Positions 1 to 63,246 of a DNA stretch of 63,246 bases are shown one piece after another; position 1 is the stretch's first letter, and each line of letters begins with the position of its first letter. Under the pieces are notes generated by a model. That model had not been told where the DNA came from. It was given only the letters and a program-made list of their open reading frames with translations, and searched no databases. This DNA comes from an uncultured Lachnospiraceae bacterium. GTDB lineage: Bacteria > Bacillota > Clostridia > Lachnospirales > Lachnospiraceae. The stretch is from positions 1-63,246 of the forward strand of contig CACZJF010000011.1 in the NCBI GenBank assembly GCA_902781455.1. The letters are read 5' to 3'. The translations under genes were made by a program, and so were the position numbers.

Positions 1-75
1 TCAGACAGTTATTTCGTAGCGACGGTCAGCGAAAACTCTCTGACTATGGTAAAAGAGTATATCAAAAACCAATAA
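1..75 (+). mobile_element. tnpA: IS200/IS605 transposase TnpA, C-terminal end (partial)
   Basis: The window opens inside a reading frame that ends at a TAA at 73-75. The 24 visible residues include YFVATV and end MVKEYIKNQ. This matches the C-terminal helix of single-strand Y1 transposases of the IS200/IS605 family, where the catalytic Tyr is followed four residues later by a conserved Gln. Here the Tyr codon is at 58-60 and the Gln codon at 70-72. The HUH motif and left end lie outside the window, so it is unknown whether the copy is intact. The assignment rests on a short stretch and on the Y+4 Gln spacing. Confidence 0.7.
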
Positions 76-92
76 GCTTGTTTGGCATTCAC

Positions 93-129
93 CCACGCCT
101 ATGCGGTGCAGCAGCTCCTATGGACGTGG
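93..129 (+). repeat. Imperfect hairpin, possible right end of the IS200/IS605 element
   Basis: CCACG at 93-97 pairs with CGTGG at 125-129. After one mismatch, five more pairs (two of them G-T wobbles) join 99-103 with 119-123. IS200/IS605 elements are recognised through subterminal imperfect hairpins rather than inverted repeats. A hairpin just after the tnpA stop fits the right end. The cleavage site cannot be fixed without the left end. No gene is visible from here to 240. Confidence 0.35.
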
Positions 130-240
130 TACTCTGCCTAAAATCATAGAGCATTCTCCGTGCTCCGTTTCCGGGTCATCTGTCTGTTCCGATCATACCG
201 GGACCTTCCGGCACAGGAACCTGAATTGCCAGGCATTCCA

Positions 241-1011
241 TCATCGGCCGGCAGAAGAATTATAATCCTGCCGCAGGAAGAGCCGCGCGATTTCAAGATC
301 CTCAGGTGTCGTGATCTTGAGGTTTTTCCAGGAGCCTTCTGTCAGCTTCACGCGGACCTCCGTCTCCCGTTCCACAACCATCGCGTCATCCGTGACCTGC
401 GTGATTCCTTCTTCGATCAGTTTTCTGTATGCTTCATAAACCAGTGCGAAGGAAAACACCTGAGGCGTCTGGATCTGCCACAGCAGCCTTCTGTCCGGTG
501 TCTGCGCCGCAAATCCCTCTTCGTCCGAAGCCTTGATCGTATCCTTCACCGGCATGGCTGCCACACATGCGCGGTATTTTCCGGCATCCGCCAGCGTCCT
601 TTCCAGAATCGCGCTGTCCACAAGAGGCCTTGCCCCGTCATGCACAAAAAGGTATCCGCCTTCAGCCGGACCTTCCTGCCCTTGATCCCGGATCCGCTTC
701 GCTTCCTTCAGGCCTTCCCACACGGAAAGGTACCGCTCCGCGCCGCCGGGGATGACACGCCGCACCTTACTGAGTCCGTATGCCTCAACAATCTCAGATC
801 GACAATATTCGATATCTTCAGAGGACGTTACAAGAATGACATCGTCCACGCCTTCAAAAGCTTCAAACGCGCCGAGGGACCATGCGATCACCGGTCTTCC
901 GCACAGATCCAGATACTGCTTCGGCGTCTGTGTGTGCATCCGGCTGCCCCTGCCCGCTGACAGGACGATGGCGATATTACGCTCTTTCTTCCATTCTGAC
1001 ATCGCTGGCAC
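241..1011 (-). CDS. ispD: 2-C-methyl-D-erythritol 4-phosphate cytidylyltransferase
   Basis: IspD condenses CTP with methylerythritol phosphate in the non-mevalonate isoprenoid pathway in the cytoplasm. The nucleotide-binding signature LSAGRGSRM, followed by PKQYL, lies near residues 17-34. VHDGARPLV (about residue 125) and VTDDAMVVE further on are also typical. The reading frame begins with GTG at 1011, five bases after AAGGAG. An in-frame ATG three codons later is the alternative. It is the last gene of the minus-strand tRNA-modification operon, 10 bases after tsaD, and its ribosome site lies at the tsaD end. At 256 residues it is slightly longer than the usual 230. Confidence 0.93.
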   Translation of the reverse strand: MPAMSEWKKERNIAIVLSAGRGSRMHTQTPKQYLDLCGRPVIAWSLGAFEAFEGVDDVILVTSSEDIEYCRSEIVEAYGLSKVRRVIPGGAERYLSVWEGLKEAKRIRDQGQEGPAEGGYLFVHDGARPLVDSAILERTLADAGKYRACVAAMPVKDTIKASDEEGFAAQTPDRRLLWQIQTPQVFSFALVYEAYRKLIEEGITQVTDDAMVVERETEVRVKLTEGSWKNLKITTPEDLEIARLFLRQDYNSSAGR

Positions 1012-1021
1012 CTTATCTCCT

Positions 1022-2050
1022 TTATCTTTCTCCCAGCTTCAGATTCGGCACTGCGTTCAGACTCCAGTCAGAGCGAACGCCCTTCCTGAATTCATAGTAC
1101 GCGGCCGCTCCGATCATCGCAGCATTGTCTGTGCACAGAACCGGGCTCGGACGGTAGAACTGAACACCCCGCTTCCGGCACATAGCCTCCATCGCCGCTC
1201 TCAGCGCGCTGTTGGAAGCAACACCTCCCGCGATGGCAAACTTCCTGAACCCGTATTCCCTGACGGCGTTCTCTGAATGCTCCACGAGCACATCGACGAC
1301 CGACTTCTGGAAGGACGCTGCCACATCTTCGGTGCAGACCGCTTCTCCCTTCATCTTCTTTTCATTGAGATAATTCAAAACTGCGCTCTTCAGTCCGCTG
1401 AACGAGAAATCATATTCGGAGCCGCGGACCTTTCCATGCGGAAATGCAACAGCGAGCGGATCGCCCTTCTTCGCTGCCTGGTCAATCTTCGGTCCGCCCG
1501 GATATCCGAGTCCGATCGCCCTGGCCACCTTGTCAAATGCTTCACCGGCCGCATCGTCCGCGGTTTTCCCGAGGATTTCATATTCGCCGTAATCCCGCAC
1601 ACGGACCAGGTGTGTGTGCCCGCCGGAGACAACCAGGCAGCCGAACGGCGGCTCCAGCTCCGGGTGCTCGATATAGTTCGCGCTGATGTGTCCCTCGATG
1701 TGATGGATCCCGAGGAACGGCAGGTTCTTCGCCCAGGCAATTGCCTTCGCCTCGGCAACGCCCACCAGGAGCGCGCCCACCAGGCCGGGTCCGTAGGTCA
1801 CCGCGACCGCATCGATCTCATCAAGCGTCATCTTTGCGTCGTCCAGTGCCTGCTGTACCACCTGGTTGATCCGCTCGATATGTTTCCTCGACGCAATCTC
1901 CGGAACCACGCCGCCATACAAGGTGTGAATATCGATCTGTGACGATATGACATTAGAACGGACATCACGCCCGTTGACCACCACAGCCGCTGCCGTCTCA
2001 TCACAGGAGCTCTCAATTGCAAGAATTCGGATTTCTTCCTTCTGTGTCAT
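1022..2050 (-). CDS. tsaD: tRNA N6-threonylcarbamoyladenosine synthase subunit TsaD
   Basis: TsaD transfers the threonylcarbamoyl group to A37 of ANN-decoding tRNAs to make t6A. The 342-residue protein has the ASKHA-fold start [16 protein letters not shown]. The metal-binding HIEGH (HxxxH) is near residue 115, followed by SGGHTHLV and the late [14 protein letters not shown]. It works with TsaB and TsaE, both encoded a few genes upstream in the same direction. Only 23 bases separate it from rnz. Confidence 0.96.
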
Positions 2051-2073
2051 GTCCGGGTCTCTCCCATTTCAGA

Positions 2074-2991
2074 TCATTCGTCTTCAAAGCCCAGTTCTGC
2101 GCTCATCCCGTCACGCCCGAATACCGTATGCGGAAAGATCTTCTGTGCCATGGCTTCATATTCCTCCGGGTGCGTCAGGGACGGACTGTAATGCGTCAGC
2201 CACAGCTCCCCGACCTGGGCGTCCCGCGCGATCCGGCAGGCCTCTTCGATCATCATGTGACGGTGCTCCTTCGCATTGGGATACTTCTCCGGATCACCGT
2301 ACATCCCCTCGCAGATGAACAGGTCTGAATCCTTCGCATTTTCGGAAATCAGGGCAGTCGGGCGGGTGTCCGTCACATAGGTCAGCTTCAGGCCTTTCCG
2401 CGCCTGCCCCAGTACCATATCCGGGGTAAATGTCCTGCCGCTCTCAGGATCTGTCACCGTATTCCCCTTCTGAAGCGGGTTCCAGTACTTCAGCGGGATC
2501 TGTGCCTCCTTCGCTCTCACCGGATCAAACTTGCCGGCACGGTCCAGCATCAGACTGTATCCGTAACAGACCACTCTGTGGTTGACACGAAAAGCCTTCA
2601 GCCGGTATCCATTCATGGAAAATTCCTGCTGAGGCTGTTCGATCTCCACACATCGTATCTCAAATGGAAGCTCCGGCGCAATGATCCGGAGCGAGTTTAC
2701 CACCCGGGTCAGCCCCTTTGGGCCGATCATGGTCAGCGGCTCTGTGCGCTCTGCGTTTCCCATGGTAAGCAGAAGGCCGGGAAGCCCCCCGATGTGGTCT
2801 CCGTGAAAATGGGTAAAGCAGATCACGTCAATCGGTTTGAAGCTCCAGCCCTTCTTCCGCAGCGCAATCTGCGTTCCCTCTCCGCAGTCGACCAGCAGGC
2901 TTGAGCCTGAGACCCGCGCGATCATGGAAGTCAGGTGCCTCCACGGAAGCGGCATCATGCCGCCGCAGCCAAGCAGACATACATCGATCAT
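2074..2991 (-). CDS. rnz: Ribonuclease Z
   Basis: RNase Z is a metallo-beta-lactamase-fold endonuclease that trims the 3' trailer of tRNA precursors. The 305-residue protein has the zinc motif HFHGDHIGG near residue 60, and DTRPTALI and a late HYSPSLTHPEEY carrying further metal ligands. That is the normal length for the short bacterial form (about 305-310). It sits inside the t6A gene cluster, so tRNA end processing and tRNA modification are probably co-transcribed. Confidence 0.93.
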   Translation of the reverse strand: MIDVCLLGCGGMMPLPWRHLTSMIARVSGSSLLVDCGEGTQIALRKKGWSFKPIDVICFTHFHGDHIGGLPGLLLTMGNAERTEPLTMIGPKGLTRVVNSLRIIAPELPFEIRCVEIEQPQQEFSMNGYRLKAFRVNHRVVCYGYSLMLDRAGKFDPVRAKEAQIPLKYWNPLQKGNTVTDPESGRTFTPDMVLGQARKGLKLTYVTDTRPTALISENAKDSDLFICEGMYGDPEKYPNAKEHRHMMIEEACRIARDAQVGELWLTHYSPSLTHPEEYEAMAQKIFPHTVFGRDGMSAELGFEDE

Positions 2992-3040
2992 GTTCGATTT
3001 ATATCCTTTCGTTTCTCTTCCTGCCCCTGCGTCTGCAGGA

Positions 3041-3559
3041 TCAGTGCGTCCTCTCCTCTTCAGAAGGCTGCTTTGTCCACAGGATCAGTGCGTCCTCCCT
3101 CGGAGATTCATAGTATCTCTTCCGCACACCCTCTGTCTCGAATCCAAGACTGTGATACAGAGCGATCGCACCTTCATTGGAACGACGTACCTCCAGCGTG
3201 TATCGTTCGATTCCTTCCCTGCGCCCCAGCTCCATCAGCGCCAGCAGCATACGCCGTGCGATTCCCCGCCTGCGGTACGCCTCCCGGACAGTCACATTTG
3301 TAATCTCCCCGGTCTCGAAGGATCGCATGCACCCGCAGTATCCTGCAAAGACGCCATCTGCCTCCGCCTTCAGAAACAGGTAATAATCCCGGTCCAGCGC
3401 ATCGAGAAATGCATGCGCGGACCACGGAAGAGAATAATACGCGCGTTCCAGCTCAGCTGCAGCCTCTGCGTCTTCTTTCCGCAGGAGACTGATCCTGACG
3501 CCGTCTTCCGGACCAAAGATCCTTCCGCCGGAAAGCTCCATGTCTCTTCCTGTCATCAT
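3041..3559 (-). CDS. rimI: Ribosomal-protein-alanine N-acetyltransferase (RimI-like GNAT)
   Basis: This is a GNAT-fold acetyltransferase of 172 residues. The acetyl-CoA loop appears as YRRRGIARRML (RRxGxA/G). VRRSNEGAIALYHSLGF supplies the conserved Asn/Tyr region before the C-terminal strand. RimI acetylates the N-terminus of ribosomal protein S18 and is commonly encoded between tsaB and tsaD, exactly as here. ATG at 3559 was taken as the start. A Met six codons later (3541) has a closer AGGA site and is an alternative. A 74-base gap to tsaB holds no other gene. Confidence 0.88.
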   Translation of the reverse strand: MMTGRDMELSGGRIFGPEDGVRISLLRKEDAEAAAELERAYYSLPWSAHAFLDALDRDYYLFLKAEADGVFAGYCGCMRSFETGEITNVTVREAYRRRGIARRMLLALMELGRREGIERYTLEVRRSNEGAIALYHSLGFETEGVRKRYYESPREDALILWTKQPSEEERTH

Positions 3560-3633
3560 GATTCACCCACCAAAGTCAAACACTGCGTCCGCGCTGTAAC
3601 CGGGAACCCGCTCACGCTTCCGGCACAGAAAGA

Positions 3634-4395
3634 TCAACGTCCTTCTTTCTGCGCCCGCACACGCTCTGCCTGGGAAACCCGCAGGTATTCCGGCCGGTGC
3701 GCCGCGGCGCTCTCCAGCTTCCCCTGCCGCGCAAGGTCCATCGCACGCACCGCGATGGATCCGGCTTTTTGCTGCGCCAGATGTGCCGGCGCATACCAGT
3801 GAGGCGCCGTCAGGTTCTTTTCGATGAGCTCCCTGTAGACAACTGCGCCGTCCCCCAGCAGGACTGCCTCTTTCCCGGTCTCCTGCGCCAGCGTGTTCAG
3901 CTTTTCGCACAGATCTGTGACACGGAGTGCCTCCTGGCCGCTGTACACATGAAGCGGATCTCTCCATCCAGACTCCGCATTGCATACTTCTTCCGGCTCC
4001 TGCGCGCTGACAAAAGAATAGATTCCGGCAAACACCTGCTGGTTGCGCGCATCGATCATCGGCACAACAAGGCCGGAAGAGCCGTAGAAGTTGTACGCCA
4101 TGCCCTCCAGCGTCGGCACGTGGACGAGCGGTTTGTTCAGCGCAAGCCCGATTCCCTTTGCCGCCGCCGACCCGATCCGTAGTCCGGTAAATGACCCCGG
4201 CCCGCCGGCTACAGCCACTGCGTCAATGCCATTCAGATCCATTTCCAGCATGGTACGGATCTCATCGAGCATCGGAACCAGCGTCTGGCTGTGTGTCCTT
4301 TTGAAATTCACGGTATACTCCGCCAGCAGTGTACCGTCTTCGCAGACGGCGCAGGACGCCGGCATACCGGAGCTGTCAATTGCGAGTATCTTCAT
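3634..4395 (-). CDS. tsaB: tRNA threonylcarbamoyladenosine biosynthesis protein TsaB
   Basis: TsaB is the partner of TsaD in t6A synthesis, a catalytically inert ASKHA-fold protein that activates the complex. The N-terminus MKILAIDSSGMPASCAV resembles TsaD, and GGPGSFTGLRIG near residue 65 is the family hallmark. Its 253 residues match the usual 230-250. It lies between tsaE and rimI on the same strand. Confidence 0.93.
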   Translation of the reverse strand: MKILAIDSSGMPASCAVCEDGTLLAEYTVNFKRTHSQTLVPMLDEIRTMLEMDLNGIDAVAVAGGPGSFTGLRIGSAAAKGIGLALNKPLVHVPTLEGMAYNFYGSSGLVVPMIDARNQQVFAGIYSFVSAQEPEEVCNAESGWRDPLHVYSGQEALRVTDLCEKLNTLAQETGKEAVLLGDGAVVYRELIEKNLTAPHWYAPAHLAQQKAGSIAVRAMDLARQGKLESAAAHRPEYLRVSQAERVRAQKEGR

Positions 4396-4436
4396 GTTCT
4401 TTTCTGCTATCCTTCGTGAATCATGACAACATCTGA

Positions 4437-4889
4437 TTATAAAAGATCAATCCTGCGGTAATCCATTCCTTTCTCCGGGTCTTTCCTGATCTGTACCCGA
4501 AGAACCTTCTCCTGCGGGATCTCTTCCATCAGATCCTCGATCAGGTCCGCCCATTCCACCAGGCAGACGCCATCCCCGTAGACATATTCGTCCCAGCCGA
4601 TCTCCAGCATCTCCTCGATGTCCCCGATCCGGTACACATCAAAGTGATACAGCGGCAGCCTCCCGCTGTCATAAACCTGCAGAATCGTAAAGGTCGGGCT
4701 GTTCACCTGATCATCGATCTGAAGCCCCGCCGCGAATCCCTGCGAGAAAACCGTCTTCCCTGTTCCGAGGTCGCCGACCAGCGCAATCACCTGTCCGGGG
4801 ACGGCTGTCTGTCCCAGGCTTCTGCCTGCCTCCCAGGTTTCCTGCGCGCTGTGCGTTTCTATGTACTTCTTCTCTTTCTCCATACTCAT
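4437..4889 (-). CDS. tsaE: tRNA threonylcarbamoyladenosine biosynthesis ATPase TsaE
   Basis: TsaE is the small P-loop ATPase of the t6A machinery. The Walker A motif GDLGTGKT is near residue 40, and NSPTFTI and HFDVYRIG are family motifs. It has 150 residues, as expected. Its ATG overlaps the stop of the upstream NUDIX gene (ATGA), and no strong ribosome site precedes it, so translation is probably coupled. Confidence 0.93.
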   Translation of the reverse strand: MSMEKEKKYIETHSAQETWEAGRSLGQTAVPGQVIALVGDLGTGKTVFSQGFAAGLQIDDQVNSPTFTILQVYDSGRLPLYHFDVYRIGDIEEMLEIGWDEYVYGDGVCLVEWADLIEDLMEEIPQEKVLRVQIRKDPEKGMDYRRIDLL

Positions 4890-5494
4890 CGTAAAAATGA
4901 AAATGCATCCTCAGGGTGCGCGATAAACTGCATCAGCATATACGCACAGTTCGCCGCAACCTTTTCCTGCCGCAGAATACGGATCGCCTCTTCACGGTCA
5001 GCAAGGACAACATCCAGCTCCTCCGTATTCTCCAGTCCCTCCCGGCTGACTGTTCCCTCACAGTATCCATAGACAAGGCAGCAGCTCTCATCGGTCATGC
5101 CGACGGAATTATAGAACGGGCGCTCATACATCGGATCCACTTCCAGCGGGTGGAAGGAGAGACCTGTTTCTTCCTTCATCTCCCGCACAGCAGCCTCCCT
5201 GTAATCTTCCCCTCTCTCGACCAGTCCGGCCGGCAGTTCATAGACATATCCGGCGATGGGATAGCGGAACTGACGCACCAGCACCACATGGTCCTTCTCC
5301 GGTCCGGTCAGAGAGAACAACACGACCCCGTCCGGGTGATTCCGGCCGGTAGACAGATCCAGCGCCGAGACATCTCCCGCCCTGGAAGCCATAAAATATC
5401 TTCCCTTCTCCCCGACCCGGTTGGTCGTGGAAAGCTCAAAATAATTCAGAAATCTGTTCTGTGTGATCTGCGTGACCTTATCTACACTTGCCAT
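4886..5494 (-). CDS. NUDIX hydrolase, ADP-ribose pyrophosphatase-like
   Basis: The 202-residue protein carries a complete NUDIX box (GX5EX7REUXEEXGU) beginning at the Gly of PAGLVERGED near residue 92, with REMKEETGL as its core. Family members related to NudF split ADP-ribose or other nucleoside diphosphates linked to a second group. Overlap with tsaE by four bases indicates one transcript with the t6A genes. The substrate cannot be read from the sequence. Confidence 0.85.
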   Translation of the reverse strand: MASVDKVTQITQNRFLNYFELSTTNRVGEKGRYFMASRAGDVSALDLSTGRNHPDGVVLFSLTGPEKDHVVLVRQFRYPIAGYVYELPAGLVERGEDYREAAVREMKEETGLSFHPLEVDPMYERPFYNSVGMTDESCCLVYGYCEGTVSREGLENTEELDVVLADREEAIRILRQEKVAANCAYMLMQFIAHPEDAFSFLR

Positions 5495-5539
5495 ATACGA
5501 CTCCTGTCTCCGGAATCTGTCTCGTCCGGTTATATCTTT

Positions 5540-6064
5540 TTAATTCCCCTGCGGTATAAAAATTCTCATCCCTGCCTTATCCAGCGCGAACAGAATAATC
5601 ATGCCGATGACACCGCAGGACAGGATTTCTCCGGCTCCGACCGTTGCGATCTGAATCGGGATCGGAACCGTGATCCCGTATCCATAATACAGGATAAACG
5701 GTATGATCAGAGCATTCGCAAGGATCGGCGGCACCGGAAGCAGGAACTTCATCCTGTGGCTGGCCGGATGCTTTCTGCGAATCCATCTGCCGATTGCCCA
5801 GGTACCCAGCGCGCCGATCAGGGTTGCAAGGCTTCCGAAAATAATATCGATCGGAATTGCGCCGCCAAGCAGATTGCCCAGCACACACCCCACAAACAGA
5901 CCCGGAATCGCCGCCGATGTAAAAAACGGAAGAATCGTAAGTCCCTCCGCAATCCGTACCTGCACATCGCGGAAGCTGATGGGCGCGAAAATCTGGCAAA
6001 GCACGACATAAATTGCCGCGATCGCAGCCCCCTGCGTCAGGTACAGCACTCTCTTGTCTCTCAT
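5540..6064 (-). CDS. queT: QueT-family queuosine-precursor ECF transporter substrate component
   Basis: This 174-residue membrane protein has about five or six hydrophobic segments and the motif FRDVQVRIAEGLTILPFFT, which is typical of QueT proteins. QueT is the substrate-binding subunit of a group II ECF transporter thought to import preQ1 or another queuosine precursor. A preQ1-I riboswitch directly upstream (6083-6123) supports the substrate. The start ATG at 6064 has GGAGG nine bases upstream. The downstream t6A genes are 45 bases away, so two tRNA modification pathways may share a transcript. Confidence 0.88.
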   Translation of the reverse strand: MRDKRVLYLTQGAAIAAIYVVLCQIFAPISFRDVQVRIAEGLTILPFFTSAAIPGLFVGCVLGNLLGGAIPIDIIFGSLATLIGALGTWAIGRWIRRKHPASHRMKFLLPVPPILANALIIPFILYYGYGITVPIPIQIATVGAGEILSCGVIGMIILFALDKAGMRIFIPQGN

Positions 6065-6082
6065 GAACAGTTACCTCCATTT

Positions 6083-6123
6083 TCCGTAGTTTTGTTTAAG
6101 GTGAGGATGGTCACGAACTCACC
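6083..6123 (-). promoter_or_regulatory. preQ1-I riboswitch
   Basis: On the minus strand GGTGAG (6123-6118) pairs with CTCACC (6105-6100) around a loop TTCGTGACCATC. It is followed by the A-rich tail TTAAACAAAACTACGGA. This fits the compact preQ1-I consensus of a P1 stem, a TTC..A..ACC loop and an AAAACTAAGGA-like tail that folds back as a pseudoknot. The Shine-Dalgarno GGAGG of queT starts only about five bases after the aptamer, which suggests control of translation. This is a prediction from motif reading. Confidence 0.82.
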
Positions 6124-6148
6124 ATATCACCGCTGAAGCGGCCGACAT

Positions 6149-6177
6149 AGAATATCATTTTCCACCAGAATAAGCAA
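6149..6177 (-). promoter_or_regulatory. Probable sigma-A promoter of the queT/tsaE operon
   Basis: TTGCTT (6177-6172) and TATTCT (6154-6149) are 17 bases apart. Transcription would start about 20 bases before the preQ1-I aptamer. Confidence 0.55.
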
Positions 6178-6189
6178 CCGCAGTTTTGC

Positions 6190-6219
6190 TTGCCCTTCCT
6201 TCTTTGTATAGAGTATGAT
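6190..6219 (+). promoter_or_regulatory. Possible promoter of cbiMQO
   Basis: TTGCCC (6190-6195) and TATGAT (6214-6219) are 18 bases apart, 45 bases before the cbiM start. The space to the start is too short for a cobalamin riboswitch. Confidence 0.4.
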
Positions 6220-6263
6220 GAACAGAAAGAAACCCGTTTTTCATTCGAAGGGAGGATTCTGTT

Positions 6264-7283
6264 ATGCATATGGCTGATGCTTTGATCATGCCGGCAGCCG
6301 CCGGGGTCATGTTTGCCGCTTCCGGGGCCGCAGCGGCTTATTCTGTCTATAAAGTCCGTCAGGAGCATGCGCCGGAAAAGATTCCTGTGATGGGGGTCAT
6401 GGGTGCATTTGTCTTTGCGGCGCAGATGATCAATTTCACGATTCCGGGAACGGGTTCCAGCGGACACCTGTGCGGCGGGCTTCTGCTTTCGGCGGTGCTC
6501 GGACCATATGCCGGTTTCCTGACCATGATCGGTGTTCTCCTGGTCCAGTGCCTGTTCTTCGCGGACGGCGGGCTTCTGGCCCTGGGCTGCAACATCTGGA
6601 ACATGGCCTTCTACGGATGCTTTGTCGGCGCTCTCCTGATCTGGAAAGGCATCATGCAAAATGGCGCGTCGAAGAAAAAGATCACCCTCGCTTCCATCCT
6701 CGGCTGCGTAATTACGCTGCAGATGGGTGCTTTTTCTGTCTGTATCGAAACTTATCTCTCCGGCGTCTCCGAGCTCCCGTTCGGCGCATTTATCGGTGCC
6801 ATGCAGCCGATCCACCTTGCGATCGGACTGGTGGAGGGGCTGATTACCGCCGCGGTTCTTTGCTTTATCTATGAAGTGCGGCCGGAGCTTCTGTGGGGAA
6901 TCGGCTGGGGCAGTATGCCGCAGTCCCGCTTCTCACTGGGCAAGACACTTGGAATCCTCGCCGCGGCTGCCGCGGCAGTCGGAGGCCTTCTGTCCCTGTT
7001 CGCTTCCGCGCTGCCGGATGGTCTGGAATGGGCAATGGAACGGGTTGCCGGCACTTCGGAGCTTGCCGCATCGGGCAGCGCTTACCAGGCAGCCCGGTCT
7101 ATCCAGGACACGACGGCATTTCTGCCGGACTATGCGCTGCCCGGTTCTGAGAGCGCTGCCGGCACGACTGTATCCGGACTGGTCGGCGCTTTGATTACGG
7201 CAGCTGTCTGCATCGTCATCGCGCTTGCATTTCATTTCTTCCGAAACCGCAAGGCCGGGTCCGGAAAGCAGATCGCCGGATGA
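6264..7283 (+). CDS. cbiM: ECF cobalt/nickel transporter, CbiM/NikM with C-terminal PDGLE (CbiN/NikN-like) domain
   Basis: This is the substrate-binding subunit of an energy-coupling-factor transporter for Co(II) or Ni(II). The N-terminal Met-His pair (MHMAD) and the GSSGHLCGG histidine provide the metal site. About seven membrane segments cover residues 1-215. The C-terminal part (from about residue 225) adds a membrane segment, an extracellular loop with LPDGLEWAME, the PDGLE signature, and a final membrane helix. It is therefore a fused M-N form of 339 residues. Start ATG 6264 follows AAGGGAGG. It overlaps cbiQ by four bases. The sequence does not show whether cobalt or nickel is transported. 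Confidence 0.9.
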   Translation: MHMADALIMPAAAGVMFAASGAAAAYSVYKVRQEHAPEKIPVMGVMGAFVFAAQMINFTIPGTGSSGHLCGGLLLSAVLGPYAGFLTMIGVLLVQCLFFADGGLLALGCNIWNMAFYGCFVGALLIWKGIMQNGASKKKITLASILGCVITLQMGAFSVCIETYLSGVSELPFGAFIGAMQPIHLAIGLVEGLITAAVLCFIYEVRPELLWGIGWGSMPQSRFSLGKTLGILAAAAAAVGGLLSLFASALPDGLEWAMERVAGTSELAASGSAYQAARSIQDTTAFLPDYALPGSESAAGTTVSGLVGALITAAVCIVIALAFHFFRNRKAGSGKQIAG

Positions 7284-8080
7284 GCAGGATTTCCAATGCC
7301 GCCCGCAGTATGGCGAAGCTGGACGAGCTGGCGCGGCAGGACACCTGGCTGAACCGGATTCATCCGCTCTCCAAGCTGCTTGTGACGCTGCTCTACCTTA
7401 TACTGGCGGTGTCATGGAAGCCAAGGCAGCTGACCGGGATTCTGGGGATGGCGCTCTATCCGTTTCTTCTTTTTGAGATCGGAGGGCTGTCCTTCAAGGG
7501 CGCTCTTTACCGGCTGCGCATCGTACTGCCGGTTGTGTGTCTGGTCGGGATCCTGAATCCCTTTTTTGACCGCGAACCGGTGCTCACGGTTTTCGGTGTT
7601 ACCCTGTCCGGCGGTGTCCTGACCATGCTGAGCCTGATGGTGAAGGGAATCCTCACTGTCCTCGCGTCCTATCTTCTGATCGCGACGACTCCCGTTGAAT
7701 CGGTCTGCGGCGCGCTCAGCATGCTGCACGTACCGGGAATCCTGGTGACTGAGTTCCTGCTCATCTGCCGGTATGTCTCGGTTCTTCTGAATGAGGCAGA
7801 CCGTATGACACAGGCTTATGCGCTCCGCGCCCCGGGGCAGAAGGGCATAGCCCGGATCGCCTGGGGATCCATGATCGGGCAGCTGCTTCTTCGAAGCATG
7901 GACCGGGCAGGCGCACTCTATCAGAGTATGTGCATGAGAGGATTTCAGGGAGAAAAGCCTTGCTTTTCCATGAAGCGTCTTCGCGCTTCGGACCTTGTCT
8001 ATCTTGTCATCTGGAGCGTTGTGCTGATCCTGCTTCGTGTCTTCCCGGTCCTGGAGCTGGTGGGAAGGCTGTTTGTGTGA
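7280..8080 (+). CDS. cbiQ: ECF transporter transmembrane component CbiQ
   Basis: CbiQ/EcfT is the membrane coupling subunit joining CbiM to the ATPase. The 266-residue protein has about five membrane helices. The typical cytoplasmic coupling region carries ALRAPGQKG and MCMRGFQGE, the Ala-Arg-Gly-type motifs that contact the ATPase. Its ATG overlaps the cbiM stop. The stop at 8078-8080 is followed directly by the cbiO ribosome site. Confidence 0.92.
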   Translation: MSRISNAARSMAKLDELARQDTWLNRIHPLSKLLVTLLYLILAVSWKPRQLTGILGMALYPFLLFEIGGLSFKGALYRLRIVLPVVCLVGILNPFFDREPVLTVFGVTLSGGVLTMLSLMVKGILTVLASYLLIATTPVESVCGALSMLHVPGILVTEFLLICRYVSVLLNEADRMTQAYALRAPGQKGIARIAWGSMIGQLLLRSMDRAGALYQSMCMRGFQGEKPCFSMKRLRASDLVYLVIWSVVLILLRVFPVLELVGRLFV

Positions 8081-8093
8081 CGGAGGAATACCT

Positions 8094-8831
8094 GTGAGCC
8101 ACATTCATATCGATATTACAGATTTATCCTTTTCATATGAAGAAGGCAGCCGGCTTCTGGACGGGCTGACCGTCTCGTTCCATGAACATGACGCAGTGGG
8201 TATCATCGGCGCGAACGGAGCCGGGAAATCCACTTTCCTGAAGCTGATCGTCGGGCTGGAGACTGCGCAGGCCGGCAGCATCCGGATTGAAGAGATCCCT
8301 GTAGAGAAGAAGACGCTTCCGAAGATCCGTGAGAAAATCGGGTATGTCTTCCAGGATTCTGAAACACAGCTTTTCATGACGACAGTACGCGAGGACGTTG
8401 CCTTCGCGCCTCGCAATTATTCGCTCCCGGAGGATGAGGTTGCCCGCCGTGTCGACCGCGCGCTTGATCTCGTACACATCACACATCTGGCGGACAAGCC
8501 GGTCCATAAGCTGTCAGGCGGAGAGAAGAAACTCGCGTCCATCGCGACGATCCTGTCCATGACCCCGGATATCCTGCTGATGGACGAACCTTCCATCGCG
8601 CTGGATCCCCGGAACCGGAAAAACCTGATCAGCATCCTGAATGAATTCGATCATCTGAAACTGATCGCCTCCCATGACCTTGATTTCATCTGGGATACCT
8701 GCAACCGTGTGGTTCTGATGGATCAGGGAAAAATCGTCGCCGACGGTCCGGCAGAAGAGATCCTGCGCGACGAAGCCCTCCTGACCGCTCACGGCCTGGA
8801 ACTGCCGCTCTCACTGACACGCCGCGTGTGA
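8094..8831 (+). CDS. cbiO: ECF transporter ATPase CbiO
   Basis: This ABC ATPase powers the CbiMQ metal importer. It has Walker A GANGAGKST, a Q-loop at FQDSETQLF, signature LSGGEKK, Walker B ILLMDEPS and the switch His in ASHD. The start is GTG at 8094, seven bases after GGAGG at 8082-8086. A longer open frame begins inside cbiQ but has no ribosome site. The product is 245 residues. A single CbiO implies a homodimer. Confidence 0.93.
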   Translation: MSHIHIDITDLSFSYEEGSRLLDGLTVSFHEHDAVGIIGANGAGKSTFLKLIVGLETAQAGSIRIEEIPVEKKTLPKIREKIGYVFQDSETQLFMTTVREDVAFAPRNYSLPEDEVARRVDRALDLVHITHLADKPVHKLSGGEKKLASIATILSMTPDILLMDEPSIALDPRNRKNLISILNEFDHLKLIASHDLDFIWDTCNRVVLMDQGKIVADGPAEEILRDEALLTAHGLELPLSLTRRV

Positions 8832-8859
8832 AGAATCCGTGAAGATTCCGTGCGTAAGA

Positions 8860-8888
8860 TTGTGTTCGATGCTGCAGGGTGGTACACT
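8860..8888 (+). promoter_or_regulatory. Probable promoter of the DUF4190/DUF975 pair
   Basis: TTGTGT (8860-8865) and TACACT (8883-8888) have 17-base spacing and lie about 95 bases before the TTG start of the next gene. No terminator is visible between cbiO and this site, so readthrough is also possible. Confidence 0.45.
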
Positions 8889-8983
8889 GTTTTTCAGAAA
8901 GAATCTGTATCTCTGTAAACGGATTTACAGTGATATGCCTGTATGAAGAAGCCGCACCTATCGGTGTGGTATGGAGAAAAGAA

Positions 8984-9496
8984 TTGAACGGATCAGATTA
9001 TCAGAACAACAATCATTCCGGACCGGGTGAGCCGGACGATTACAACCGCTTCAAGGCATCGATCGCAAAGCGGAACATGGCGACAGCATCCATGGTCTGC
9101 GGAATCATCGCGGTCATTTCCTTCCAGCTGTTCTTTATCAGTCTTCCGCTGGCCGGTGCAGCGATCATTCTCGCGCTGCTGTCCAGGTCAGGCAGCAAGG
9201 TCGAGGGCAGGGCGCGTGCTGCGCTCATCGCCGGCGCCTCTGCCATGGTCATCACCTGCCTGTATACATGGTACGCGGTCCGCACTGTCTATAACGACCC
9301 GCGGCTGCGTGCGCAGGTGGAACAGCTGTACAACTATTATACCGGGCAGCTCACCGGACAGCAGGAATCTGAGAGCAACGCAGCTTCCGGTGACCCGCAG
9401 CAGATTCTCAACGACATCCTTTCCGGAAAATACCGCGAGAGCAAGGGGGACGCCGATACGATTGCTGTTGCCGGGAACGGAGGCGCGATGATATGA
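8984..9496 (+). CDS. DUF4190-like two-helix membrane protein
   Basis: The preferred start is TTG at 8984, seven bases after GGAG. That gives 170 residues and avoids an unlikely upstream extension. After an Asn/Gly-rich head come RNMATASMVCGIIAV and a second hydrophobic stretch, the paired helices typical of DUF4190. A third hydrophobic run near IAGASAMVITCLYTWY precedes a soluble tail. Function is unknown. It overlaps the following DUF975 gene by four bases, so the two are co-translated and probably work together. Confidence 0.7.
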   Translation: MNGSDYQNNNHSGPGEPDDYNRFKASIAKRNMATASMVCGIIAVISFQLFFISLPLAGAAIILALLSRSGSKVEGRARAALIAGASAMVITCLYTWYAVRTVYNDPRLRAQVEQLYNYYTGQLTGQQESESNAASGDPQQILNDILSGKYRESKGDADTIAVAGNGGAMI

Positions 9497-10254
9497 CACG
9501 TTCTCTTTCCCAGATCAAGGAAGATTCGAGAAATGCCCTCGCCGGCAATTATCTGCTGTTTTTCTTCGTTCTGATTCTGACCGGCATTCTGACCGCGTTC
9601 GCGAATCAGCTGATCTCTTACCTGGCCTGGCCATTTGGCCGGGCTGGTTTTGTCCTGCTGATTCTGATCAATCTGGTTCTCGATTATCTGATCATGATCC
9701 TGGCTAAGATGCTGCAGGCCGGACAGTATTTCCTGTCCCTGAACATCAGCCGCTATATGCGCGTGTCCGTGTCCGATCTGTTCCTGGCATTTCGGTATGA
9801 AACATCGAAAGCATTCCGGATCTGCGCGGTTCTGGCCCTGATCGAAACCATATGCATCACGCCCTTTACCGTAACCATGTCAAACCTCGCCTATGCCGGC
9901 GCATTTGGCATCGGAACCGGGAAGAGTGTTCCGGTGATGTCCATTCTTCTTGCTCTGGTGTGCGCGCTCGCCGGCATGATCCTGCTTGAGACTGCGCTTG
10001 CGTTCCCCTTCAGCCAGGCCCTGTTCCTGTACATCGACCACCAGGAGTACAGCACCGCTGAATGTCTGATGAACAGCCGCAGCCTGATGTGCGGAAAGAT
10101 CCTGGAGTACTTCCGGCTCCATCTGTCCCTGGCCGGATACTTTGCCCTGAGCATCCTCAGCCTGGGATTCGGACTGATCTGGGTGCTCCCCTATCTGAAT
10201 GTCATCCGCGCGAACTACTACATGAATCTCACCGGATTATACAAACCTTATTGA
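9493..10254 (+). CDS. DUF975 family integral membrane protein
   Basis: The 253-residue protein begins with RSLSQIKEDSRNALAGNYLL, the typical DUF975 opening, and has about five or six membrane segments. LDYLIMILAKMLQAGQYFLSLNISR and MNSRSLMCGKILEYFRLHLS match the conserved pattern of a glycerophosphoryl-membrane-like fold. Function is unknown. It shares a transcript with the DUF4190 gene and ends just before a strong terminator. Confidence 0.8.
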   Translation: MTRSLSQIKEDSRNALAGNYLLFFFVLILTGILTAFANQLISYLAWPFGRAGFVLLILINLVLDYLIMILAKMLQAGQYFLSLNISRYMRVSVSDLFLAFRYETSKAFRICAVLALIETICITPFTVTMSNLAYAGAFGIGTGKSVPVMSILLALVCALAGMILLETALAFPFSQALFLYIDHQEYSTAECLMNSRSLMCGKILEYFRLHLSLAGYFALSILSLGFGLIWVLPYLNVIRANYYMNLTGLYKPY

Positions 10255-10292
10255 TGATGCAAATCTTATCAGTAAATATCATCATAGAAACA

Positions 10293-10321
10293 CCCGGCTG
10301 ATCACTCAGCCGGGCGTTTTT
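10293..10321. terminator. Bidirectional Rho-independent terminator
   Basis: Nine perfect pairs join CCCGGCTGA (10293-10301) and TCAGCCGGG (10306-10314) around TCAC, followed on the plus strand by CGTTTTTCTT. On the minus strand the hairpin is followed by TGTTTCT, so it can also serve the convergent thrH. Confidence 0.9.
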
Positions 10322-10349
10322 CTTGCTGCATATTATGATAGTTTTGAAG

Positions 10350-10955
10350 CTATGCGTTCAGCGCCGAACGGATCGCTTCCAGAAACTCCGGATATTCCTC
10401 ATAGGCAGGAATGTCCGGGTTATCCGCGATAATCTTCTCCGTGCTGCGGAACAGGAATCCGGCACGGCTTGCGCGGATCATCGCAAGGTCGTTGTAGGAG
10501 TCGCCGGCCGCGATCGTGTCAAACCCGATGGACTGCAGCGCCTTCACGGTGCTCAGCTTCGAGTTCTCGATCCGCATGCGGAACCCGTCAATCATCCCGT
10601 CTGCTCCCACTTCCAGCGTATTGCAGAACAGGGTTGGCCGTCCGAGCTTCTCCATCAGGGGAGACGCAAACTGCGTGAAGGTGTCCGAGATCAGGATCAC
10701 CTGTGTGACGGACCTCAGTTCGTCCAGGAATTCCTTCGCCCCTTCCATCGGATCAATCGTGGCAATCACGTCCTGGATCTGTTTCAGACCCAGTCCGTGC
10801 TCTCTCAGAATTCCAAGCCTCCAGTTCATCAGCTTGTTGTAATCGGGTTCATCCCGTGTAGTCCGCTTCAGTTCGTCGATTCCGGTTGCCCTGGAAAATG
10901 CGATCCAGATCTCCGGTACCAGAACGCCTTCCACGTCCAGGCATACGATATCCAT
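10350..10955 (-). CDS. thrH: Bifunctional phosphoserine phosphatase / homoserine phosphotransferase ThrH
   Basis: This is a HAD-superfamily enzyme of 201 residues. The start IVCLDVEGVLVPEIWIAF is the ThrH form of the DxDx motif, with Glu in place of the second Asp. ISDTFTQF and AAGDSYNDLAM supply HAD motifs II and IV. ThrH of Pseudomonas removes phosphate from phosphoserine and can pass it to homoserine. The ribosome site GGAG lies at the end of the SPFH gene, four bases upstream, so the two are coupled. Confidence 0.85.
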   Translation of the reverse strand: MDIVCLDVEGVLVPEIWIAFSRATGIDELKRTTRDEPDYNKLMNWRLGILREHGLGLKQIQDVIATIDPMEGAKEFLDELRSVTQVILISDTFTQFASPLMEKLGRPTLFCNTLEVGADGMIDGFRMRIENSKLSTVKALQSIGFDTIAAGDSYNDLAMIRASRAGFLFRSTEKIIADNPDIPAYEEYPEFLEAIRSALNA

Positions 10956-10959
10956 ATGT

Positions 10960-12087
10960 TTACTCCGGCTTCTTTGTCCCGCAGTTCATGCAGAATTTAC
11001 CTGCGTTGAGCGTTCCGCACTCAGGGCAGAACCACTCACCCGGCTGCTTCTGACGTGCTCCGCCTGCGGCGGGAGCCTCTGCCTGCGGCGCCTGCTGTGC
11101 CTGCTGCTGCATCTGGGCAGCATTGGTCGCGCTGGCGGTTCCCATGAATCCGCCGGCTGCGTTCATGCCCATGCCCATACCCATGAAGGCTGCGCCCGCG
11201 CCTGCCGGGTTCGATCCTGCGTTCTGCAGTCCCTGCGCGACCGCGCTTTGGACAAAGCCCTCGCGGATCGTCGGATCCTGCATCATCGCGCCCTGGTTGC
11301 GCATGTTGATCAGCTTCTGGGATTCCTCGTCATAGGAGATCGAGCCGATTCCGACGGAGATCACCTCGAGACCGCGCAGCTCTCTCCAGGTCTCATCCAG
11401 CACGTCAGCCATGTATTTGGACAGGGTCGAGCTCTTGGAAGCGACAAAGCTGATACGCTCGCCATCGGCGCTCATCTTGTTGATCGCAGCCTGCAGCGCC
11501 TCAAGGAACTCGTTCAGGTACTGCTCGTTGATGTCAGCGACATCAACCTGCGTCGCGTTGCGCGGGCAGCCGTTCGCGTAGAACAGCAGCGGATTCGTCA
11601 CCTGGATCGAGTAGGTACCGAACGCTCTCAGGAACAGCTCTGCGTTATAGAAGCTGTCAAAGTAGTTGATCGCGTTGCGGGTTCCGAACTTGATGCCCTT
11701 GATCTCCTGGGTGTTGATGAAGTAAACCTTCTGGGCCAGCGGAGAAGTTCCGTTATACTTGAATCTCTCCCAGACGTCCTTCAGGCTCGCCTTGAACTGT
11801 CCCTGGAACAGAGACGGCGCGGAAGAGTTGTCGATAATGAAGTATCCCGGCTCTGCCGTATAATCGATGATCTTTCCGCCGTCGGTCAGAATCATGAACT
11901 GATTGTCATACACATGGACGCAGGATCCGTTCGAAATGATGTCGCTGGAAGCGAATCCGCTCTTGTTCTTCAGCTTTCCCTGAGTCATGAGGGTCTGCGG
12001 CCCCATGTTGACCGGCTCCACGACCTCCAGAAACTGATCGCTGAGTGCACCTGTTACTGAACCGACTGCAGCTCTGATAATACCCAT
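10960..12087 (-). CDS. SPFH/band-7 domain protein with C-terminal zinc ribbon (YdjI-like)
   Basis: The 375-residue protein has an SPFH core over about residues 20-260, a Gly/Ala/Met/Gln-rich linker, and a four-Cys zinc ribbon at the end (WFCPECGTLNAGKFCMNCG). It resembles Bacillus YdjI, often annotated as a virion-core-like protein. Such proteins assemble at the membrane, but no enzymatic role is known. ATG at 12087 follows GGAGG. It lies between prfB and thrH on the same strand. Confidence 0.8.
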   Translation of the reverse strand: MGIIRAAVGSVTGALSDQFLEVVEPVNMGPQTLMTQGKLKNKSGFASSDIISNGSCVHVYDNQFMILTDGGKIIDYTAEPGYFIIDNSSAPSLFQGQFKASLKDVWERFKYNGTSPLAQKVYFINTQEIKGIKFGTRNAINYFDSFYNAELFLRAFGTYSIQVTNPLLFYANGCPRNATQVDVADINEQYLNEFLEALQAAINKMSADGERISFVASKSSTLSKYMADVLDETWRELRGLEVISVGIGSISYDEESQKLINMRNQGAMMQDPTIREGFVQSAVAQGLQNAGSNPAGAGAAFMGMGMGMNAAGGFMGTASATNAAQMQQQAQQAPQAEAPAAGGARQKQPGEWFCPECGTLNAGKFCMNCGTKKPE

Positions 12088-12141
12088 TTTGTACCTCCGT
12101 TATCTTAACAACTGAACTCTACTTGTACTGTTTTCTATAGG

Positions 12142-13278
12142 TTAATCAGCAGCCATCGCCTTACGGTCTGGTCTGCCGAGGGAATCCCACTTCAGATAAG
12201 CGTCGATGAAGGGGTCCAGGTCTCCGTCCATGACAGCCTGCACATTGCCGGTCTCCTGCCCGGTCCGAAGATCCTTTACCATGGTATAGGGCTGGAACAC
12301 ATAAGACCGGATCTGGCTTCCCCAGCCGATCTCCTTCACCTCGCCGCGGATGCCGGCGGCCTTCTCGCGGTTCTCTTCCATCTTCAGCATAAGCAGGCGC
12401 GCCTTGAGCATCTGCATCGCCTTGTCCTTGTTCTGGAACTGTGAACGCTCATTCTGGCAGGTCACGACAATTCCTGTCGGAAAATGCGTGATGCGGATCG
12501 CGGAAGATGTCTTGTTGATGTGCTGGCCGCCCGCGCCGCTGGATCTGTAGGTATCGATCCGGATGTCCTCATCCTTTACTTCGATGTCCACGTCCTCTTC
12601 GATATCCGGCATGACGTCGCACGACACAAAGGAAGTCTGGCGCTTGCCTGCCGCGTTGAAGGGAGAGATTCTCACCAGACGATGAATCCCCATCTCACTC
12701 TTCAGAAGGCCGTACGCATTTTCCCCGTTCACCTGGAACGTGATCGACTTGATGCCTGCTTCGTCTCCATCCAGAGAATCCAGGATCTCCATGGAGAGTC
12801 CCTTCTTGTCGATCCATCTGGAATACATGCGGTAAAGCATGCCGCACCAGTCACAGGCCTCTGTTCCGCCCGCGCCGGAATGGAGCGTGACGATCGCGTC
12901 ATTGGCATCATAGGGACCGGACAGGAGGGTGCGGATCCGCATGGACTCGAACTCTTCCGTAAACTGATCCATATCGCTTCTGATATCCGGGAGGACTGAC
13001 TCGTCATCGTCCTCGTTCGCCATATCGATCATCATCAATGTTTCTTCATAGAGATTCTCGAGCTTCTTAAACGCGTCGATCCCGTTTCTGAGGGAGCCCA
13101 GTTCCTTCTGAAGCTTCTGCGCCTTCTCCGGATTCTCCCAGAACCCAGGCTCGGCCATCGTGCGCTCAAGCTCTTCGATTCTCTTCTCCTTATTGTCAAG
13201 GTCCAGGGAGGAGCGCATCTGCTGCATGGGCTCCTCATAGGTTTTCATCTGGGCCTTCAGTTCATCTAATTCAAGCAT
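12142..13278 (-). CDS. prfB: Peptide chain release factor 2
   Basis: RF2 releases peptides at UGA and UAA codons. The 378-residue protein has the stop-recognition tripeptide SPF (in RISPFNAAGKR) and the catalytic GGQ in SSGAGGQHINKTSSA. The frame is continuous from MLELDELK through RSSLDLDNKEKRIEEL. At the position where many bacteria carry the CTTTGAC programmed frameshift, the sequence reads CTGGACCTTGAC. It is therefore made without frameshifting. It follows secA by 83 bases. Confidence 0.95.
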   Translation of the reverse strand: MLELDELKAQMKTYEEPMQQMRSSLDLDNKEKRIEELERTMAEPGFWENPEKAQKLQKELGSLRNGIDAFKKLENLYEETLMMIDMANEDDDESVLPDIRSDMDQFTEEFESMRIRTLLSGPYDANDAIVTLHSGAGGTEACDWCGMLYRMYSRWIDKKGLSMEILDSLDGDEAGIKSITFQVNGENAYGLLKSEMGIHRLVRISPFNAAGKRQTSFVSCDVMPDIEEDVDIEVKDEDIRIDTYRSSGAGGQHINKTSSAIRITHFPTGIVVTCQNERSQFQNKDKAMQMLKARLLMLKMEENREKAAGIRGEVKEIGWGSQIRSYVFQPYTMVKDLRTGQETGNVQAVMDGDLDPFIDAYLKWDSLGRPDRKAMAAD

Positions 13279-13361
13279 ATCTTCTTTCCTGCCTCATCTG
13301 TGTTCCTGAGAATCTGCACAGACTGTCCGAATCGCCGCGCGGAGCAGCTTTACAGGACATG

Positions 13362-15941
13362 TCACTTTGCCTGATCCAGCTTCATATGGCACTGCTTGTA
13401 CTTCTTGCCGCTTCCGCAATAGCACAGATCGTTCGGATAGATCTTCTTCTGTTCTCTTCTCTTCGGCGCGCGCACCGCGGTCTCGTCACGGTTCGTGCCC
13501 GTTACCTTCGCGACCTCCTCACGCTCTACCTTCTCCTCCACCTTGACATGGTACATCGTCTTCAGGGTGTCTTCCTGGATGGCACTCGTCATGGCATTGA
13601 ACATGTCGTAGCCTTCCATCTTGTACATCACCTTCGGATCCTTCTGGCCATAGGCAGCCAGACCGATGCCCTGCCGCAGCTGGTCCATATCGTCGATATG
13701 GTTCATCCAGTGACGGTCAACGGAGCGAAGCAGGAAGACACGCTCAATCTCACGTACATCCGCGCCGGCTTCTGTCAGCTCTGCTTCCTTCTGCTCATAC
13801 AGCGTAAGCGCCTGGGCCGTCAGCTTCTCCTTAAGCTGCGCGGAAGACATGTCCTTGACATCCTCCTCCGTGATCACCGGGAACGGGAAGATCGGACGCA
13901 GGTAATCATTCAGCGCGCGCAGATCCCAGCCGTCGGACTCACTTTCACCGGCCGCTGCCAGATCCACATAAGAGTTGATCGTATCGCCGATCATGCCGAT
14001 GATGGACTCGCGCATGTTCTCGCCGTCCAGCACCTTGCGCCGCTCAGCGTAGATGATCTCTCTCTGCTCGTTGTTGACCTGGTCGTATTCGAGCAGGTTC
14101 TTTCTGATGCCAAAGTTGTTCGACTCGATCTTCTTCTGTGCTCTCTCAATCGCAGAAGACAGCATCTTGTGCTGGATCCGCTCTCCCTCCTGCACGCCCA
14201 GTGTCTTGAAGGTCGACATCATCTTGTCCGAACCGAACAGACGCATCAGGTCGTCCTCAAGGGAAATGTAGAACTGGGACTCACCCGGATCTCCCTGACG
14301 TCCGGAACGTCCACGCAGCTGATTGTCGATACGGCGGGACTCATGCCGCTCGGTACCGATGATCTTCAGGCCGCCGGCCGCTCTCGCTTCGTCGTCCAGC
14401 TTGATATCCGTACCACGGCCGGCCATGTTCGTCGCGATGGTAACCGCTCCGTGTACACCGGCGTCCTTGACGATCTCCGCTTCCAGCTCATGGAACTTCG
14501 CGTTCAGGACATTGTGCTGGATGCCTTCCCTGCGCAGCATCCCGGACAGAAGCTCCGATACATCGATGGTAATCGTACCGACCAGCACCGGCTGCTGCTT
14601 TTCATGCGCTTCCTTGACCGCCTCGACGACAGCACGGTACTTCTCTTTCTTCGTCATGTAGACGGCATCGTCCAGATCCTTCCTGGCCACAGGCTTGTTC
14701 GTCGGAATCTCGATGACGTCCATGCCGTAGATATCTCTGAATTCCTGCTCTTCAGTCAGAGCCGTACCGGTCATGCCGCACTTCTTCTGGTACTTGTTGA
14801 AGAAATTCTGGAAGGTGATCGTCGCAAGGGTCTTGGACTCTCTCTTGATCTTGACGTGCTCCTTCGCCTCAATCGCCTGATGCAGGCCGTCGGAATAGCG
14901 TCTGCCGGGCATGATACGTCCCGTGAACTCGTCAACGATCAGCACTTCATCGTCCTTGACCACGTAATCCTGATCACGGTGCATCAGATTGTGCGCCCTC
15001 AGGGCAAGGATAATATTGTTCTGGATCTCAATATTCTCCGGATCGGAGAGGTTCTCGATCTGGAAGAAGCGCTCACACTTCGCGATACCCTGCTCCGTCA
15101 GCGTGACCACCTTGTCCTTTTCATTGACAATGAAATCACCTGTTTCCGTGATCTCTTCTCCCATGAGGGCAGTCATCTTCGTGACTTCGCCGCTCGCTTC
15201 ACCCTTCTTGAGCTGCCTTGCGAGAATGTCGCAGGTCTCATAGAGCTTTGTGGACTTTCCGCTCTGTCCGGAAATGATCAGCGGGGTTCTCGCTTCATCG
15301 ATCAGGACCGAGTCGACCTCGTCGATGATGGCGTATACAAGGTCACGCTGCACCAGCTTCTCCTTGTAAATGACCATGTTGTCACGCAGGTAGTCGAAGC
15401 CGTCTTCGTTATTCGTAATGTAGGTAATGTCCTTCGCGTATTCTGCTCTTCTCTCATCCGACTCCATCGAGTTCTGGATGCAGCCGCAGGTCAGGCCAAG
15501 GAATTCATGCACCGGTCCCATCCAGTCCCGGTCACGCTTTGCCAGGTAGTCATTGACCGTGACGATGTGAACACCTTCACCCGTGAGTGCGTTCAGATAT
15601 GCGGGCAGCGTCGACACAAGTGTCTTACCTTCACCGGTACGCATCTCAGCGATACGTCCCTGATGGAGAATGATGCCGCCGATCACCTGCACCCGGTACG
15701 GTTTCAGGCCGATGACTCTCCAGGCAGCCTCCCGGACCGTCGCGAATGCTTCCGGAAGAAGGTCGTCCAGACTCTCGCCGTCCTGGTATCTCTTCTTGAA
15801 TTCATCGGTCTTGGCTCTCAGCTGTTCGTCCGTAAGCTTCGAATAGCTGTCCTCCATACCCATGATCTTCTGTACAATTGGCTCTATCTTTTTCAGCTCG
15901 CGCTGTGAATGCGTGCCGAAAACTTTTTCCATAAATCCCAT
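13362..15941 (-). CDS. secA: Preprotein translocase ATPase SecA
   Basis: SecA drives protein export through SecYEG. The 859-residue protein has [19 protein letters not shown] (Walker A), [20 protein letters not shown] (Walker B region), [12 protein letters not shown] and [12 protein letters not shown] helicase motifs. It ends in a SEC-C zinc motif [14 protein letters not shown] long frame on the opposite strand is only its shadow. A sigma-A promoter lies at 15981-16009. Confidence 0.98.
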
Positions 15942-15980
15942 CTGAATCTGCTCCTTTGCAGGTATGAAATAATCAGAGTG

Positions 15981-16009
15981 ATTTTATCACGAGTAAAGGG
16001 CTGTGACAA
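15981..16009 (-). promoter_or_regulatory. Promoter of secA-prfB
   Basis: TTGTCA (16009-16004) and TAAAAT (15986-15981) have 17-base spacing, followed by an AAAGGAG site just before the secA ATG. Confidence 0.65.
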
Positions 16010-16039
16010 GGCTTGCTGCTTTCATCCCGCCGCTCTCAC

Positions 16040-16067
16040 AAAAGCTCCCCGGGAAACCCCGGGGAGC
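16040..16067 (-). terminator. Terminator of hpf
   Basis: GCTCCCCGGG and its complement form a nine- to ten-pair GC-rich stem with one unpaired base. It is followed on the minus strand by TTTTGTG. It separates hpf from the secA promoter. Confidence 0.8.
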
Positions 16068-16104
16068 AGTCAGATCAATCAATATTCATCAATACCTGCG
16101 GCAG

Positions 16105-16629
16105 TTATACTTCCGGCTCAATCAGGCCGTATGTTCCGCCCTTTCTCTTATAGACGACATTCACCTGGTCATTCTCCGCATTGCGGAAGACGTAGAAGGA
16201 ATGTCCCAGAAGTTCCATCTGCACACAGGCATCTTCCGGATACATCGGCTTGATGTCAAACTGCTTCGTACGCACGATCTGGATGTCATCTACATCCTCT
16301 GTCTCATACTCCAGGAACTCTCTCTTGAAGCTGCCGTCCTGATGGCGGTCCACCAGTTTCTGTTTATACTTGCGCAGCTGTCTCTCTATGACCTCTTCGA
16401 CCAGATCAATGGAAACGTACATATCGTTCGATACCTGCTCGGAACGGATCACATTTCCTTTCAGCGGGATCGTCACCTCAATCTTCTGACGGTCTTTCTC
16501 GACGCTCATGGTAACGATGATCTTTGTTTCGGGCGTGAAGTAACGCTCCAGTTTTCCAAGTTTGTCGATAACTGCCTTCCGCATGGAATCAGTTACTTCC
16601 AGGTTCTTTCCGCTGATCGTAAATTTCAT
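16105..16629 (-). CDS. hpf: Ribosome hibernation promoting factor, long form
   Basis: Long-form HPF dimerises 70S ribosomes into inactive 100S particles in stationary phase. The 174-residue protein starts MKFTISGKNLEVTDSMRKAV, the S30AE fold. After a linker comes the C-terminal dimerisation domain with KPMYPEDACVQMELLGHSF and FRNAENDQVNVVYKRKGGTYGLIEPEV. It is monocistronic, with its own promoter (16704-16732) and terminator (16040-16067). Confidence 0.96.
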   Translation of the reverse strand: MKFTISGKNLEVTDSMRKAVIDKLGKLERYFTPETKIIVTMSVEKDRQKIEVTIPLKGNVIRSEQVSNDMYVSIDLVEEVIERQLRKYKQKLVDRHQDGSFKREFLEYETEDVDDIQIVRTKQFDIKPMYPEDACVQMELLGHSFYVFRNAENDQVNVVYKRKGGTYGLIEPEV

Positions 16630-16703
16630 ATGCAGTACCTCCTGTTGAAGGATCGATGTTGACGGGTTCTTGCACTTTTACAGCTTCCGCCGTTGTTGAT
16701 ACA

Positions 16704-16732
16704 AGTATAGCACAGTTATCGAATACGAACAA
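16704..16732 (-). promoter_or_regulatory. Promoter of hpf
   Basis: TTGTTC (16732-16727) and TATACT (16709-16704) are separated by 17 bases. The leader is about 70 bases and ends in AGGAGG. Confidence 0.7.
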
Positions 16733-16801
16733 CGCAAATTCTGTAAAAGGAGCTGTGTCCTGGATGGATCGTAATTCATCTGCAGGCAGAGGCCGCCGCA
16801 C

Positions 16802-16866
16802 AGAAGAGCCAGGCTTCCTTCACTCCGCCCCCCAAAAAGTCTGCGTTCAGGAACCCTGGCTCTTCT
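16802..16866. repeat. 65-base inverted repeat in the hpf/hisA intergenic region
   Basis: AGAAGAGCCAGG (16802-16813) pairs perfectly with CCTGGCTCTTCT (16855-16866). After one mismatch five further pairs follow (815-819 with 849-853), leaving a 29-base loop. There is no T-run on either side, so it is not a standard terminator. It could be a REP-like element or a small structured RNA. Confidence 0.6.
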
Positions 16867-16893
16867 TCAGAGGACGGCTGTCACCTATAATCC

Positions 16894-16911
16894 AAAAACG
16901 CCAACGGCGTT
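16894..16911 (-). terminator. Short terminator-like hairpin after hisA
   Basis: AACGCC and GGCGTT flank GTT and are followed by TTT on the minus strand, ten bases past the hisA stop. The stem is only six pairs long. Confidence 0.5.
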
Positions 16912-16920
16912 CTTGCCGCA

Positions 16921-17709
16921 TCACTCACTGGCCAAATCTTCTGTCAGTACTTTGAGCACCTCCCGGTAGGACATATCTCCTCCGAAGAGATCCAGCGCAC
17001 TGCCGATGGTGACATCAACCCTGTCCTTGCCCCGCTGTCTCAGATCCTTCAGATCCTGGAAATTTGCGATACCGCCGGCGTAGGTGACAGAGATTCCCGC
17101 CTCCGCCAAAAGGTCGACCAGTTCAAGCTGCGGGCCTCTCCGAAGGCCTTCCGCGTCCACCGCATGGACCAGGAATTCGCTGCAGCTTTCCGCCAGCTGG
17201 CGCAGTGTTTCGATGTTCAGACAGACGTCGGTGAAATTCTGCCAGCGGTCTGTCACGATATAGTAATCCGCTCCTCTTCTTCTGCAGCTCAGATCGAGTA
17301 CAAGGCGGTCTTTTCCGACCGTCTGAACCAGCTTCTCCAGATGACGTCTGTTAAATGTCCCATCCTGAAATACATAGCTGGTCACGATCACTTTAGACGC
17401 GCCGGCGTTTAAAAACTCCTCCGCGTTGTAAGGCGTGACACCGCCGCCAAGCTGGAAGAAACCCGGCGCCTGGCGAAGTGCGGCAAGGGCCTGCTGCTTT
17501 GTATCACGGTACTGCGGGGCGCTGACAGGGTTCAGAAGGATGATATGTCCGTCCTTCAGTCCGTCTTTGGCATAGAAACGGGCAAACCACGCAGCATCAT
17601 GCTCAGAGACATAGTTCTCCTCGGCGACAGACGCGTCGCCCTTCAGGGATCCACCTACAATCTGCTTGACTTTTCCGTTATGAATATCGATGCATGGCCT
17701 GAATCTCAA
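16921..17709 (-). CDS. hisA: Eukaryotic-type HisA/HIS6: ProFAR (phosphoribosylformimino-AICAR phosphate) isomerase
   Basis: HisA catalyses the fourth step of histidine synthesis. The protein follows the fungal/plant HIS6 form rather than the usual bacterial one. It opens RFRPCIDIHNGKVKQIVGG, has FFQLGGGVTPYNAEEFLNAG and ASKVIVTSYVF, the block DRLVLDLSCRRRG, EFLVHAVDAEGLRRG, VTYAGGIANFQDL and the end TIGSALDLFGG. The start is TTG at 17709, eight bases after AAGGAGG, giving 262 residues. No other his genes are nearby. The gene may be co-transcribed with fhs, 96 bases upstream. Identification as the HIS6 type is from remembered family motifs. Confidence 0.85.
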   Translation of the reverse strand: MRFRPCIDIHNGKVKQIVGGSLKGDASVAEENYVSEHDAAWFARFYAKDGLKDGHIILLNPVSAPQYRDTKQQALAALRQAPGFFQLGGGVTPYNAEEFLNAGASKVIVTSYVFQDGTFNRRHLEKLVQTVGKDRLVLDLSCRRRGADYYIVTDRWQNFTDVCLNIETLRQLAESCSEFLVHAVDAEGLRRGPQLELVDLLAEAGISVTYAGGIANFQDLKDLRQRGKDRVDVTIGSALDLFGGDMSYREVLKVLTEDLASE

Positions 17710-17805
17710 GTGCTTGTCCTCCTTGTCCTCCTGCGTCCGGGCACAGACACTCCCGGCACTGGTACATCGCTGCCTGATGGACAGGCACAATTCCTGTCTG
17801 ATATA

Positions 17806-19566
17806 TCAGAACAATCCTGTCACTTTACCGGTCTGCGTGTCGACATCCACCCTGCGGTAGGCGGGATTGGATCCGGTCCCCGGCATCATGGAGATTGCTC
17901 CGGCCATCGGACACAGGAACCTTGCTCCGCCATATTCCAGGATATCACGGATCGGCAGTCTCCAGTTCTTCGGAACCCCCTTCAGCTCAGGATCATGAGA
18001 CAGAGACAGGTGTGTCTTCACCATCATGGTGCAGTAATCGGCGTACTTCGGATCCGACTCGAAGCGCTGTGCCTTCTCAATGGCAAGCGGCTCCCAGTCA
18101 ACACCGTCCGCGCCGTACACTTCGGTGGCGATCCGCTCGACTCTCCTGCGCAGCGGAAGATCCAGATCATACAGATAGTGCAGTTCAGACGTTTCTTCAC
18201 AGGCATCCACAACTGCCTGCGCAAGTTCGAGCGCGCCTTCTCCGCCATACTGCCAGTGCTCGGACAGAGCGCAGCGCACACCGCGCTCAGCGCACATGGA
18301 CCGGATCAGCGCAACCTCCGCGTCTGTGTCTGTGTGGAACTTATTGATGCATACAACCGGACGGATCCCGGACTTCTGGACATTCTTCACATGGTGGAAG
18401 AGATTCTCGCAGCCCGCCTCCAGCAGGGCAAGGTTTTCCTTCGTGTACTCCTCGGGCAGCGGCTTCCCCGGCTTGACGGCCGGTCCGCCCCCATGCATTT
18501 TCAAGGCACGGATCGTAGCGACGATGACGGACACATGGGGTTTGAGGCCGGAGAGACGGCACTTCACGTTCCAGAACTTCTCAAAGCCGATATCCGCGGC
18601 AAATCCTGACTCCGTCACATGATAGTCAAAGAGCTTGAGACCGAGCCTGTCTCCGATGATGGAGGACTGTCCGATCGCGATATTCGCGAAGGGGCCGGCG
18701 TGTACCAGGCAGGGCTGATGCTCTACGGTATAGCACAGGGTCGGATTGATCGTGTTCCGCATCCACGCGCACATGGCGCCGGCGACCTCAAGATCTTCCG
18801 CCGTGACCGGATTGCCCTTCTTATCATAGGCAAGGACGATGTCTCCGATTCTCTTTCTCAGATCCTGCAGGTCGGTAGCGACCGACAGGATTGCCATCAG
18901 TTCGGAGGACACCGCGATGTTTGTACGGGTCATCATGCGATAACCGTCCATCTTCCCCTCTCCCAGACCGATCTCCATCTTCCTGAGGGACTGACAGCAG
19001 AAGTCCATGACAAAGTTCCACTGCACCCGCTCCGGATCAATGTCGAGTCTGCGGATGCCGATCTTCTGCAGACGCTCGTCGTCATAATTGCGCTCATGCT
19101 GCATTCTGGCATTCAGCGCGACCATACCCAGATTGTGCGCGTTCGTGATATCGTTGATATCCCCTGTCAGGCCAAGGGAGAACTCCGTCATCGGAATCAG
19201 GAGCGCGTTGCCGCCGCCGGCAGCGGTTCCCTTCACATTCATGGTCGGCCCGCCAGAAGGCTGGCGCAGGCAGCCGCCTGCATGTTTCCCGAGCTTCCCG
19301 AGGCCTTCGATCAGGCCCAGGGATGTCGTGGACTTTCCCTCACCGAGCGGCGTCGGGGTGATCGCAGTCACCTCGATGTACTTTCCGTCCGGCTTATCCT
19401 TCAGCCGGTTCATAATCTTTATGAAATCCAGCTTCGGCGTCCTGCCGTAAGGAATGATCTCATCGTCTTCAAGGCCCATCCGGGCAGCGAATTCCTGCAC
19501 GGACGGAAGGGTCTTCTCTGCCTCCTGGGCAATCTGCCAGTCTTTGTATTGAACCGGATCAAGCAT
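17806..19566 (-). CDS. fhs: Formate-tetrahydrofolate ligase
   Basis: Fhs makes 10-formyl-THF from formate, ATP and THF. The ATP-binding [14 protein letters not shown] lies near residue 85, and [27 protein letters not shown] and [16 protein letters not shown] are family blocks. The chosen start at 19566 ([10 protein letters not shown]) has GGAGAG seven bases upstream; an earlier in-frame Met does not. At 586 residues it is about 30 longer than the common 556-residue form, with an extended N-terminus. With glyA nearby it belongs to one-carbon metabolism. Confidence 0.9.
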
Positions 19567-19682
19567 AACTGTACTCTCCATTCTTTTGTGTACAAGCCTG
19601 ACACCGCCGGGGCTGCCGCGCCCGGGCAGCTTTTCTGCCTACTGATGCGTGCGGCCGGGATATCAGGATTAACAACACCATC

Positions 19683-21608
19683 TTATACGATCAGCGCCTC
19701 AAGATCTTTCTGCCAGAGCGTCACACATGCGTCGCTGGGCATGCGCAGATCGCCTCTCGGACTCACCGCTACAGATCCCGCCTTCGGGCCGTCCGGGACA
19801 CAGGATCTCTTGTACTGCTGGGAGAAGAATCTCCAGTAGAACTTCCTGAGCCACTTCAAAATCACATCCGCCTCATAGCGCCCCCGGAAGGCTTCCTTCG
19901 CGATCCGGAAGATCTTGGAAGGAGTAAACCCGAATCGCAGCACATAATACAGGAAGAAGTCATGAAGCTCATACGGTCCGACCAGGTCCTCTGTCTTCTG
20001 CGCGATCTCCCCATCCTTTGGCGGAAGAAGTTCCGGGCTGACCGGCGTGTCCAGGACGTCCTCCAGGACCTTCCTCAGCTTTTCATCCGCGAACGTTTCC
20101 GCATAGTACCGCACCAGATGGCGCACCAGCGTCTTCGGCACGGAGCTGTTCACCGCGTACATGGACATATGGTCTCCATTGTAGGTTGCCCACCCGAGCG
20201 CCAGCTCCGACAGGTCACCTGTTCCGACTACGATCCCGCCAGTCTGATTCGCCAGATCCATCAGAATCTGCGTCCGCTCACGAGCCTGCGCATTTTCATA
20301 GGTGACATCTGTGACGGACGGGTCATGTCCGATGTCCTGAAAGTGCTGCAGTACGCTCTCCCGGATGTTGATCTCCTGCAGGCTGCAGCCGAAGGATTCC
20401 GACATTGCGACGGCATTGCGCCAGGTGCGGTCCGTCGTGCCGAAGGCCGGCATGGTGATGGCATGGATTCCCTTCCGGTCCAGATGCAGCATGTCAAATG
20501 CCCTGACGGCGACAAGCAGGGCAAGCGTTGAATCCAGCCCTCCCGAGATACCGATCACGACATCTTCTGTATGGATATGATCAAGCCGTTTCTTCAGGCC
20601 GAGCGCCTGGATCTGAAAGATCTCCTCACAGCGGCGGTTTTTCTCATTTTCATCGGACGGAACGAATGGTGCCGGATCAAACCTGCGCGCGAGGGAAGTT
20701 TCCTTCACATCAAGATCGAATTCTGTCGATATGAATTCAGAGTCCCTCCGGCACGCAAAGGTGGTAATGCGGCGTCTCTCTGAACGGAGACGGTCGACAT
20801 CGATATCCGCATACGTGATTCCCGTTGTAAACCTTCCGGAATCTGCCAGCAGGCTGCCGTTTTCCGCGATCATCCTCTGTCCGCAGAAAACCAGGTCCTG
20901 GGAGGACTCTCCTTCGCCGGCGCTTGCGTAGATGTAAGCTGCCACCAGCCGTGCCGAGGTCATCCGTACCAGATCTCTCCGGTAGGCCGTTTTCCCGGTC
21001 ACCTCAACAGAGGCAGACAGATTCACGATGACATTGGCACCCGCCAGTACAGCTCTTGTGCTGGGCGGATCCGCAAGCCAGAGATCCTCGCAGATCTCAC
21101 AGGCGACGCGCAGACCGCCGGGGATTTCATCGCTGCAGCACGAAAAGATCTGATATGCGCCCAGCTTTACCCTCTCCTGGTCAAAGGAAACCAGAATCGG
21201 CTCGCCCGGTCCCGGGGTAAAATACCTCTGCTCATAATACTCGCTGTAATTCGGGATCGCCCGCTTGGGAACAAAGCCAAGAAGCGCGCCGTCTGACAGG
21301 ACAGCCGCGACATTGTACAGGCTGCCTTCCACCTCGAGCGGCAGTCCGACGAAAACCAGGGCGTGAACGCCCAACGAGGCGCGAATTACCTGCCGAAGAC
21401 CCTCTCTGGCCTCCTGGAGCAGCGTACTCTGCAGAAACAGGTCATTGCAGGTATACGCGGTAAGCACCAGTTCCGGAAACACGATAATCTTCGCCCCGCC
21501 TGCTGCTGCTTCCTGAAGAAGGCGGATTACTTCCTCCGTATTGTATGCCACATCAGCGACTCTGACCTGAGGCGTCACGGCTGCAGCCTTAATAAAACCG
21601 TCTCTCAT
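19683..21608 (-). CDS. nadE: Glutamine-dependent NAD+ synthetase
   Basis: NadE amidates deamido-NAD using ammonia from glutamine. The nitrilase-type glutaminase domain (about 1-280) shows Glu in VFPELVLTAY, Lys in GFVPKRAIPNY and Cys in VACEICEDLW. The synthetase domain carries the P-loop GISGGLDSTLALLV near residue 355. The start ATG at 21608 follows AGGAGG; the open frame upstream has no support. The product is 641 residues, normal for the two-domain form. Confidence 0.95.
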   Translation of the reverse strand: MRDGFIKAAAVTPQVRVADVAYNTEEVIRLLQEAAAGGAKIIVFPELVLTAYTCNDLFLQSTLLQEAREGLRQVIRASLGVHALVFVGLPLEVEGSLYNVAAVLSDGALLGFVPKRAIPNYSEYYEQRYFTPGPGEPILVSFDQERVKLGAYQIFSCCSDEIPGGLRVACEICEDLWLADPPSTRAVLAGANVIVNLSASVEVTGKTAYRRDLVRMTSARLVAAYIYASAGEGESSQDLVFCGQRMIAENGSLLADSGRFTTGITYADIDVDRLRSERRRITTFACRRDSEFISTEFDLDVKETSLARRFDPAPFVPSDENEKNRRCEEIFQIQALGLKKRLDHIHTEDVVIGISGGLDSTLALLVAVRAFDMLHLDRKGIHAITMPAFGTTDRTWRNAVAMSESFGCSLQEINIRESVLQHFQDIGHDPSVTDVTYENAQARERTQILMDLANQTGGIVVGTGDLSELALGWATYNGDHMSMYAVNSSVPKTLVRHLVRYYAETFADEKLRKVLEDVLDTPVSPELLPPKDGEIAQKTEDLVGPYELHDFFLYYVLRFGFTPSKIFRIAKEAFRGRYEADVILKWLRKFYWRFFSQQYKRSCVPDGPKAGSVAVSPRGDLRMPSDACVTLWQKDLEALIV

Positions 21609-21756
21609 CCTCTTTTCCTCCTGGCAGCGCTGGCTTCCCGGGCTGCCGCATGCCGGACATGTACCGCCGACACGTTGCGCTGTAGTCGGAACGCCGACAG
21701 CGTTTCTGCGGTCTGCCACGCCAATCATCGGTTACGATTGTTTCACACACTCAAAG

Positions 21757-22644
21757 TCACCGCTTCTGCTGGAATGCAAGAATCCGCTTCAGGTCTTCCA
21801 CGTCGAACCGGTACTTCTTCCCGCAGAACTGGCAGCCGACCTCAACCGGCCTGCCTTCGTCAATCATCTCCCTCACGTCCTTTGGTCCGATGGAGATGAG
21901 CGCGCGTTCAATCCGCTCTTTTGAGCAGTTGCATGCAAAGGAAACCTCGTGCTTCTCCGAAATCTGAAGGCCAAAGCTTCCAATCAGGCTTTCAAGGATG
22001 TCCTCCGGCAGCATCCCCTTCTCCAGCATATCCGTAACGCTGCTGACTTCCGCGATCCTTTTCTCCAGGATGTCAATCACTTCATCGCGCGCGCCCGGCA
22101 TCAGCTGCAGCAGGAAACCGCCTGCCTGCTTTACGCTCCAGTCACGGTCCACCAGCACGCCAAGTCCGACGGAACTTGGAATCTGCTCTGACTCCGCAAA
22201 ATAAAGCGTCAGATCCTCCGCAATCTCCCCGCTTGGCATCTGAATGGTGCCGACATAAGGTTCCTTCAGGCCGATGTCTCGAATCACGGTAAGGGTTCCG
22301 GAACCGATCGCGCCGGAAACGTCCAGCTTTCCGTTTGGCTTCAGCGGAATCTGCACATGCGGATTGTTCACATATCCCTTTGCGTGATAATGAGAGTCCG
22401 CCGTGACGGTAATGCCGCCGGCAGGACCGTCCGATCTGATCTGTAGTGTGACAAGCGCCTTGTCCTCCTTCAGCATGCTTCCGAACATGATCCCCCCGGT
22501 GAGGAGTCTTCCAAGCGCTGCCGTACAGACCGGCGTCGTGTCATGCGCACACCTTGCATCCTCCACCATCTGCCTGGTGGTAGATGCGAACGCCCGGATC
22601 GTATCGTCCGCCGCAGTTGCCCTGATGATATAGTCCTGCATCAT
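21757..22644 (-). CDS. hslO: 33 kDa redox-regulated chaperone Hsp33
   Basis: Hsp33 is activated as a holdase by oxidation of a zinc-bound Cys cluster. The 295-residue protein has the N-terminal fold (DYIIRATAADDTIRAF) and the C-terminal redox switch FACNCSKERIERAL with VGCQFCGKKYRF, that is CxC and CxxC. It lies upstream of nadE with a 148-base gap, in which no gene or clear terminator was seen. Confidence 0.96.
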   Translation of the reverse strand: MMQDYIIRATAADDTIRAFASTTRQMVEDARCAHDTTPVCTAALGRLLTGGIMFGSMLKEDKALVTLQIRSDGPAGGITVTADSHYHAKGYVNNPHVQIPLKPNGKLDVSGAIGSGTLTVIRDIGLKEPYVGTIQMPSGEIAEDLTLYFAESEQIPSSVGLGVLVDRDWSVKQAGGFLLQLMPGARDEVIDILEKRIAEVSSVTDMLEKGMLPEDILESLIGSFGLQISEKHEVSFACNCSKERIERALISIGPKDVREMIDEGRPVEVGCQFCGKKYRFDVEDLKRILAFQQKR

Positions 22645-22805
22645 TCTGTCCTTCCGAATCCAGGTCTTTTCCTCTGTCTAAATGGATCAACTATACCGTA
22701 TCGATTCTGCTTTCTGTCTTTTCCCCTCCGCCCGGCCGGTATCAATCAAGAACGCCGCACCGCGCTCGGCGCGAAGTGACTGCCTCTGAGCGCTGCTGCG
22801 ATCCG

Positions 22806-23660
22806 TCAGAAAAGCCCCAGCAGCGAAGTCAGCAGTCCTCCAATGACGCCGGCAGCATACAGGATCGCAATGATCTTCGCGCTTTCTCTTCTGCTTCGGT
22901 TGGAGCGGAACAGCACCAGGATTCCGACACCGGCTCCGACCAGCAGTCCGGACATCATGGCACCGGCACTCATGGCGCCATCCAGATACATGGTCGTAAG
23001 CGCGACCGACGCGGCGCAGTTCGGGATCAGCCCGATCAGGCCCGCCAGAACTTCACCGATCACCGGCTGGTTGAATACCAGGTTTTCCAGGTTCTCCGTC
23101 CCAATCAGTTCAAGGAGCAGGTTCAGCGCCACCGAAATAATCAGGATATACAGGGCAATGCTGAGCGTATGCTTCACCGCGGAACTCAGGATTCCCTTCT
23201 CGCAGTCACAGTGCTCCGCCTCGCAGATTCCGTGAATACCGGCACCGATCTTTCTCACATTCAGGCTGCGGAACAGATAATCGACCACGAACCCGGCTAT
23301 GATTCCATAGACAGCCTTCATGGCTATGATCTGAATGATCAGGCGGATATCCACCTTGCTGGAGAGGAAGATCGGCAGCATCTCATCTGACGTTGACAGA
23401 AAAACCGCGATCAAGGTTCCGACCGTAATCACACGCCCTGCATACAGGCTCGCGGCAGCAGCAGAGAACCCGCACTGCGGAAATGCACCGAGCAGGCCGC
23501 CTGCCAGGGGGCCGAGCCGGTCCGCCCTGCGGATCGCGGCTCTGGTCTTGTCACTCGTGCGATGCTCAATATACTCCATCACCAGATAGGTGAGGAAGAG
23601 AAACGGAACCAGTCTTGCCGTATCCTTGGCTCCATCGAGTATCGCTTCCCATATCTGCAT
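22806..23660 (-). CDS. Putative ArsP_2-family (10TM heavy-metal/manganese) permease
   Basis: This 284-residue membrane protein has about eight to ten hydrophobic segments. The motifs GLLGAFPQCGFSAAAASLYAG and GLIPNCAASVALTTMYLDG are the repeated half-motifs of the ArsP_2 family, annotated as putative manganese or heavy-metal exporters. A cytoplasmic loop with EAEHCDCEKG could bind metal. It follows glyA by 33 bases. No metal riboswitch was seen upstream. Substrate unknown. Confidence 0.75.
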   Translation of the reverse strand: MQIWEAILDGAKDTARLVPFLFLTYLVMEYIEHRTSDKTRAAIRRADRLGPLAGGLLGAFPQCGFSAAAASLYAGRVITVGTLIAVFLSTSDEMLPIFLSSKVDIRLIIQIIAMKAVYGIIAGFVVDYLFRSLNVRKIGAGIHGICEAEHCDCEKGILSSAVKHTLSIALYILIISVALNLLLELIGTENLENLVFNQPVIGEVLAGLIGLIPNCAASVALTTMYLDGAMSAGAMMSGLLVGAGVGILVLFRSNRSRRESAKIIAILYAAGVIGGLLTSLLGLF

Positions 23661-23693
23661 AATGCCTGTGTGAACCTCCCTGTCCGGCTTTCT

Positions 23694-24932
23694 TTACATC
23701 AGCGGATACTTCTTTGTAATATCCGCAACAATCCTGCGGCACTCTTCCGCCCTTGCGTCTCCTTCGAGAATCACGGAAGCGATCACCTCAGCCACCTGGT
23801 CAAAGTCGTCTTCCTTCAGACCGCGGGTAGTCGCCGCCGGTGTCCCGAGCCTGAGTCCGCTGGTAACAAACGGAGATCTCGGATCTCTCGGAATGGTATT
23901 CTTGTTTGCTGTAATACCGACAGCGTCAAGGGCTTCCTCGACTTCGGCACCGGTCTTCCCGGAAGCGGTCAGATCCACCAGCATCAGATGATTATCGGTT
24001 CCCCCCGATACAATGTCGACGCCTCTTTTCATCAGTCCGCTGCAGAGTGCTGCCGCGTTCTTTACGATCTGTTCGCAGTATTCCTTAAAGGAAGGCTGCA
24101 GCGCCTCCAGGAAGCAGACTGCCTTCGCCGCGATGACATGCTCGAGCGGTCCTCCCTGGGTTCCCGGGAATACCGCCTTATTGAGCTTATGCTCCTTGCC
24201 GAATTCCGCGCTGGACAGAATCATGCCTCCGCGCGGTCCGCGCAGTGTCTTGTGCGTCGTCGTTGTCACGACGTGCGCGTAGGGGAAGGGACTCGGATGA
24301 ACACCGGTGGCAACCAGACCCGCGATATGGGCGATATCCGCCATCAGGTACGCGCCGGCCGCATCCGCGATCTCCCGGAATCTCTTGAAATCGATCGTCC
24401 TTGCGTACGCGCTGGCACCGCAGATGATCAGCTTCGGTCTGCACTCCTTCGCGATGCGCTCCACTTCATCGTAATCGATAAACCCCTCCCTGGTAACTCC
24501 GTATGGAACATAGTTGAAGTACAGGCCGGAGAAGTTGACCGGGCTTCCATGGGAGATATGTCCTCCCTCCGACAGATTCATGCCCATGAAGGTATCGCCG
24601 GGCTGAAGCAGTGCCAGCTCAACCGCCATGTTGGCCTGGGCGCCGGAATGCGGCTGGACGTTGGCCCAGGTACAGCCAAACAGACGCTTTGCTCTCTCTC
24701 TTGCCAGATTCTCAACCTCGTCCACGATGCTGCAGCCGCCATAGTAACGGTGTCCCGGAAGGCCTTCCGCATACTTGTTTGTCAGCGGGCTCCCCATCGC
24801 TGCCATCACGGCATGCGAAACCCAGTTTTCCGACGCGATCAGCTCGATATGGCTGTTCTGCCTGGAAACTTCTGCCTCGATCGCGGCCGCAATCTCCGGA
24901 TCCTCTCTGCGCACCTCTTCAATTGAGTACAT
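23694..24932 (-). CDS. glyA: Serine hydroxymethyltransferase
   Basis: GlyA interconverts serine and glycine with transfer of a one-carbon unit to THF, using PLP. The 412-residue protein has [27 protein letters not shown] and the PLP lysine in [17 protein letters not shown] at 24932 follows AAGGAGA; earlier in-frame Mets lack a site. A promoter is predicted at 25025-25053. Confidence 0.97.
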
Positions 24933-25024
24933 AAACGTCTGCTCTCCTTTCATGAATACCATTCTGCCCATATGTTCGGTCTGCCGCGCGCCGGTTGCCG
25001 GCAGGCAGCATCACCCACCCGAGA

Positions 25025-25053
25025 ATCATATCGGATTCGCTATGACGCGTCAA
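25025..25053 (-). promoter_or_regulatory. Promoter of glyA
   Basis: TTGACG (25053-25048) and TATGAT (25030-25025) are exactly 17 bases apart. The leader of about 90 bases contains no riboswitch that could be recognised. Confidence 0.75.
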
Positions 25054-25117
25054 GGCAGTGAAGCAGAAACAGGACATTTTCCCGGATTCGGAACCAGGCC
25101 GGAATCGCCCCGGACAA

Positions 25118-25597
25118 TTACGATACAAACGCTGACACTGCAATCGCAGTCAGGTTCGCACTCATATGGCAGAGAACCGGTTCCTCCATACGGCCTGACT
25201 GCGTACGCAGCGCCTGCAGGATCAACCCGGCCGGAAATGCGTACAGCATCTGGATGACATTGCCATGCCAGAGGGCAAACAATGCAGAAACGGCAAAGGC
25301 GGCGAATCTGTCCGGCATTACTTTGCGGGTCAGGTTAAACAAAAACCAGCGAAACAGCATCTCCTCCAGAAGAGGACTGACCAGTCCGTATAATACGATC
25401 TGTATGGTCAATGGCTGCGCGAACAGCTTTCCGGACACAGTGTCCGGAAACAATCGTTCCAGGTGAAGTGCCCCGCTGAGCGCGCCCCAGATGAGTGACA
25501 TCGCCGCGCCGATGCATACTGCGCGCAGCAAAGAAGCCGCTCTGCCTGACCGGCTTTCCTTGCCTTTATAAGATTCTCTTTCTTCCCCTCTTCTCAT
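25118..25597 (-). CDS. CPBP family intramembrane metalloprotease
   Basis: The 159-residue protein has about four membrane segments and the three CPBP (Abi/Rce1-like) motifs in order: EEMLFRW (EExxxR), FALWHGN with the catalytic His, and HMSANL (HxxxN). It is short for the family, which fits a minimal protease core. Substrate unknown. It lies 68 bases after the Ig-like surface protein gene and before the glyA promoter. The ribosome site before ATG 25597 is weak. Confidence 0.78.
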   Translation of the reverse strand: MRRGEERESYKGKESRSGRAASLLRAVCIGAAMSLIWGALSGALHLERLFPDTVSGKLFAQPLTIQIVLYGLVSPLLEEMLFRWFLFNLTRKVMPDRFAAFAVSALFALWHGNVIQMLYAFPAGLILQALRTQSGRMEEPVLCHMSANLTAIAVSAFVS

Positions 25598-25665
25598 CTC
25601 GCATTCATTTTATCCCTGCAGGAAGCGAATGTCGAGCGATGCTGTCTTTGCCCGGCCTGCCGGAC

Positions 25666-28600
25666 TCAACGCAGGTGCGTCCTTTGCCCGGACACACGCC
25701 TTTTCCGGTACCAGAAAACGCCTCCTGACAGTCCCAACGCAGCTGCGGTCAGCGCGATTCCGGCCATAACGCCCCAGCCTGTTCCTGCCCTCCGGCTGCC
25801 GGTGTACGCCCCTTCGATCACCTGTACCGTCTGTTCACCGGACGGTGCATTGCGCCGTTCCTCCCTCAGAGATGCCCGATAGAGGTTTTTCACGGTTCCG
25901 GACGCAGCCTTTGCATTCTTCCTGTGAAGCAGCCCGTTCCCTGTCAGACGTTTCCAGAGATTGTTCAGGCCTTTCCGAAGCATTTCCATCTGCTGCGCGC
26001 TGAGCCTTTCCCTGCGATACGCCTGCGCGCTCTCCGGATCGTCCGATGATATATAAACCGGGATCTCCGACGTCCAGCGCTCATTTCCTGCCTTGTCGCC
26101 GGCATACACCTGGACGGTCTGCCAGGCTTTCTTCTCAGAAAGAGGAATCTTCAGGATCTCCCCCGCGTCAGAAGATTGCTCCCGTCTGACCCCGGATGCT
26201 TTCTCTGTGTCCACATAGACCTCCGTCTTTTCGAGTGCCTGATTGTCCCGCACTTCCACGACAGCTGTCATTTTCTTCTCTTTATACCGGCCTTCCGGTC
26301 TGATCCCGGAAACCAGGCACTCCGGCGCAGCCGTGTCGATCGCGAACCGTACAGGCAGTCTCTGGGCGATGCTGTCGGAAGAATTCCCGGCGCTGTCCGT
26401 CGTCAGAAGCATCACTTCATAAGTACCGTCTTTCAAGAACCGGCTTGCCGGAACCGTATAAGAATACCGCGACACTCCTTTTCCGTCTTTCTTTTCTTCC
26501 GTTTCGATTCCGGCCCCCGGCCGCAGTTCTTCCAGCTTCCCTGCTGTCCGGAGAAGAACGCGCGCGTCTCCCACCTGATCCAGATTTGTCTCGAGAAATG
26601 TCACGTCGAACGGTTTGATGTGATAAAACTTCTTCAGGTTCTGAGCGGTCTGCGCCGCCAGACTATAGCTCGATCCGTACCGGTTTACAGAGAAAGAGAT
26701 CTGTTTCCGGGCATGATTCCCCGCCCGGTCAGATGCCGTCACACTCAGGTGATAGACTGCGTCTGCATCCTTCTGCCGTGGAAAATCTGCAAATGACAGG
26801 ACCGCTTCCTCCGGCGAGTCCTCGCTCAATGTGTAATCCGGAATCATTCCTCCGAAATCTGCCTTCATCTCTGCCTTCAAAGAACCGGGCAGATAGGATG
26901 GGTCTTTGCAGTATATATGAATACGGACTGCGGAGGCATTCGCGCTTCCATTTTCCACACCGGCAATCTTAAGATCAGGAATCGAATCATCGATCGCTAC
27001 CGTCTGGCTTTGCGTCAGACTGGTATTCCCGACCTGATCAGTAACCTCCGCTTCCACTGCATAGATTCCCTGTCCGCTCAGAAGCACGTCTGTATCCTGC
27101 CCGGCTGTTCTCCATTCCGACATACTCGAAAGCTTCGGTGTCCCCTGGAGAAATGCGCCCACTGTGTCCGTGTTCAGCGTCCCTGACAGGATGCGGTAAC
27201 GGATCCTGGACAGTCCGCTGACTGTATCCTCGGGAACTTTGATCGCAGCATAGGCAGTGGAGGAAGAAAACAATGAACCCCCTGAGGAGAATGCACCTGA
27301 TACCTTGATATCAGCCTCCGGCGCACTGCCGTCCACACGGCAGAAGATGGTCTCTGTCTCAGAATCTGCCGCAAGAGATCCGTCTGAATTCCTTTGTTCC
27401 AGCCGGAACGTAAACGTACTGTCGCTGGTGATGTCCGTGAATTTAGCCCCGGTATTGTATCCCTGTCCGGAAAGGGGGATTGCGCTCAGGCTGGTTCCGG
27501 ATCTCACTATCACCGTTCCGTCACTGTCAATCCGATACGCACCCTTTTCTCCCAGCAGTTCATACGTCGTATTCCGCAAAGCAGGCGCCCTCTCAATCGT
27601 GACCGTCCCGCCGCGAAGACGCGTGTCTTTCGGATCCGAGCAGAAAACATAGTTCTCGGTCGGATTCCCCGTAACTTTCCCCTTTGCGTCTTTCTTCAGG
27701 CACAGTGCATGCGCGTATTCCCGGGCTTTCTGTGTACCGGCAGATGCTCCCCTGGCTTTGTCATAGACCGGACTCCACTGATTCAGTATCTCCTTATCCA
27801 CCATAATCTCCGGCGGCTCGAAGCCGGACGGTATGATCTCATTGCCGGAAGCATCCAGGACAAAGCCGCTTACTTTGACAGCCGGATCCTCCCTGAACCG
27901 GATGTGCTTCAGGTCTGCAGGATCCCCGTACCGCTTTGTCCCATCCGGAATCGTGACACGAAGGACAGCCTTCTGGACTTTCACCTTTAGATCAGGATGG
28001 ATCGTCGCTTCATCCAGCTTTACATGCTCCGGGTATGATGTCTGCAGGCTGAAGCTGCATATGACCTTCTGTTCTCCCGCGTCTGCCCCCTCCAGATGCG
28101 CGCTGCAGGAAACCTGATAAGACGGTACTTCTTCGTCGGGCGCGCTGTCCTCTTCGCCCCCGTCCGCGCTTTCCTTTTCTTCCCGGATCCTGTCGATCTG
28201 TGTGCGAAAGATGATCTCAATCCTGTCTGTACCGTCATAGATTCTCCCGTCGTCCGGAAGCTTTACCGCGGCGTCTGTAATTCTGACCAGATACTGTCCC
28301 TGCGGCCACTGCGGTTTCTGCGTTTCGGATTCAGGGCTCTCACCGCCTTCTGATGATGATTCCTGTGTTTCCGACTCTGATGCAGATTCACTCTCCGACG
28401 AGGATTCCTGTATCCCGGATTCCGTCGTTTGTTCACTCTCTGACGAAGACTCCTGCTCCCAACCCGAAGGGGACGTTTCCTGTGTTCCGGATTCTGAAGA
28501 ATTCCCGGCTTGCGGCGGATTGCCGTTCTCTCCTTCCGATGGATGCTCCGGCTCCTGCGCACCGTCTGTCTGGTCTGAGGACGATGGTCCTTTCTCTGAA

Positions 28601-28806
28601 GATGCCTCACTTCCGGACGCTGGCAGTGTCTCAGAAGGCAGTGTCTCTTCCGCCTGCGCCTTTACCTCTTTTGCTGCCTCCGTGCTTCTGCCGGTCACCG
28701 GCTCTGTCTCCACGGCCGCTGATGGCTGCCGCCAGCTGACGCTGACCGACAAAGCCATGGCAAACACAGCTGTACACCTCAGAAATCCCATCCTCGTCCA
28801 CTTCAT
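25666..28806 (-). CDS. Large cell-surface protein with Ser/Glu-rich stalk and Ig-like domains
   Basis: This 1046-residue secreted protein is of unknown function. ATG at 28806 follows GGGAGGAGGG and begins a signal peptide (MKWTRMGFLRCTAVFAMALS). Residues about 45-175 are low-complexity Ser/Glu/Thr/Gly with repeated TQESSSE-type units. The rest looks like a series of beta-rich Ig-like modules, with phrases such as VAIDDSIPDLKI, ATDQVGNTS-like and TTDSAGNSS found in bacterial Ig repeats. A membrane helix (GWGVMAGIALTAAALGL) and basic tail YRKRR anchor the C-terminus. It follows the kinase gene by 29 bases. No LPXTG motif is present. Confidence 0.75.
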   Translation of the reverse strand: MKWTRMGFLRCTAVFAMALSVSVSWRQPSAAVETEPVTGRSTEAAKEVKAQAEETLPSETLPASGSEASSEKGPSSSDQTDGAQEPEHPSEGENGNPPQAGNSSESGTQETSPSGWEQESSSESEQTTESGIQESSSESESASESETQESSSEGGESPESETQKPQWPQGQYLVRITDAAVKLPDDGRIYDGTDRIEIIFRTQIDRIREEKESADGGEEDSAPDEEVPSYQVSCSAHLEGADAGEQKVICSFSLQTSYPEHVKLDEATIHPDLKVKVQKAVLRVTIPDGTKRYGDPADLKHIRFREDPAVKVSGFVLDASGNEIIPSGFEPPEIMVDKEILNQWSPVYDKARGASAGTQKAREYAHALCLKKDAKGKVTGNPTENYVFCSDPKDTRLRGGTVTIERAPALRNTTYELLGEKGAYRIDSDGTVIVRSGTSLSAIPLSGQGYNTGAKFTDITSDSTFTFRLEQRNSDGSLAADSETETIFCRVDGSAPEADIKVSGAFSSGGSLFSSSTAYAAIKVPEDTVSGLSRIRYRILSGTLNTDTVGAFLQGTPKLSSMSEWRTAGQDTDVLLSGQGIYAVEAEVTDQVGNTSLTQSQTVAIDDSIPDLKIAGVENGSANASAVRIHIYCKDPSYLPGSLKAEMKADFGGMIPDYTLSEDSPEEAVLSFADFPRQKDADAVYHLSVTASDRAGNHARKQISFSVNRYGSSYSLAAQTAQNLKKFYHIKPFDVTFLETNLDQVGDARVLLRTAGKLEELRPGAGIETEEKKDGKGVSRYSYTVPASRFLKDGTYEVMLLTTDSAGNSSDSIAQRLPVRFAIDTAAPECLVSGIRPEGRYKEKKMTAVVEVRDNQALEKTEVYVDTEKASGVRREQSSDAGEILKIPLSEKKAWQTVQVYAGDKAGNERWTSEIPVYISSDDPESAQAYRRERLSAQQMEMLRKGLNNLWKRLTGNGLLHRKNAKAASGTVKNLYRASLREERRNAPSGEQTVQVIEGAYTGSRRAGTGWGVMAGIALTAAALGLSGGVFWYRKRRVSGQRTHLR

Positions 28807-28835
28807 ATGCAAAATCCCTCCTCCCTTTCTTCCTG

Positions 28836-30590
28836 TCAGAATTCTGTCTGTCCCGGTTTCTGCTCCTCTTCCTGATGCTCCACGGCCTGTATGGCAGCCG
28901 CGGAGGCTTCCCTGATCTCCTCCAGCAGTCCCCGGCACACCTCCTGCCGGGCAGGAGGTACTTCCACTTCCGTACATCCTTCCAGAAGTTCCCGGATCCG
29001 CCTGTTTATCTGTCTGCTGTCAATCCCCGACCGCATAAGGTCCCCTGACAGAAATGTGATCGTGCGCAGCGCTTCCAGACTCAGTTTCATCTGCATCAGC
29101 GGATCCTCCTGCAGAAAGGCCTTGTCTTCTGAAAGAATCTCTCCCAGATCTTCCCAGTATTCCTGCGCGTTCCAGGGCGCGTCCTCCCCGGAAGGCGAAT
29201 TGATCTTCTCCCAAACAGCGCCAAGCCTGAGATACCGTTCCGCTTTTTCCCGGTCCTCAGCCACAGCTTTCAGGCTGTCCGCCTTCTCCACAGGCAAAGT
29301 CTCACCCTTCTGTCCTGCTGCCTTCCGGGAATACTCCTTTGCGCTTCCGGCTTCTGCCTCCCTGGCTGCCTCAGCCGCTTTCTCAAACCAGCCCATGGCA
29401 ATTCTCCTGCTGTCCTCGCGGGGGCTGCAGTACCAGTAGGACAGACCGATCTGCAGCGCTGCCCTGGCATACGCCTCCCCATTCTTCCTCAGCAGTTCCT
29501 CATAAGTCTGGTCGGATCCCGGTCTGACTGCATGCAGCGTTTCCCTGAGAAAGGTTTCCTCCTCTTCAGAAAAGATGCCGTCCTGTCCGGCTTCATCCAG
29601 ATACTTCAGGTACGCTTCGCTTCTTCCCGGATCCAGAAAGATCGCCTTCTGGTAGTACGCCCTGCCTTCCTCTTCGCTCACGACACCGGCTTCCCGCACC
29701 AGCTTTTCATAGTCCCAGGATTCATCCGCCGACAGGTCTAATGTGGAAGGAAGAATCCGGAGGCACAGGGCGGCAGCAGGCAGCGCCATTGCCAGGGCGC
29801 CGAGAATGTGTACTCTCCCACGCTCCCTTCCTTCTTTCTTCCGGATTCTGACAAGTTCCCTCCTCAGGGCATCCGCGCTTTGAAAACGCTCTGACGGATC
29901 AGCCCGCAGGCAGCGCCGGATCAGGTCTGACATCTGCGGCGGACAATTCGGCACACACCCTTCGTCTGTCACAGGGTTCCATGTTTTTCCCGCGAGCAGC
30001 CGGTAGAGCGTAGCGCCAAGCGCATAGAGATCCGTCCGGACGTCCGGCTTTGTGTCCTTGCGGTACTGCTCCGGCGCGGCATATCCGTCTGTCCCCATCC
30101 GCTTCATCTGCTCCTTTTCCTTCCAGGCAGAGCCAAAATCCACTAGCTTGATCAGACCGTCCGGCCTGCGGATCAGATTCGAAGGCTTGATGTCCAGATG
30201 GCAGACCGGCTTCTCCCGGCTTTCCAGATAACAAAGCGTTTCCGTCACCTGTTCTGCCGTATCCCTGACCTCTTCATAGGAAAGCACCTTCCCGCCCCTG
30301 ATCCGGTCCTCCAGGGAGACGCCCCTGACATGCTCCATGACCAGACAGACAGAGTCGGAAGTCCTCAGAACATCAATGATCTGCGGCAGGTGCCTCATCT
30401 TCAGGCTCTTCATCATCTGCAGTTCATGGCAGCAATCTTCCCTGTCCGTACCCTGCTGCAGACGGATCTCTTTGATCGCCCAGAACATCTCGGTCTGAAG
30501 ATGAATCGCAAGGTATACACTTCCCTCTCCGCCTTTCCCAAGCTGTCTGACCAGCCTGTACTTTCCGGCCAGGATCTCTCCTTCCCGCAT
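28836..30590 (-). CDS. Membrane Hanks-type Ser/Thr protein kinase with C-terminal helical (TPR-like) domain
   Basis: The kinase domain (about 1-260) has the Gly loop LGKGGEGSVYLA, the catalytic loop CHLDIKPSNLI (HLD in place of HRD), DFGSA in place of a full DFG segment, and APEQYR. A hydrophobic segment near residue 275 (ILGALAMALPAAALCL) is followed by a roughly 300-residue, charged, helical region resembling degenerate TPRs, probably outside the cell. There are no PASTA repeats, unlike PrkC. The start at 30590 has GAGGAG seven bases upstream. It probably acts with the downstream surface protein. Targets are unknown. Confidence 0.82.
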   Translation of the reverse strand: MREGEILAGKYRLVRQLGKGGEGSVYLAIHLQTEMFWAIKEIRLQQGTDREDCCHELQMMKSLKMRHLPQIIDVLRTSDSVCLVMEHVRGVSLEDRIRGGKVLSYEEVRDTAEQVTETLCYLESREKPVCHLDIKPSNLIRRPDGLIKLVDFGSAWKEKEQMKRMGTDGYAAPEQYRKDTKPDVRTDLYALGATLYRLLAGKTWNPVTDEGCVPNCPPQMSDLIRRCLRADPSERFQSADALRRELVRIRKKEGRERGRVHILGALAMALPAAALCLRILPSTLDLSADESWDYEKLVREAGVVSEEEGRAYYQKAIFLDPGRSEAYLKYLDEAGQDGIFSEEEETFLRETLHAVRPGSDQTYEELLRKNGEAYARAALQIGLSYWYCSPREDSRRIAMGWFEKAAEAAREAEAGSAKEYSRKAAGQKGETLPVEKADSLKAVAEDREKAERYLRLGAVWEKINSPSGEDAPWNAQEYWEDLGEILSEDKAFLQEDPLMQMKLSLEALRTITFLSGDLMRSGIDSRQINRRIRELLEGCTEVEVPPARQEVCRGLLEEIREASAAAIQAVEHQEEEQKPGQTEF

Positions 30591-30627
30591 CTGAAATCTC
30601 CTCATCTACATACATAACCAGTGTCTG

Positions 30628-30776
30628 GCACCTTACAGCTCAGAATGCTGCGCATTCTTCGCTGCAGGCGGCCTGAGGAACTGCGCTCCTTGGCCTGCGT
30701 TTGAGTCCGCACCTTACACCTCAGAATGCTGCGCATTCTTCGCTGCAGGCGGCCTGAGGAGCTGCGCTCCTTGGCC
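30628..30776. repeat. Two 68-bp near-identical direct repeats, period 81 bp
   Basis: Copies at 30628-30695 and 30709-30776 differ at two positions. Each contains a small palindrome (AGAATGC-TGC-GCATTCT) and a second hairpin-forming stretch around GCCTGAGGA and TCCTTGGCC. They lie between the kinase start and the recD2 terminator, in the kinase leader. No gene was recognised here. Confidence 0.85.
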
Positions 30777-30777
30777 G

Positions 30778-30846
30778 CCCCATGGGAAGGATCGAATCTG
30801 TCTGGCAAACTTTGTTTGCCGTCCAGATTCGATCCTTTCCATGGGG
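30778..30846. repeat. 69-base near-perfect inverted repeat
   Basis: Two 33-base arms beginning CCCCATGG and ending CCATGGGG pair with only about four mismatches around a TTT loop. It abuts the direct repeats. There is no T-run directly after it on either strand, so it is not a normal terminator. Confidence 0.85.
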
Positions 30847-30853
30847 TGCTGGA

Positions 30854-30891
30854 CGAAAACAAAAAGAGACCCACGTGATGTGAGTCTCTTT
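30854..30891 (-). terminator. Terminator of the ychF-lgt-mreB-recD2 run
   Basis: On the minus strand AAAGAGAC and GTCTCTTT pair, extended inward by CAC/GTG. They are followed by TTTTTGTTTT. It lies 100 bases after the recD2 stop. Confidence 0.85.
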
Positions 30892-30991
30892 AATCCTGAT
30901 TGTATGATGTTTTTCTCTCCGGAGCAATTGACGCCTTCGCCAAAAATCACGTCCCTGGTTTGGGAGATTCTCCGTTATTCCATGCAGTCAC

Positions 30992-33424
30992 TCATGCAAA
31001 TGTTGCAAACGGATTCTCGAGGTCGATCAAACCGGGATCCACCATGTTTGACGCCACCGGATCATCGGACAGCTCGCCCGGATCATCAGATGCAGAAGCG
31101 ATTCCGGAGTCCGGGGCACCGGGCCGGCTGCTGCCGGCCGGGGACAGTCCCTCAGCGAGATAAAGATCCAGGCTGGTATAGCGCTTTGCCTCGTTCGTGT
31201 TATCGATCATCCCGTTCATAACGGCCGGATCGCCGATCAGCACCACCATCTGCTTTGCCCTGGTGACGGCTGTATACAGAAGGTTCCGGTTCATCAGCAT
31301 CCGCGGTCCCGGATAGAGCGGCATCACGACTGCCGGATATTCGCTTCCCTGCGCCTTATGGATCGTCACCGCATAGCACAGCTCCAGCTGATCCAGTTCT
31401 CCGAATTCATATTCCACCATCCGGCTCTCATCAAACTCGACGGAAACCGTCTCCGAGAACCGGTCTATCCTGCGGAGGATTCCCATATCTCCGTTAAAGA
31501 CGCCCTGGCCGGTCTGAAGCACCGCGCCGTGCCTTCCGCGTCTGGTCCATTCCACCTGATAATTGTTGCGAATCTGCATGACCCGGTCACCTTCCCTAAA
31601 CAGGGTGTCCCCGCGGCTGTGCTCTTCCTTCTCCGGGGAGGCTGGGTTCAGGTATGTCTGCATGATCCGGTTGATGTTGGAAACACCCAGCACCCCCTTC
31701 TTCATAGGTGCCATAATCTGAATCTCGGAGCCCGGCACATGCAGGTAACGGGGCAGGTTGTCCTGCACCAGCTTGATCATGATGCCGAGAATCTTTCCGG
31801 GATCCGTCTCACGGATCAGAAAGAAGTCCGCGCTTTTGTTGCTGATGACAGGATGCTCTCCATGGTTGATCTTATGCGCATTTACCACGATATCGCTCTG
31901 AAGCGCCTGACGGAAGATACGGCTGAGTGTGACGGTAGGAATCTTTCCCGACGCGATCAGGTCGCTCAGCACACGGCCCGGACCTACACTCGGAAGCTGG
32001 TCAGCGTCTCCCACCATAATCAGGCGGGTGCCCGGGACAACCGCGCTGAGCAGGGACTGAAACAGGTACAGATCCACCATGGACATCTCATCGATGATGA
32101 TCACGTCGGTTTCCAGCGGATCATCGCCGTTCTTATTGAAAAAGAAAACATCCTCCGGGTCTCCGTTCACCTCCAGCAGCCTGTGAATCGTCCGTGCCTC
32201 TCTCCCGGTGGCTTCCTTCATTCTCTTGGCCGCTCTTCCGGTCGGCGCGGCCAGTTCAATGCTCAAGCCTTCCTCCTCGAATACCCGGATCATGGTATTG
32301 ATGGTGGTCGTTTTTCCTGTTCCCGGGCCTCCCGTGAGGATGAACAGCGTGCTTCTGAGCGCCTCAATCACAGCCTCCATCTGGTATTCGTCCAGCTCGA
32401 CGCCGGATCCGGAAGCTGCTCTGACCGCCTTCTGACGGGCTTCCTCAACCGTGTAATCTGTCTGCAGATTTCTTTCCATCAGCATACGGGCCGTACGCAG
32501 CTGTGTGTAGTAAGCCATGGCGCTGTAGACCCTGCTCTCCCCCTCTTCCGTCCGAAGAATCACCTTCTTCTCCACGGCAAGATCGAGAATGCCCGCGCCG
32601 ACCGGATCCTGAATTCCCTCGAGCGCCTTGGGAACCTGGGCGTCCTCATAGAAGGAAGCCGCCTCATCGGTCAGGCCAAGCAGATTCCGGGTTCTCCTGA
32701 TCAGCTCATCCTTTGGCAGATACAAACTCCCCTCACCGGCCGCCAGCTCCAGCGCGTACAGAATCGCGCTGCACACACGGAACCGCGAGTCCACCGGAAT
32801 TCCCGACTGTGCCGCGATCTCATCCGCGGTCTGGAATCCGATTCCCTTCACCTCGTCCGCGAGCCGGTATGGATTCTCCCGCAGAATCGCGTAGATGTCC
32901 GGGCCGTACTGCTTCCAGATCTTCAAAGCAAGCGTATTGGAAATATGATACTTCGCAAGAAAGAGAAGACCGTCTCTCAGGTCCCTCTTCTCATACAGCT
33001 GCTGCGCGATTTCCCGGGCCTTCTTTTTGGAGATGCCCTTGACCTCCGCCAGCCGCTCCGGCTCCTCGTCGATGATCCGGAAGGTATCCTTTCCGAATGC
33101 CTTGACGATCCGGTGCGCCAGCGCCTCCCTGACGCCGGAGATCATACCTGAACCCAGATAGCGTTCGATCGCCGCCGTATCCTCCGGACGCTGGATGACA
33201 AAAGCGGAGATCTTAAACTGATCTCCGTAGATGTGATGCGTTGTCCAGGTTCCGGTCAGCTCCAGCAGCTCACCCTCCCCCACGTCCGGCAAAGATCCTA
33301 CTGCTGTAAACTCACTGTCCAGGCCCTTCTTCTCCCGCTCCGGATCCGACAGGGTCAGTACCGTATACCCGTTCTGGTCATTCCTGTATGTAATATGCTC
33401 GATATATCCTTTGACTGTTTCCAT
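30992..33424 (-). CDS. recD2: ATP-dependent DNA helicase RecD2
   Basis: RecD2 is a 5'-3' superfamily 1B helicase found without RecBC, involved in repair and fork stability. The 810-residue protein has an N-terminal OB-like part (GYIEHITYRNDQNGYTVL) and helix-hairpin-helix regions (VKGISKKKAREIAQQL). The ATPase has Walker A TGGPGTGKTTTIN near residue 360 and the DEMSMVDLYL box. The SH3/UvrD_C_2 end contains VTIHKAQGSEYPAVV. A C-terminal tail of some 60 residues after the core (about 745 on) is acidic and Pro/Ser-rich. Confidence 0.95.
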   Translation of the reverse strand: METVKGYIEHITYRNDQNGYTVLTLSDPEREKKGLDSEFTAVGSLPDVGEGELLELTGTWTTHHIYGDQFKISAFVIQRPEDTAAIERYLGSGMISGVREALAHRIVKAFGKDTFRIIDEEPERLAEVKGISKKKAREIAQQLYEKRDLRDGLLFLAKYHISNTLALKIWKQYGPDIYAILRENPYRLADEVKGIGFQTADEIAAQSGIPVDSRFRVCSAILYALELAAGEGSLYLPKDELIRRTRNLLGLTDEAASFYEDAQVPKALEGIQDPVGAGILDLAVEKKVILRTEEGESRVYSAMAYYTQLRTARMLMERNLQTDYTVEEARQKAVRAASGSGVELDEYQMEAVIEALRSTLFILTGGPGTGKTTTINTMIRVFEEEGLSIELAAPTGRAAKRMKEATGREARTIHRLLEVNGDPEDVFFFNKNGDDPLETDVIIIDEMSMVDLYLFQSLLSAVVPGTRLIMVGDADQLPSVGPGRVLSDLIASGKIPTVTLSRIFRQALQSDIVVNAHKINHGEHPVISNKSADFFLIRETDPGKILGIMIKLVQDNLPRYLHVPGSEIQIMAPMKKGVLGVSNINRIMQTYLNPASPEKEEHSRGDTLFREGDRVMQIRNNYQVEWTRRGRHGAVLQTGQGVFNGDMGILRRIDRFSETVSVEFDESRMVEYEFGELDQLELCYAVTIHKAQGSEYPAVVMPLYPGPRMLMNRNLLYTAVTRAKQMVVLIGDPAVMNGMIDNTNEAKRYTSLDLYLAEGLSPAGSSRPGAPDSGIASASDDPGELSDDPVASNMVDPGLIDLENPFATFA

Positions 33425-33467
33425 GGCAGTTATATGGCCTCATAGTCCGATGCCAGAATATCTACTG

Positions 33468-34448
33468 TCACTCCAGGGCCAGCTCCGCGTACCGCCCTGT
33501 TCCGATCGCCACCGCACAGAGCGGATCGTCCGCTGTTACAACATTCACGCCTGTCCGTGCTTCCAGAAGCTCCTCCAGACCGTCGATCATGCTTCCACCG
33601 CCTACCAGGACGATGCCCCGGCTCACGACATCAGAGGCCAGTTCAGGCGGTGTCTTCTCCAGGACACTGTGGACTGCCTCAACGACCCTGCCTGTGAGTT
33701 CTCTGCATGCAAGCCTGCAGTCTTCCGAGCTGATGCGGACTTTCTTGGGAAGCCCGGTCTCTATGTCTCTGCCGATAAACTCCAGGAATCTTTCCTCCGG
33801 GCGCTCATAGACCGTTCCGACTTGGATCTTGATCTCTTCGGCGGCTGCTCTTTCGATCACAACGCCGAACTGGTTTCTGACATAACGGATGATCGCCTCA
33901 TCATAGTCATTTCCGCCCACCTTGACGCGTGTACTGACCACAATCCCGTCCATGGAGAGGATCGCGACGTTCGTGCTCCCGCCGCCGATGTCAACGATCA
34001 TGTTGCCGCACGGTTTCGAGAAATCGATTCCTGCCCCGATGGCGGCCGCGATCGGTTCCTCCACCATATGGACGTCCCTGGCGCCGGCCTGGTAAGCGGC
34101 GTCCTCCACCGCATGCCGTTCCACCTGCGTCAGGCCCACGGGAATACAGATGCAGACCCTGGGCTTCCGGAAAGACAGTCTGCCGACCGCCTTCTGTATG
34201 AAGTAGCGGAGCATCTGCTCCGTGACCACATAGTCCGCAATGATTCCATTTTCCAGAGGCTCGATCTGGGTCAGGTTTCCGGGCGCGCGGGACAGCTGGA
34301 TCCGTGCCTCCTCACCGATGGCCCGGATCTTATCCTCGTCTCTGTCATAGGCGGCGACGGACGGTTCCTTCAGAACGACACCTCTGCCGCGCACATAGAC
34401 CAGAATGCTGGTTGTGCCAAGATCAATTCCTACATCTGTTACTGCCAT
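33468..34448 (-). CDS. mreB: Rod-shape determining protein MreB family
   Basis: This actin-like protein of 326 residues has phosphate loops GIDLGTTSILV and VDIGGGSTNVAIL, and the late GIVLVGGGSMIDGL. It organises lateral wall synthesis under the membrane. It is not next to mreC/mreD and so may be an Mbl/MreBH-type paralogue. It overlaps lgt by ten bases and precedes recD2 by 43 bases. Confidence 0.92.
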   Translation of the reverse strand: MAVTDVGIDLGTTSILVYVRGRGVVLKEPSVAAYDRDEDKIRAIGEEARIQLSRAPGNLTQIEPLENGIIADYVVTEQMLRYFIQKAVGRLSFRKPRVCICIPVGLTQVERHAVEDAAYQAGARDVHMVEEPIAAAIGAGIDFSKPCGNMIVDIGGGSTNVAILSMDGIVVSTRVKVGGNDYDEAIIRYVRNQFGVVIERAAAEEIKIQVGTVYERPEERFLEFIGRDIETGLPKKVRISSEDCRLACRELTGRVVEAVHSVLEKTPPELASDVVSRGIVLVGGGSMIDGLEELLEARTGVNVVTADDPLCAVAIGTGRYAELALE

Positions 34449-35302
34449 AGTTTCGAATCCTTCCGTATGATGATGATCAGAACCGCAGCCACTGCCGCAA
34501 GGGAGGCGGCAAGTACCTGGGAAACCGCGACCTGCGTCCCCGGTATGAGAAGCTGGTCAGTCCGAAGTCCTTCAATCCAGAATCTCCCGATCCCGTAGAG
34601 CAGGAGATACCAGAGAAAGATCTCGCCGTCCCTGCGTTTCGTTCCCTTGAGGGTCATCACCAGTAAAATGATCAGGACCCCCAGGTTCCACAGGGATTCG
34701 TACAGAAAGGTCGGGTGGACCTGTATATAGACTGTGCCGTCGATGGTCTGCTGGTGTTCGCGCATCAGAGCCGTCACCTCATCCGCGCGGACATCACTGA
34801 CAGGAAGCCGCATGGCGAACAGATTGTCGGTGTATTCGCCGAAGGCTTCCCTGTTGAAGAAGTTTCCCCATCTCCCGATGATCTGTCCTGTGACCATGCC
34901 GGTACAGGCGGTGTCCAGTACCAGCGGTATGCGCAGATGCTTTCTGTGACAGTAAATCAGGACTGCTGCCACGGCACCGATCAGGGAGCCGAACAGCGCG
35001 AGCCCTCCGCCTCTGAAGTCCAGAATCTCTCCCGGATGGAGGCGGTAATAATCCCAGCTGAAGACAACGTAGTACGTCCGGGCGCCAAGAAGCCCGAGCA
35101 CAATGCCCAGCAGGGCAATGTTCGTATAGTCCTCCGGATCCTGTTCTGTCTTCTTCGCGACCCAGGAGGCCATAAAAAGGCCCGACAGGATGCCAAGCGC
35201 CATCGTGATCCCGTACACTGCCACCGGAAAGGAGAAGATATGAATCGTCTGGATGACATGATTCAGATGGATCCCCAAATGGGGAAATTCGATCGATGAC
35301 AT
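34439..35302 (-). CDS. lgt: Phosphatidylglycerol-prolipoprotein diacylglyceryl transferase
   Basis: Lgt adds the diacylglyceryl group to the lipobox Cys of prolipoproteins in the membrane. The 287-residue protein has about seven membrane segments and the signature GRWGNFFNREAFG near residue 142. HPTFLYESLWN and a late GIGRFWIEGLRTDQL are also typical. It follows ychF by 13 bases. Confidence 0.94.
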   Translation of the reverse strand: MSSIEFPHLGIHLNHVIQTIHIFSFPVAVYGITMALGILSGLFMASWVAKKTEQDPEDYTNIALLGIVLGLLGARTYYVVFSWDYYRLHPGEILDFRGGGLALFGSLIGAVAAVLIYCHRKHLRIPLVLDTACTGMVTGQIIGRWGNFFNREAFGEYTDNLFAMRLPVSDVRADEVTALMREHQQTIDGTVYIQVHPTFLYESLWNLGVLIILLVMTLKGTKRRDGEIFLWYLLLYGIGRFWIEGLRTDQLLIPGTQVAVSQVLAASLAAVAAVLIIIIRKDSKLWQ

Positions 35303-35315
35303 CGCTTATCCCTTC

Positions 35316-36413
35316 TCAGACATTGAACCGGAACAGGATGACATCACCGTCCTGCACCACGTACTCTTTGCCCTCCAGGCGGACAATCCCTTTCTCACGG
35401 GCGGCGCCGAGGGAGCCGCAGTCAAGAAGATCCTTATAGTTGACCACCTCTGCCCGGATAAAGCCCCGCTCAAAGTCTGTGTGGATCTTGCCCGCCGCCT
35501 GCGGTGCCTTTGTTCCCTTTTTGATGGTCCAGGCCCTGGTTTCCTTCTCGCCCGCGGTCAGGAAGCTCATCAGGCCCAGCAGGCTGTAGCTTGCGCGGAT
35601 CAGCTTGTCGAGTCCGGATTCCGTCAGTCCCAGATCCTCCAGGAACATCTGCCGCTCTTCCTCGTCCAGCTCGGAGATCTCCTCCTCGATCTGCGCGCAG
35701 ACCACAAACACCTCTGATCCGGTTTCCTCGGCATGCGCGCGGACTGCCTGTACATGAGGATTCTTCGCCCCGTCATCCGCCGCGTCGTCCTCGGCCACAT
35801 TGGCGGCAAAGATCACCGGCTTCGCGGTCAGCAGATTGTACTCCGCGAACCAGGTTTCTTCATTCTCATTCTTTCGTTCGAAGGAAGATGCCTTCTTCCC
35901 ATCCTCAAGATGCGCCCGCAGCTTCTGCAGCATGGCAAGCTCCGCGGCAGCATCCTTGTCATTTCTCGCGGACCGGCCCACTCTGCTCAGCCTGCGCTCC
36001 AGCACTTCAAGATCAGCGAAGATCAGCTCCAGGTCGATCGTCTCGATATCCCGGACCGGATCGATGCTGCCGTCCACATGAACGACATTCGCGTCCTCGA
36101 AACAACGCACCACATGCACCAGCGCGTCGCACTCACGCACATTGGCAAGGAACTGGTTGCCGAGTCCCTCTCCCTTCGAGGCGCCCTTCACCAGGCCGGC
36201 GATGTCCACGAACTCGATCACGGCAGGCGTGACCTTCTTCGACTGGTACATATCCCCCAGAAGCTTCAGCCGCTCGTCCGGAACCGCCACCACGCCCACG
36301 TTCGGGTCGATGGTGCAGAACGGATAATTCGCCGACTCAGCGCCGGCCTTTGTCAGGGAGTTGAACAGGGTACTCTTGCCGACATTCGGCAGTCCCAGGA
36401 TGCCTAATTTCAT
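35316..36413 (-). CDS. ychF: Redox-regulated ATPase YchF
   Basis: YchF is an Obg-family P-loop ATPase. [18 protein letters not shown] is at the N-terminus. The G4 motif is replaced by the ATP-type NVAED region (FAANVAEDD), and the C-terminus is a TGS domain ([18 protein letters not shown]). ATG at 36413 gives 365 residues; earlier in-frame codons are not preceded by a good site. It opens the ychF-lgt-mreB-recD2 group after a 119-base gap, where no clear terminator was seen. Confidence 0.95.
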
Positions 36414-36532
36414 TGTTATTGCCCGCCTTTCGTAAACGCCAGAAATCATCTGGCCTGATTTAACCGGATTCTTACTTTACCACAATCGTTCCGGATTCTC
36501 CACTGCTTTGCAGTGCCATCGTCCGCGTACAG

Positions 36533-36760
36533 TCAGTATTCCTTCGGGACCTGGTCCACACCGCACTGCAGCCGGAACGTCTCCAGCTCCTGCTGGCTGC
36601 GGATCACGGAATATTCCCGGAAATGCCCACTCCTGCGATCCTTGAATCCCGCGACCTGCTCTCCGTTGCAGATGCTGCAGCGAAGAACCGGAACCTCATT
36701 CTCTTTGTCATATTCCGGTTTTGGCTGTGTCTTTTCTTTTCTGGAAAACAAGCTTCTCAT
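36533..36760 (-). CDS. Conserved small CxxC protein
   Basis: This is a 75-residue protein. It opens with a basic MRSLFSRKEK, then has VLRCSICNGEQVAGFKD, with a CSIC pair that could bind metal or act in redox, and ends VDQVPKEY. Its ATG overlaps the thiN stop (ATGA), so it is translated with the rpe-thiN genes. Similar small proteins are known in clostridia, sometimes misnamed as dehydrogenases, but I know no function for them. Confidence 0.75.
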   Translation of the reverse strand: MRSLFSRKEKTQPKPEYDKENEVPVLRCSICNGEQVAGFKDRRSGHFREYSVIRSQQELETFRLQCGVDQVPKEY

Positions 36761-37437
36761 AGACTGTCCCTCGATTCCACCATAAGCAGTCTTCCGCTCC
36801 GGAACGAGACCTCCGCGCACTCCGATTCGATCTGATTGGATATGGCAAGTGTTCCCGCAGAAGTGATCACCGCGTCCATCAGCGGAAAATGAAATCCTGT
36901 CAGGGTGACTCCATGCACATCTTCTCCCCACGCAAAGAAGGACACGTATTTCCCCCATTGCTCACTCTTGCGAATATGGAAGCTCCGGTTGTGTATGGAG
37001 ATCCGGTTGTGCGATTCCAGAATCCGGCCGAAGACGCCACGGTCCAGCAGCAGGGCCAGGACCTGCACGCAGCCCAGCGTGTGGTCAAAGCGGCCGCCCG
37101 TTGCCCCGAGAAAATCAATCTTCTTACAGCCCAGGTCCGCCGCCCTGCGCGCGGCGATCTCCGTGTCCGTATAATCCTTCTCCCAGGCATACTTGCGTGA
37201 CTGCACCGTCGGGTGGGCGCGCAGATACTGCTCCACATACGCCTCCTTGGCAGAGTCAAAGTCTCCGACCACCCAGTCCGGAACGATCCCGTGACGTTCC
37301 AGAAAGAGAAGCCCGCGGTCTGCCGCGATCAGAAGCGGCATGTCCTTCTCCGGCTTCTCAGCCTGCTCAGACAGAAACCGGAGGGCAAAATCATCTTCGA
37401 TCCTGCCCCCCGCTATGACGATCGCATGCTCTCTCAT
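36757..37437 (-). CDS. thiN: Thiamine pyrophosphokinase
   Basis: ThiN converts thiamine and ATP to thiamine pyrophosphate. The 226-residue protein has AADRGLLFLERHGIVPDWVVG followed by DFDS, then KDYTDTEIAARRA and LGATGGRFDHTLG, the three family blocks. It overlaps rpe by four bases and the small CxxC gene by four, consistent with a tight operon. Confidence 0.94.
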   Translation of the reverse strand: MREHAIVIAGGRIEDDFALRFLSEQAEKPEKDMPLLIAADRGLLFLERHGIVPDWVVGDFDSAKEAYVEQYLRAHPTVQSRKYAWEKDYTDTEIAARRAADLGCKKIDFLGATGGRFDHTLGCVQVLALLLDRGVFGRILESHNRISIHNRSFHIRKSEQWGKYVSFFAWGEDVHGVTLTGFHFPLMDAVITSAGTLAISNQIESECAEVSFRSGRLLMVESRDSL

Positions 37438-38108
37438 CTTTCCTCACCTTTGCTGTTGGTAAAATGCGCCGTAAGCTTCCGGTAGTTTCCGCGGATGTCC
37501 GCGCCGAACACGGCGGAGCCCGCAACAATCACATTGGCACCGGCATCCAGGACAAGATCAATCGTCTCATCATGAATACCGCCGTCCACCTCAATCCATG
37601 TGGAAAGCCCTCTCTCATCGAGCCTGAGACGAAGCTGCCGGATCTTGTCCAGCGTGGCAGGGATCAGCTTCTGTCCGCCAAACCCCGGATTCACCGTCAT
37701 CAGGAGAATCATGTCTGCCTTGTCATACACATAGTCCAGCACGCTCAGCGGGGTTGCAGGATTCAGCGCGACACCGGTCTTCAGACCCTTATCATGGATC
37801 TGGTCCAGCACCCGGTCCAGATGGCCGCAGGCTTCCGCGTGTACCGTAATCCCGTCAGCGCCTGCTTTGGCAAAATCGTCGATATAGCGCCCCGGATCCT
37901 GTACCATCAGATGTGCGTCATAAAACATATCCGTCAGCGGGCGGATCGAGGCAAGAACCGGCATCCCGAAGGAAATGCTCGGGACAAACCATCCATCCAT
38001 CACGTCAAAGTGCAGAATCTTCGCGCCGCACTCCTTTACAGCCAGAATATCATCCCCCAAATGTTTGAAATCAGCGGAAAGAATCGACGGTGCCAGATAG
38101 TATTCCAT
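37434..38108 (-). CDS. rpe: Ribulose-phosphate 3-epimerase
   Basis: Rpe interconverts ribulose 5-phosphate and xylulose 5-phosphate. This 224-residue TIM barrel has LAPSILSADFKHLGDD, HFDVMDGWFVP, AHLMVQDP, VNPGFGGQKLIP and the closing VDGGI. It follows rsgA by 38 bases and overlaps thiN, the standard Firmicutes arrangement. Confidence 0.96.
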   Translation of the reverse strand: MEYYLAPSILSADFKHLGDDILAVKECGAKILHFDVMDGWFVPSISFGMPVLASIRPLTDMFYDAHLMVQDPGRYIDDFAKAGADGITVHAEACGHLDRVLDQIHDKGLKTGVALNPATPLSVLDYVYDKADMILLMTVNPGFGGQKLIPATLDKIRQLRLRLDERGLSTWIEVDGGIHDETIDLVLDAGANVIVAGSAVFGADIRGNYRKLTAHFTNSKGEER

Positions 38109-38146
38109 CCTGTTTCCTCCTCTTCTCGTGACAGTTCACAGATGTC

Positions 38147-39040
38147 TCAGTATCTGCGCCGGGCTGACACCTCCTCCACCAGCTGCAGATAGCTTTCATA
38201 ACGCTGCGGATGGATCTTTCCTTCCCGGACTGCCTTCTTCACACCGCAGTCCGGCTCCTGCATGTGCATGCAGCCCTGGAACCGGCATTCCGGCTCATAT
38301 TCCTCAAACTCCGGATAGAAAGCCTTGATGTCTTCCCTCTCCAGATCCCGCAGCTCCAGGCTTGAGAAGCCGGGCGTATCGAAAAAGAAGGTATCGTCTC
38401 CCGCCGCGAACAGTTCCGCGTGCCGGGTTGTCTGCTTCCCCCGCTCCGTGCGGACCGAAACGGATCCAACCTCCATCCCGGCTGAGGGGCACAGATAATT
38501 CGTCAGGGAGCTCTTGCCAACACCGCTCGGTCCCGCCAGAACCGTTGTCTTTCCTCTCATCAGATCCCGGATCTGCTCCATGCCCTCTTCTCTGAGCACA
38601 CTGACCGCAAGTACACGGCAGTCGCTGCGGCTGTATATCTCCAGAAGCCTGGAGCGGTTCTCGCCGCTTGCAAGATCGCTCTTGTTGAAGCAGATCACGA
38701 CCGGAATCTGCTGCCGTCTCATCTCGATCAGGAACCGGTCCAGCAGCTGGATATTCGGCTCCGGACTCGTAAACGCGAACAGGACCAGCGCCTGGTCCAC
38801 ATTCGCGACCGGTGGGCGGATCAGCTGGTTGCGCCGCGGCAGGATCGTCTCGACATAGCCCTCTACATCCTGCGCCTTCGTCAGCCGGAACGTGCAGTCA
38901 TCCCCGACAAGTGGCTTGAAGCTGTTCTTCCGGAACACCCCTCTCGCCCTGCACTGCCAGGTTCTGCCGTCTTCCCTGCACCAGACAAAGTAGAAGCCGC
39001 CGACCGCCCGTATGATTTTCCCGGTTCTGTCACTGCTCAT
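38147..39040 (-). CDS. rsgA: Ribosome small-subunit biogenesis GTPase RsgA
   Basis: RsgA is a circularly permuted GTPase that helps mature the 30S subunit. The motif order is G4 NKSD, then G1 GPSGVGKSSLTNYL, then G3 DTPGFSSLEL. The zinc motif CRFQGCMHMQEPDC follows near the C-terminus. The start ATG at 39040 lies inside the end of prkC (overlap 11 bases). An ATG six codons earlier is possible. The product is 297 residues. Confidence 0.95.
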   Translation of the reverse strand: MSSDRTGKIIRAVGGFYFVWCREDGRTWQCRARGVFRKNSFKPLVGDDCTFRLTKAQDVEGYVETILPRRNQLIRPPVANVDQALVLFAFTSPEPNIQLLDRFLIEMRRQQIPVVICFNKSDLASGENRSRLLEIYSRSDCRVLAVSVLREEGMEQIRDLMRGKTTVLAGPSGVGKSSLTNYLCPSAGMEVGSVSVRTERGKQTTRHAELFAAGDDTFFFDTPGFSSLELRDLEREDIKAFYPEFEEYEPECRFQGCMHMQEPDCGVKKAVREGKIHPQRYESYLQLVEEVSARRRY

Positions 39041-41234
39041 AGAATTCGATTCCGTCATACCGGGTTGTCGACAGGATATTCCCGTTTCCATCCATCAGGT
39101 ACACAAACGCAGTGCCGCTGGAAACGCCGGCCGCGCCTTCCACGTTCAGAAGATACGGGAAGTCGGTCACGCCCTCGAAAACAGTCGTCTCATTCCCATT
39201 CTGGGACAGGGTGACGCGGACCGGGCTTCCCTGCGCGAATCCGGAAGGTGCCTGCAGCTGCGCATAGCACATCCAGCTGCTGTCCGTATCCTGGCCCGAA
39301 GGTGTATTGTTCTGGTCCGGATTGATCACGATCGCATTCTCCGGTCCGGTGGACACGGTGATCGTGATGGAAGAACCGGTCTGCACACTCTTGCCCGCAG
39401 GCTGATCCTGCCGGATCACCAGATTCTGCGCGACCGTATCGCTCGGCTCATTTGCCACATAGACATAGAGGCCGGAATTGGTCAGCATCGTCACAGCGTC
39501 ATCTTTGTACTTGCCCACGGTGTCCGGGACGGTCACAGACTGGGTGTCCTGTCCCTGGCTGATATACAAAGAGACAGTATCTCCTGCGTGCACGGTGGAC
39601 CCTGCGCCCGGATTCGTCGTGATGACATGTCCTGCCTTCACCGTATCACTGTAGCGGGTATTGTCCACCGAGACCAGAAGTCCCATGCTTGTGATTGCCT
39701 GCTCCGCGTCTGCCTGTTCCTTGTCTGTCAGGTCCGGAACCGTCAGGGCGCTGGCCGCTCCTGTCGAAATCTGGTAGCCGATCCGTGTGTTCTTTGCCAC
39801 AGTCGTTCCCGCAGCCGTATCCTGCGAGGCAATCTGGCCGGCCGCGTAATCGCCGGATCCGGTCTCTCCCAGATACTTGTAGCCCAGTCCCATCTCCTTC
39901 AGCAGCGCCTGCGCCTCATTCTCCGTCTTTCCGAGGAGATCCGGCACCTGCACGTTCTGCGCGGAAGGATCCGACGACGCGCCGCTCGAAACCTCTGTCA
40001 TGCTGCCGCCCCGGTGCGGGCCGAACACATCAAAGGTATGGATCACAAGATAGAGAATCAGAAGACCGATGGCCGCCGCGACAATGATCGATATGACAGT
40101 CACCACCTTCTCGGAGGTAGCGCCGGGTCCTCCCGGTTTTTGCTTTTTCCTGCGCTTCGTCCTGCCTCCGGGTTCCTCGAAACTGTCCGGATCATAATCA
40201 TCCGGGTAATCCGGGTAATCCGGATAGTATCCATCCTCGTCCAGAATCTCGTCTTCCGGCGGATAGTTCATGCGCGCGTCATAGGATCCGTCAAACAGTC
40301 CCGGCCATGGCTCGCCATCCTGAGACCGGCGGTTGATCTCCTCCAGGTCCTCTCTGGAATATCTGTGCGTCGCGCCCTGCGGATTGTCGGAAGCGATCCG
40401 GACGAAGTCTCCGTTCGGATTCACCAGGGATTCCTTCAGGTCACGGATCAGAAGGGACATGCTCTGATATCGTCTGTCCGGGCTCTTCTGCGTACACTTC
40501 AGTATGATCTGCTCCATTGCGCGGGGAAGATCCGGAACGTACTCTCTGGGAGAAATGATCTCTTCCTGAAGATGCTTCAGCGCGACCTCGACGGTGGAAT
40601 CTCCGTCAAAGGGAACCCTGCCTGTCAGCATCTCGTACATGGTGATTCCAAGCGAATAGATGTCACTCTTGGCATCGGAGAATCCACCTCTGGATTGCTC
40701 CGGGGCACTGTAATGGACTGAGCCCATAACGTTGGAATTGATGGTGTCAGAACTGGCCGCCCGCGCGATGCCGAAGTCGGCCACCTTGGCGGTTCCGTCT
40801 GTGGAAATGATAATGTTCTGCGGTTTGACATCCCTGTGGATGATTCCGTTATTGTGCGCAGCTTCCAGGCCTGACGCGACCTGCAGGCTGATCCCGGTCG
40901 CTTCGCGGACGGACAGCTTGCCCTTGCTCAGGATATAGGTCTTCAGCGTGATGCCCTCCACCAGCTCCATCACGATAAAGTATACCCCGTTCTCGTCCCC
41001 GACATCGTAGACATTCACGATATTCGGGTGCGCCAGCCCTGCAGCAGCCTGCGCTTCCACGCGGAATTTGGACACAAACTCCTTATCGCTGCGGAACTCG
41101 GCTTTCAGAACCTTGATCGCAACGAAACGGTTCAGCTTGTGATCACGCGCGCGAAAGACATCCGCCATTCCGCCGGATCCTATGCAATTGATTATCTCAT
41201 ACCGATTCTGAAGAAAATCGCCTGCATTCAACAT
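39030..41234 (-). CDS. prkC: PASTA-domain Ser/Thr protein kinase PrkC/Stk
   Basis: This membrane kinase senses cell-wall fragments. The kinase domain (1-275) has IGSGGMADVF, HRDVKPQNII, DFGIA and APEQSRGG. An acidic linker containing YPDYPDYPDDY precedes a membrane helix near residue 380 (VTVISIIVAAAIGLLILYLV). About three PASTA repeats follow (VPDLLGKTENEAQALL, VPDLTDKEQADAEQAI, VPDTVGKYKDDAVTML). The chosen ATG at 41234 has GGGAG six bases upstream, giving 734 residues. Stp is the gene just before it. Confidence 0.96.
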   Translation of the reverse strand: MLNAGDFLQNRYEIINCIGSGGMADVFRARDHKLNRFVAIKVLKAEFRSDKEFVSKFRVEAQAAAGLAHPNIVNVYDVGDENGVYFIVMELVEGITLKTYILSKGKLSVREATGISLQVASGLEAAHNNGIIHRDVKPQNIIISTDGTAKVADFGIARAASSDTINSNVMGSVHYSAPEQSRGGFSDAKSDIYSLGITMYEMLTGRVPFDGDSTVEVALKHLQEEIISPREYVPDLPRAMEQIILKCTQKSPDRRYQSMSLLIRDLKESLVNPNGDFVRIASDNPQGATHRYSREDLEEINRRSQDGEPWPGLFDGSYDARMNYPPEDEILDEDGYYPDYPDYPDDYDPDSFEEPGGRTKRRKKQKPGGPGATSEKVVTVISIIVAAAIGLLILYLVIHTFDVFGPHRGGSMTEVSSGASSDPSAQNVQVPDLLGKTENEAQALLKEMGLGYKYLGETGSGDYAAGQIASQDTAAGTTVAKNTRIGYQISTGAASALTVPDLTDKEQADAEQAITSMGLLVSVDNTRYSDTVKAGHVITTNPGAGSTVHAGDTVSLYISQGQDTQSVTVPDTVGKYKDDAVTMLTNSGLYVYVANEPSDTVAQNLVIRQDQPAGKSVQTGSSITITVSTGPENAIVINPDQNNTPSGQDTDSSWMCYAQLQAPSGFAQGSPVRVTLSQNGNETTVFEGVTDFPYLLNVEGAAGVSSGTAFVYLMDGNGNILSTTRYDGIEFYEQ

Positions 41235-41301
41235 CTGCTGCTCCCTGCTGCCTTTCACAGCTGCATCAAAACCACCCGTCTTATGTCAGAACAGACAACC
41301 G

Positions 41302-42024
41302 TTAAAAACGTGCCAGTACGACGGAGATGTTATCCTTCCCGCCTGCGCGGTTTGCCGCGTCAATCAGTTTTTTTCCTGCTTCCGGAAGATCCTGGCAGGA
41401 GCGGACGATCCGGAAGATCTGCTCATCTTCCACCATATTCGACAGTCCGTCCGAGCACAGCAAAACGATGTCGCCCCGGTTCAGGGCCACATCGAAAAAG
41501 TCAATCTGAATATCACCATCCTCGCCGATGGCCCGGGTGATGATGTTTTTTTTCGGATGATTCCGCGCCTGATCCGGCCTGAGCTTTCCTGCCCGGACCA
41601 TCTCTTCCACGAGAGAATGATCGTGCGTGATCTGCTCAATGCGGTCATCATCCAGAATATAAAGCCGTGAATCTCCTACATTCGCCACATACAGACTGCC
41701 GTGATCGGGTGCCGCCGCGACCAGTGTTGTTCCCATGCCTTCCAGCTGCGGATCCGAACCGGCTCTTTGCACCACGGCACGGTTCGCCGCCCGGATCGCC
41801 TTGGACAGGATCCTGACCGTCCCCGGGCCCGAGCAGCCCTCTATCGTATCCACCATCGCTTCGACACACAGGCGCGACGCAAGGTCGCCGGCGGCCTGTC
41901 CTCCCATGCCGTCCGCGACAATCAACAGTCCTTCCAGCGCGCCGATCCGGTGATCGGACGCGTAGACAAAGTCCTGATTACTATTTCTTTTTAATCCGAC
42001 ATCTGTCTGTGCGTAGGACTCCAT
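41302..42024 (-). CDS. stp: PP2C-type protein phosphatase Stp/PrpC
   Basis: Stp removes phosphate from PrkC and its targets and needs two or three metal ions. The 240-residue protein has QTDVGLKRNSNQD, LLIVADGMGG, ANVGDSRLYIL, LCSDGLSNMV and KDNISVVL in order. ATG at 42024 follows AAGGGAAGG. It sits 16 bases after rlmN and 67 before prkC, the classic kinase-phosphatase pair. Confidence 0.95.
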   Translation of the reverse strand: MESYAQTDVGLKRNSNQDFVYASDHRIGALEGLLIVADGMGGQAAGDLASRLCVEAMVDTIEGCSGPGTVRILSKAIRAANRAVVQRAGSDPQLEGMGTTLVAAAPDHGSLYVANVGDSRLYILDDDRIEQITHDHSLVEEMVRAGKLRPDQARNHPKKNIITRAIGEDGDIQIDFFDVALNRGDIVLLCSDGLSNMVEDEQIFRIVRSCQDLPEAGKKLIDAANRAGGKDNISVVLARF

Positions 42025-42040
42025 GCTGCCTTCCCTTGCT

Positions 42041-43138
42041 TCAAGTCTGCTGCCGGCTGACATCCTGCGCTTCTGACGTGTTCAAGATCTTCTCCTTGGT
42101 CAGATAGCTTCTGCGGAGCTGCCCGCAGGCGCCGTTGATGTCACGGCCCATTTCTCTCCTAATAGTAACAGATATTCCTCTTTTTTCAAGCTTGCGGCGA
42201 AACGCTTCGATCTTCGCCTGGTCCGGACGGCGGTAGTTTCGCTCCGAAACATGGTTGACCGGGATCAGGTTGATATGGCAGTTCATCCCCTGTACCAGGT
42301 CCGCCAGCAGCTGCGCGTCCTCCGGGGAAGTGTTCTCTCCCTCCACACAGCTGTACTCGAACGTAATCCGCCTTCCGGTCCGTTCGTAATACTCCTTCAT
42401 CGCGTCAAGCACATCGGGAAGTTTGTACTTCTTCGCGACCGGCATCAGCCGCTCACGCTTCTTCTGTGTCGGCGCGTGCAGAGACAGGGCAAGCGTCACG
42501 GGAAGACCTTCCCCGGCAAGGCTCCGGATCTTCGGAACGATGCCGCACGTACTCACGGTGATATCCCGCAGGCTCAGGCACTCCCCGTCCGGGTCTCCCA
42601 TGATTCTGAGAAATCGCACCAGATTGTCATAATTGTCCAGAGGCTCGCCGCTGCCCATAATCACCACATGTCCGATCCGTTCCCCGGCGTCTTCCGACAT
42701 CTTCACCACCTGCGCGATCATTTCGCCCGCGCTCAGATCCCTGGCTTTGCCGTCGATGGTGGAAGCGCAGAACCTGCACCCCATCCGGCACCCTGCCTGT
42801 GAGGAAATGCACGCGGTCAGGCCGTAACTGTAGCGCATCAGGACCGACTCGATCACATGGCCGTCCGCAAGGGAAAACAGGTACTTCCGCGTCCCGTCAA
42901 TCCGGGACGTGAGGATCTCCCTGGCCTGGACCGAAGCGATCACAAAAGAACCGGAAAGCGTCTGTCTGAGTGCCTTCGGCAGATTCGTCATGTCATCGAA
43001 GGATCCGGCGTGATGTACATGCAGCCATTCATAGACCTGCTTCGCGCGGAATGGCTTCTGCCCGTTCTCTTCCATCCAGGCTTTCAGTTCCCCGGGCATC
43101 AGGGACAGAATGTCTGTCTTATCCGCTGTGTCACTCAT
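42041..43138 (-). CDS. rlmN: 23S rRNA (A2503-C2)/tRNA (A37-C2) methyltransferase RlmN
   Basis: This radical SAM methyltransferase has 365 residues. The cluster motif is CRMGCRFCAS (CxxxCxxC) near residue 115. SGEPLDNYDNL is the SAM-binding stretch. The second catalytic Cys follows near VTIRREMGRDINGACGQL. It overlaps rsmB by eight bases. Confidence 0.95.
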   Translation of the reverse strand: MSDTADKTDILSLMPGELKAWMEENGQKPFRAKQVYEWLHVHHAGSFDDMTNLPKALRQTLSGSFVIASVQAREILTSRIDGTRKYLFSLADGHVIESVLMRYSYGLTACISSQAGCRMGCRFCASTIDGKARDLSAGEMIAQVVKMSEDAGERIGHVVIMGSGEPLDNYDNLVRFLRIMGDPDGECLSLRDITVSTCGIVPKIRSLAGEGLPVTLALSLHAPTQKKRERLMPVAKKYKLPDVLDAMKEYYERTGRRITFEYSCVEGENTSPEDAQLLADLVQGMNCHINLIPVNHVSERNYRRPDQAKIEAFRRKLEKRGISVTIRREMGRDINGACGQLRRSYLTKEKILNTSEAQDVSRQQT

Positions 43139-44489
43139 GGTTTCTCTTCAGCCTCGCAAGGAAGAACCCGTCCGTCAGGTGAATGCCCGGCAGCAGCTGC
43201 AGATATCCGCCCGCGCTGGTTCTGCACCTGAGCTGCTCCGGAATGTAAGGATCGATCGACTCCAGGTGGAACGGATAGTTCTCAAGAAAATACTTCAGGT
43301 TCAGCTGGTTCTCATCCGCGCCGATCGTGCAGGTCGAGTAGATCAGCACACCGCCCGGCTTGACATAATTCTGTGACACCGAAAGGATCCGCCGCTGGAT
43401 CCGGATCAGCTCTTCCTGTCTGGTCGGATTCATCCGGTAACGGACATCCTGCTTCTTTCCGATCACACCGAGCCCGGAGCACGGAACGTCACACAGAACG
43501 ATATCCGCCTTATGGAACGAATCCTGGTCAAACACTGTGGCGTCCCGCAGTGCCGCAACCATATTGATCATGCCGAGGCGGTCAATGTTTGCCTGGATCA
43601 GGTCGACCTTGTCCTCGCTTTTGTCCCTTGCCTCCACATAGCCGCTGCCCTTGAGCTTATCCGCCACGTGTATGCTCTTTCCGCCGGGCGCGGCGCAGAC
43701 GTCGATGCAGTAGTCCCCCCAGTTCGGGGCAGCGATCTCCGCCACAAGCATGGAGCTGACGTCCTGTACGTAGATCCAGCCCTGCCGGAACGCAGTCAGT
43801 GCCTGCAGATAATTGAATCCAGAGATCCGTACGGCATAATCCAGATAAGGATGCTGCCACACCTCGCATCCCTCTTCCTGTAATGACGCGATGATCTCTT
43901 CCTTCGAAACATGATTCGTACGCAGCCGCAGCGTTACCGGGCTCTCGTCCTGGAAGGAATCGCACATTTTCTCCACTTCCTCAAAGGAGAACTGACCCAG
44001 CCACTTATGCAGAATCCACTGCGGCATCGAGTAGGAGACGGAGAGGTATTCCACCGGGTCGTCCTTTGGTGAGGGATACGCGATATGGACCATCTCTCTC
44101 GCCGCGGTGCGCAGCACTCCGTTGACAAATCCCTTCAGGTTGTAGAATCCTCTTTTCTGGGCTATGCGAACCGCCTCGTTTACCACGGCAGAGTCAGGAA
44201 CGCTGTCCATGTACTTCAGCTGATAGATACTCATGCGCAGAAGATTCCTGATCAGCGGCTTCATGTTATGAATCGGCACCTTGGAAAAGCACTCGATGAT
44301 GTAATCGATCTGGATCAGGTTCTCCAGTGTTCCTTCTGTGACACGGGACACAAAAGCCCGGTCACGCTTTGGAAGATACTGGTACTTGTCCAGCGTGTCA
44401 CGCAGCGCGATATGGCTGTATGCCTCCTGCTCCGTGACTTCCATCAGTATGCCCAGAATGACTTCTCTCAGATTCACCGTTCCTGTCAT
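43131..44489 (-). CDS. rsmB: 16S rRNA (C967-C5) methyltransferase RsmB
   Basis: The 452-residue protein joins an N-terminal NusB-like RNA-binding domain (1-150) to a Rossmann methyltransferase. CAAPGGKSIHVADKL is the SAM loop. The two catalytic Cys lie in DVPCSGLGVIGK and YSTCTIGADENQL. It follows fmt by 93 bases with no gene between. Confidence 0.94.
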   Translation of the reverse strand: MTGTVNLREVILGILMEVTEQEAYSHIALRDTLDKYQYLPKRDRAFVSRVTEGTLENLIQIDYIIECFSKVPIHNMKPLIRNLLRMSIYQLKYMDSVPDSAVVNEAVRIAQKRGFYNLKGFVNGVLRTAAREMVHIAYPSPKDDPVEYLSVSYSMPQWILHKWLGQFSFEEVEKMCDSFQDESPVTLRLRTNHVSKEEIIASLQEEGCEVWQHPYLDYAVRISGFNYLQALTAFRQGWIYVQDVSSMLVAEIAAPNWGDYCIDVCAAPGGKSIHVADKLKGSGYVEARDKSEDKVDLIQANIDRLGMINMVAALRDATVFDQDSFHKADIVLCDVPCSGLGVIGKKQDVRYRMNPTRQEELIRIQRRILSVSQNYVKPGGVLIYSTCTIGADENQLNLKYFLENYPFHLESIDPYIPEQLRCRTSAGGYLQLLPGIHLTDGFFLARLKRNHE

Positions 44490-44582
44490 AGCTTTTTCCT
44501 ACGAATCCTGCATCACTTTGCTTTCCCGCGGCCGGCGCGGCCACGGACGAACAGCTCTATTCTGTCTTTGACGGAACTCATC

Positions 44583-45578
44583 TCACAGGCTTTTGTCACC
44601 GGTCAGCATCCCGCCTGCCTGCAGATGACAGCCCCGGAGGAAGGATGCCGCATCCATGCGCTTCTTTCCCTCCAGCTGTACTTCCAGAAGCCGGAGTGCG
44701 CCGTCCCCGGTCTGTACGACCAGCCCTTCTTTCCCGGCATACAGAATCTCTCCCGCGGCTGCCTTCCCGCAGCCGGATAAGGAAAGTGCTTTCTGCTTCA
44801 TCTGCTCCGCCTCATGTGCCGGCACCGGCCTGGCCTTGAGGATCTTCAGCGTTTTTCCGTTCAGATAAGTATAGGTGCCCGGCCAGGAGTCAAACGCACG
44901 GATCATGCGCTCGATCTGAGCGGCGCTCTGGCTCCAGTCGATCAGACCCGACTGTCTTTTGAGCATCTTCGCGTAGGGCGTCGGGCTCTCTTCAGGCTGA
45001 GGCGTGTACACCGCACTGCCTTCCAGAATCTGCTCCATTGCCTGCACGAGCAGGCCGGCTCCATCTGCCATCAGCACATCAAAGAGACTGTCCCCTGTCT
45101 CGTCCGGGCCAATCTCCACCTCTTTTTTCAGAATCATATCCCCGGTGTCAAGGCCTGCGTTCATGCGCATGATCGTGACACCCGTCGTCCTGTCCCCGGA
45201 CAGGATCGACCACTGAATCGGGGCCGCCCCTCTCCAGGCGGGCAGCAGGGACGCATGCACATTCAGGCAGCCATACAGCGGAATGTCAAGAATCGACTGG
45301 GGAATGATCTGGCCAAAGGCTGCGCAGGCGATAAAGTCCGGATGAAGCTCCTGCAGAATGCGGACATTTTCCTCTTCCCTGATCTTCACCGGCTGGAAAA
45401 CCGGAATCCCGAGCTTCAGGGCCAGTTCCTTCACAGGCGGCATCTGCAGCAGGCCTTTCCGTCCCTTCGGCCGGTCCGGCTGTGTAAAGACCGCGCTCAC
45501 CTCATATCCGGCGTCGACCAGTCCCTGCAGGATGCCGGCCGCAAAATCCGGCGTCCCCAAAAACACGACAGAAGCCAT
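44583..45578 (-). CDS. fmt: Methionyl-tRNA formyltransferase
   Basis: Fmt formylates initiator Met-tRNA using 10-formyl-THF. The 331-residue protein has VVFLGTPDFAAGIL, NVHASLLPAWRGAAPIQWSI with the catalytic Asn/His, and TGVTIMRMNAGLDTGDMIL. ATG at 45578 shares a base with the def stop (TGATG); a GTG one codon earlier is possible. Confidence 0.96.
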   Translation of the reverse strand: MASVVFLGTPDFAAGILQGLVDAGYEVSAVFTQPDRPKGRKGLLQMPPVKELALKLGIPVFQPVKIREEENVRILQELHPDFIACAAFGQIIPQSILDIPLYGCLNVHASLLPAWRGAAPIQWSILSGDRTTGVTIMRMNAGLDTGDMILKKEVEIGPDETGDSLFDVLMADGAGLLVQAMEQILEGSAVYTPQPEESPTPYAKMLKRQSGLIDWSQSAAQIERMIRAFDSWPGTYTYLNGKTLKILKARPVPAHEAEQMKQKALSLSGCGKAAAGEILYAGKEGLVVQTGDGALRLLEVQLEGKKRMDAASFLRGCHLQAGGMLTGDKSL

Positions 45579-46066
45579 CACTGCTCCTCCTCCGATTCTT
45601 CCTCTTCCACGTCTGTGTCATACAGCTCGCCCTTCACCAGGCTGGTATACACGATACCGTCCAGATGGTCCAGCTCATGGCAGAGCGCTCTGGCAAGCAG
45701 TTCCTCTCCCTCGACCGTGACCGGATTCATGTCTGCGTCATATCCTTCCACGATCACATGGTTCGGACGTACCACCAGGCCAGCCTTGCCCGGGACGGAA
45801 AGGCAGCCTTCGCTCCCCTCCTGCTCGCCATCCTGCTCGACGATCTTCGGATTCACCAGTGTGATGGGACCCTCTCCGACATCAATGACCACAATCCGTT
45901 TCAGCACCCCGACCTGCGGAGCCGCCAGGCCGACGCCTTCTGCCTGATACATCGTTTCAAGCATATCCTCCACCAGCTCCTTCAGCCGCGGCGTCATCTC
46001 CCTGACTTCCCTGCACTTCTTGGTCAGGATCTCATCTCCATACACTCTGATCTTTCTCAATGCCAT
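45578..46066 (-). CDS. def: Peptide deformylase
   Basis: Def removes formyl from nascent proteins. The 162-residue protein has motif 1 GVGLAAPQVG, motif 2 EGCLSVPG with the metal Cys, and motif 3 HELDHLDG. ATG at 46066 follows AGGAGGG. The tail is acidic (VEEEESEEEQ). It is translationally coupled to fmt. Confidence 0.96.
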   Translation of the reverse strand: MALRKIRVYGDEILTKKCREVREMTPRLKELVEDMLETMYQAEGVGLAAPQVGVLKRIVVIDVGEGPITLVNPKIVEQDGEQEGSEGCLSVPGKAGLVVRPNHVIVEGYDADMNPVTVEGEELLARALCHELDHLDGIVYTSLVKGELYDTDVEEEESEEEQ

Positions 46067-46155
46067 TGCCAGTCCCTCCTGCGGAACAATTCCTTCCGAC
46101 AAAACCTGCTCCCCGCTCCGCCCTGTAATCGTAATTTGATATACGCTTCAAAAGC

Positions 46156-46207
46156 CGATTACGGATTGTTTCGCGCTGCGCGCTTCCACAATCCTGCGCT
46201 GTAATCG
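46156..46207. repeat. REP-like hairpin directly after priA
   Basis: CGATTAC (46156-46162) pairs with GTAATCG (46201-46207), GGATTGT (163-169) with ACAATCC (188-194), and an inner CGCG/GCGC. The hairpin begins at the base after the priA stop and has no strong T-run. A related GCAGGATTG-type hairpin lies at 50013-50036. Confidence 0.65.
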
Positions 46208-48472
46208 TTAGATTGTTGTCTCATAGGTGATTCCGATATTCGCGAATCCCTCGTTAATCTCAATATATTTCTCCAGCCATCTCCGGATCATGCGCAGTGT
46301 ATCCGCCGATCCGCCCTTCATATACAGCACCATCCTCCACACATCCGCGATTTTGGCGACCGGCTCGTCCGTCGGTCCCAGAATCTGAACGGCCGATCCC
46401 TGCGTCATCTTCAGAAGGAATTTCCTCACATATCCCGCCGCCAGAATCAGATGATCCTGATCCGGACAACTCATATGAACCGCCGTCAGGCTTCCGACGG
46501 GCGGATACCCTGCCGTATCCCGGAATCCGATCTCCTTCTCGTAAAATGCGTCATAATCCTGCGCTGCCGCGCATGTGACCGCGTAATGGTCGGGAAGGTA
46601 TGTCTGAATCAGTACCAGCCCCTGCCGGTCAGAGCGCCCCGCGCGTCCGGCTGCCTGCGTCAGCAGCTGGAAAGTACGCTCCCCCGCGGAATAATCCGGG
46701 ATATTCAAAGACAGGTCCGCCATCAGGATTCCCATCAGTGTGACGTCAGGAAAGTCATGTCCCTTAACAATCATCTGCGTACCGATCAGAATGTCCGCTT
46801 CATGGCCTGCGAACGCGGAAAGCACCTTCAGCTCTCCGTCTTTGCCGGAAGCAGTGTCACGGTCCAGACGCAGAACCCTTGCGTCAGGAAAGAGCGTGCT
46901 TACCTGCGCTTCGACCTGCTCGGTACCGAACCGGAAGGAACGAAGATACACACTTCCGCATTCCGGACAGACATCAGGCATACTCTGTGTGTAGCCGCAG
47001 TAATGGCAGACCAGGACACTGCGGTCTTTCTCCGCAGCGCTTTGGCGGGCATGGGAAACTCCCCTGCCGCGATGGAGTGTCAGGGATACATCACAGTGCG
47101 GGCAGCGCAGCGCGTGGCCGCAGGAGGAACAGATCACCGATCCGGAATACCCTCTCCTGTTCAGAAACAGCATGATCTGCTCTTTCTTCTCCAGGGCAGC
47201 ACGCATGGCTTCCTGAAGCGTGCCGCTCAGGATCATGCCGTCCAGGGAAGGTACCTCCTGTCTGAGATCTATGATCTGTATCCGCGGAAGAGAAGCCGCG
47301 CCTGCCCTTTCGTCCAGGCGCACCAGGCCGATCCTTCCGCTTCTTGCCAGATAAGACGCCTCAACGGACGGAGTCGCAGAGCCAAGCACCACACAGGCTC
47401 CCTCCAGCTCTCCTCTGCGCATCGCGACCTCTCTCGCGTGATAGCAGGGAGACTGACTGCTCCGGTAACTCTCTTCATGCTCTTCGTCTATGACGATAAT
47501 CCCCAGATTCGCGAAGGGGGTAAACAGGGCCGATCTCGGCCCGATCATGACATCCAGGTCGCCCTGGGAAGCACGGTCAAACTGATCCTGCTTCTCACCC
47601 GGGCTCATTTTCGAATGAATGACAGAAACTCTGCCGTTGAACCGGTGGTAGAACCGCATCAGTGTCTGATAAGTCAGCGCGATCTCCGGGATCAGGACAA
47701 TTGCCTGTTTCCCCTGCGCAACCATATGCGCGATCAGTTCTATGTAGACCTCTGTCTTTCCGCTTCCGGTCACTCCCTGAATCAGGAAACAGCTGTCCGG
47801 TTTTTCGTCCGTCCGGGCGATGATGAGGTCCGCGGCGCTCCTCTGCGCTTCATTGAGCTGCACCTGTGAGTGGGCAAATGCATCTGCCGGCATCGGATTG
47901 CGGTAGATTCTTTCCCGCTCAATCCGGATGAATCCCTTCTGGACCAGGGCGCGTATCACAGCACTCGTCACATGCAGCTTCCCGGTGCAGACCTCGTAAG
48001 GAAGCCGTTCCTCCTCGGCCAGCGCTTCCATCAGACGCAGGCGCGCGTTCTCATGGCGCCGCCGCATCTGCTGCGTTTCTTCCAGCGCCTGTTCCCTCGG
48101 GACAGCCAGACACACAACCCGCTTCAGCTTTGCCGCTGTCTTCTTTCTCGCCGGGAGTACCGTCCGCATGGCCGCGGCAAACGACGAACCGTAGCGGCCT
48201 TTGATCCAGACCGCCAGGGAGGTAAGCCGTTTCTCCTCATCGGAGAGACGAGTCACCACCGCGTGAATCGGCTTGATCTTCTCCGGATCCAGTTTCGGCT
48301 GATCAGACAGGGACAGGACATAACCGGTAATCTCCCGGTTTCCGTTCCCGAACGGCGCCTTCACGATGGCACCTTCCTCTATCCCGGCTTCCAGCTCCTC
48401 CGGAACCAGGTACTGAAACGGTCTGTCCAGTGCCTTAGCCGTGATATCGACTGCCACATCAGCATATTTCAT
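46208..48472 (-). CDS. priA: Primosomal replication-restart helicase PriA
   Basis: PriA reloads the replisome at collapsed forks. The 754-residue protein has the N-terminal 3' DNA-binding fold and Walker A GVTGSGKTEVYIELI near residue 240. The DEEH box is IVIDEEHEESY. A zinc-binding Cys cluster follows (CSSCGHALRCPHCDVSL, CHYCGYTQSMPDVCPECGS), then QAAGRAGRSDRQG. It lies ten bases after murE. Confidence 0.96.
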   Translation of the reverse strand: MKYADVAVDITAKALDRPFQYLVPEELEAGIEEGAIVKAPFGNGNREITGYVLSLSDQPKLDPEKIKPIHAVVTRLSDEEKRLTSLAVWIKGRYGSSFAAAMRTVLPARKKTAAKLKRVVCLAVPREQALEETQQMRRRHENARLRLMEALAEEERLPYEVCTGKLHVTSAVIRALVQKGFIRIERERIYRNPMPADAFAHSQVQLNEAQRSAADLIIARTDEKPDSCFLIQGVTGSGKTEVYIELIAHMVAQGKQAIVLIPEIALTYQTLMRFYHRFNGRVSVIHSKMSPGEKQDQFDRASQGDLDVMIGPRSALFTPFANLGIIVIDEEHEESYRSSQSPCYHAREVAMRRGELEGACVVLGSATPSVEASYLARSGRIGLVRLDERAGAASLPRIQIIDLRQEVPSLDGMILSGTLQEAMRAALEKKEQIMLFLNRRGYSGSVICSSCGHALRCPHCDVSLTLHRGRGVSHARQSAAEKDRSVLVCHYCGYTQSMPDVCPECGSVYLRSFRFGTEQVEAQVSTLFPDARVLRLDRDTASGKDGELKVLSAFAGHEADILIGTQMIVKGHDFPDVTLMGILMADLSLNIPDYSAGERTFQLLTQAAGRAGRSDRQGLVLIQTYLPDHYAVTCAAAQDYDAFYEKEIGFRDTAGYPPVGSLTAVHMSCPDQDHLILAAGYVRKFLLKMTQGSAVQILGPTDEPVAKIADVWRMVLYMKGGSADTLRMIRRWLEKYIEINEGFANIGITYETTI

Positions 48473-48481
48473 AGATCCGGA

Positions 48482-49951
48482 TCATAACCCTTTCTTTTCC
48501 TCTTCCAGAATCTCCGCGATCAGCACGCGTTCGTCCATCGGATACTTCTTCCCGCAGATCTCCTGATAGTCTTCATGTCCTTTTCCGGCGAGCACGATCA
48601 CATCGGACGGCCTGCCGCCCAAAATAGCGGCACGGATCGCTTCCTTGCGGTCTGTAATCCGGATATACTTTCCATTCGTCTTCCGGATCCCGGTCTCAAT
48701 ATCGTCCATGATCGCTTCCGGATCCTCATAGCGGGGATTGTCCGAGGTGATGATGGTATAGTCCGCGCAGCGTCCTGAAACCTCACCCATCTCATACCGC
48801 CTGCTTCTCGCGCGGTTTCCTCCGCAGCCGAACACGCACACCAGCCGCGCCGGCTTGTATTCCCGCAGCGTGGAAAGGATGCTCTCCAGCGCCATCGCAT
48901 TGTGCGCGTAATCGATCAGGAATGTGAAATCATCACTGACCCGGACCATCTCAACCCGGCCTTTCACCTTCACGTCCAGAAGTGCTTTCGCAATCTGCTC
49001 CTTGTCCACACCAAAATGCCTGCAGATCGCGATCGCGCACAGCGCATTGTACACGGAGAACTTTCCGGGGATATCCGTCTCGGCATGAAATGACATGCTG
49101 CCCTTCACCTCAAAGCTCGTCCCGAGACAGCCGGGTTTTGAGACCAGGCGGATGTCCTCCGCGTAAAGATCACAGGCCGGCCTCAGGCCAAATGTCTCCG
49201 TCGTGCAGGTATGCCCCTCCAAGATTCTTCCCAGATGAATGTCATCTCCATTCAGAATCCCTGCCCGGCACATCTGAAACAGCCGGCTCTTGCACTCCAT
49301 ATAGTCTTCAAAAGAGGAATGCTCTCCCGGACCGATATGATCCGCGGAGATATTCGTGAAGACACCGATGTCGAAGGTAATCCCCTCAACCCTGTGCATC
49401 ATCAGCGCCTGGGAACTGACCTCCATCACAACAGCGCCGCAGCCGGCCTTCACCATCTTTGCCAGGTATTCCTGCAGCACCAGCGATTCCGGCGTTGTAT
49501 TCGCGCTCGGGATCTTTGTATCCCCGATCAGCGTCTCGATCGTACCGATCAGCCCGGTCTTGATTCCCGCCGACTCCAGCATACTCTTCACCATGTATGT
49601 GGTCGTGGTCTTTCCCTTCGTTCCGGTGATTCCGATCGTCTTCAGCTTTTCGGCAGGATAGCCGAACCATGCCGCAGCCATGCGTGCCATCGCGATCCGC
49701 GTATTGCCCACAAGCACAACCGTCACTCCGTCCGGCACTTCGACCCGTTCCTCCACGACGATCGCGGCCGCTCCCTTCGCGGCAACCTCCTCCGCGAACT
49801 TATGCCCGTCAAAAGCATTGCCCCGGATGCAGGGAAATACACACCCGGCCTTCACCTTACGGGAATCATTCACAATCCCGCTGATCTCTATGTCCGTGCT
49901 GCCCTGCAGCAGCTCAAAATCCACCTTTTCCAGAAGCTGTGTCAGTGTCAT
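48482..49951 (-). CDS. murE: UDP-MurNAc-L-Ala-D-Glu:meso-diaminopimelate ligase MurE
   Basis: MurE adds the third residue of the peptidoglycan stem peptide. It has TGTKGKTTTTYM (P-loop), a carbamylated-Lys region near VKGRVEMV, and DNPRYEDP, the meso-DAP-selective motif (Lys enzymes have another tetrapeptide). ATG at 49951 follows AAAGGA, giving 489 residues; the longer open frame is unsupported. It heads the priA-def-fmt run, with its own promoter about 210 bases upstream. Confidence 0.95.
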   Translation of the reverse strand: MTLTQLLEKVDFELLQGSTDIEISGIVNDSRKVKAGCVFPCIRGNAFDGHKFAEEVAAKGAAAIVVEERVEVPDGVTVVLVGNTRIAMARMAAAWFGYPAEKLKTIGITGTKGKTTTTYMVKSMLESAGIKTGLIGTIETLIGDTKIPSANTTPESLVLQEYLAKMVKAGCGAVVMEVSSQALMMHRVEGITFDIGVFTNISADHIGPGEHSSFEDYMECKSRLFQMCRAGILNGDDIHLGRILEGHTCTTETFGLRPACDLYAEDIRLVSKPGCLGTSFEVKGSMSFHAETDIPGKFSVYNALCAIAICRHFGVDKEQIAKALLDVKVKGRVEMVRVSDDFTFLIDYAHNAMALESILSTLREYKPARLVCVFGCGGNRARSRRYEMGEVSGRCADYTIITSDNPRYEDPEAIMDDIETGIRKTNGKYIRITDRKEAIRAAILGGRPSDVIVLAGKGHEDYQEICGKKYPMDERVLIAEILEEEKKGL

Positions 49952-50012
49952 CTCCCGCTTCCTTTCCTGTCTCCCTCGACGGGAGAAAGCATCATCCATG
50001 AATATCGATCGC

Positions 50013-50036
50013 GGGTTGCTCCGCGCCCCGCAATCC
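50013..50036. repeat. Short REP-like hairpin in the murE leader
   Basis: GGGTTGC (50013-50019) pairs with GCAATCC (50030-50036), one pair being G-T. It sits in the roughly 200-base leader of murE and resembles the stem at 46163-46194. The rest of the leader (50040-50155) has small palindromes such as GGTAC-ATGA-GTACC but no recognised riboswitch. Confidence 0.45.
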
Positions 50037-50159
50037 TGCCCGTATTCGTACTCTCATGGTACTCATGTACCACTGCACTCACGCATGAGCACGCCAACAT
50101 CTTCTGCCTCTACCGCAGGCAAGCTTGCGTGGAGGTCAGGCTTTTGACGCTGTAATCAT

Positions 50160-50188
50160 ATTATAACATCCGCCCATGCTGCGCTCAA
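50160..50188 (-). promoter_or_regulatory. Promoter of the murE operon
   Basis: TTGAGC (50188-50183) and a perfect TATAAT (50165-50160) are 17 bases apart. This is one of the strongest promoters in the window. Confidence 0.78.
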
Positions 50189-50216
50189 GGGACGATTCCT
50201 CGCTGCCGGGGCCGGG

Positions 50217-50403
50217 CTGCCGGTCAGGCACTCCGGGAGGGAGCCCGAAAACAATAGGGAGCCGACCGGATTTTGCGAATTGCTGCCAGCGCGGAGGCGG
50301 CCACGCTTCTATAGGAGCCGGGAGCGCTGGCGGTGCAACTGAAGCAAAAGCAGGGTAGGCGACCGTGTTTGCCGGGCTCCCTCCCGGAGCGCCTGACCGG
50401 CAG
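50217..50403. repeat. 187-bp palindromic element with 31-bp terminal inverted repeats
   Basis: The arms 50217-50247 and 50373-50403 (CTGCCGGTCAGGC ... GCCTGACCGGCAG) match at 30 of 31 positions. Internal parts also pair: CTGCCAGCGC with GCGCTGGCGG, and TTTTGC near 50271 with GCAAAA near 50344. The whole element can therefore fold into one long stem. It contains no gene. It lies between divergent promoters. It could be a MITE-like insertion or a structured RNA. Confidence 0.8.
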
Positions 50404-50433
50404 AATGTCACTGAAAGTGCGCTTTGTGTGTGC

Positions 50434-50463
50434 TTGACCAGCCCTTCCATGCTTTGATATGAT
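50434..50463 (+). promoter_or_regulatory. Promoter of arsR-family gene
   Basis: TTGACC (50434-50439) and TATGAT (50458-50463) have an 18-base spacer, 70 bases before the start codon. Confidence 0.65.
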
Positions 50464-50532
50464 CTACCTGAAAACCATTGAAAAACGCAGAATCGCCTGA
50501 GACCAGGCCCGGTGTACCGGGGAGGGAACCAT

Positions 50533-50832
50533 ATGCTGTCCGGAAATCTTTCAGAAGAAATGTACGGAAAACTCAGTGACCTGTACAAAATGTTCTCAGA
50601 CAGGACCCGGATCCGGATCCTGTGTGTGCTTCTGCAGCATGAATGCTGCGTCAACGAGATCTCCCGGGAACTTGATATGACGCAGAGCGCGATCTCCCAC
50701 CAGCTCAGCACGCTCAAGGCTTCCAGGCTTGTCAAGGCGCGCCGGGACGGGAAGGCGATCTACTACTCGCTGGACGATGAGCACGTGGAAATGATCCTGA
50801 ATATGGGGGTGGAGCACATCATTCATGACTGA
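50533..50832 (+). CDS. ArsR/SmtB family transcriptional regulator
   Basis: The 99-residue winged-helix protein has FSDRTRIRILCVLL, the helix-turn-helix EISRELDMTQSAISHQLSTLK and the wing VKARRDGKAIYYSL. ECCVNE places two Cys where CadC/ArsR proteins carry their alpha-3 metal ligands, so metal sensing is possible. A C-terminal HVEMILNMGVEHIIHD could supply an alpha-5 site. ATG at 50533 follows GGGAGGG. No transporter is adjacent, so the target is unknown. It is one of the few plus-strand genes here. Confidence 0.87.
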   Translation: MLSGNLSEEMYGKLSDLYKMFSDRTRIRILCVLLQHECCVNEISRELDMTQSAISHQLSTLKASRLVKARRDGKAIYYSLDDEHVEMILNMGVEHIIHD

Positions 50833-50854
50833 ATTAATTCTGCCTAAAATTTGA

Positions 50855-50880
50855 GGGGCGCCGGAATAAACCGGCGCCCC
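50855..50880. terminator. Convergent terminator hairpin between arsR and the CAP gene
   Basis: Ten perfect GC-rich pairs (GGGGCGCCGG / CCGGCGCCCC) surround AATAAA. T-runs are poor on both sides (CTTC on plus, TCAAATTTT on minus), but the stem is very stable. Confidence 0.7.
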
Positions 50881-50952
50881 CTTCAAAATATAACCACTTA
50901 CCCAGTCAGCTGCGTCGCAGCATACTTTCCGCTTCTGTTTCAGGTCAGACAA

Positions 50953-51786
50953 TCATCTGCCGAATTCCTGCGCGATGTACGCGACATATCCGCCATCAGC
51001 CTGCTTGGCCATGAATACCGCCACTCCGACGGAGACAAAATCACGCTCCAGATTCGCCCGGTGGCTTGAGGAGCCAATCCAGCCTTCCAGCGTTTCCTCC
51101 GCATTCGAGAAGCCCCAGGCGAGGTTCTCGCCATATACCGGGGAATCCTTGTACTTCTTGGCCTTGGTGCCGCCAACCGTATAGTAAGGCTGGCCATTCG
51201 GCCTGGTGTGATCCGCCGGTTCCTCGAACCATGCCGACTCCACCGCCCTGACGCGGGCTGCTTCTGTCAGAACAGAATCGTTCGTCAGAGATCCCTTCCT
51301 TTTCTTGGAACGGTAAGAATTCGTCTTTGAAACAACACTGTTCGCAAATCCGTCATCAAAATGTCCCACAACCGTATCGCCTATGTTCAGAAAATACGTC
51401 GAATCGGGACTACCGCTGATCTTACTGCTGCTCAGGCTCTCAACGTGCGAACTGGAATTACCGCCTTTCTTCGGGGAAGCCTTGACATTAATCGTAGCCT
51501 TATACTGCGTTTTCTTCACCTTCGCGGTAATGACCGTTTTTCCCTTCTGCAGGCCTGTCACCTTCGCCGTGCTTCCGTTCAGGACAGTCATACGCGCAAC
51601 ATCCGGCTTCGAAATCTTCCACTTCGCATTTCCCTTGACCTTCAGGTTGACTGACTTGCCGGCTTTGATCGTCTTGGTCTTCAGCTTCTTGGTCTTCGCC
51701 ACCGCCGAGTTGGAAACGCCGAACATCATTCCAACAGCCACCAACAGTATGGTGAACAGAAGTAGTTTTTTCAGTCTCGTCTTCAT
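50953..51786 (-). CDS. Secreted protein with Ig-like (Big_2) and CAP/SCP domains
   Basis: This is a 277-residue exported protein. ATG at 51786 follows GGAGGAAG and begins a signal peptide (KTRLKKLLLFTILLVAVGMM). A Big_2-type domain covers about residues 30-105 (LKVKGNAKWKISKPDVA, AKVTGLQKGKTVITAKV). After a Ser-rich linker comes a CAP domain with HTRPNGQPYYTV, GENLAWGFSNAEETLEGW and SSHRANLERDFVSVGV, including the Glu and His of the CAP cavity. A c-di-GMP-I riboswitch lies in its leader, so the protein is probably tied to the change between motile and attached life. The function of bacterial CAP proteins is poorly known. Confidence 0.88.
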   Translation of the reverse strand: MKTRLKKLLLFTILLVAVGMMFGVSNSAVAKTKKLKTKTIKAGKSVNLKVKGNAKWKISKPDVARMTVLNGSTAKVTGLQKGKTVITAKVKKTQYKATINVKASPKKGGNSSSHVESLSSSKISGSPDSTYFLNIGDTVVGHFDDGFANSVVSKTNSYRSKKRKGSLTNDSVLTEAARVRAVESAWFEEPADHTRPNGQPYYTVGGTKAKKYKDSPVYGENLAWGFSNAEETLEGWIGSSSHRANLERDFVSVGVAVFMAKQADGGYVAYIAQEFGR

Positions 51787-51886
51787 AACTTCCTCCACTG
51801 TTGCAAAACTGCTGTACTTACAACTGCTTTTCTCCACTTACCCACTGCCCAGACAAGAGAAACGATATATATAAAAAACTTACCCT

Positions 51887-51974
51887 GATAAAAAACCACC
51901 CTAAGGCGCTCAACGAAAGAGTCAGGCACTATCGCAGTTACCGCCTGGTTCCGTCAGCCTTTTGGTGGCTTATC
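51887..51974 (-). ncRNA. Structured leader element: three-way junction closed by a terminator-like stem
   Basis: On the minus strand CCACC (51968-51964) pairs with GGTGG (51900-51896) and AAGGC (51961-51957) with GCCTT (51907-51903), followed at once by TTTTTT. Inside, CAGGC (51947-51943) pairs with GCCTG (51927-51923), topped by ACT/AGT, and a weak CTC/GAG stem follows. It lies between the c-di-GMP riboswitch and the CAP gene. It matches no riboswitch class that I recognise. Confidence 0.55.
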
Positions 51975-51976
51975 AG

Positions 51977-52001
51977 AGAAAACGATCCTTACGCATGGAT
52001 C
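51977..52001 (-). terminator. Terminator overlapping the c-di-GMP aptamer P1 stem
   Basis: GATCC (52001-51997) and GGATC (51988-51984) form a stem extended by G-T pairs and followed by GTTTTCTC. Its 5' arm uses three bases of the aptamer's closing stem, so the two folds exclude each other. That predicts that ligand binding allows readthrough. Confidence 0.55.
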
Positions 52002-52096
52002 ACCGGCAACTGGCTGCCACAGAACACTCCACATTCGTTCCAAGGCCCTTTAGTTTTGCGTCACAGCTTTTCAACTGCTTTGCCCTTAAGGATAAT
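51999..52096 (-). promoter_or_regulatory. c-di-GMP-I (GEMM-I) riboswitch
   Basis: In order on the minus strand: ATTATC closing strand, AGGGCAAA, a stem capped by a GAAA tetraloop, GACGCAAA, CTAAAGGGCC, a variable stem, GGCAGCCAGTTGCCG, and the closing GGTGAT. These are the conserved blocks of the GEMM-I aptamer in the right order and spacing, including the GNRA loop and its likely receptor. It lies about 15 bases after a predicted promoter start and upstream of the secreted Ig/CAP gene. Confidence 0.9.
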
Positions 52097-52116
52097 ATAG
52101 CTTTTTATCTAACTGC

Positions 52117-52145
52117 ACTCTACCATGTTTTCAGAAGAAAAGCAA
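52117..52145 (-). promoter_or_regulatory. Promoter of the riboswitch-controlled CAP gene
   Basis: TTGCTT (52145-52140) and TAGAGT (52122-52117) have 17-base spacing. Confidence 0.6.
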
Positions 52146-52212
52146 TAGCCAATTTTTCCGAATACATTGCAAATGTTGTACGAAAAACAGATTCGAAAAT
52201 TGTGCAGTCTGC

Positions 52213-52249
52213 AAAAAGCCGGCAGGCAGGCATTATTTGCCGCTGCCTG
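52213..52249 (-). terminator. Terminator of the antiporter operon
   Basis: CAGGCAG and CTGCCTG pair perfectly, followed by CCGGCTTTTT on the minus strand, just past the antiporter stop. Confidence 0.65.
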
Positions 52250-52256
52250 TCCCCCA

Positions 52257-53453
52257 TTATCCCTGAATTTCTCCTGCTTTCGTAAGACTCAGCTTCGTAA
52301 TGCCGGGGCCGGCCATCTCATAGACAAGCGTTCCTGCGAGAACGACTGCCCGGATCGTAGGCGCGTACTCAGGCACAACCCGCCCGGCCAGCAGCGTCAG
52401 TCCGATGGCAACACCGGCCTGCGGAAGCAGGCAGGGACCCAGATACTTTCCGACCGGCGCCGGCGTATGCGCCATGCGCGCGCCCAGCCACGCGCCGAGG
52501 AGTTTCCCGACGATGCGCCCTATGATATAGACGGCTCCGATCATGCCTGCCGTCTTCAGGACACTGATCTGCAGTCCTGCTCCGGAAGCGACAAAGAACA
52601 GGATATACACCGGAGGCGTAATGCTCTCGGCCAGTGAAAGGATGCTCCCCGCCTCCGGGCTCAGATTCGCCACTGCCGTGCCAAGCGCCATGCACAGCAT
52701 CAGTGAACTCAGGCCGAACAGATCCGCGATCCCGATCCCGACAAACAAAAATCCGCAGATCAGGGCGAGCCGGTTGCTCTTCTTGTGGAAATACCGCATG
52801 GGTATCAGAAGCAGGATACCCAGCAGACCTCCTGCAGCCAGGGCAAGGAGGATCTGGCCCGCAGGAATCAAGATCTGCAGCACCGGGTTCGATGCTCTTC
52901 CTGTCATTGCGGAAGCGGCGGCCACAGACGCGGAAAACAGGATCAGCGCAGTCGCGTCATCAATCGCGACCACCGACAGGAGCGTTGAAGTCACCGGGCC
53001 TTTCGCCTTGTACTGATTGATTACCATAATGGTTGCTGCCGGAGCGGTTGCTGCCGCGATCGATCCAAGCACCAGCGAAAACGCGGCATCGTGCCTGGTC
53101 AGCAGCAGCCCCGCGACCACTACCACCACGGCAAACAGAGACTCCATTGACGCTATGATCAAAGGAGCAGCCCCGATCTTTCTGAAATAAGAGATCCGGA
53201 ACTCATTTCCGATGGAAAACGCGATGAATCCCAGAGCCACCTCCGAAACAATGCCGATTCCCGAAACAAAGTTCTCTGAAAGAATAGAAAACGGGCACCC
53301 CAGCGCCGGAAGAAAATACGGTCCCAGAAGGAGTCCTGCCAGCAGATATCCGGTCACATTCGGCAGCTTGATATGCTTCATCATGCGGCCCATAAACATA
53401 CCGGCCAGAATCATGATCCCCAGCTGCGTAAGTGCATTCAGCGACAGACTCAT
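52257..53453 (-). CDS. CPA2 (Kef-type) cation:proton antiporter
   Basis: The 398-residue protein has about 12 hydrophobic segments. The typical CPA2 blocks are GYLLAGLLLGPYFLPALG near the start, GNEFRISYFRKIGAAPLI and SVVAIDDATALILFSASV with the paired Asp residues of the transport site. There is no C-terminal RCK/TrkA domain. Its ATG overlaps the stop of the PII-like gene, which may replace that regulatory domain. The ion (K+ or Na+) is not evident. Confidence 0.87.
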   Translation of the reverse strand: MSLSLNALTQLGIMILAGMFMGRMMKHIKLPNVTGYLLAGLLLGPYFLPALGCPFSILSENFVSGIGIVSEVALGFIAFSIGNEFRISYFRKIGAAPLIIASMESLFAVVVVVAGLLLTRHDAAFSLVLGSIAAATAPAATIMVINQYKAKGPVTSTLLSVVAIDDATALILFSASVAAASAMTGRASNPVLQILIPAGQILLALAAGGLLGILLLIPMRYFHKKSNRLALICGFLFVGIGIADLFGLSSLMLCMALGTAVANLSPEAGSILSLAESITPPVYILFFVASGAGLQISVLKTAGMIGAVYIIGRIVGKLLGAWLGARMAHTPAPVGKYLGPCLLPQAGVAIGLTLLAGRVVPEYAPTIRAVVLAGTLVYEMAGPGITKLSLTKAGEIQG

Positions 53454-53800
53454 GTCTCCTTCACCTCGAATCCGATCAGGGAATCTATCGGAAGCGTGAA
53501 CAGAATTCCCGTATCTCCTCTCTCCAGCCCGCCGGTCACCTTGTTCACCGCTTCAATGATAACAGGTACCTTAGACTCGGAAGCTGCCATAAAGATCGTC
53601 CTGTTTTCCCGGTGACGCGGATTCAGCATGTGCCTGAGGGAAAACATGAATTCCATCTCCGGCTCATCCGAAAGCTCCTGCATCATGCCCCTGGAATCCA
53701 GAATCGTCGCGCCCTGAAGATTTCTCTTCGCGAACTCCTCCAGCAGTTCTTCCAGACATTCGGTTTTATTCAATACGATGACAACAAGCTTCATTTTCAT
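53450..53800 (-). CDS. PII-like signalling protein paired with the antiporter
   Basis: The 116-residue protein has a ferredoxin-like strand-helix pattern: MKLVVIVLNKTECLEELLEEF, then GATILDSRGMMQEL, and a late VTGGLERGDTGILFTLPID, as in PII-superfamily proteins. It lacks the classical T-loop uridylylation Tyr motif. It overlaps the antiporter gene by four bases. PII-like proteins often bind a nucleotide and control a membrane partner; here the ligand is unknown. Confidence 0.72.
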   Translation of the reverse strand: MKMKLVVIVLNKTECLEELLEEFAKRNLQGATILDSRGMMQELSDEPEMEFMFSLRHMLNPRHRENRTIFMAASESKVPVIIEAVNKVTGGLERGDTGILFTLPIDSLIGFEVKET

Positions 53801-53862
53801 GATTCGTGCTACCTCCGTGTGCCCATCGTACCACTACTTCAGGTGAAATGCAAAGCTGATGC

Positions 53863-54771
53863 TTATATCAGCTGGGCAATGACAATTGCAGCGCCCATCA
53901 GTGCACAGCCAAACAGTTCACGCATCGTCAGCGTCTGATGAAGAATGAAAAAACCTGCGATCAGGGAAATGGCCGACTCCAGGCTCATGATCAGAGACGC
54001 AATGGTCGGATTCAGTCCCCGCTGCCCGACAATCTGCAGCGTATACGCTGCCCCCGAGCTCATGACGCCGAGATAGAGCAGCGCGCCGGCCGCCTGCCGG
54101 ATCGCTCCGGGTTCCGGATGCTCAAAAAGCAGCATCAGAACGAAACCTGTCGCGGAAGCCGTCAGAAACTGCAAAACCGCCAGCCTGACGCCATCCACAA
54201 GATTGGCGTAGTGGTCTACCAGCATAATCTGCACCCCGAAGACAAATGCGCAGGCCAGGCACAGTGCATCTCCCCTGCTCAGGGTGAACTTCCCCGCCGG
54301 CATGCTGAGATAGTAGATGCCCGCGAACGCGACCGCCACACACAGCCAGAGGAACGGTTTCGTCTTCCGTCCGAGGAAAAACGCGTATACCGGGACAATG
54401 ACGATGTACAGCGCGGTGAGGAATCCGGCCTTTCCCACCGTTGTCTGCGCGATCCCGAGCTGCTGCAGAGTGGACGCCGCCCCGAGCGCCAGCCCGCACC
54501 AAATCCCGCCGCGGATCAGTGTAGCTCCGCCCATCAGGCGATTGTCCGCGGTTCTTCTGATCGAATCAGCGTCAGGCCGGATGGTCCTGTTCTGCCACAG
54601 AACCAGCGGAAGCAGCGTCACGGCACCCAGGAGAAACCGGATCGCGATCAGGGTATAAGGGCCGATATAATCCATCCCCACGCTCTGCGCCACAAAAGCC
54701 AGTCCCCAGATCACCGCCGTCAGCAGCAGGATGGAAGACTGCCGCAGCTGAAATCTTTTTTCTTTTGTCAT
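53863..54771 (-). CDS. EamA/DMT family transporter
   Basis: This 302-residue protein has ten hydrophobic segments in two EamA halves. ILLLTAVIWGLAFVAQSVGM opens the first, with IRFLLGAVTLLPL following. The second ends with LESAISLIAGFFILHQTL. Drug/metabolite transporters usually export metabolites; the substrate is unknown. ATG 54771 has GGAG too far upstream, so a GTG five codons earlier (54786) is an alternative. It is monocistronic between proS and the PII-like gene. Confidence 0.87.
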   Translation of the reverse strand: MTKEKRFQLRQSSILLLTAVIWGLAFVAQSVGMDYIGPYTLIAIRFLLGAVTLLPLVLWQNRTIRPDADSIRRTADNRLMGGATLIRGGIWCGLALGAASTLQQLGIAQTTVGKAGFLTALYIVIVPVYAFFLGRKTKPFLWLCVAVAFAGIYYLSMPAGKFTLSRGDALCLACAFVFGVQIMLVDHYANLVDGVRLAVLQFLTASATGFVLMLLFEHPEPGAIRQAAGALLYLGVMSSGAAYTLQIVGQRGLNPTIASLIMSLESAISLIAGFFILHQTLTMRELFGCALMGAAIVIAQLI

Positions 54772-54882
54772 AACGGATACGCTCACATTTCTCCGGCATG
54801 CCGCCTGCCGGAACAAGCTTCCCACACAAACCGCGCGGGGATATGCGCCCTGCATACCGCGCGCGTCATCTGAAGCGTCATC

Positions 54883-54910
54883 AAAACCCCGGTCCTGTCA
54901 CGGACCGGGG
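54883..54910 (-). terminator. Terminator of proS
   Basis: CCCCGGTCC and GGACCGGGG form nine perfect pairs followed on the minus strand by TTTTGA. Confidence 0.85.
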
Positions 54911-54993
54911 CTGTCGGTTTTATCCCTTTTACCCTTTCCTCAAAGGGTCTTCAGACACTGCAACCAAAGATCCTGCCCGCCGCAGGCAGTTCC

Positions 54994-56436
54994 TTAATAT
55001 GCCCTTCCCCAGCAGACCATCGCTTTGGCCGGTTTCCCGCACCAGACACAGGTATCTGCCAGATGCTCCTGATGGAACGGGATGCATCTGCTTGTCACGC
55101 CGCCAAGCTGATCCTTGATCTCTTCCTCGCAGGTCTGGCTGCCGCACCACATCGCGCGGATAAAGCCAGGCTTCGTCTGGGCTGTCTCCTCGAATTCCTC
55201 CCTTGAAACAGCGTCATAGGTCATGCTCTCAAGCCGCGCCTTCGCGCTCTCAAACATATCCTTCTGGATCTTCTCCAGAGTATCCTGCACCATCGAGGCA
55301 GCTTCGGACAGAGGAGCGACAATCTTCTCCCTCGTATCCCTGCGGACAATCACGCACTGCCCTTTCTCGATATCCTTCGGACCAATCTCAAGGCGGACCG
55401 GGATGCCGCGCATCTCCTGCTCCGAGAACTTGAATCCCGGACTCTTGTCCGTGTCATCCAGCTTCGCGCGGATGCCTGCGCCAGCAAGCGCCGCCTTCAG
55501 CTCCTGCGCCTTCTCAAGCACATTGCCCTTCTTCTGCTGGATCGGAATGACCATCGCCTGCACAGGCGCGACTCTTGGCGGAAGCTTCAGGCCGCTGTTG
55601 TCGCCGTGCACCATGATGATGGCACCGATCATACGCGTTGTCATGCCCCAGGAAGTCTGGTGGCAGTACTCCAGCGTATTCTCCTTGCCGACATAGCGGA
55701 TTTCAAACGCCTTCGCGAAGCCGTCTCCGAAATTGTGGCTGGTTCCGCACTGAAGCGCCTTGCCGTCGTGCATCAGAGCCTCGATGGTGTAGGTTGCGAT
55801 CGCTCCCGCGAACTTCTCCTTCTCGGTCTTCTGTCCGCGCACCACCGGAATCGCGAGGAACTCTTCCGTAAAGTCAGCATACACATTCAGCATCTGCTCT
55901 GTCCGCTCCTGCGCTTCCTGCGCGGTGGCATGCACCGTATGTCCCTCCTGCCACAGAAATTCCCTGGAGCGGAGGAACGGGCGGGTCGTCTTCTCCCAGC
56001 GCAGCACCGAGCACCACTGGTTGTACACCTTCGGCAGATCACGGTAAGAATGCACGTCGCGGGAATAAAAGTCGGAGAACAGCGTTTCCGAAGTCGGCCT
56101 CACGCACATGCGCTCCTCCAGCTCCTGCGTCCCGCCATGGGTCACCCACGCAACCTCCGGTGCGAAGCCCTCGACATGATCCTTTTCCTTCTGAAGCAGA
56201 CCCTCCGGAATCAGGCACGGCAGATAGACATTCTCAACACCGGTTTCCTTGAATCTTCTGTCCAGCTCGTTCCGGATATTCTCCCAGATCGCGTAGCCGG
56301 CCGGCTTGATCACCATGAATCCCTTGAGCTGTGTATATCCAGTCAACTCTGCTTTCTTGACCACGTCCGTATACCACTGGGCGAAGTCCTCCTCCATCGA
56401 AGTGATCTCTTCGACAAATTTCTTTTCCTGTGCCAT
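54994..56436 (-). CDS. proS: Prolyl-tRNA synthetase, archaeal/eukaryotic-like type
   Basis: ProRS charges tRNA-Pro. The 480-residue enzyme is the form without the bacterial editing insertion. It has [17 protein letters not shown], motif 2 in [39 protein letters not shown], and a C-terminal zinc-like domain ([27 protein letters not shown]). The short leader (about 40 bases) leaves no room for a T-box. Confidence 0.94.
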
Positions 56437-56482
56437 GCTGTTCTCTCCTCTGTAAGTCTTTACGATCTATCTGAATTATGTC

Positions 56483-56511
56483 ATGTTACCCAATTCCCAC
56501 CATTTCGTCAA
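56483..56511 (-). promoter_or_regulatory. Promoter of proS
   Basis: TTGACG (56511-56506) and TAACAT (56488-56483) are 17 bases apart. Confidence 0.6.
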
Positions 56512-56619
56512 GGCTTGCCGGGCAAACCATCGCCCGGACACTGCCCCCTGCGCCCCGCTGCCCAAAGAGCGCCCCCTGAGGGCACCGGAAGACACTGCGC
56601 CGGGATCTGCCTTTTTCAT

Positions 56620-56647
56620 TTACAAATGAATGCTGCTGAGCTACACT
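56620..56647 (+). promoter_or_regulatory. Promoter of the DUF402 gene
   Basis: TTACAA (56620-56625) and TACACT (56642-56647) have a 16-base spacer, 82 bases before the ATG. Nothing else was seen between the proS promoter and this site. Confidence 0.5.
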
Positions 56648-56728
56648 GAAACAGACAAAAGATCCCGCAGCCCCGAACAGCCGGGGCAGACTGCTTCCTG
56701 CTACAACCTGTGATTGCGAGGACTCCCC

Positions 56729-57247
56729 ATGGAAGGATTGAAGCTCTACCGAAAACGCATCATTCCTGCGGAATGTGTCTATCTGAAAGATGACATTCTT
56801 CTGTACAGAGACAGCGACGTCATCGTTACCAAATGGTATACGCTGCGCCCGAAAAAGACGCTCTCGCACGGCTATTCCTGCTACTTTCCGGAGCGCGGCT
56901 TCAAAGTGAGCAAGTTCTACGACCACGAGGACAATCTCATCAGCTGGTACTGCGATATCATCCAGTCGGAACGGACTTTGGAAGACGGCGTGGATACCTA
57001 CATATTTACGGATCTTCTCGCAGATGTCGTCGTCTATCCGGACGGGCGCGTGCGCGTCGTCGACCTCGATGAGCTGGCCGACGCCCAGAGGGACCACCTG
57101 ATTCAGCCGGACGAGCTGCAGCGGGCGCTGCGCCATCTTGACCGTCTGCTGAAGATCATCTACAAGGGAGCCTTCGACACACTTCAGAAGTATATCAACA
57201 CCGCCGAAGAGAAAGACCGTGCCGGCGCTGAGAATGCTTCGTCCTGA
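56729..57247 (+). CDS. DUF402 domain protein (nucleoside phosphatase-like)
   Basis: The 172-residue protein begins MEGLKLYRKRIIPAECVYLK and has the DUF402 core KVSKFYDHEDNLISWYCDI, followed by TDLLADVVVYPDGRVRVVDLDEL. The conserved Lys/Tyr/Asp residues form the active site in characterised nucleoside di/triphosphatases of this fold. ATG at 56729 has GAGG eight bases upstream. It has its own promoter and terminator. Substrate not evident. Confidence 0.82.
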   Translation: MEGLKLYRKRIIPAECVYLKDDILLYRDSDVIVTKWYTLRPKKTLSHGYSCYFPERGFKVSKFYDHEDNLISWYCDIIQSERTLEDGVDTYIFTDLLADVVVYPDGRVRVVDLDELADAQRDHLIQPDELQRALRHLDRLLKIIYKGAFDTLQKYINTAEEKDRAGAENASS

Positions 57248-57307
57248 GCACCCGGATCACAATCCCGGTCACACGCCGGATCCGTGTACGCAAGCCATAA
57301 TATACGA

Positions 57308-57343
57308 CCGGGCAGGAGGCTTTCCCTCCTGCCCGGATTTCAT
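57308..57343. terminator. Bidirectional terminator between DUF402 and GT2-GtrA genes
   Basis: CCGGGCAGGAGG (57308-57319) and CCTCCTGCCCGG (57325-57336) form twelve perfect pairs, followed by ATTTCATTC on plus. Confidence 0.82.
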
Positions 57344-57355
57344 TCTTTCCATGCT

Positions 57356-58528
57356 TTATACATCTACGGATACTTCTTCATTCAGGACCTGCTCCGGCCT
57401 GCCGGCAGCCTCTTTCCCCTGCACAGGTACCTGCGCCTCTTCCTTCTTTTTATCATCCTTGAAGATATACTTATGCTGGATCTTATAGCTGACAAAGAAC
57501 AGCGTTGTATCGACAAGCACCTTGATGCCTACCGCATTGCCGCCGAGCAGGAGCTTCATCGTGCTGACGACCAGCGCGGAACAGATACACTGCATGGCAC
57601 TGAGCAGGAAAAACGCGCCTGCGCTCCTGGTTGTCTCCTGGGCCGAGTCTGACTTAAAGTGGAACACAAAGTGCTTCGTCAGAAGATAATTGACCGAAGC
57701 AGAGATCACCCTTGCGCAGATGGTACTGTAGATGATCGCCATAGGATTGCCCCGGAACGTCACCGAGGTAAAAATACCGAACAGGATGACGTCAAGGATC
57801 GAAGCGCCCAGGGAAGTGACCGAGTAGAAGATGAACTTCTTGAATATCGTAAACAGGATCCATATCGTATCCGCGATCTTCCGGAAGGCCGGCGCCGCAT
57901 CGTCCTCATAATTCGCGTAGCTGACCGGCACCTGAAGGAATCCGATCTTCTCAAAGGACATGGTCATCGAAGTGACATAAGCATACCCGTCTCCCCCGAC
58001 CTCCAGGCAGTGCGGAACTCTCAGATCCGGAATCCCGAACACACCTGACAGCGGGTCATTCAGCCGTACGCCCATCAACATATGATAGAGCAGCTTCATC
58101 ACGCCGCCCATATTATAATCATAATCCGTGACATTCTTTCCCAGAAGGTTTCTGGTTCCGACCACAAGCGCGAAGGATCCCATCGCCTGCTCATTGTGCA
58201 GGGAGGAAGCGATCTTCGCGGCATCGGACGCCGGAAGCTGACGGTCCGCGTTCAGCGTTATAACGCCATCCGACTGTCCCTGAAAATGCTCCATATAATA
58301 CCGGAAGCCGGTCCGCATGGCCGCGCCCTGCCCCATATTCTGCGCGTGGTCAATGACAATCGCGCCGGCTCTCTTCACCCTGAAGAACACAGGCAGCTTG
58401 TCCGTGCGGCTTCCGTCATTGACAACGACGATCCGGGAAAAGCCTTCTTCTTTCAGGGCTTCAATATAAGAAGGAAAAGAGGTTGGCGGATTCAGCGCGG
58501 GAATGACGATCACAGCATTTGATTCCAT
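57356..58528 (-). CDS. GT2 glycosyltransferase fused to a GtrA-like membrane domain
   Basis: Residues 1-225 are a GT-A fold (VIVIPALNPPTSFPSYIEAL, VVVNDGSRTD, GQGAAMRTGFRYYM). The rest has four hydrophobic segments of the GtrA type (SVTSLGASILDVILFGIFTSVTF, NYLLTKHFVFHFKS), then a charged tail. Such fusions make or flip polyprenyl-linked sugars for surface glycans. The usual DAD/DxD metal motif reads LNADRQ, with Asn at the first position. It has 390 residues and a near-consensus promoter upstream. Confidence 0.85.
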   Translation of the reverse strand: MESNAVIVIPALNPPTSFPSYIEALKEEGFSRIVVVNDGSRTDKLPVFFRVKRAGAIVIDHAQNMGQGAAMRTGFRYYMEHFQGQSDGVITLNADRQLPASDAAKIASSLHNEQAMGSFALVVGTRNLLGKNVTDYDYNMGGVMKLLYHMLMGVRLNDPLSGVFGIPDLRVPHCLEVGGDGYAYVTSMTMSFEKIGFLQVPVSYANYEDDAAPAFRKIADTIWILFTIFKKFIFYSVTSLGASILDVILFGIFTSVTFRGNPMAIIYSTICARVISASVNYLLTKHFVFHFKSDSAQETTRSAGAFFLLSAMQCICSALVVSTMKLLLGGNAVGIKVLVDTTLFFVSYKIQHKYIFKDDKKKEEAQVPVQGKEAAGRPEQVLNEEVSVDV

Positions 58529-58631
58529 AAAGCCTCCTCCTTTCTTTCCGGGATTTTCATAGATGATAATAACAAACCGCCTGATCTGTGTGAAGGCTCA
58601 CGCGGACGAAACCGTCTGCATCCAGTCCGCA

Positions 58632-58660
58632 ATTATAGAACTTTCCCTCTGGGAAGTCAA
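58632..58660 (-). promoter_or_regulatory. Promoter of the GT2-GtrA gene
   Basis: TTGACT (58660-58655) and a perfect TATAAT (58637-58632) have 17-base spacing, about 100 bases before the ATG. Confidence 0.78.
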
Positions 58661-58672
58661 AACAGACAGGTC

Positions 58673-60037
58673 TTACCGTTCCTCGCCCAGCAGATGCATG
58701 ATCTTCTTCTCATTATAGAACTTCATCAGCAGCGCCGCGCACAGGCAAAGAATCGTCGACGCGACCGCAGCAATGCGGTATCCGGTTCCATTCGCCCTTC
58801 CGATGGTGGCAAGGGAGGTAAACAGGATGGCGGCGAGCGACTGTCCAAGCTTCATGGCAAATGTTCTTGCCGCGAAGAACATACCATCATGGTTTTCTCC
58901 CGTCGCTGCCTCATCACTCTTCGCGATATCCGCCACGACCGTCTGCGGAAGAATGCCCAGAATTGCCATCGCCGGAGCCGCGAGAACCATAACCGCAATC
59001 CCGTAGACCATGCCGCTGTTTGTCCCGGCCTGGCCCTGTGACAGGGCAGTGATCAGGTAAACCACGGAAAACTCCACAAACGCGAAGATGATCAGGCTCT
59101 TCTTCGCGAAGCGCTTCGTCAGCTTTCCGACAAAGACATACAGACAGACCGAGAGAAGCGTCATGCCGATGTACAGAACCGTGTTCATGGTTTCCGGAAG
59201 CTTCATCAGCGACGTGATGAAGAAAGTCAGTCCGGACTGAAACATGGTGATCGCGACCCAGTAGCAGATATCAGATCCAACGAAGATCCGGAAATCCTTA
59301 TTCGCGAAGGTCTTGGTCAGGGAGGAAAACGCGTTGCCCTGTGCCGGTTTGCTGTCTACAAAATCCTTCTCATTGATGGTAAAGGTCGGAACCAGCAGAC
59401 AGATCAGCGCAAACACGGCAAGGATCACAAACGTGACGCGGATTGCCATGACTCTGCCCAGGGACGGTGTCAGCGCGCCCCAGATAAAGGGGCATGCGTA
59501 GCCCAGCGCGGATCCGAAGATAAATGTAAAGGAAATCGCCGTGGAAATCGCCGTCAGTTCATCCTGCGAGCCGGACAGCTCCGCGATCAGCGCATTGTAC
59601 GGCGTACAGTAAACCGTCATGAACAGATAGAACAAAAGCATCATGACCATCACCCAGATGCCGTTGAGCGGGCTGGTCTTATTGATGGGGGTCCAGTAAA
59701 CCAGAATCGTGGCAAGCGTCAGCGGAATTGCCGCCTTTCGCATGAAGGGGAGCCTGCGCCCCTTTGGATTGGTACTCCTGTCCGACAGATTCGCAATCCA
59801 CGGATCCGTGACTGCGTCGAACAGCCTTCCCAGCGCGTAGATTCCGCCCAGGATTGTCACCACGCCCAGAATGACACGGCCCTGCGGGAGAAACACTGTC
59901 TGCCCTGCGTCAAGCATCTCCTGGTTCGGCTCATAAAAGCTGATGACCCAGTTTGTCACTATCGCGGCCAGCGTACTCCACCCCAGTTGTCCGATCGCGA
60001 ACATCCAGATTACTTTCCTTGTCAGCTTTTTCTTCAC
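58673..60037 (-). CDS. MFS transporter, GPH (glycoside-pentoside-hexuronide) family
   Basis: The 454-residue protein has twelve hydrophobic segments. The GPH-type blocks are RLFDAVTDPWIANLSDRST and RRLPFMRKAAIPL after helix 2, with a mid-protein break and PQTVVADIAKSDEAATGENHDGMFFAART late. These carriers move sugars or glycosides with Na+ or H+. The start is GTG at 60037 after GGGAGGGAG. No sugar hydrolase is adjacent, so the substrate is not indicated. Confidence 0.86.
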   Translation of the reverse strand: MKKKLTRKVIWMFAIGQLGWSTLAAIVTNWVISFYEPNQEMLDAGQTVFLPQGRVILGVVTILGGIYALGRLFDAVTDPWIANLSDRSTNPKGRRLPFMRKAAIPLTLATILVYWTPINKTSPLNGIWVMVMMLLFYLFMTVYCTPYNALIAELSGSQDELTAISTAISFTFIFGSALGYACPFIWGALTPSLGRVMAIRVTFVILAVFALICLLVPTFTINEKDFVDSKPAQGNAFSSLTKTFANKDFRIFVGSDICYWVAITMFQSGLTFFITSLMKLPETMNTVLYIGMTLLSVCLYVFVGKLTKRFAKKSLIIFAFVEFSVVYLITALSQGQAGTNSGMVYGIAVMVLAAPAMAILGILPQTVVADIAKSDEAATGENHDGMFFAARTFAMKLGQSLAAILFTSLATIGRANGTGYRIAAVASTILCLCAALLMKFYNEKKIMHLLGEER

Positions 60038-60149
60038 AGTCTCCCTCCCTGGCAAATGCCTGATGGTTGCAATGCAGTATAAAATGCGCCGCATCCATGA
60101 TAACACAGATTCGGCGCTTATTCTTTACTGATTCACGATGATCCTGTAC

Positions 60150-60191
60150 AAAAACACTGCCAGACCCGGCTGTTCCACGGCACCGGCCGGG
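60150..60191 (-). terminator. Weak terminator-like hairpin after trxA
   Basis: CCCGGC and GCCGGG pair around a 15-base loop. A TTTTT run lies about ten bases after the stem on the minus strand. Confidence 0.35.
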
Positions 60192-60208
60192 AAGAAGGGT
60201 CCTGACGT

Positions 60209-60523
60209 TTACAGATTCCTCTCGATGACAGCCTGCAGCTGCGGCTTCGGCACAAATCCGATCGACTCGTCCACCTTCACGCCATCCTTAAACACGGCGA
60301 CATACGGGATGGAGCTGATTGAGAACCGAAGCGCCACGCCCTGGTTGTCATCGACATCCATTGCGTAGAAAGCGGCCTTCTCACTCATCTCTTCCGAAAG
60401 CTCTTCCAGAACAGGGGCGAGCATCTTGCACGGACCGCACCAGGTCGCGTTGAAATCCACAACCACAACTCCCTTGCTGATCGCTGCTTCAAATTCCGGG
60501 GCATCAATTTTCTTTACACTCAT
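60209..60523 (-). CDS. trxA: Thioredoxin
   Basis: The 104-residue thioredoxin has the redox motif WCGPCK near residue 30, the cis-Pro in SISSIPYVAVF, and FKDGVKVDESIGF. It follows the reductase-like gene by 160 bases across a tandem repeat. The pair forms a disulfide-reducing system. Confidence 0.95.
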   Translation of the reverse strand: MSVKKIDAPEFEAAISKGVVVVDFNATWCGPCKMLAPVLEELSEEMSEKAAFYAMDVDDNQGVALRFSISSIPYVAVFKDGVKVDESIGFVPKPQLQAVIERNL

Positions 60524-60597
60524 GGCTATTCTCCTTTTCCTTTCTCCTTTTTCATCGCAGTCTTTCGCTGCTGTTTTTCACTGTTGCGGTTTTCGCC

Positions 60598-60685
60598 GCG
60601 GCTTTTTATCGCTGCTTTTCACTGCTGATTACCGCTGCGGCTTTTTATCGCTGCTTTTCGCTGCTGATTAGCGCTGCGGCATTTC
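60598..60685. repeat. 39-bp tandem repeat between the reductase and trxA
   Basis: Units at 60598-60636 and 60637-60675 differ at two bases, and a partial third copy starts at 60676 and runs into the reductase end. More degenerate GCRGCGAWAA-like pieces continue toward trxA (about 60555-60597). On the transcribed strand the region is purine-rich. Confidence 0.8.
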
Positions 60686-61571
60686 ATTTCTGCCGGTCCA
60701 GATAAGAAACCGCGCTCAGAGCCGCGACATTTCCTTCTCCGGCTGCCTTGATATACTGGTAAGGCGTTCCTGTGATGTCTCCGGCTGCAAAAAAGCCCGG
60801 CAGATTCGTCGCCATGGCACGGTCAACCTTCACATGGTTTCCGTCCAGAACAAGTCCGGGCACGAGCTTGTCCGGAGAGACACTTTCCCGCAGAAGGAAG
60901 ATCCCGTCTGTCTCGATCTCCCCTTCGTCCGTCTCGAGCACCATTCTGCCGTCTCTCTTCGATATGCTCTTCGGCCTGCTCTTCCTGACTTCGATATTCG
61001 GTCTGTCCGGAAACAGATTGTCCGGCATAGCTTCCAGATCCGCGTTTTTATAAACCGGAAGATACACCACCTTCTCAGCCATCTCCGCGAGGAACCTTGC
61101 GTCACTCTCCTCCTTCGGCGCATAGCCTGCCACGACCGCTTCCTTCCCGCGGTACAAGGCGGCATCGCAGGTCGCGCAGTAGCTCACACCGCGCCCCAGA
61201 TTCTCATCCTCGCCGGGAAGAGACTTGCCAAAACTCACGCCGGACGCGAGAATCACCGTCGACGCTTCCACAAAATCCTGGTCGATCTGCAGGCTGAAAT
61301 ACGCTCCCATCGCATAGATCATCGCCACCTTCCGGTCGGTAATCTGAATGTCCATCTTCTTCAGATGCTCCAGAAAATGCTCTGCCAGAGCGTCTCCTGA
61401 AATCTCCGGCAATCCGGGGTAATTCCGGATCAGATGCGCCTTCGATACTTTGTCGGAACTGCCGGTGCTTCCCAGAAGGAGAACACGCTTGTTCCTCGCC
61501 GCTGCCGTGATCGCCGCGGAAATACCGGCAGGCCCCGTTCCAATGATCGCGATATCATATCTTTGTTCCAT
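60684..61571 (-). CDS. Thioredoxin reductase-like flavoprotein without canonical NADPH motifs
   Basis: The 295-residue protein has the FAD site IAIIGTGPAGISAAITAAARNKRVLLL, the redox pair CATCD near residue 135, and the C-terminal FAD motif FFAAGDITG. Where NADPH-dependent reductases have GGGxSAxE and HRRxxxR, this one reads VAGYAPKEESDARFLAEM and YLPVYKNADLEAM. That resembles ferredoxin-dependent flavin thioredoxin reductases described from clostridia. The start at 61571 has AAGGAG seven bases upstream. It precedes trxA on the same strand. Confidence 0.85.
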   Translation of the reverse strand: MEQRYDIAIIGTGPAGISAAITAAARNKRVLLLGSTGSSDKVSKAHLIRNYPGLPEISGDALAEHFLEHLKKMDIQITDRKVAMIYAMGAYFSLQIDQDFVEASTVILASGVSFGKSLPGEDENLGRGVSYCATCDAALYRGKEAVVAGYAPKEESDARFLAEMAEKVVYLPVYKNADLEAMPDNLFPDRPNIEVRKSRPKSISKRDGRMVLETDEGEIETDGIFLLRESVSPDKLVPGLVLDGNHVKVDRAMATNLPGFFAAGDITGTPYQYIKAAGEGNVAALSAVSYLDRQK

Positions 61572-61625
61572 ATTCATTCTCCTTCGTGAATGCAGAAGGG
61601 CAGATGCCCTTGATTGTTTGAAATT

Positions 61626-61641
61626 AGATTGCGCACAATCT
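61626..61641. promoter_or_regulatory. Possible operator downstream of the trx promoter
   Basis: AGATTG-CGCA-CAATCT is a perfect six-base inverted repeat placed 11-26 bases after the -10 box, about at the start of the transcript. It could bind a dimeric repressor. Confidence 0.4.
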
Positions 61642-61651
61642 TTATAGGCTC

Positions 61652-61680
61652 ACTATACAGGATTCCGCCGCCTCTGTCAA
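61652..61680 (-). promoter_or_regulatory. Promoter of the trx reductase-trxA operon
   Basis: A perfect TTGACA (61680-61675) and TATAGT (61657-61652) are 17 bases apart. Confidence 0.82.
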
Positions 61681-61798
61681 CCCCTGTCGGTGCCAAACGC
61701 ATGCCACTGGCACGCAGCAGCTCGTTCCCGCGCGCGGCCCTGCACAGACACATCGCCGCAGTGCACGGACAAATCCAGCTTCCGGCTTCGATTCTGCC

Positions 61799-61827
61799 TT
61801 TACATTCTTTATCATTTCAAAGATAAT
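61799..61827 (+). promoter_or_regulatory. Promoter of the UMF1 transporter gene
   Basis: TTTACA (61799-61804) and GATAAT (61822-61827) have 17-base spacing and lie 25 bases before the ATG. Confidence 0.55.
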
Positions 61828-61851
61828 AGTATGCAGAAGGAGGATCCAGCC

Positions 61852-63129
61852 ATGAAATCTCCCAAGTTTCTCTCCGGCTATACCAGCCTCGAAAAATCCT
61901 GGGTTGTCTATGACATCGGCAACTCCGCATTTACACTTCTGGTCACTACGTTAATTCCGATCTGGTTCAACACGCTGTGTGAGCGCGCGGGGATCAGCAG
62001 CATCGATTATCTGGCCAACTGGAGCTACGCTACTTCGATCGCGACGATCCTGATGATCTTTGCCGGCCCTGTCTTCGGCGCGATGGCGGACCATAAAGGA
62101 TACAAGAAGCGGCTCTTCACCGCGTCTCTTGTCCTCGGAACCGCAAGCTGCGCCTTCATGGGAATCGTCGGAATCCTTCCCCTCCCGGTGGCATTGATCT
62201 GGATTGTCTATCTTGTCATCTACGTCATCGCGAAGGTTTCGTACCAGACATCTCTCGTTCTGTACGATTCGATGCTTGTCGATGTGACGACACCGGACCG
62301 CATGGACCTGGTTTCTTCCAACGGCTATGCATGGGGTTACATCGGTTCCTGTATCCCATTTCTCGTAGCTCTGGTTCTGTACCTGCTTGCCAGCAAGGAT
62401 CTCATTCCCATGAGGGCGGCGATCCTGCTGGGATTCTGCATCACCGCCGTGTGGTGGTATGCCGTCACGGTACCTCTGTTAAAGCAGTACCGCCAGAAGT
62501 ACTATGTCGATGCCAAGGGCGCCTACATCAGGGAGAGCTTCGCGCGGATCGGACGCACACTGAAAGAACTCGCGACGAAGGAGCGCAAGATCCTGCTCTT
62601 CCTGCTGGCATTCTTCCTCTACATCGACGGTGTGTACACCATCATCGATGAGGCAGTCGCCATCGGAACCGCACTCGGCCTGGATCAGGTCGGCCTGCTC
62701 GTTGTGCTTCTGCTGACACAGATCGTCGCCTTCTTCTTCGCGGTCCTGTTTGGCAGGCTGTCGCAGAAGTATTCCACCATCACGCTGATCTCCATCGCCA
62801 TCATCGGCTATTTCGCCGTCGCGATCTACGCGCTGTTCATGAAGACCCTCTGGCAGTTCGGCATCATGGCATTCGTGGTCGGTATGTTCCAGGGCGCGAT
62901 CCAGGCACTGTCCAGATCCTACTACGCGAAGATCATCCCGCCGGATTCCAGCGGAGAATACTTCGGCATCTATGATATCTGCGGAAAGGGCGCCGCCTTC
63001 GTCGGCACCATGCTGATCGGTGTGACAACGAAGCTGACAGGGTCTGTCAATATCGGCGTCGGCACCCTGGCCTTCCTGTTCATGGGCGGCCTGATCCTGC
63101 TGCGCCTCGCGGACCGGGCGAAAGCCTGA
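61852..63129 (+). CDS. MFS transporter, UMF1 (Atg22-like) family
   Basis: This 425-residue membrane protein has about twelve hydrophobic segments. The UMF1/Atg22 blocks are SWVVYDIGNSAFTLLVTT at the start, FAGPVFGAMADHKGYKKR after helix 2, and GYAWGYIGSCIPFLV in the middle. GMFQGAIQALSRSYYAKIIP comes near the end. ATG at 61852 follows AAGGAGG. The substrate is unknown; the yeast relative exports vacuolar amino acids. A group II intron end lies 20 bases past its stop. Confidence 0.86.
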   Translation: MKSPKFLSGYTSLEKSWVVYDIGNSAFTLLVTTLIPIWFNTLCERAGISSIDYLANWSYATSIATILMIFAGPVFGAMADHKGYKKRLFTASLVLGTASCAFMGIVGILPLPVALIWIVYLVIYVIAKVSYQTSLVLYDSMLVDVTTPDRMDLVSSNGYAWGYIGSCIPFLVALVLYLLASKDLIPMRAAILLGFCITAVWWYAVTVPLLKQYRQKYYVDAKGAYIRESFARIGRTLKELATKERKILLFLLAFFLYIDGVYTIIDEAVAIGTALGLDQVGLLVVLLLTQIVAFFFAVLFGRLSQKYSTITLISIAIIGYFAVAIYALFMKTLWQFGIMAFVVGMFQGAIQALSRSYYAKIIPPDSSGEYFGIYDICGKGAAFVGTMLIGVTTKLTGSVNIGVGTLAFLFMGGLILLRLADRAKA

Positions 63130-63148
63130 ACAAAAGGCACGAAAGGCA

Positions 63149-63246
63149 ATCGAGTAGGAGGCGGCCGTGAGGCCGCCGACCTCTCACACCACCGTGCGTA
63201 CCGTTCGGTACACGGCGGTTCAATCAACTTAACAAGTGACACACCT
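63149..63246 (-). mobile_element. Group II intron, 3' end (domains V and VI), continues outside the window
   Basis: On the minus strand 63221-63187 folds as a roughly 34-base domain V hairpin (ACCGCCGTG pairing with CGCACGGTGGT, with a GAAC loop). It is followed by GTGAGAGG and a domain VI hairpin GGCGGCC-TCAC-GGCCGCC, then TCCTACTCGAT with a candidate branch-point A. These are the conserved 3' parts of bacterial group II introns that encode a reverse transcriptase. The exact last base is uncertain by a few positions. The intron ORF is outside the window. Confidence 0.82.

Follow-up and report, generated by a model that had tools for sequence, protein, structure and literature searches.

A c-di-GMP-I riboswitch with conserved aptamer-terminator complementarity, proposed as an OFF switch before a secreted Ig-like/CAP protein gene in Lachnospiraceae

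Introduction

On a 63,246-nucleotide stretch of DNA from an uncultured Lachnospiraceae bacterium (the window), a c-di-GMP-I riboswitch aptamer lies ahead of a gene for a CAP-domain protein. The question raised by this locus is whether c-di-GMP would switch that gene on or off. The original prediction, made from the DNA letters and translated open reading frames, proposed an ON switch.

Published systems offer points of comparison. The Cd1 riboswitch of the C. difficile flagellar operon is an OFF switch, in which the terminator and the aptamer coexist and compete with an antiterminator formed by strands T, A, and H; in the full-length RNA an HP1 stem is formed, and the antiterminator is a transient state (PMC9262584). 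The class I c-di-GMP switches of C. difficile are described as OFF, and one of them serves PPEP-1, a secreted metalloprotease made when c-di-GMP is low (PMC11477304). The pilM c-GAMP riboswitch of Geobacter is an ON switch in which the terminator includes the aptamer strand (PMC9262584).

Results

A c-di-GMP-I aptamer and a terminator-like stem-loop precede a CAP-domain gene

Close orthologues of the CAP protein (E at most 4.5e-46) are present in 8 of 61 genomes, the window's own included; the seven others are designated L003–L009. All seven of these congeners have a c-di-GMP-I aptamer upstream of the orthologue in the same orientation. The leaders of the window and of L003–L008 were aligned (the seven leaders), and the diverged L009, whose protein is 39% identical to the window CAP protein, was treated apart. 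The minus strand of the window carries, in order, a promoter, the aptamer, a 5-bp hairpin (hairpin 1), a long terminator-like stem-loop with U6 (terminator 2), a 29-nt box, a Shine-Dalgarno sequence, and the CAP-domain gene (Table 1).

Table 1. Features of the riboswitch-CAP locus in the window.
Feature	Position	Strand	Basis
Promoter: -35 TTGCTT 52145-52140, 17-nt spacer, extended -10 TG-G-TAGAGT 52125-52117	52145-52117	minus	conserved, by eye
c-di-GMP-I (GEMM-I) aptamer	52094-52002	minus	RF01051, 63.9 bits, cut-off 35
Aptamer 3' strand ('A strand') CAGUUGCCG	52012-52004	minus	9/9 pairs with 51943-51935 in 7/7 sequences
Hairpin 1 (GAUCC/GGAUC), terminator of the original prediction	52001-51984	minus	paired in 7/7, one pair altered on both sides
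Terminator 2: stem GCCACC 51969-51964 / GGUGGU 51900-51895, then U6 51895-51890	51978-51883	minus	fold and conservation
Anti-aptamer strand: CGGUAACUG 51943-51935 and rest to 51893, complementary to aptamer 52056-52004	51943-51893	minus	six helix blocks, 37 pairs
Conserved 29-nt leader box GGCAGUGGGUAAGUGGAGAAAAGCAGUUG (also written GGCAGTGGGTAAGTGGAGAAAAGCAGTTG)	51849-51821	minus	93% mean pairwise identity, seven species
Shine-Dalgarno GGAGGA	51791-51796	minus	sequence
Target gene, 277 aa: signal peptide (by eye), Ig-like (Big_2-like) domain, CAP domain	50953-51786	minus	Pfam

The Rfam covariance search, which the original prediction had proposed as the check on its GEMM-I aptamer, bore the aptamer out. 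The match covers model positions 1–87 in full (E 3.4e-10 over the whole window and 3.3e-12 over 601 bases) and is the sole RF01051 match found in its own genome, which is 81% complete. Mean pairwise identity of the aptamer is 0.91 over the seven species. Model position 11 is G, of the c-di-GMP type; this is the discriminating position (G20), where G rather than A marks c-di-GMP aptamers. In the bound form, AGUU of the 3' strand closes the helix 52055–52052/52011–52008 in the Rfam alignment, and the bases after AGUU include a ligand-contacting C known from Vc2 structures. The leader carries a c-di-GMP-I riboswitch aptamer, which would be expected to bind this ligand. No second known aptamer, as in a tandem riboswitch, came near its cut-off in 51700–52300 (Rfam, E up to 10).

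The promoter-like arrangement TTGCTT-N17-TAGAGT with TG before the -10 is present in all seven leaders and recognisable by eye in L009, and the promoter originally proposed holds. A generic sigma-70 scan did not list it at 52145–52117, so it is weak by consensus. The span first assigned to the system, 51999–52145 with strand unstated, contained the aptamer and the promoter but ended before the strong terminator. Upstream of the promoter, at 52210–52160, the stretches TGCACAAATTTCG and CAACATTTG are conserved by eye in most of the seven leaders; they are possibly a regulator's operator, which would place the CAP gene under a second control. The upstream neighbour on the minus strand (53453–52257) encodes a Na_H_Exchanger antiporter (84.6 bits), and a small P-II-like ORF (22 bits, below the cut-off of 25) lies before it.

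The target had been described as a secreted Big_2 plus CAP protein. Its CAP domain (PF00188; residues 153–269) scores 34.1 bits against the Pfam cut-off of 21.1 and a signal peptide is apparent, but Big_2 (PF02368) reaches 16.9 bits, below its cut-off of 22.8; the matched region, residues 35–100, fits an Ig-like domain. A partial match to spore_YkwD (TIGR02909) of 42.7 bits falls far under the cut-off of 171, and 4ifa_A, an SCP-domain protein, is a relative in the PDB (E 1.7e-5). Beyond the CAP gene, on the same strand, lies a Clostridiales-1 RNA (RF01699; 50158–50006, minus strand, 48.5 bits against a cut-off of 48).

Terminator 2 is conserved and was found only in the CAP leaders

The stretch 51985–51880 folds at -41.8 kcal/mol (z -4.2), a value matched in 0 of 200 shuffles. 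Intrinsic terminators typically have a GC-rich stem with a run such as U6 immediately behind it. Sequence conservation is not required of a terminator; over the seven species, terminator 2 has a mean pairwise identity of 0.87, against 0.66–0.67 for the flanks, ahead of the aptamer and beyond terminator 2. When the aptamer is held in the folding model, terminator 2 has a probability of 0.99–1.00 at transcript end 51880 in all seven sequences, and hence is able to coexist with the aptamer.

A covariance model of terminator 2, R1, was built from the seven aligned sequences, which therefore match it by construction. Under stricter filters it matched only the seven orthologous leaders among the 61 own and related genomes, and only the window copy among 397 family genomes, a set with few congeners. 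Because R1 was found only before the CAP gene, terminator 2 goes with that gene as far as searched, and the same counts led us to discard a mobile or widespread RNA. A coding role was rejected on single-base indels in L003 and L006. A K-turn in the middle stem was also set aside, since its GA pairs are unconserved by eye.

The 3' half of terminator 2 is complementary to the aptamer

Helices were listed as ungapped runs of at least six pairs kept in at least six of the seven sequences, giving 44, known helices included. The richest of these in G-C pairs links the aptamer 3' strand to CGGUAACUG in terminator 2, and all 63 cells are paired across the seven sequences. Three pairs vary and all stay paired: one, altered on both sides, is G-U in the window, G-C in L004, and A-U in the remaining five sequences, and the two others are G-C or G-U and U-A or U-G. 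The score of this 9-bp helix was reached in 0 of 2000 column shuffles of either strand and in 0 of 500 against the whole downstream leader, and sliding the partner by 1–3 columns lowered the pairing to at most 62%. Dealing letters within pairs matched it in 123 of 500 shuffles, because so little varies. For the window alone, 45 of 2000 shuffles were as good by contiguous score, and p was 0.235 by duplex energy.

When the helix was enforced in the consensus fold, it extended to 37 pairs between the aptamer 3' half and the terminator 3' half. The extra blocks are 52056–52051/51898–51893, 52048–52042/51911–51904 (one base bulged), 52039–52034/51917–51912, 52030–52026/51922–51918, and 52018–52015/51928–51925. 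All seven sequences keep 32 of these pairs; six sequences keep a further four, and the last pair is kept in five. The extended duplex averages -36.4 kcal/mol (0 of 300 column shuffles), and in single sequences it was matched or beaten by 3–31 of 500 dinucleotide shuffles. The terminator 3' half thus appears constrained to pair with both its own 5' half and the aptamer, a dual complementarity that would explain the identity of terminator 2 across species.

As an antiterminator, this pairing would enclose the terminator 5' arm and leave the 3' arm outside, so that coexistence with the terminator would be possible only as a pseudoknot; it also uses the same bases as the closing helix of the aptamer 3' strand. 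The predicted antiterminator should therefore exclude both the liganded aptamer and the terminator. An antiterminator drawn from the 5' flank (AUCCUUA/UAAGGAU, 52093–52087/51991–51985) is good in the window and was rejected as unkept in the congeners (by eye). The terminator 5' arm and aptamer GUGGC share a 5-bp match, under the six-pair limit of the helix list.

Complementarity was surveyed at 34 family loci including the window (33 in a first pass), 29 of them drawn from the matches listed, out of well over 100. By z, the 3'-half complementarity of the window ranked sixth (14 of 200 shuffles) and the CAP locus of G017 second; a strong match occurred in a few loci, such as L051, and none in most. 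These ranks indicate that the trait is not unique to the CAP gene, and the survey does not settle the control logic across c-di-GMP-I family loci. At one surveyed aptamer (G008, L039 1501–1576), upstream of a radical SAM gene that by eye looks moaA-like, the terminator loop GGGCUGAUU is complementary to aptamer UCAGCC, a suggestive match at a shuffle p of 0.255.

Folding along the transcript is consistent with a transient antiterminator

In free transcripts ending at 51934, the 9-bp helix has a probability of 0.90–1.00 in all seven sequences. The seven-sequence consensus fold keeps it at 0.96–0.98 until 51898 and gives terminator 2 a probability of 0.96 at 51893; the two consensus states, at -57.7 and -59.3 kcal/mol, are 1.7 kcal/mol apart. 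Polymerase hides about ten bases of the transcript, so that, with the enzyme at the U run, the exposed RNA would go on favouring the antiterminator unless the aptamer is held. When the aptamer core was held, the 9-bp helix was lost and terminator 2 rose at 51892 in all seven: from 0.08 to 0.54 in the window, 0.03 to 0.84 in L003, 0.99 to 1.00 in L004, 0.00 to 0.36 in L005, 0.00 to 0.02 in L006, 0.51 to 1.00 in L007, and 0.22 to 1.00 in L008.

The rise in L004 and L006 is only 0.01–0.02, L004 preferring terminator 2 regardless, and equilibrium folding alone therefore gives no clean switch in every species. The free window RNA at equilibrium has the 9-bp helix at 0.08 at 51892. At 51880, where the stem has emerged completely, the free RNA of all seven favours terminator 2 (0.80–1.00). 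The antiterminator must accordingly be transient, which makes the model dependent on kinetic control. For the whole window leader, the best fold contains terminator 2, at a z of -0.93, no better than shuffles.

In the L009 leader the aptamer and a 5-bp hairpin are retained, and an outer CCGCC/GGUGG stem followed by U7 surrounds a longer interior. In its free fold, a counterpart helix reaches 0.82–0.92 at transcript ends 1120–1200, is absent (0.00–0.01) at 1095, 1217, and 1222, and is lost when the aptamer is held. Against 1080–1217, the aptamer 3' half was matched by 4 of 300 shuffles; the narrower stretch 1160–1217 is unremarkable (212 of 300), and the match is ordinary by contiguous score (248 of 500). 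L009 is consistent with the antiterminator model and is not independent proof of it.

Alternative readings of the leader

The original prediction took hairpin 1 as the terminator. In that ON switch c-di-GMP would stabilise the closing stem P1, P1 would take 52001–51999 from hairpin 1, and transcription would continue. Hairpin 1 does exist and is conserved (mean pairwise identity 0.76), and the pair altered on both sides counts for it. It is followed by 5–6 U in 8 bases in all seven sequences, which leaves room for a pause or a weak terminator, and pilM gives a precedent in a closely related aptamer (PMC9262584). As the decisive terminator, however, it fares poorly: its stem is 5 bp (-3.8 to -8.0 kcal/mol), it is missing from the output of the terminator scan, and the longest U run is 2–6, interrupted in the window, L003, L005, and L008. 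In L009 it is followed by AAAAA, which makes it unlikely to be an intrinsic terminator there. The claimed sharing of three bases is seen in the window under a single weak P1 (52096–52091/52004–51999, -3.0 kcal/mol) but not in L005, L006, and L008, where the best P1 (ACC/GGU) ends short of hairpin 1. With the aptamer core held, hairpin 1 stays at 0.65–0.99 in all seven (end 51892; P1 left out of the constraint). Nor does an ON switch account for the conserved terminator downstream or for the complementarity of that terminator to the aptamer. Taken together, terminator 2, which the original prediction missed, and the conserved 9-bp pairing extended to 37 pairs predict OFF, like Cd1. The ON reading is thus rather unlikely, and hairpin 1 is more likely a spacer or pause hairpin within the antiterminator loop.

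Two other readings concern terminator 2 and appear less probable still. It could be a second sensor, an aptamer or protein site beside the c-di-GMP aptamer, its conservation reflecting binding of a second ligand. Such a role would suit the high identity and the imperfect but conserved middle stem (columns 159–166/197–204, 85.7% of cells paired), and no Rfam match near its cut-off covers the element at E up to 10, a 17-bit chance-level match overlapping its end. Pairing with the aptamer 3' half explains the same conservation, however, and the restriction of R1 to the CAP leaders (7 of 61 relatives, 1 of 397 family genomes) further argues that a second sensor is very improbable. The stem-loop might instead act after transcription, on how stable the mRNA is or how it is translated, through pairing of its apical loop with the box at 51827–51820; the switch would then operate by a route other than termination. 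The GCAGUUG end of the 29-nt box is complementary to the apical loop: GUAACUGC (51941–51934) pairs with GCAGUUGU (51827–51820) in 98% of cells, and the box is as a whole more conserved than the aptamer (93% against 91%). Yet the aptamer 3' strand is the longer partner, with nine of nine pairs in every sequence and full Watson-Crick pairing in L003, L005, L006, and L008, and U6 directly follows the GC-rich stem as in a typical intrinsic terminator. We accordingly give post-transcriptional action very little weight, and the preferred reading remains a transcriptional OFF switch.

The riboswitch-CAP unit occurs in genomes rich in GGDEF matches

In the genus of G000, RF01051 was found in 8 of 19 genomes, the same eight that carry the CAP orthologue; three of the eight have one extra aptamer copy elsewhere. 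The named records are uncultured Lachnospiraceae and Clostridia MAGs, three of them with RUG names, which denote rumen bins. GGDEF matches number 20–51 in all eight genomes with the riboswitch-CAP unit (25 in the window's own). The 11 genomes without the unit have none in nine, 2 in one, and 39 in one, the last 72% complete. Across the 19 genomes, GGDEF is thus nearly all-or-none, at 20–51 in nine, none in nine, and 2 in one.

Flagellin_N was found in 0 of the 19 genomes, some of them incomplete, with the control positive in 4 of 14, and a link to motility was dropped on this result. A search for c-di-GMP-II aptamers gave 0 of 19, with its control also silent, a result that does not establish absence. 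Three c-di-GMP-I matches have A instead of G at model position 11 (L009 930–1018, L053 1501–1590, and L057 1501–1585), and one of them precedes the diverged CAP orthologue. A at that position goes with c-GAMP sensing in Geobacter.

Discussion

The aptamer match, the terminator-like stem with U6, and the conserved complementarity between them are established here. They are best accounted for by a Cd1-type c-di-GMP-I OFF switch that acts on transcription and lies before the gene of a secreted Ig-like/CAP protein, a reading to which we assign a probability of about 0.73 and in which ligand binding, termination, and direction are predicted from the leader. Without c-di-GMP, the loosely held aptamer 3' strand would pair with CGGUAACUG as it emerges from the polymerase, and the downstream strand would then zip into the aptamer 3' half; this antiterminator would block the closing of terminator 2 and the CAP gene would be transcribed. 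With c-di-GMP bound, the 3' strand would be locked in the aptamer and the antiterminator could not start, so that terminator 2 would close and transcription would stop in the U6 run. Since the antiterminator is incompatible with the liganded aptamer as well as with the terminator, c-di-GMP should turn the CAP gene OFF. On this sequence-based reasoning the ligand probably acts by OFF rather than ON, and the mechanism first proposed is probably wrong.

A bolder form of this reading, offered tentatively at somewhat less than even odds, is that the expression platform is a near-complete mirror of its sensor. The 51-nt strand would be complementary to its own 5' half and to the whole 3' half of the aptamer, and without c-di-GMP, strand invasion over 37 pairs would unzip the aptamer. 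The leader would then be an extreme, conserved form of Cd1, and the CAP protein the shared riboswitch output of the c-di-GMP network in these genomes, each with 20–51 GGDEF matches and one or two c-di-GMP-I aptamers found.

The switch may be described, by analogy with the published description of Cd1, as a c-di-GMP-I riboswitch with a Cd1-like platform. Both have a c-di-GMP-I aptamer, a downstream terminator, and an aptamer strand that pairs with terminator strands as a transient antiterminator, a state predicted in the window. HP1 of Cd1 would lie between aptamer and terminator, where hairpin 1 lies here. Unlike the flagellar operon of Cd1, the window target encodes an Ig-like/CAP protein with an apparent signal peptide, in a genus whose 19 genomes yielded no flagellin. 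The pilM switch shares a homologous aptamer and transcriptional control, but its ON logic with the aptamer strand inside the terminator is that of the original prediction, which is not favoured here. PPEP-1 resembles the proposal in being a secreted protein made at low c-di-GMP, but it is a metalloprotease and the window target a CAP protein. That protein shares its CAP domain with CAP and YkwD-like proteins and differs from them in the preceding Ig-like domain and the upstream riboswitch.

No CAP target of a c-di-GMP riboswitch was found in the open-access papers searched. The kind of switch is known; new, as far as searched, are the target, how tightly the switch is associated with it in one group, and how far the conserved complementarity between aptamer and terminator extends.

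The sign of the proposed control would be reversed from that first suggested: low c-di-GMP would be the condition for making the CAP protein, and the suggested role in attachment at high c-di-GMP is left without support. The locus connects c-di-GMP with a CAP-domain protein in a group of Lachnospiraceae for which no flagellin was found in 19 genomes. The conserved two-state leader would also provide a compact example, for comparative study, of a terminator under constraint from pairing with its own aptamer.
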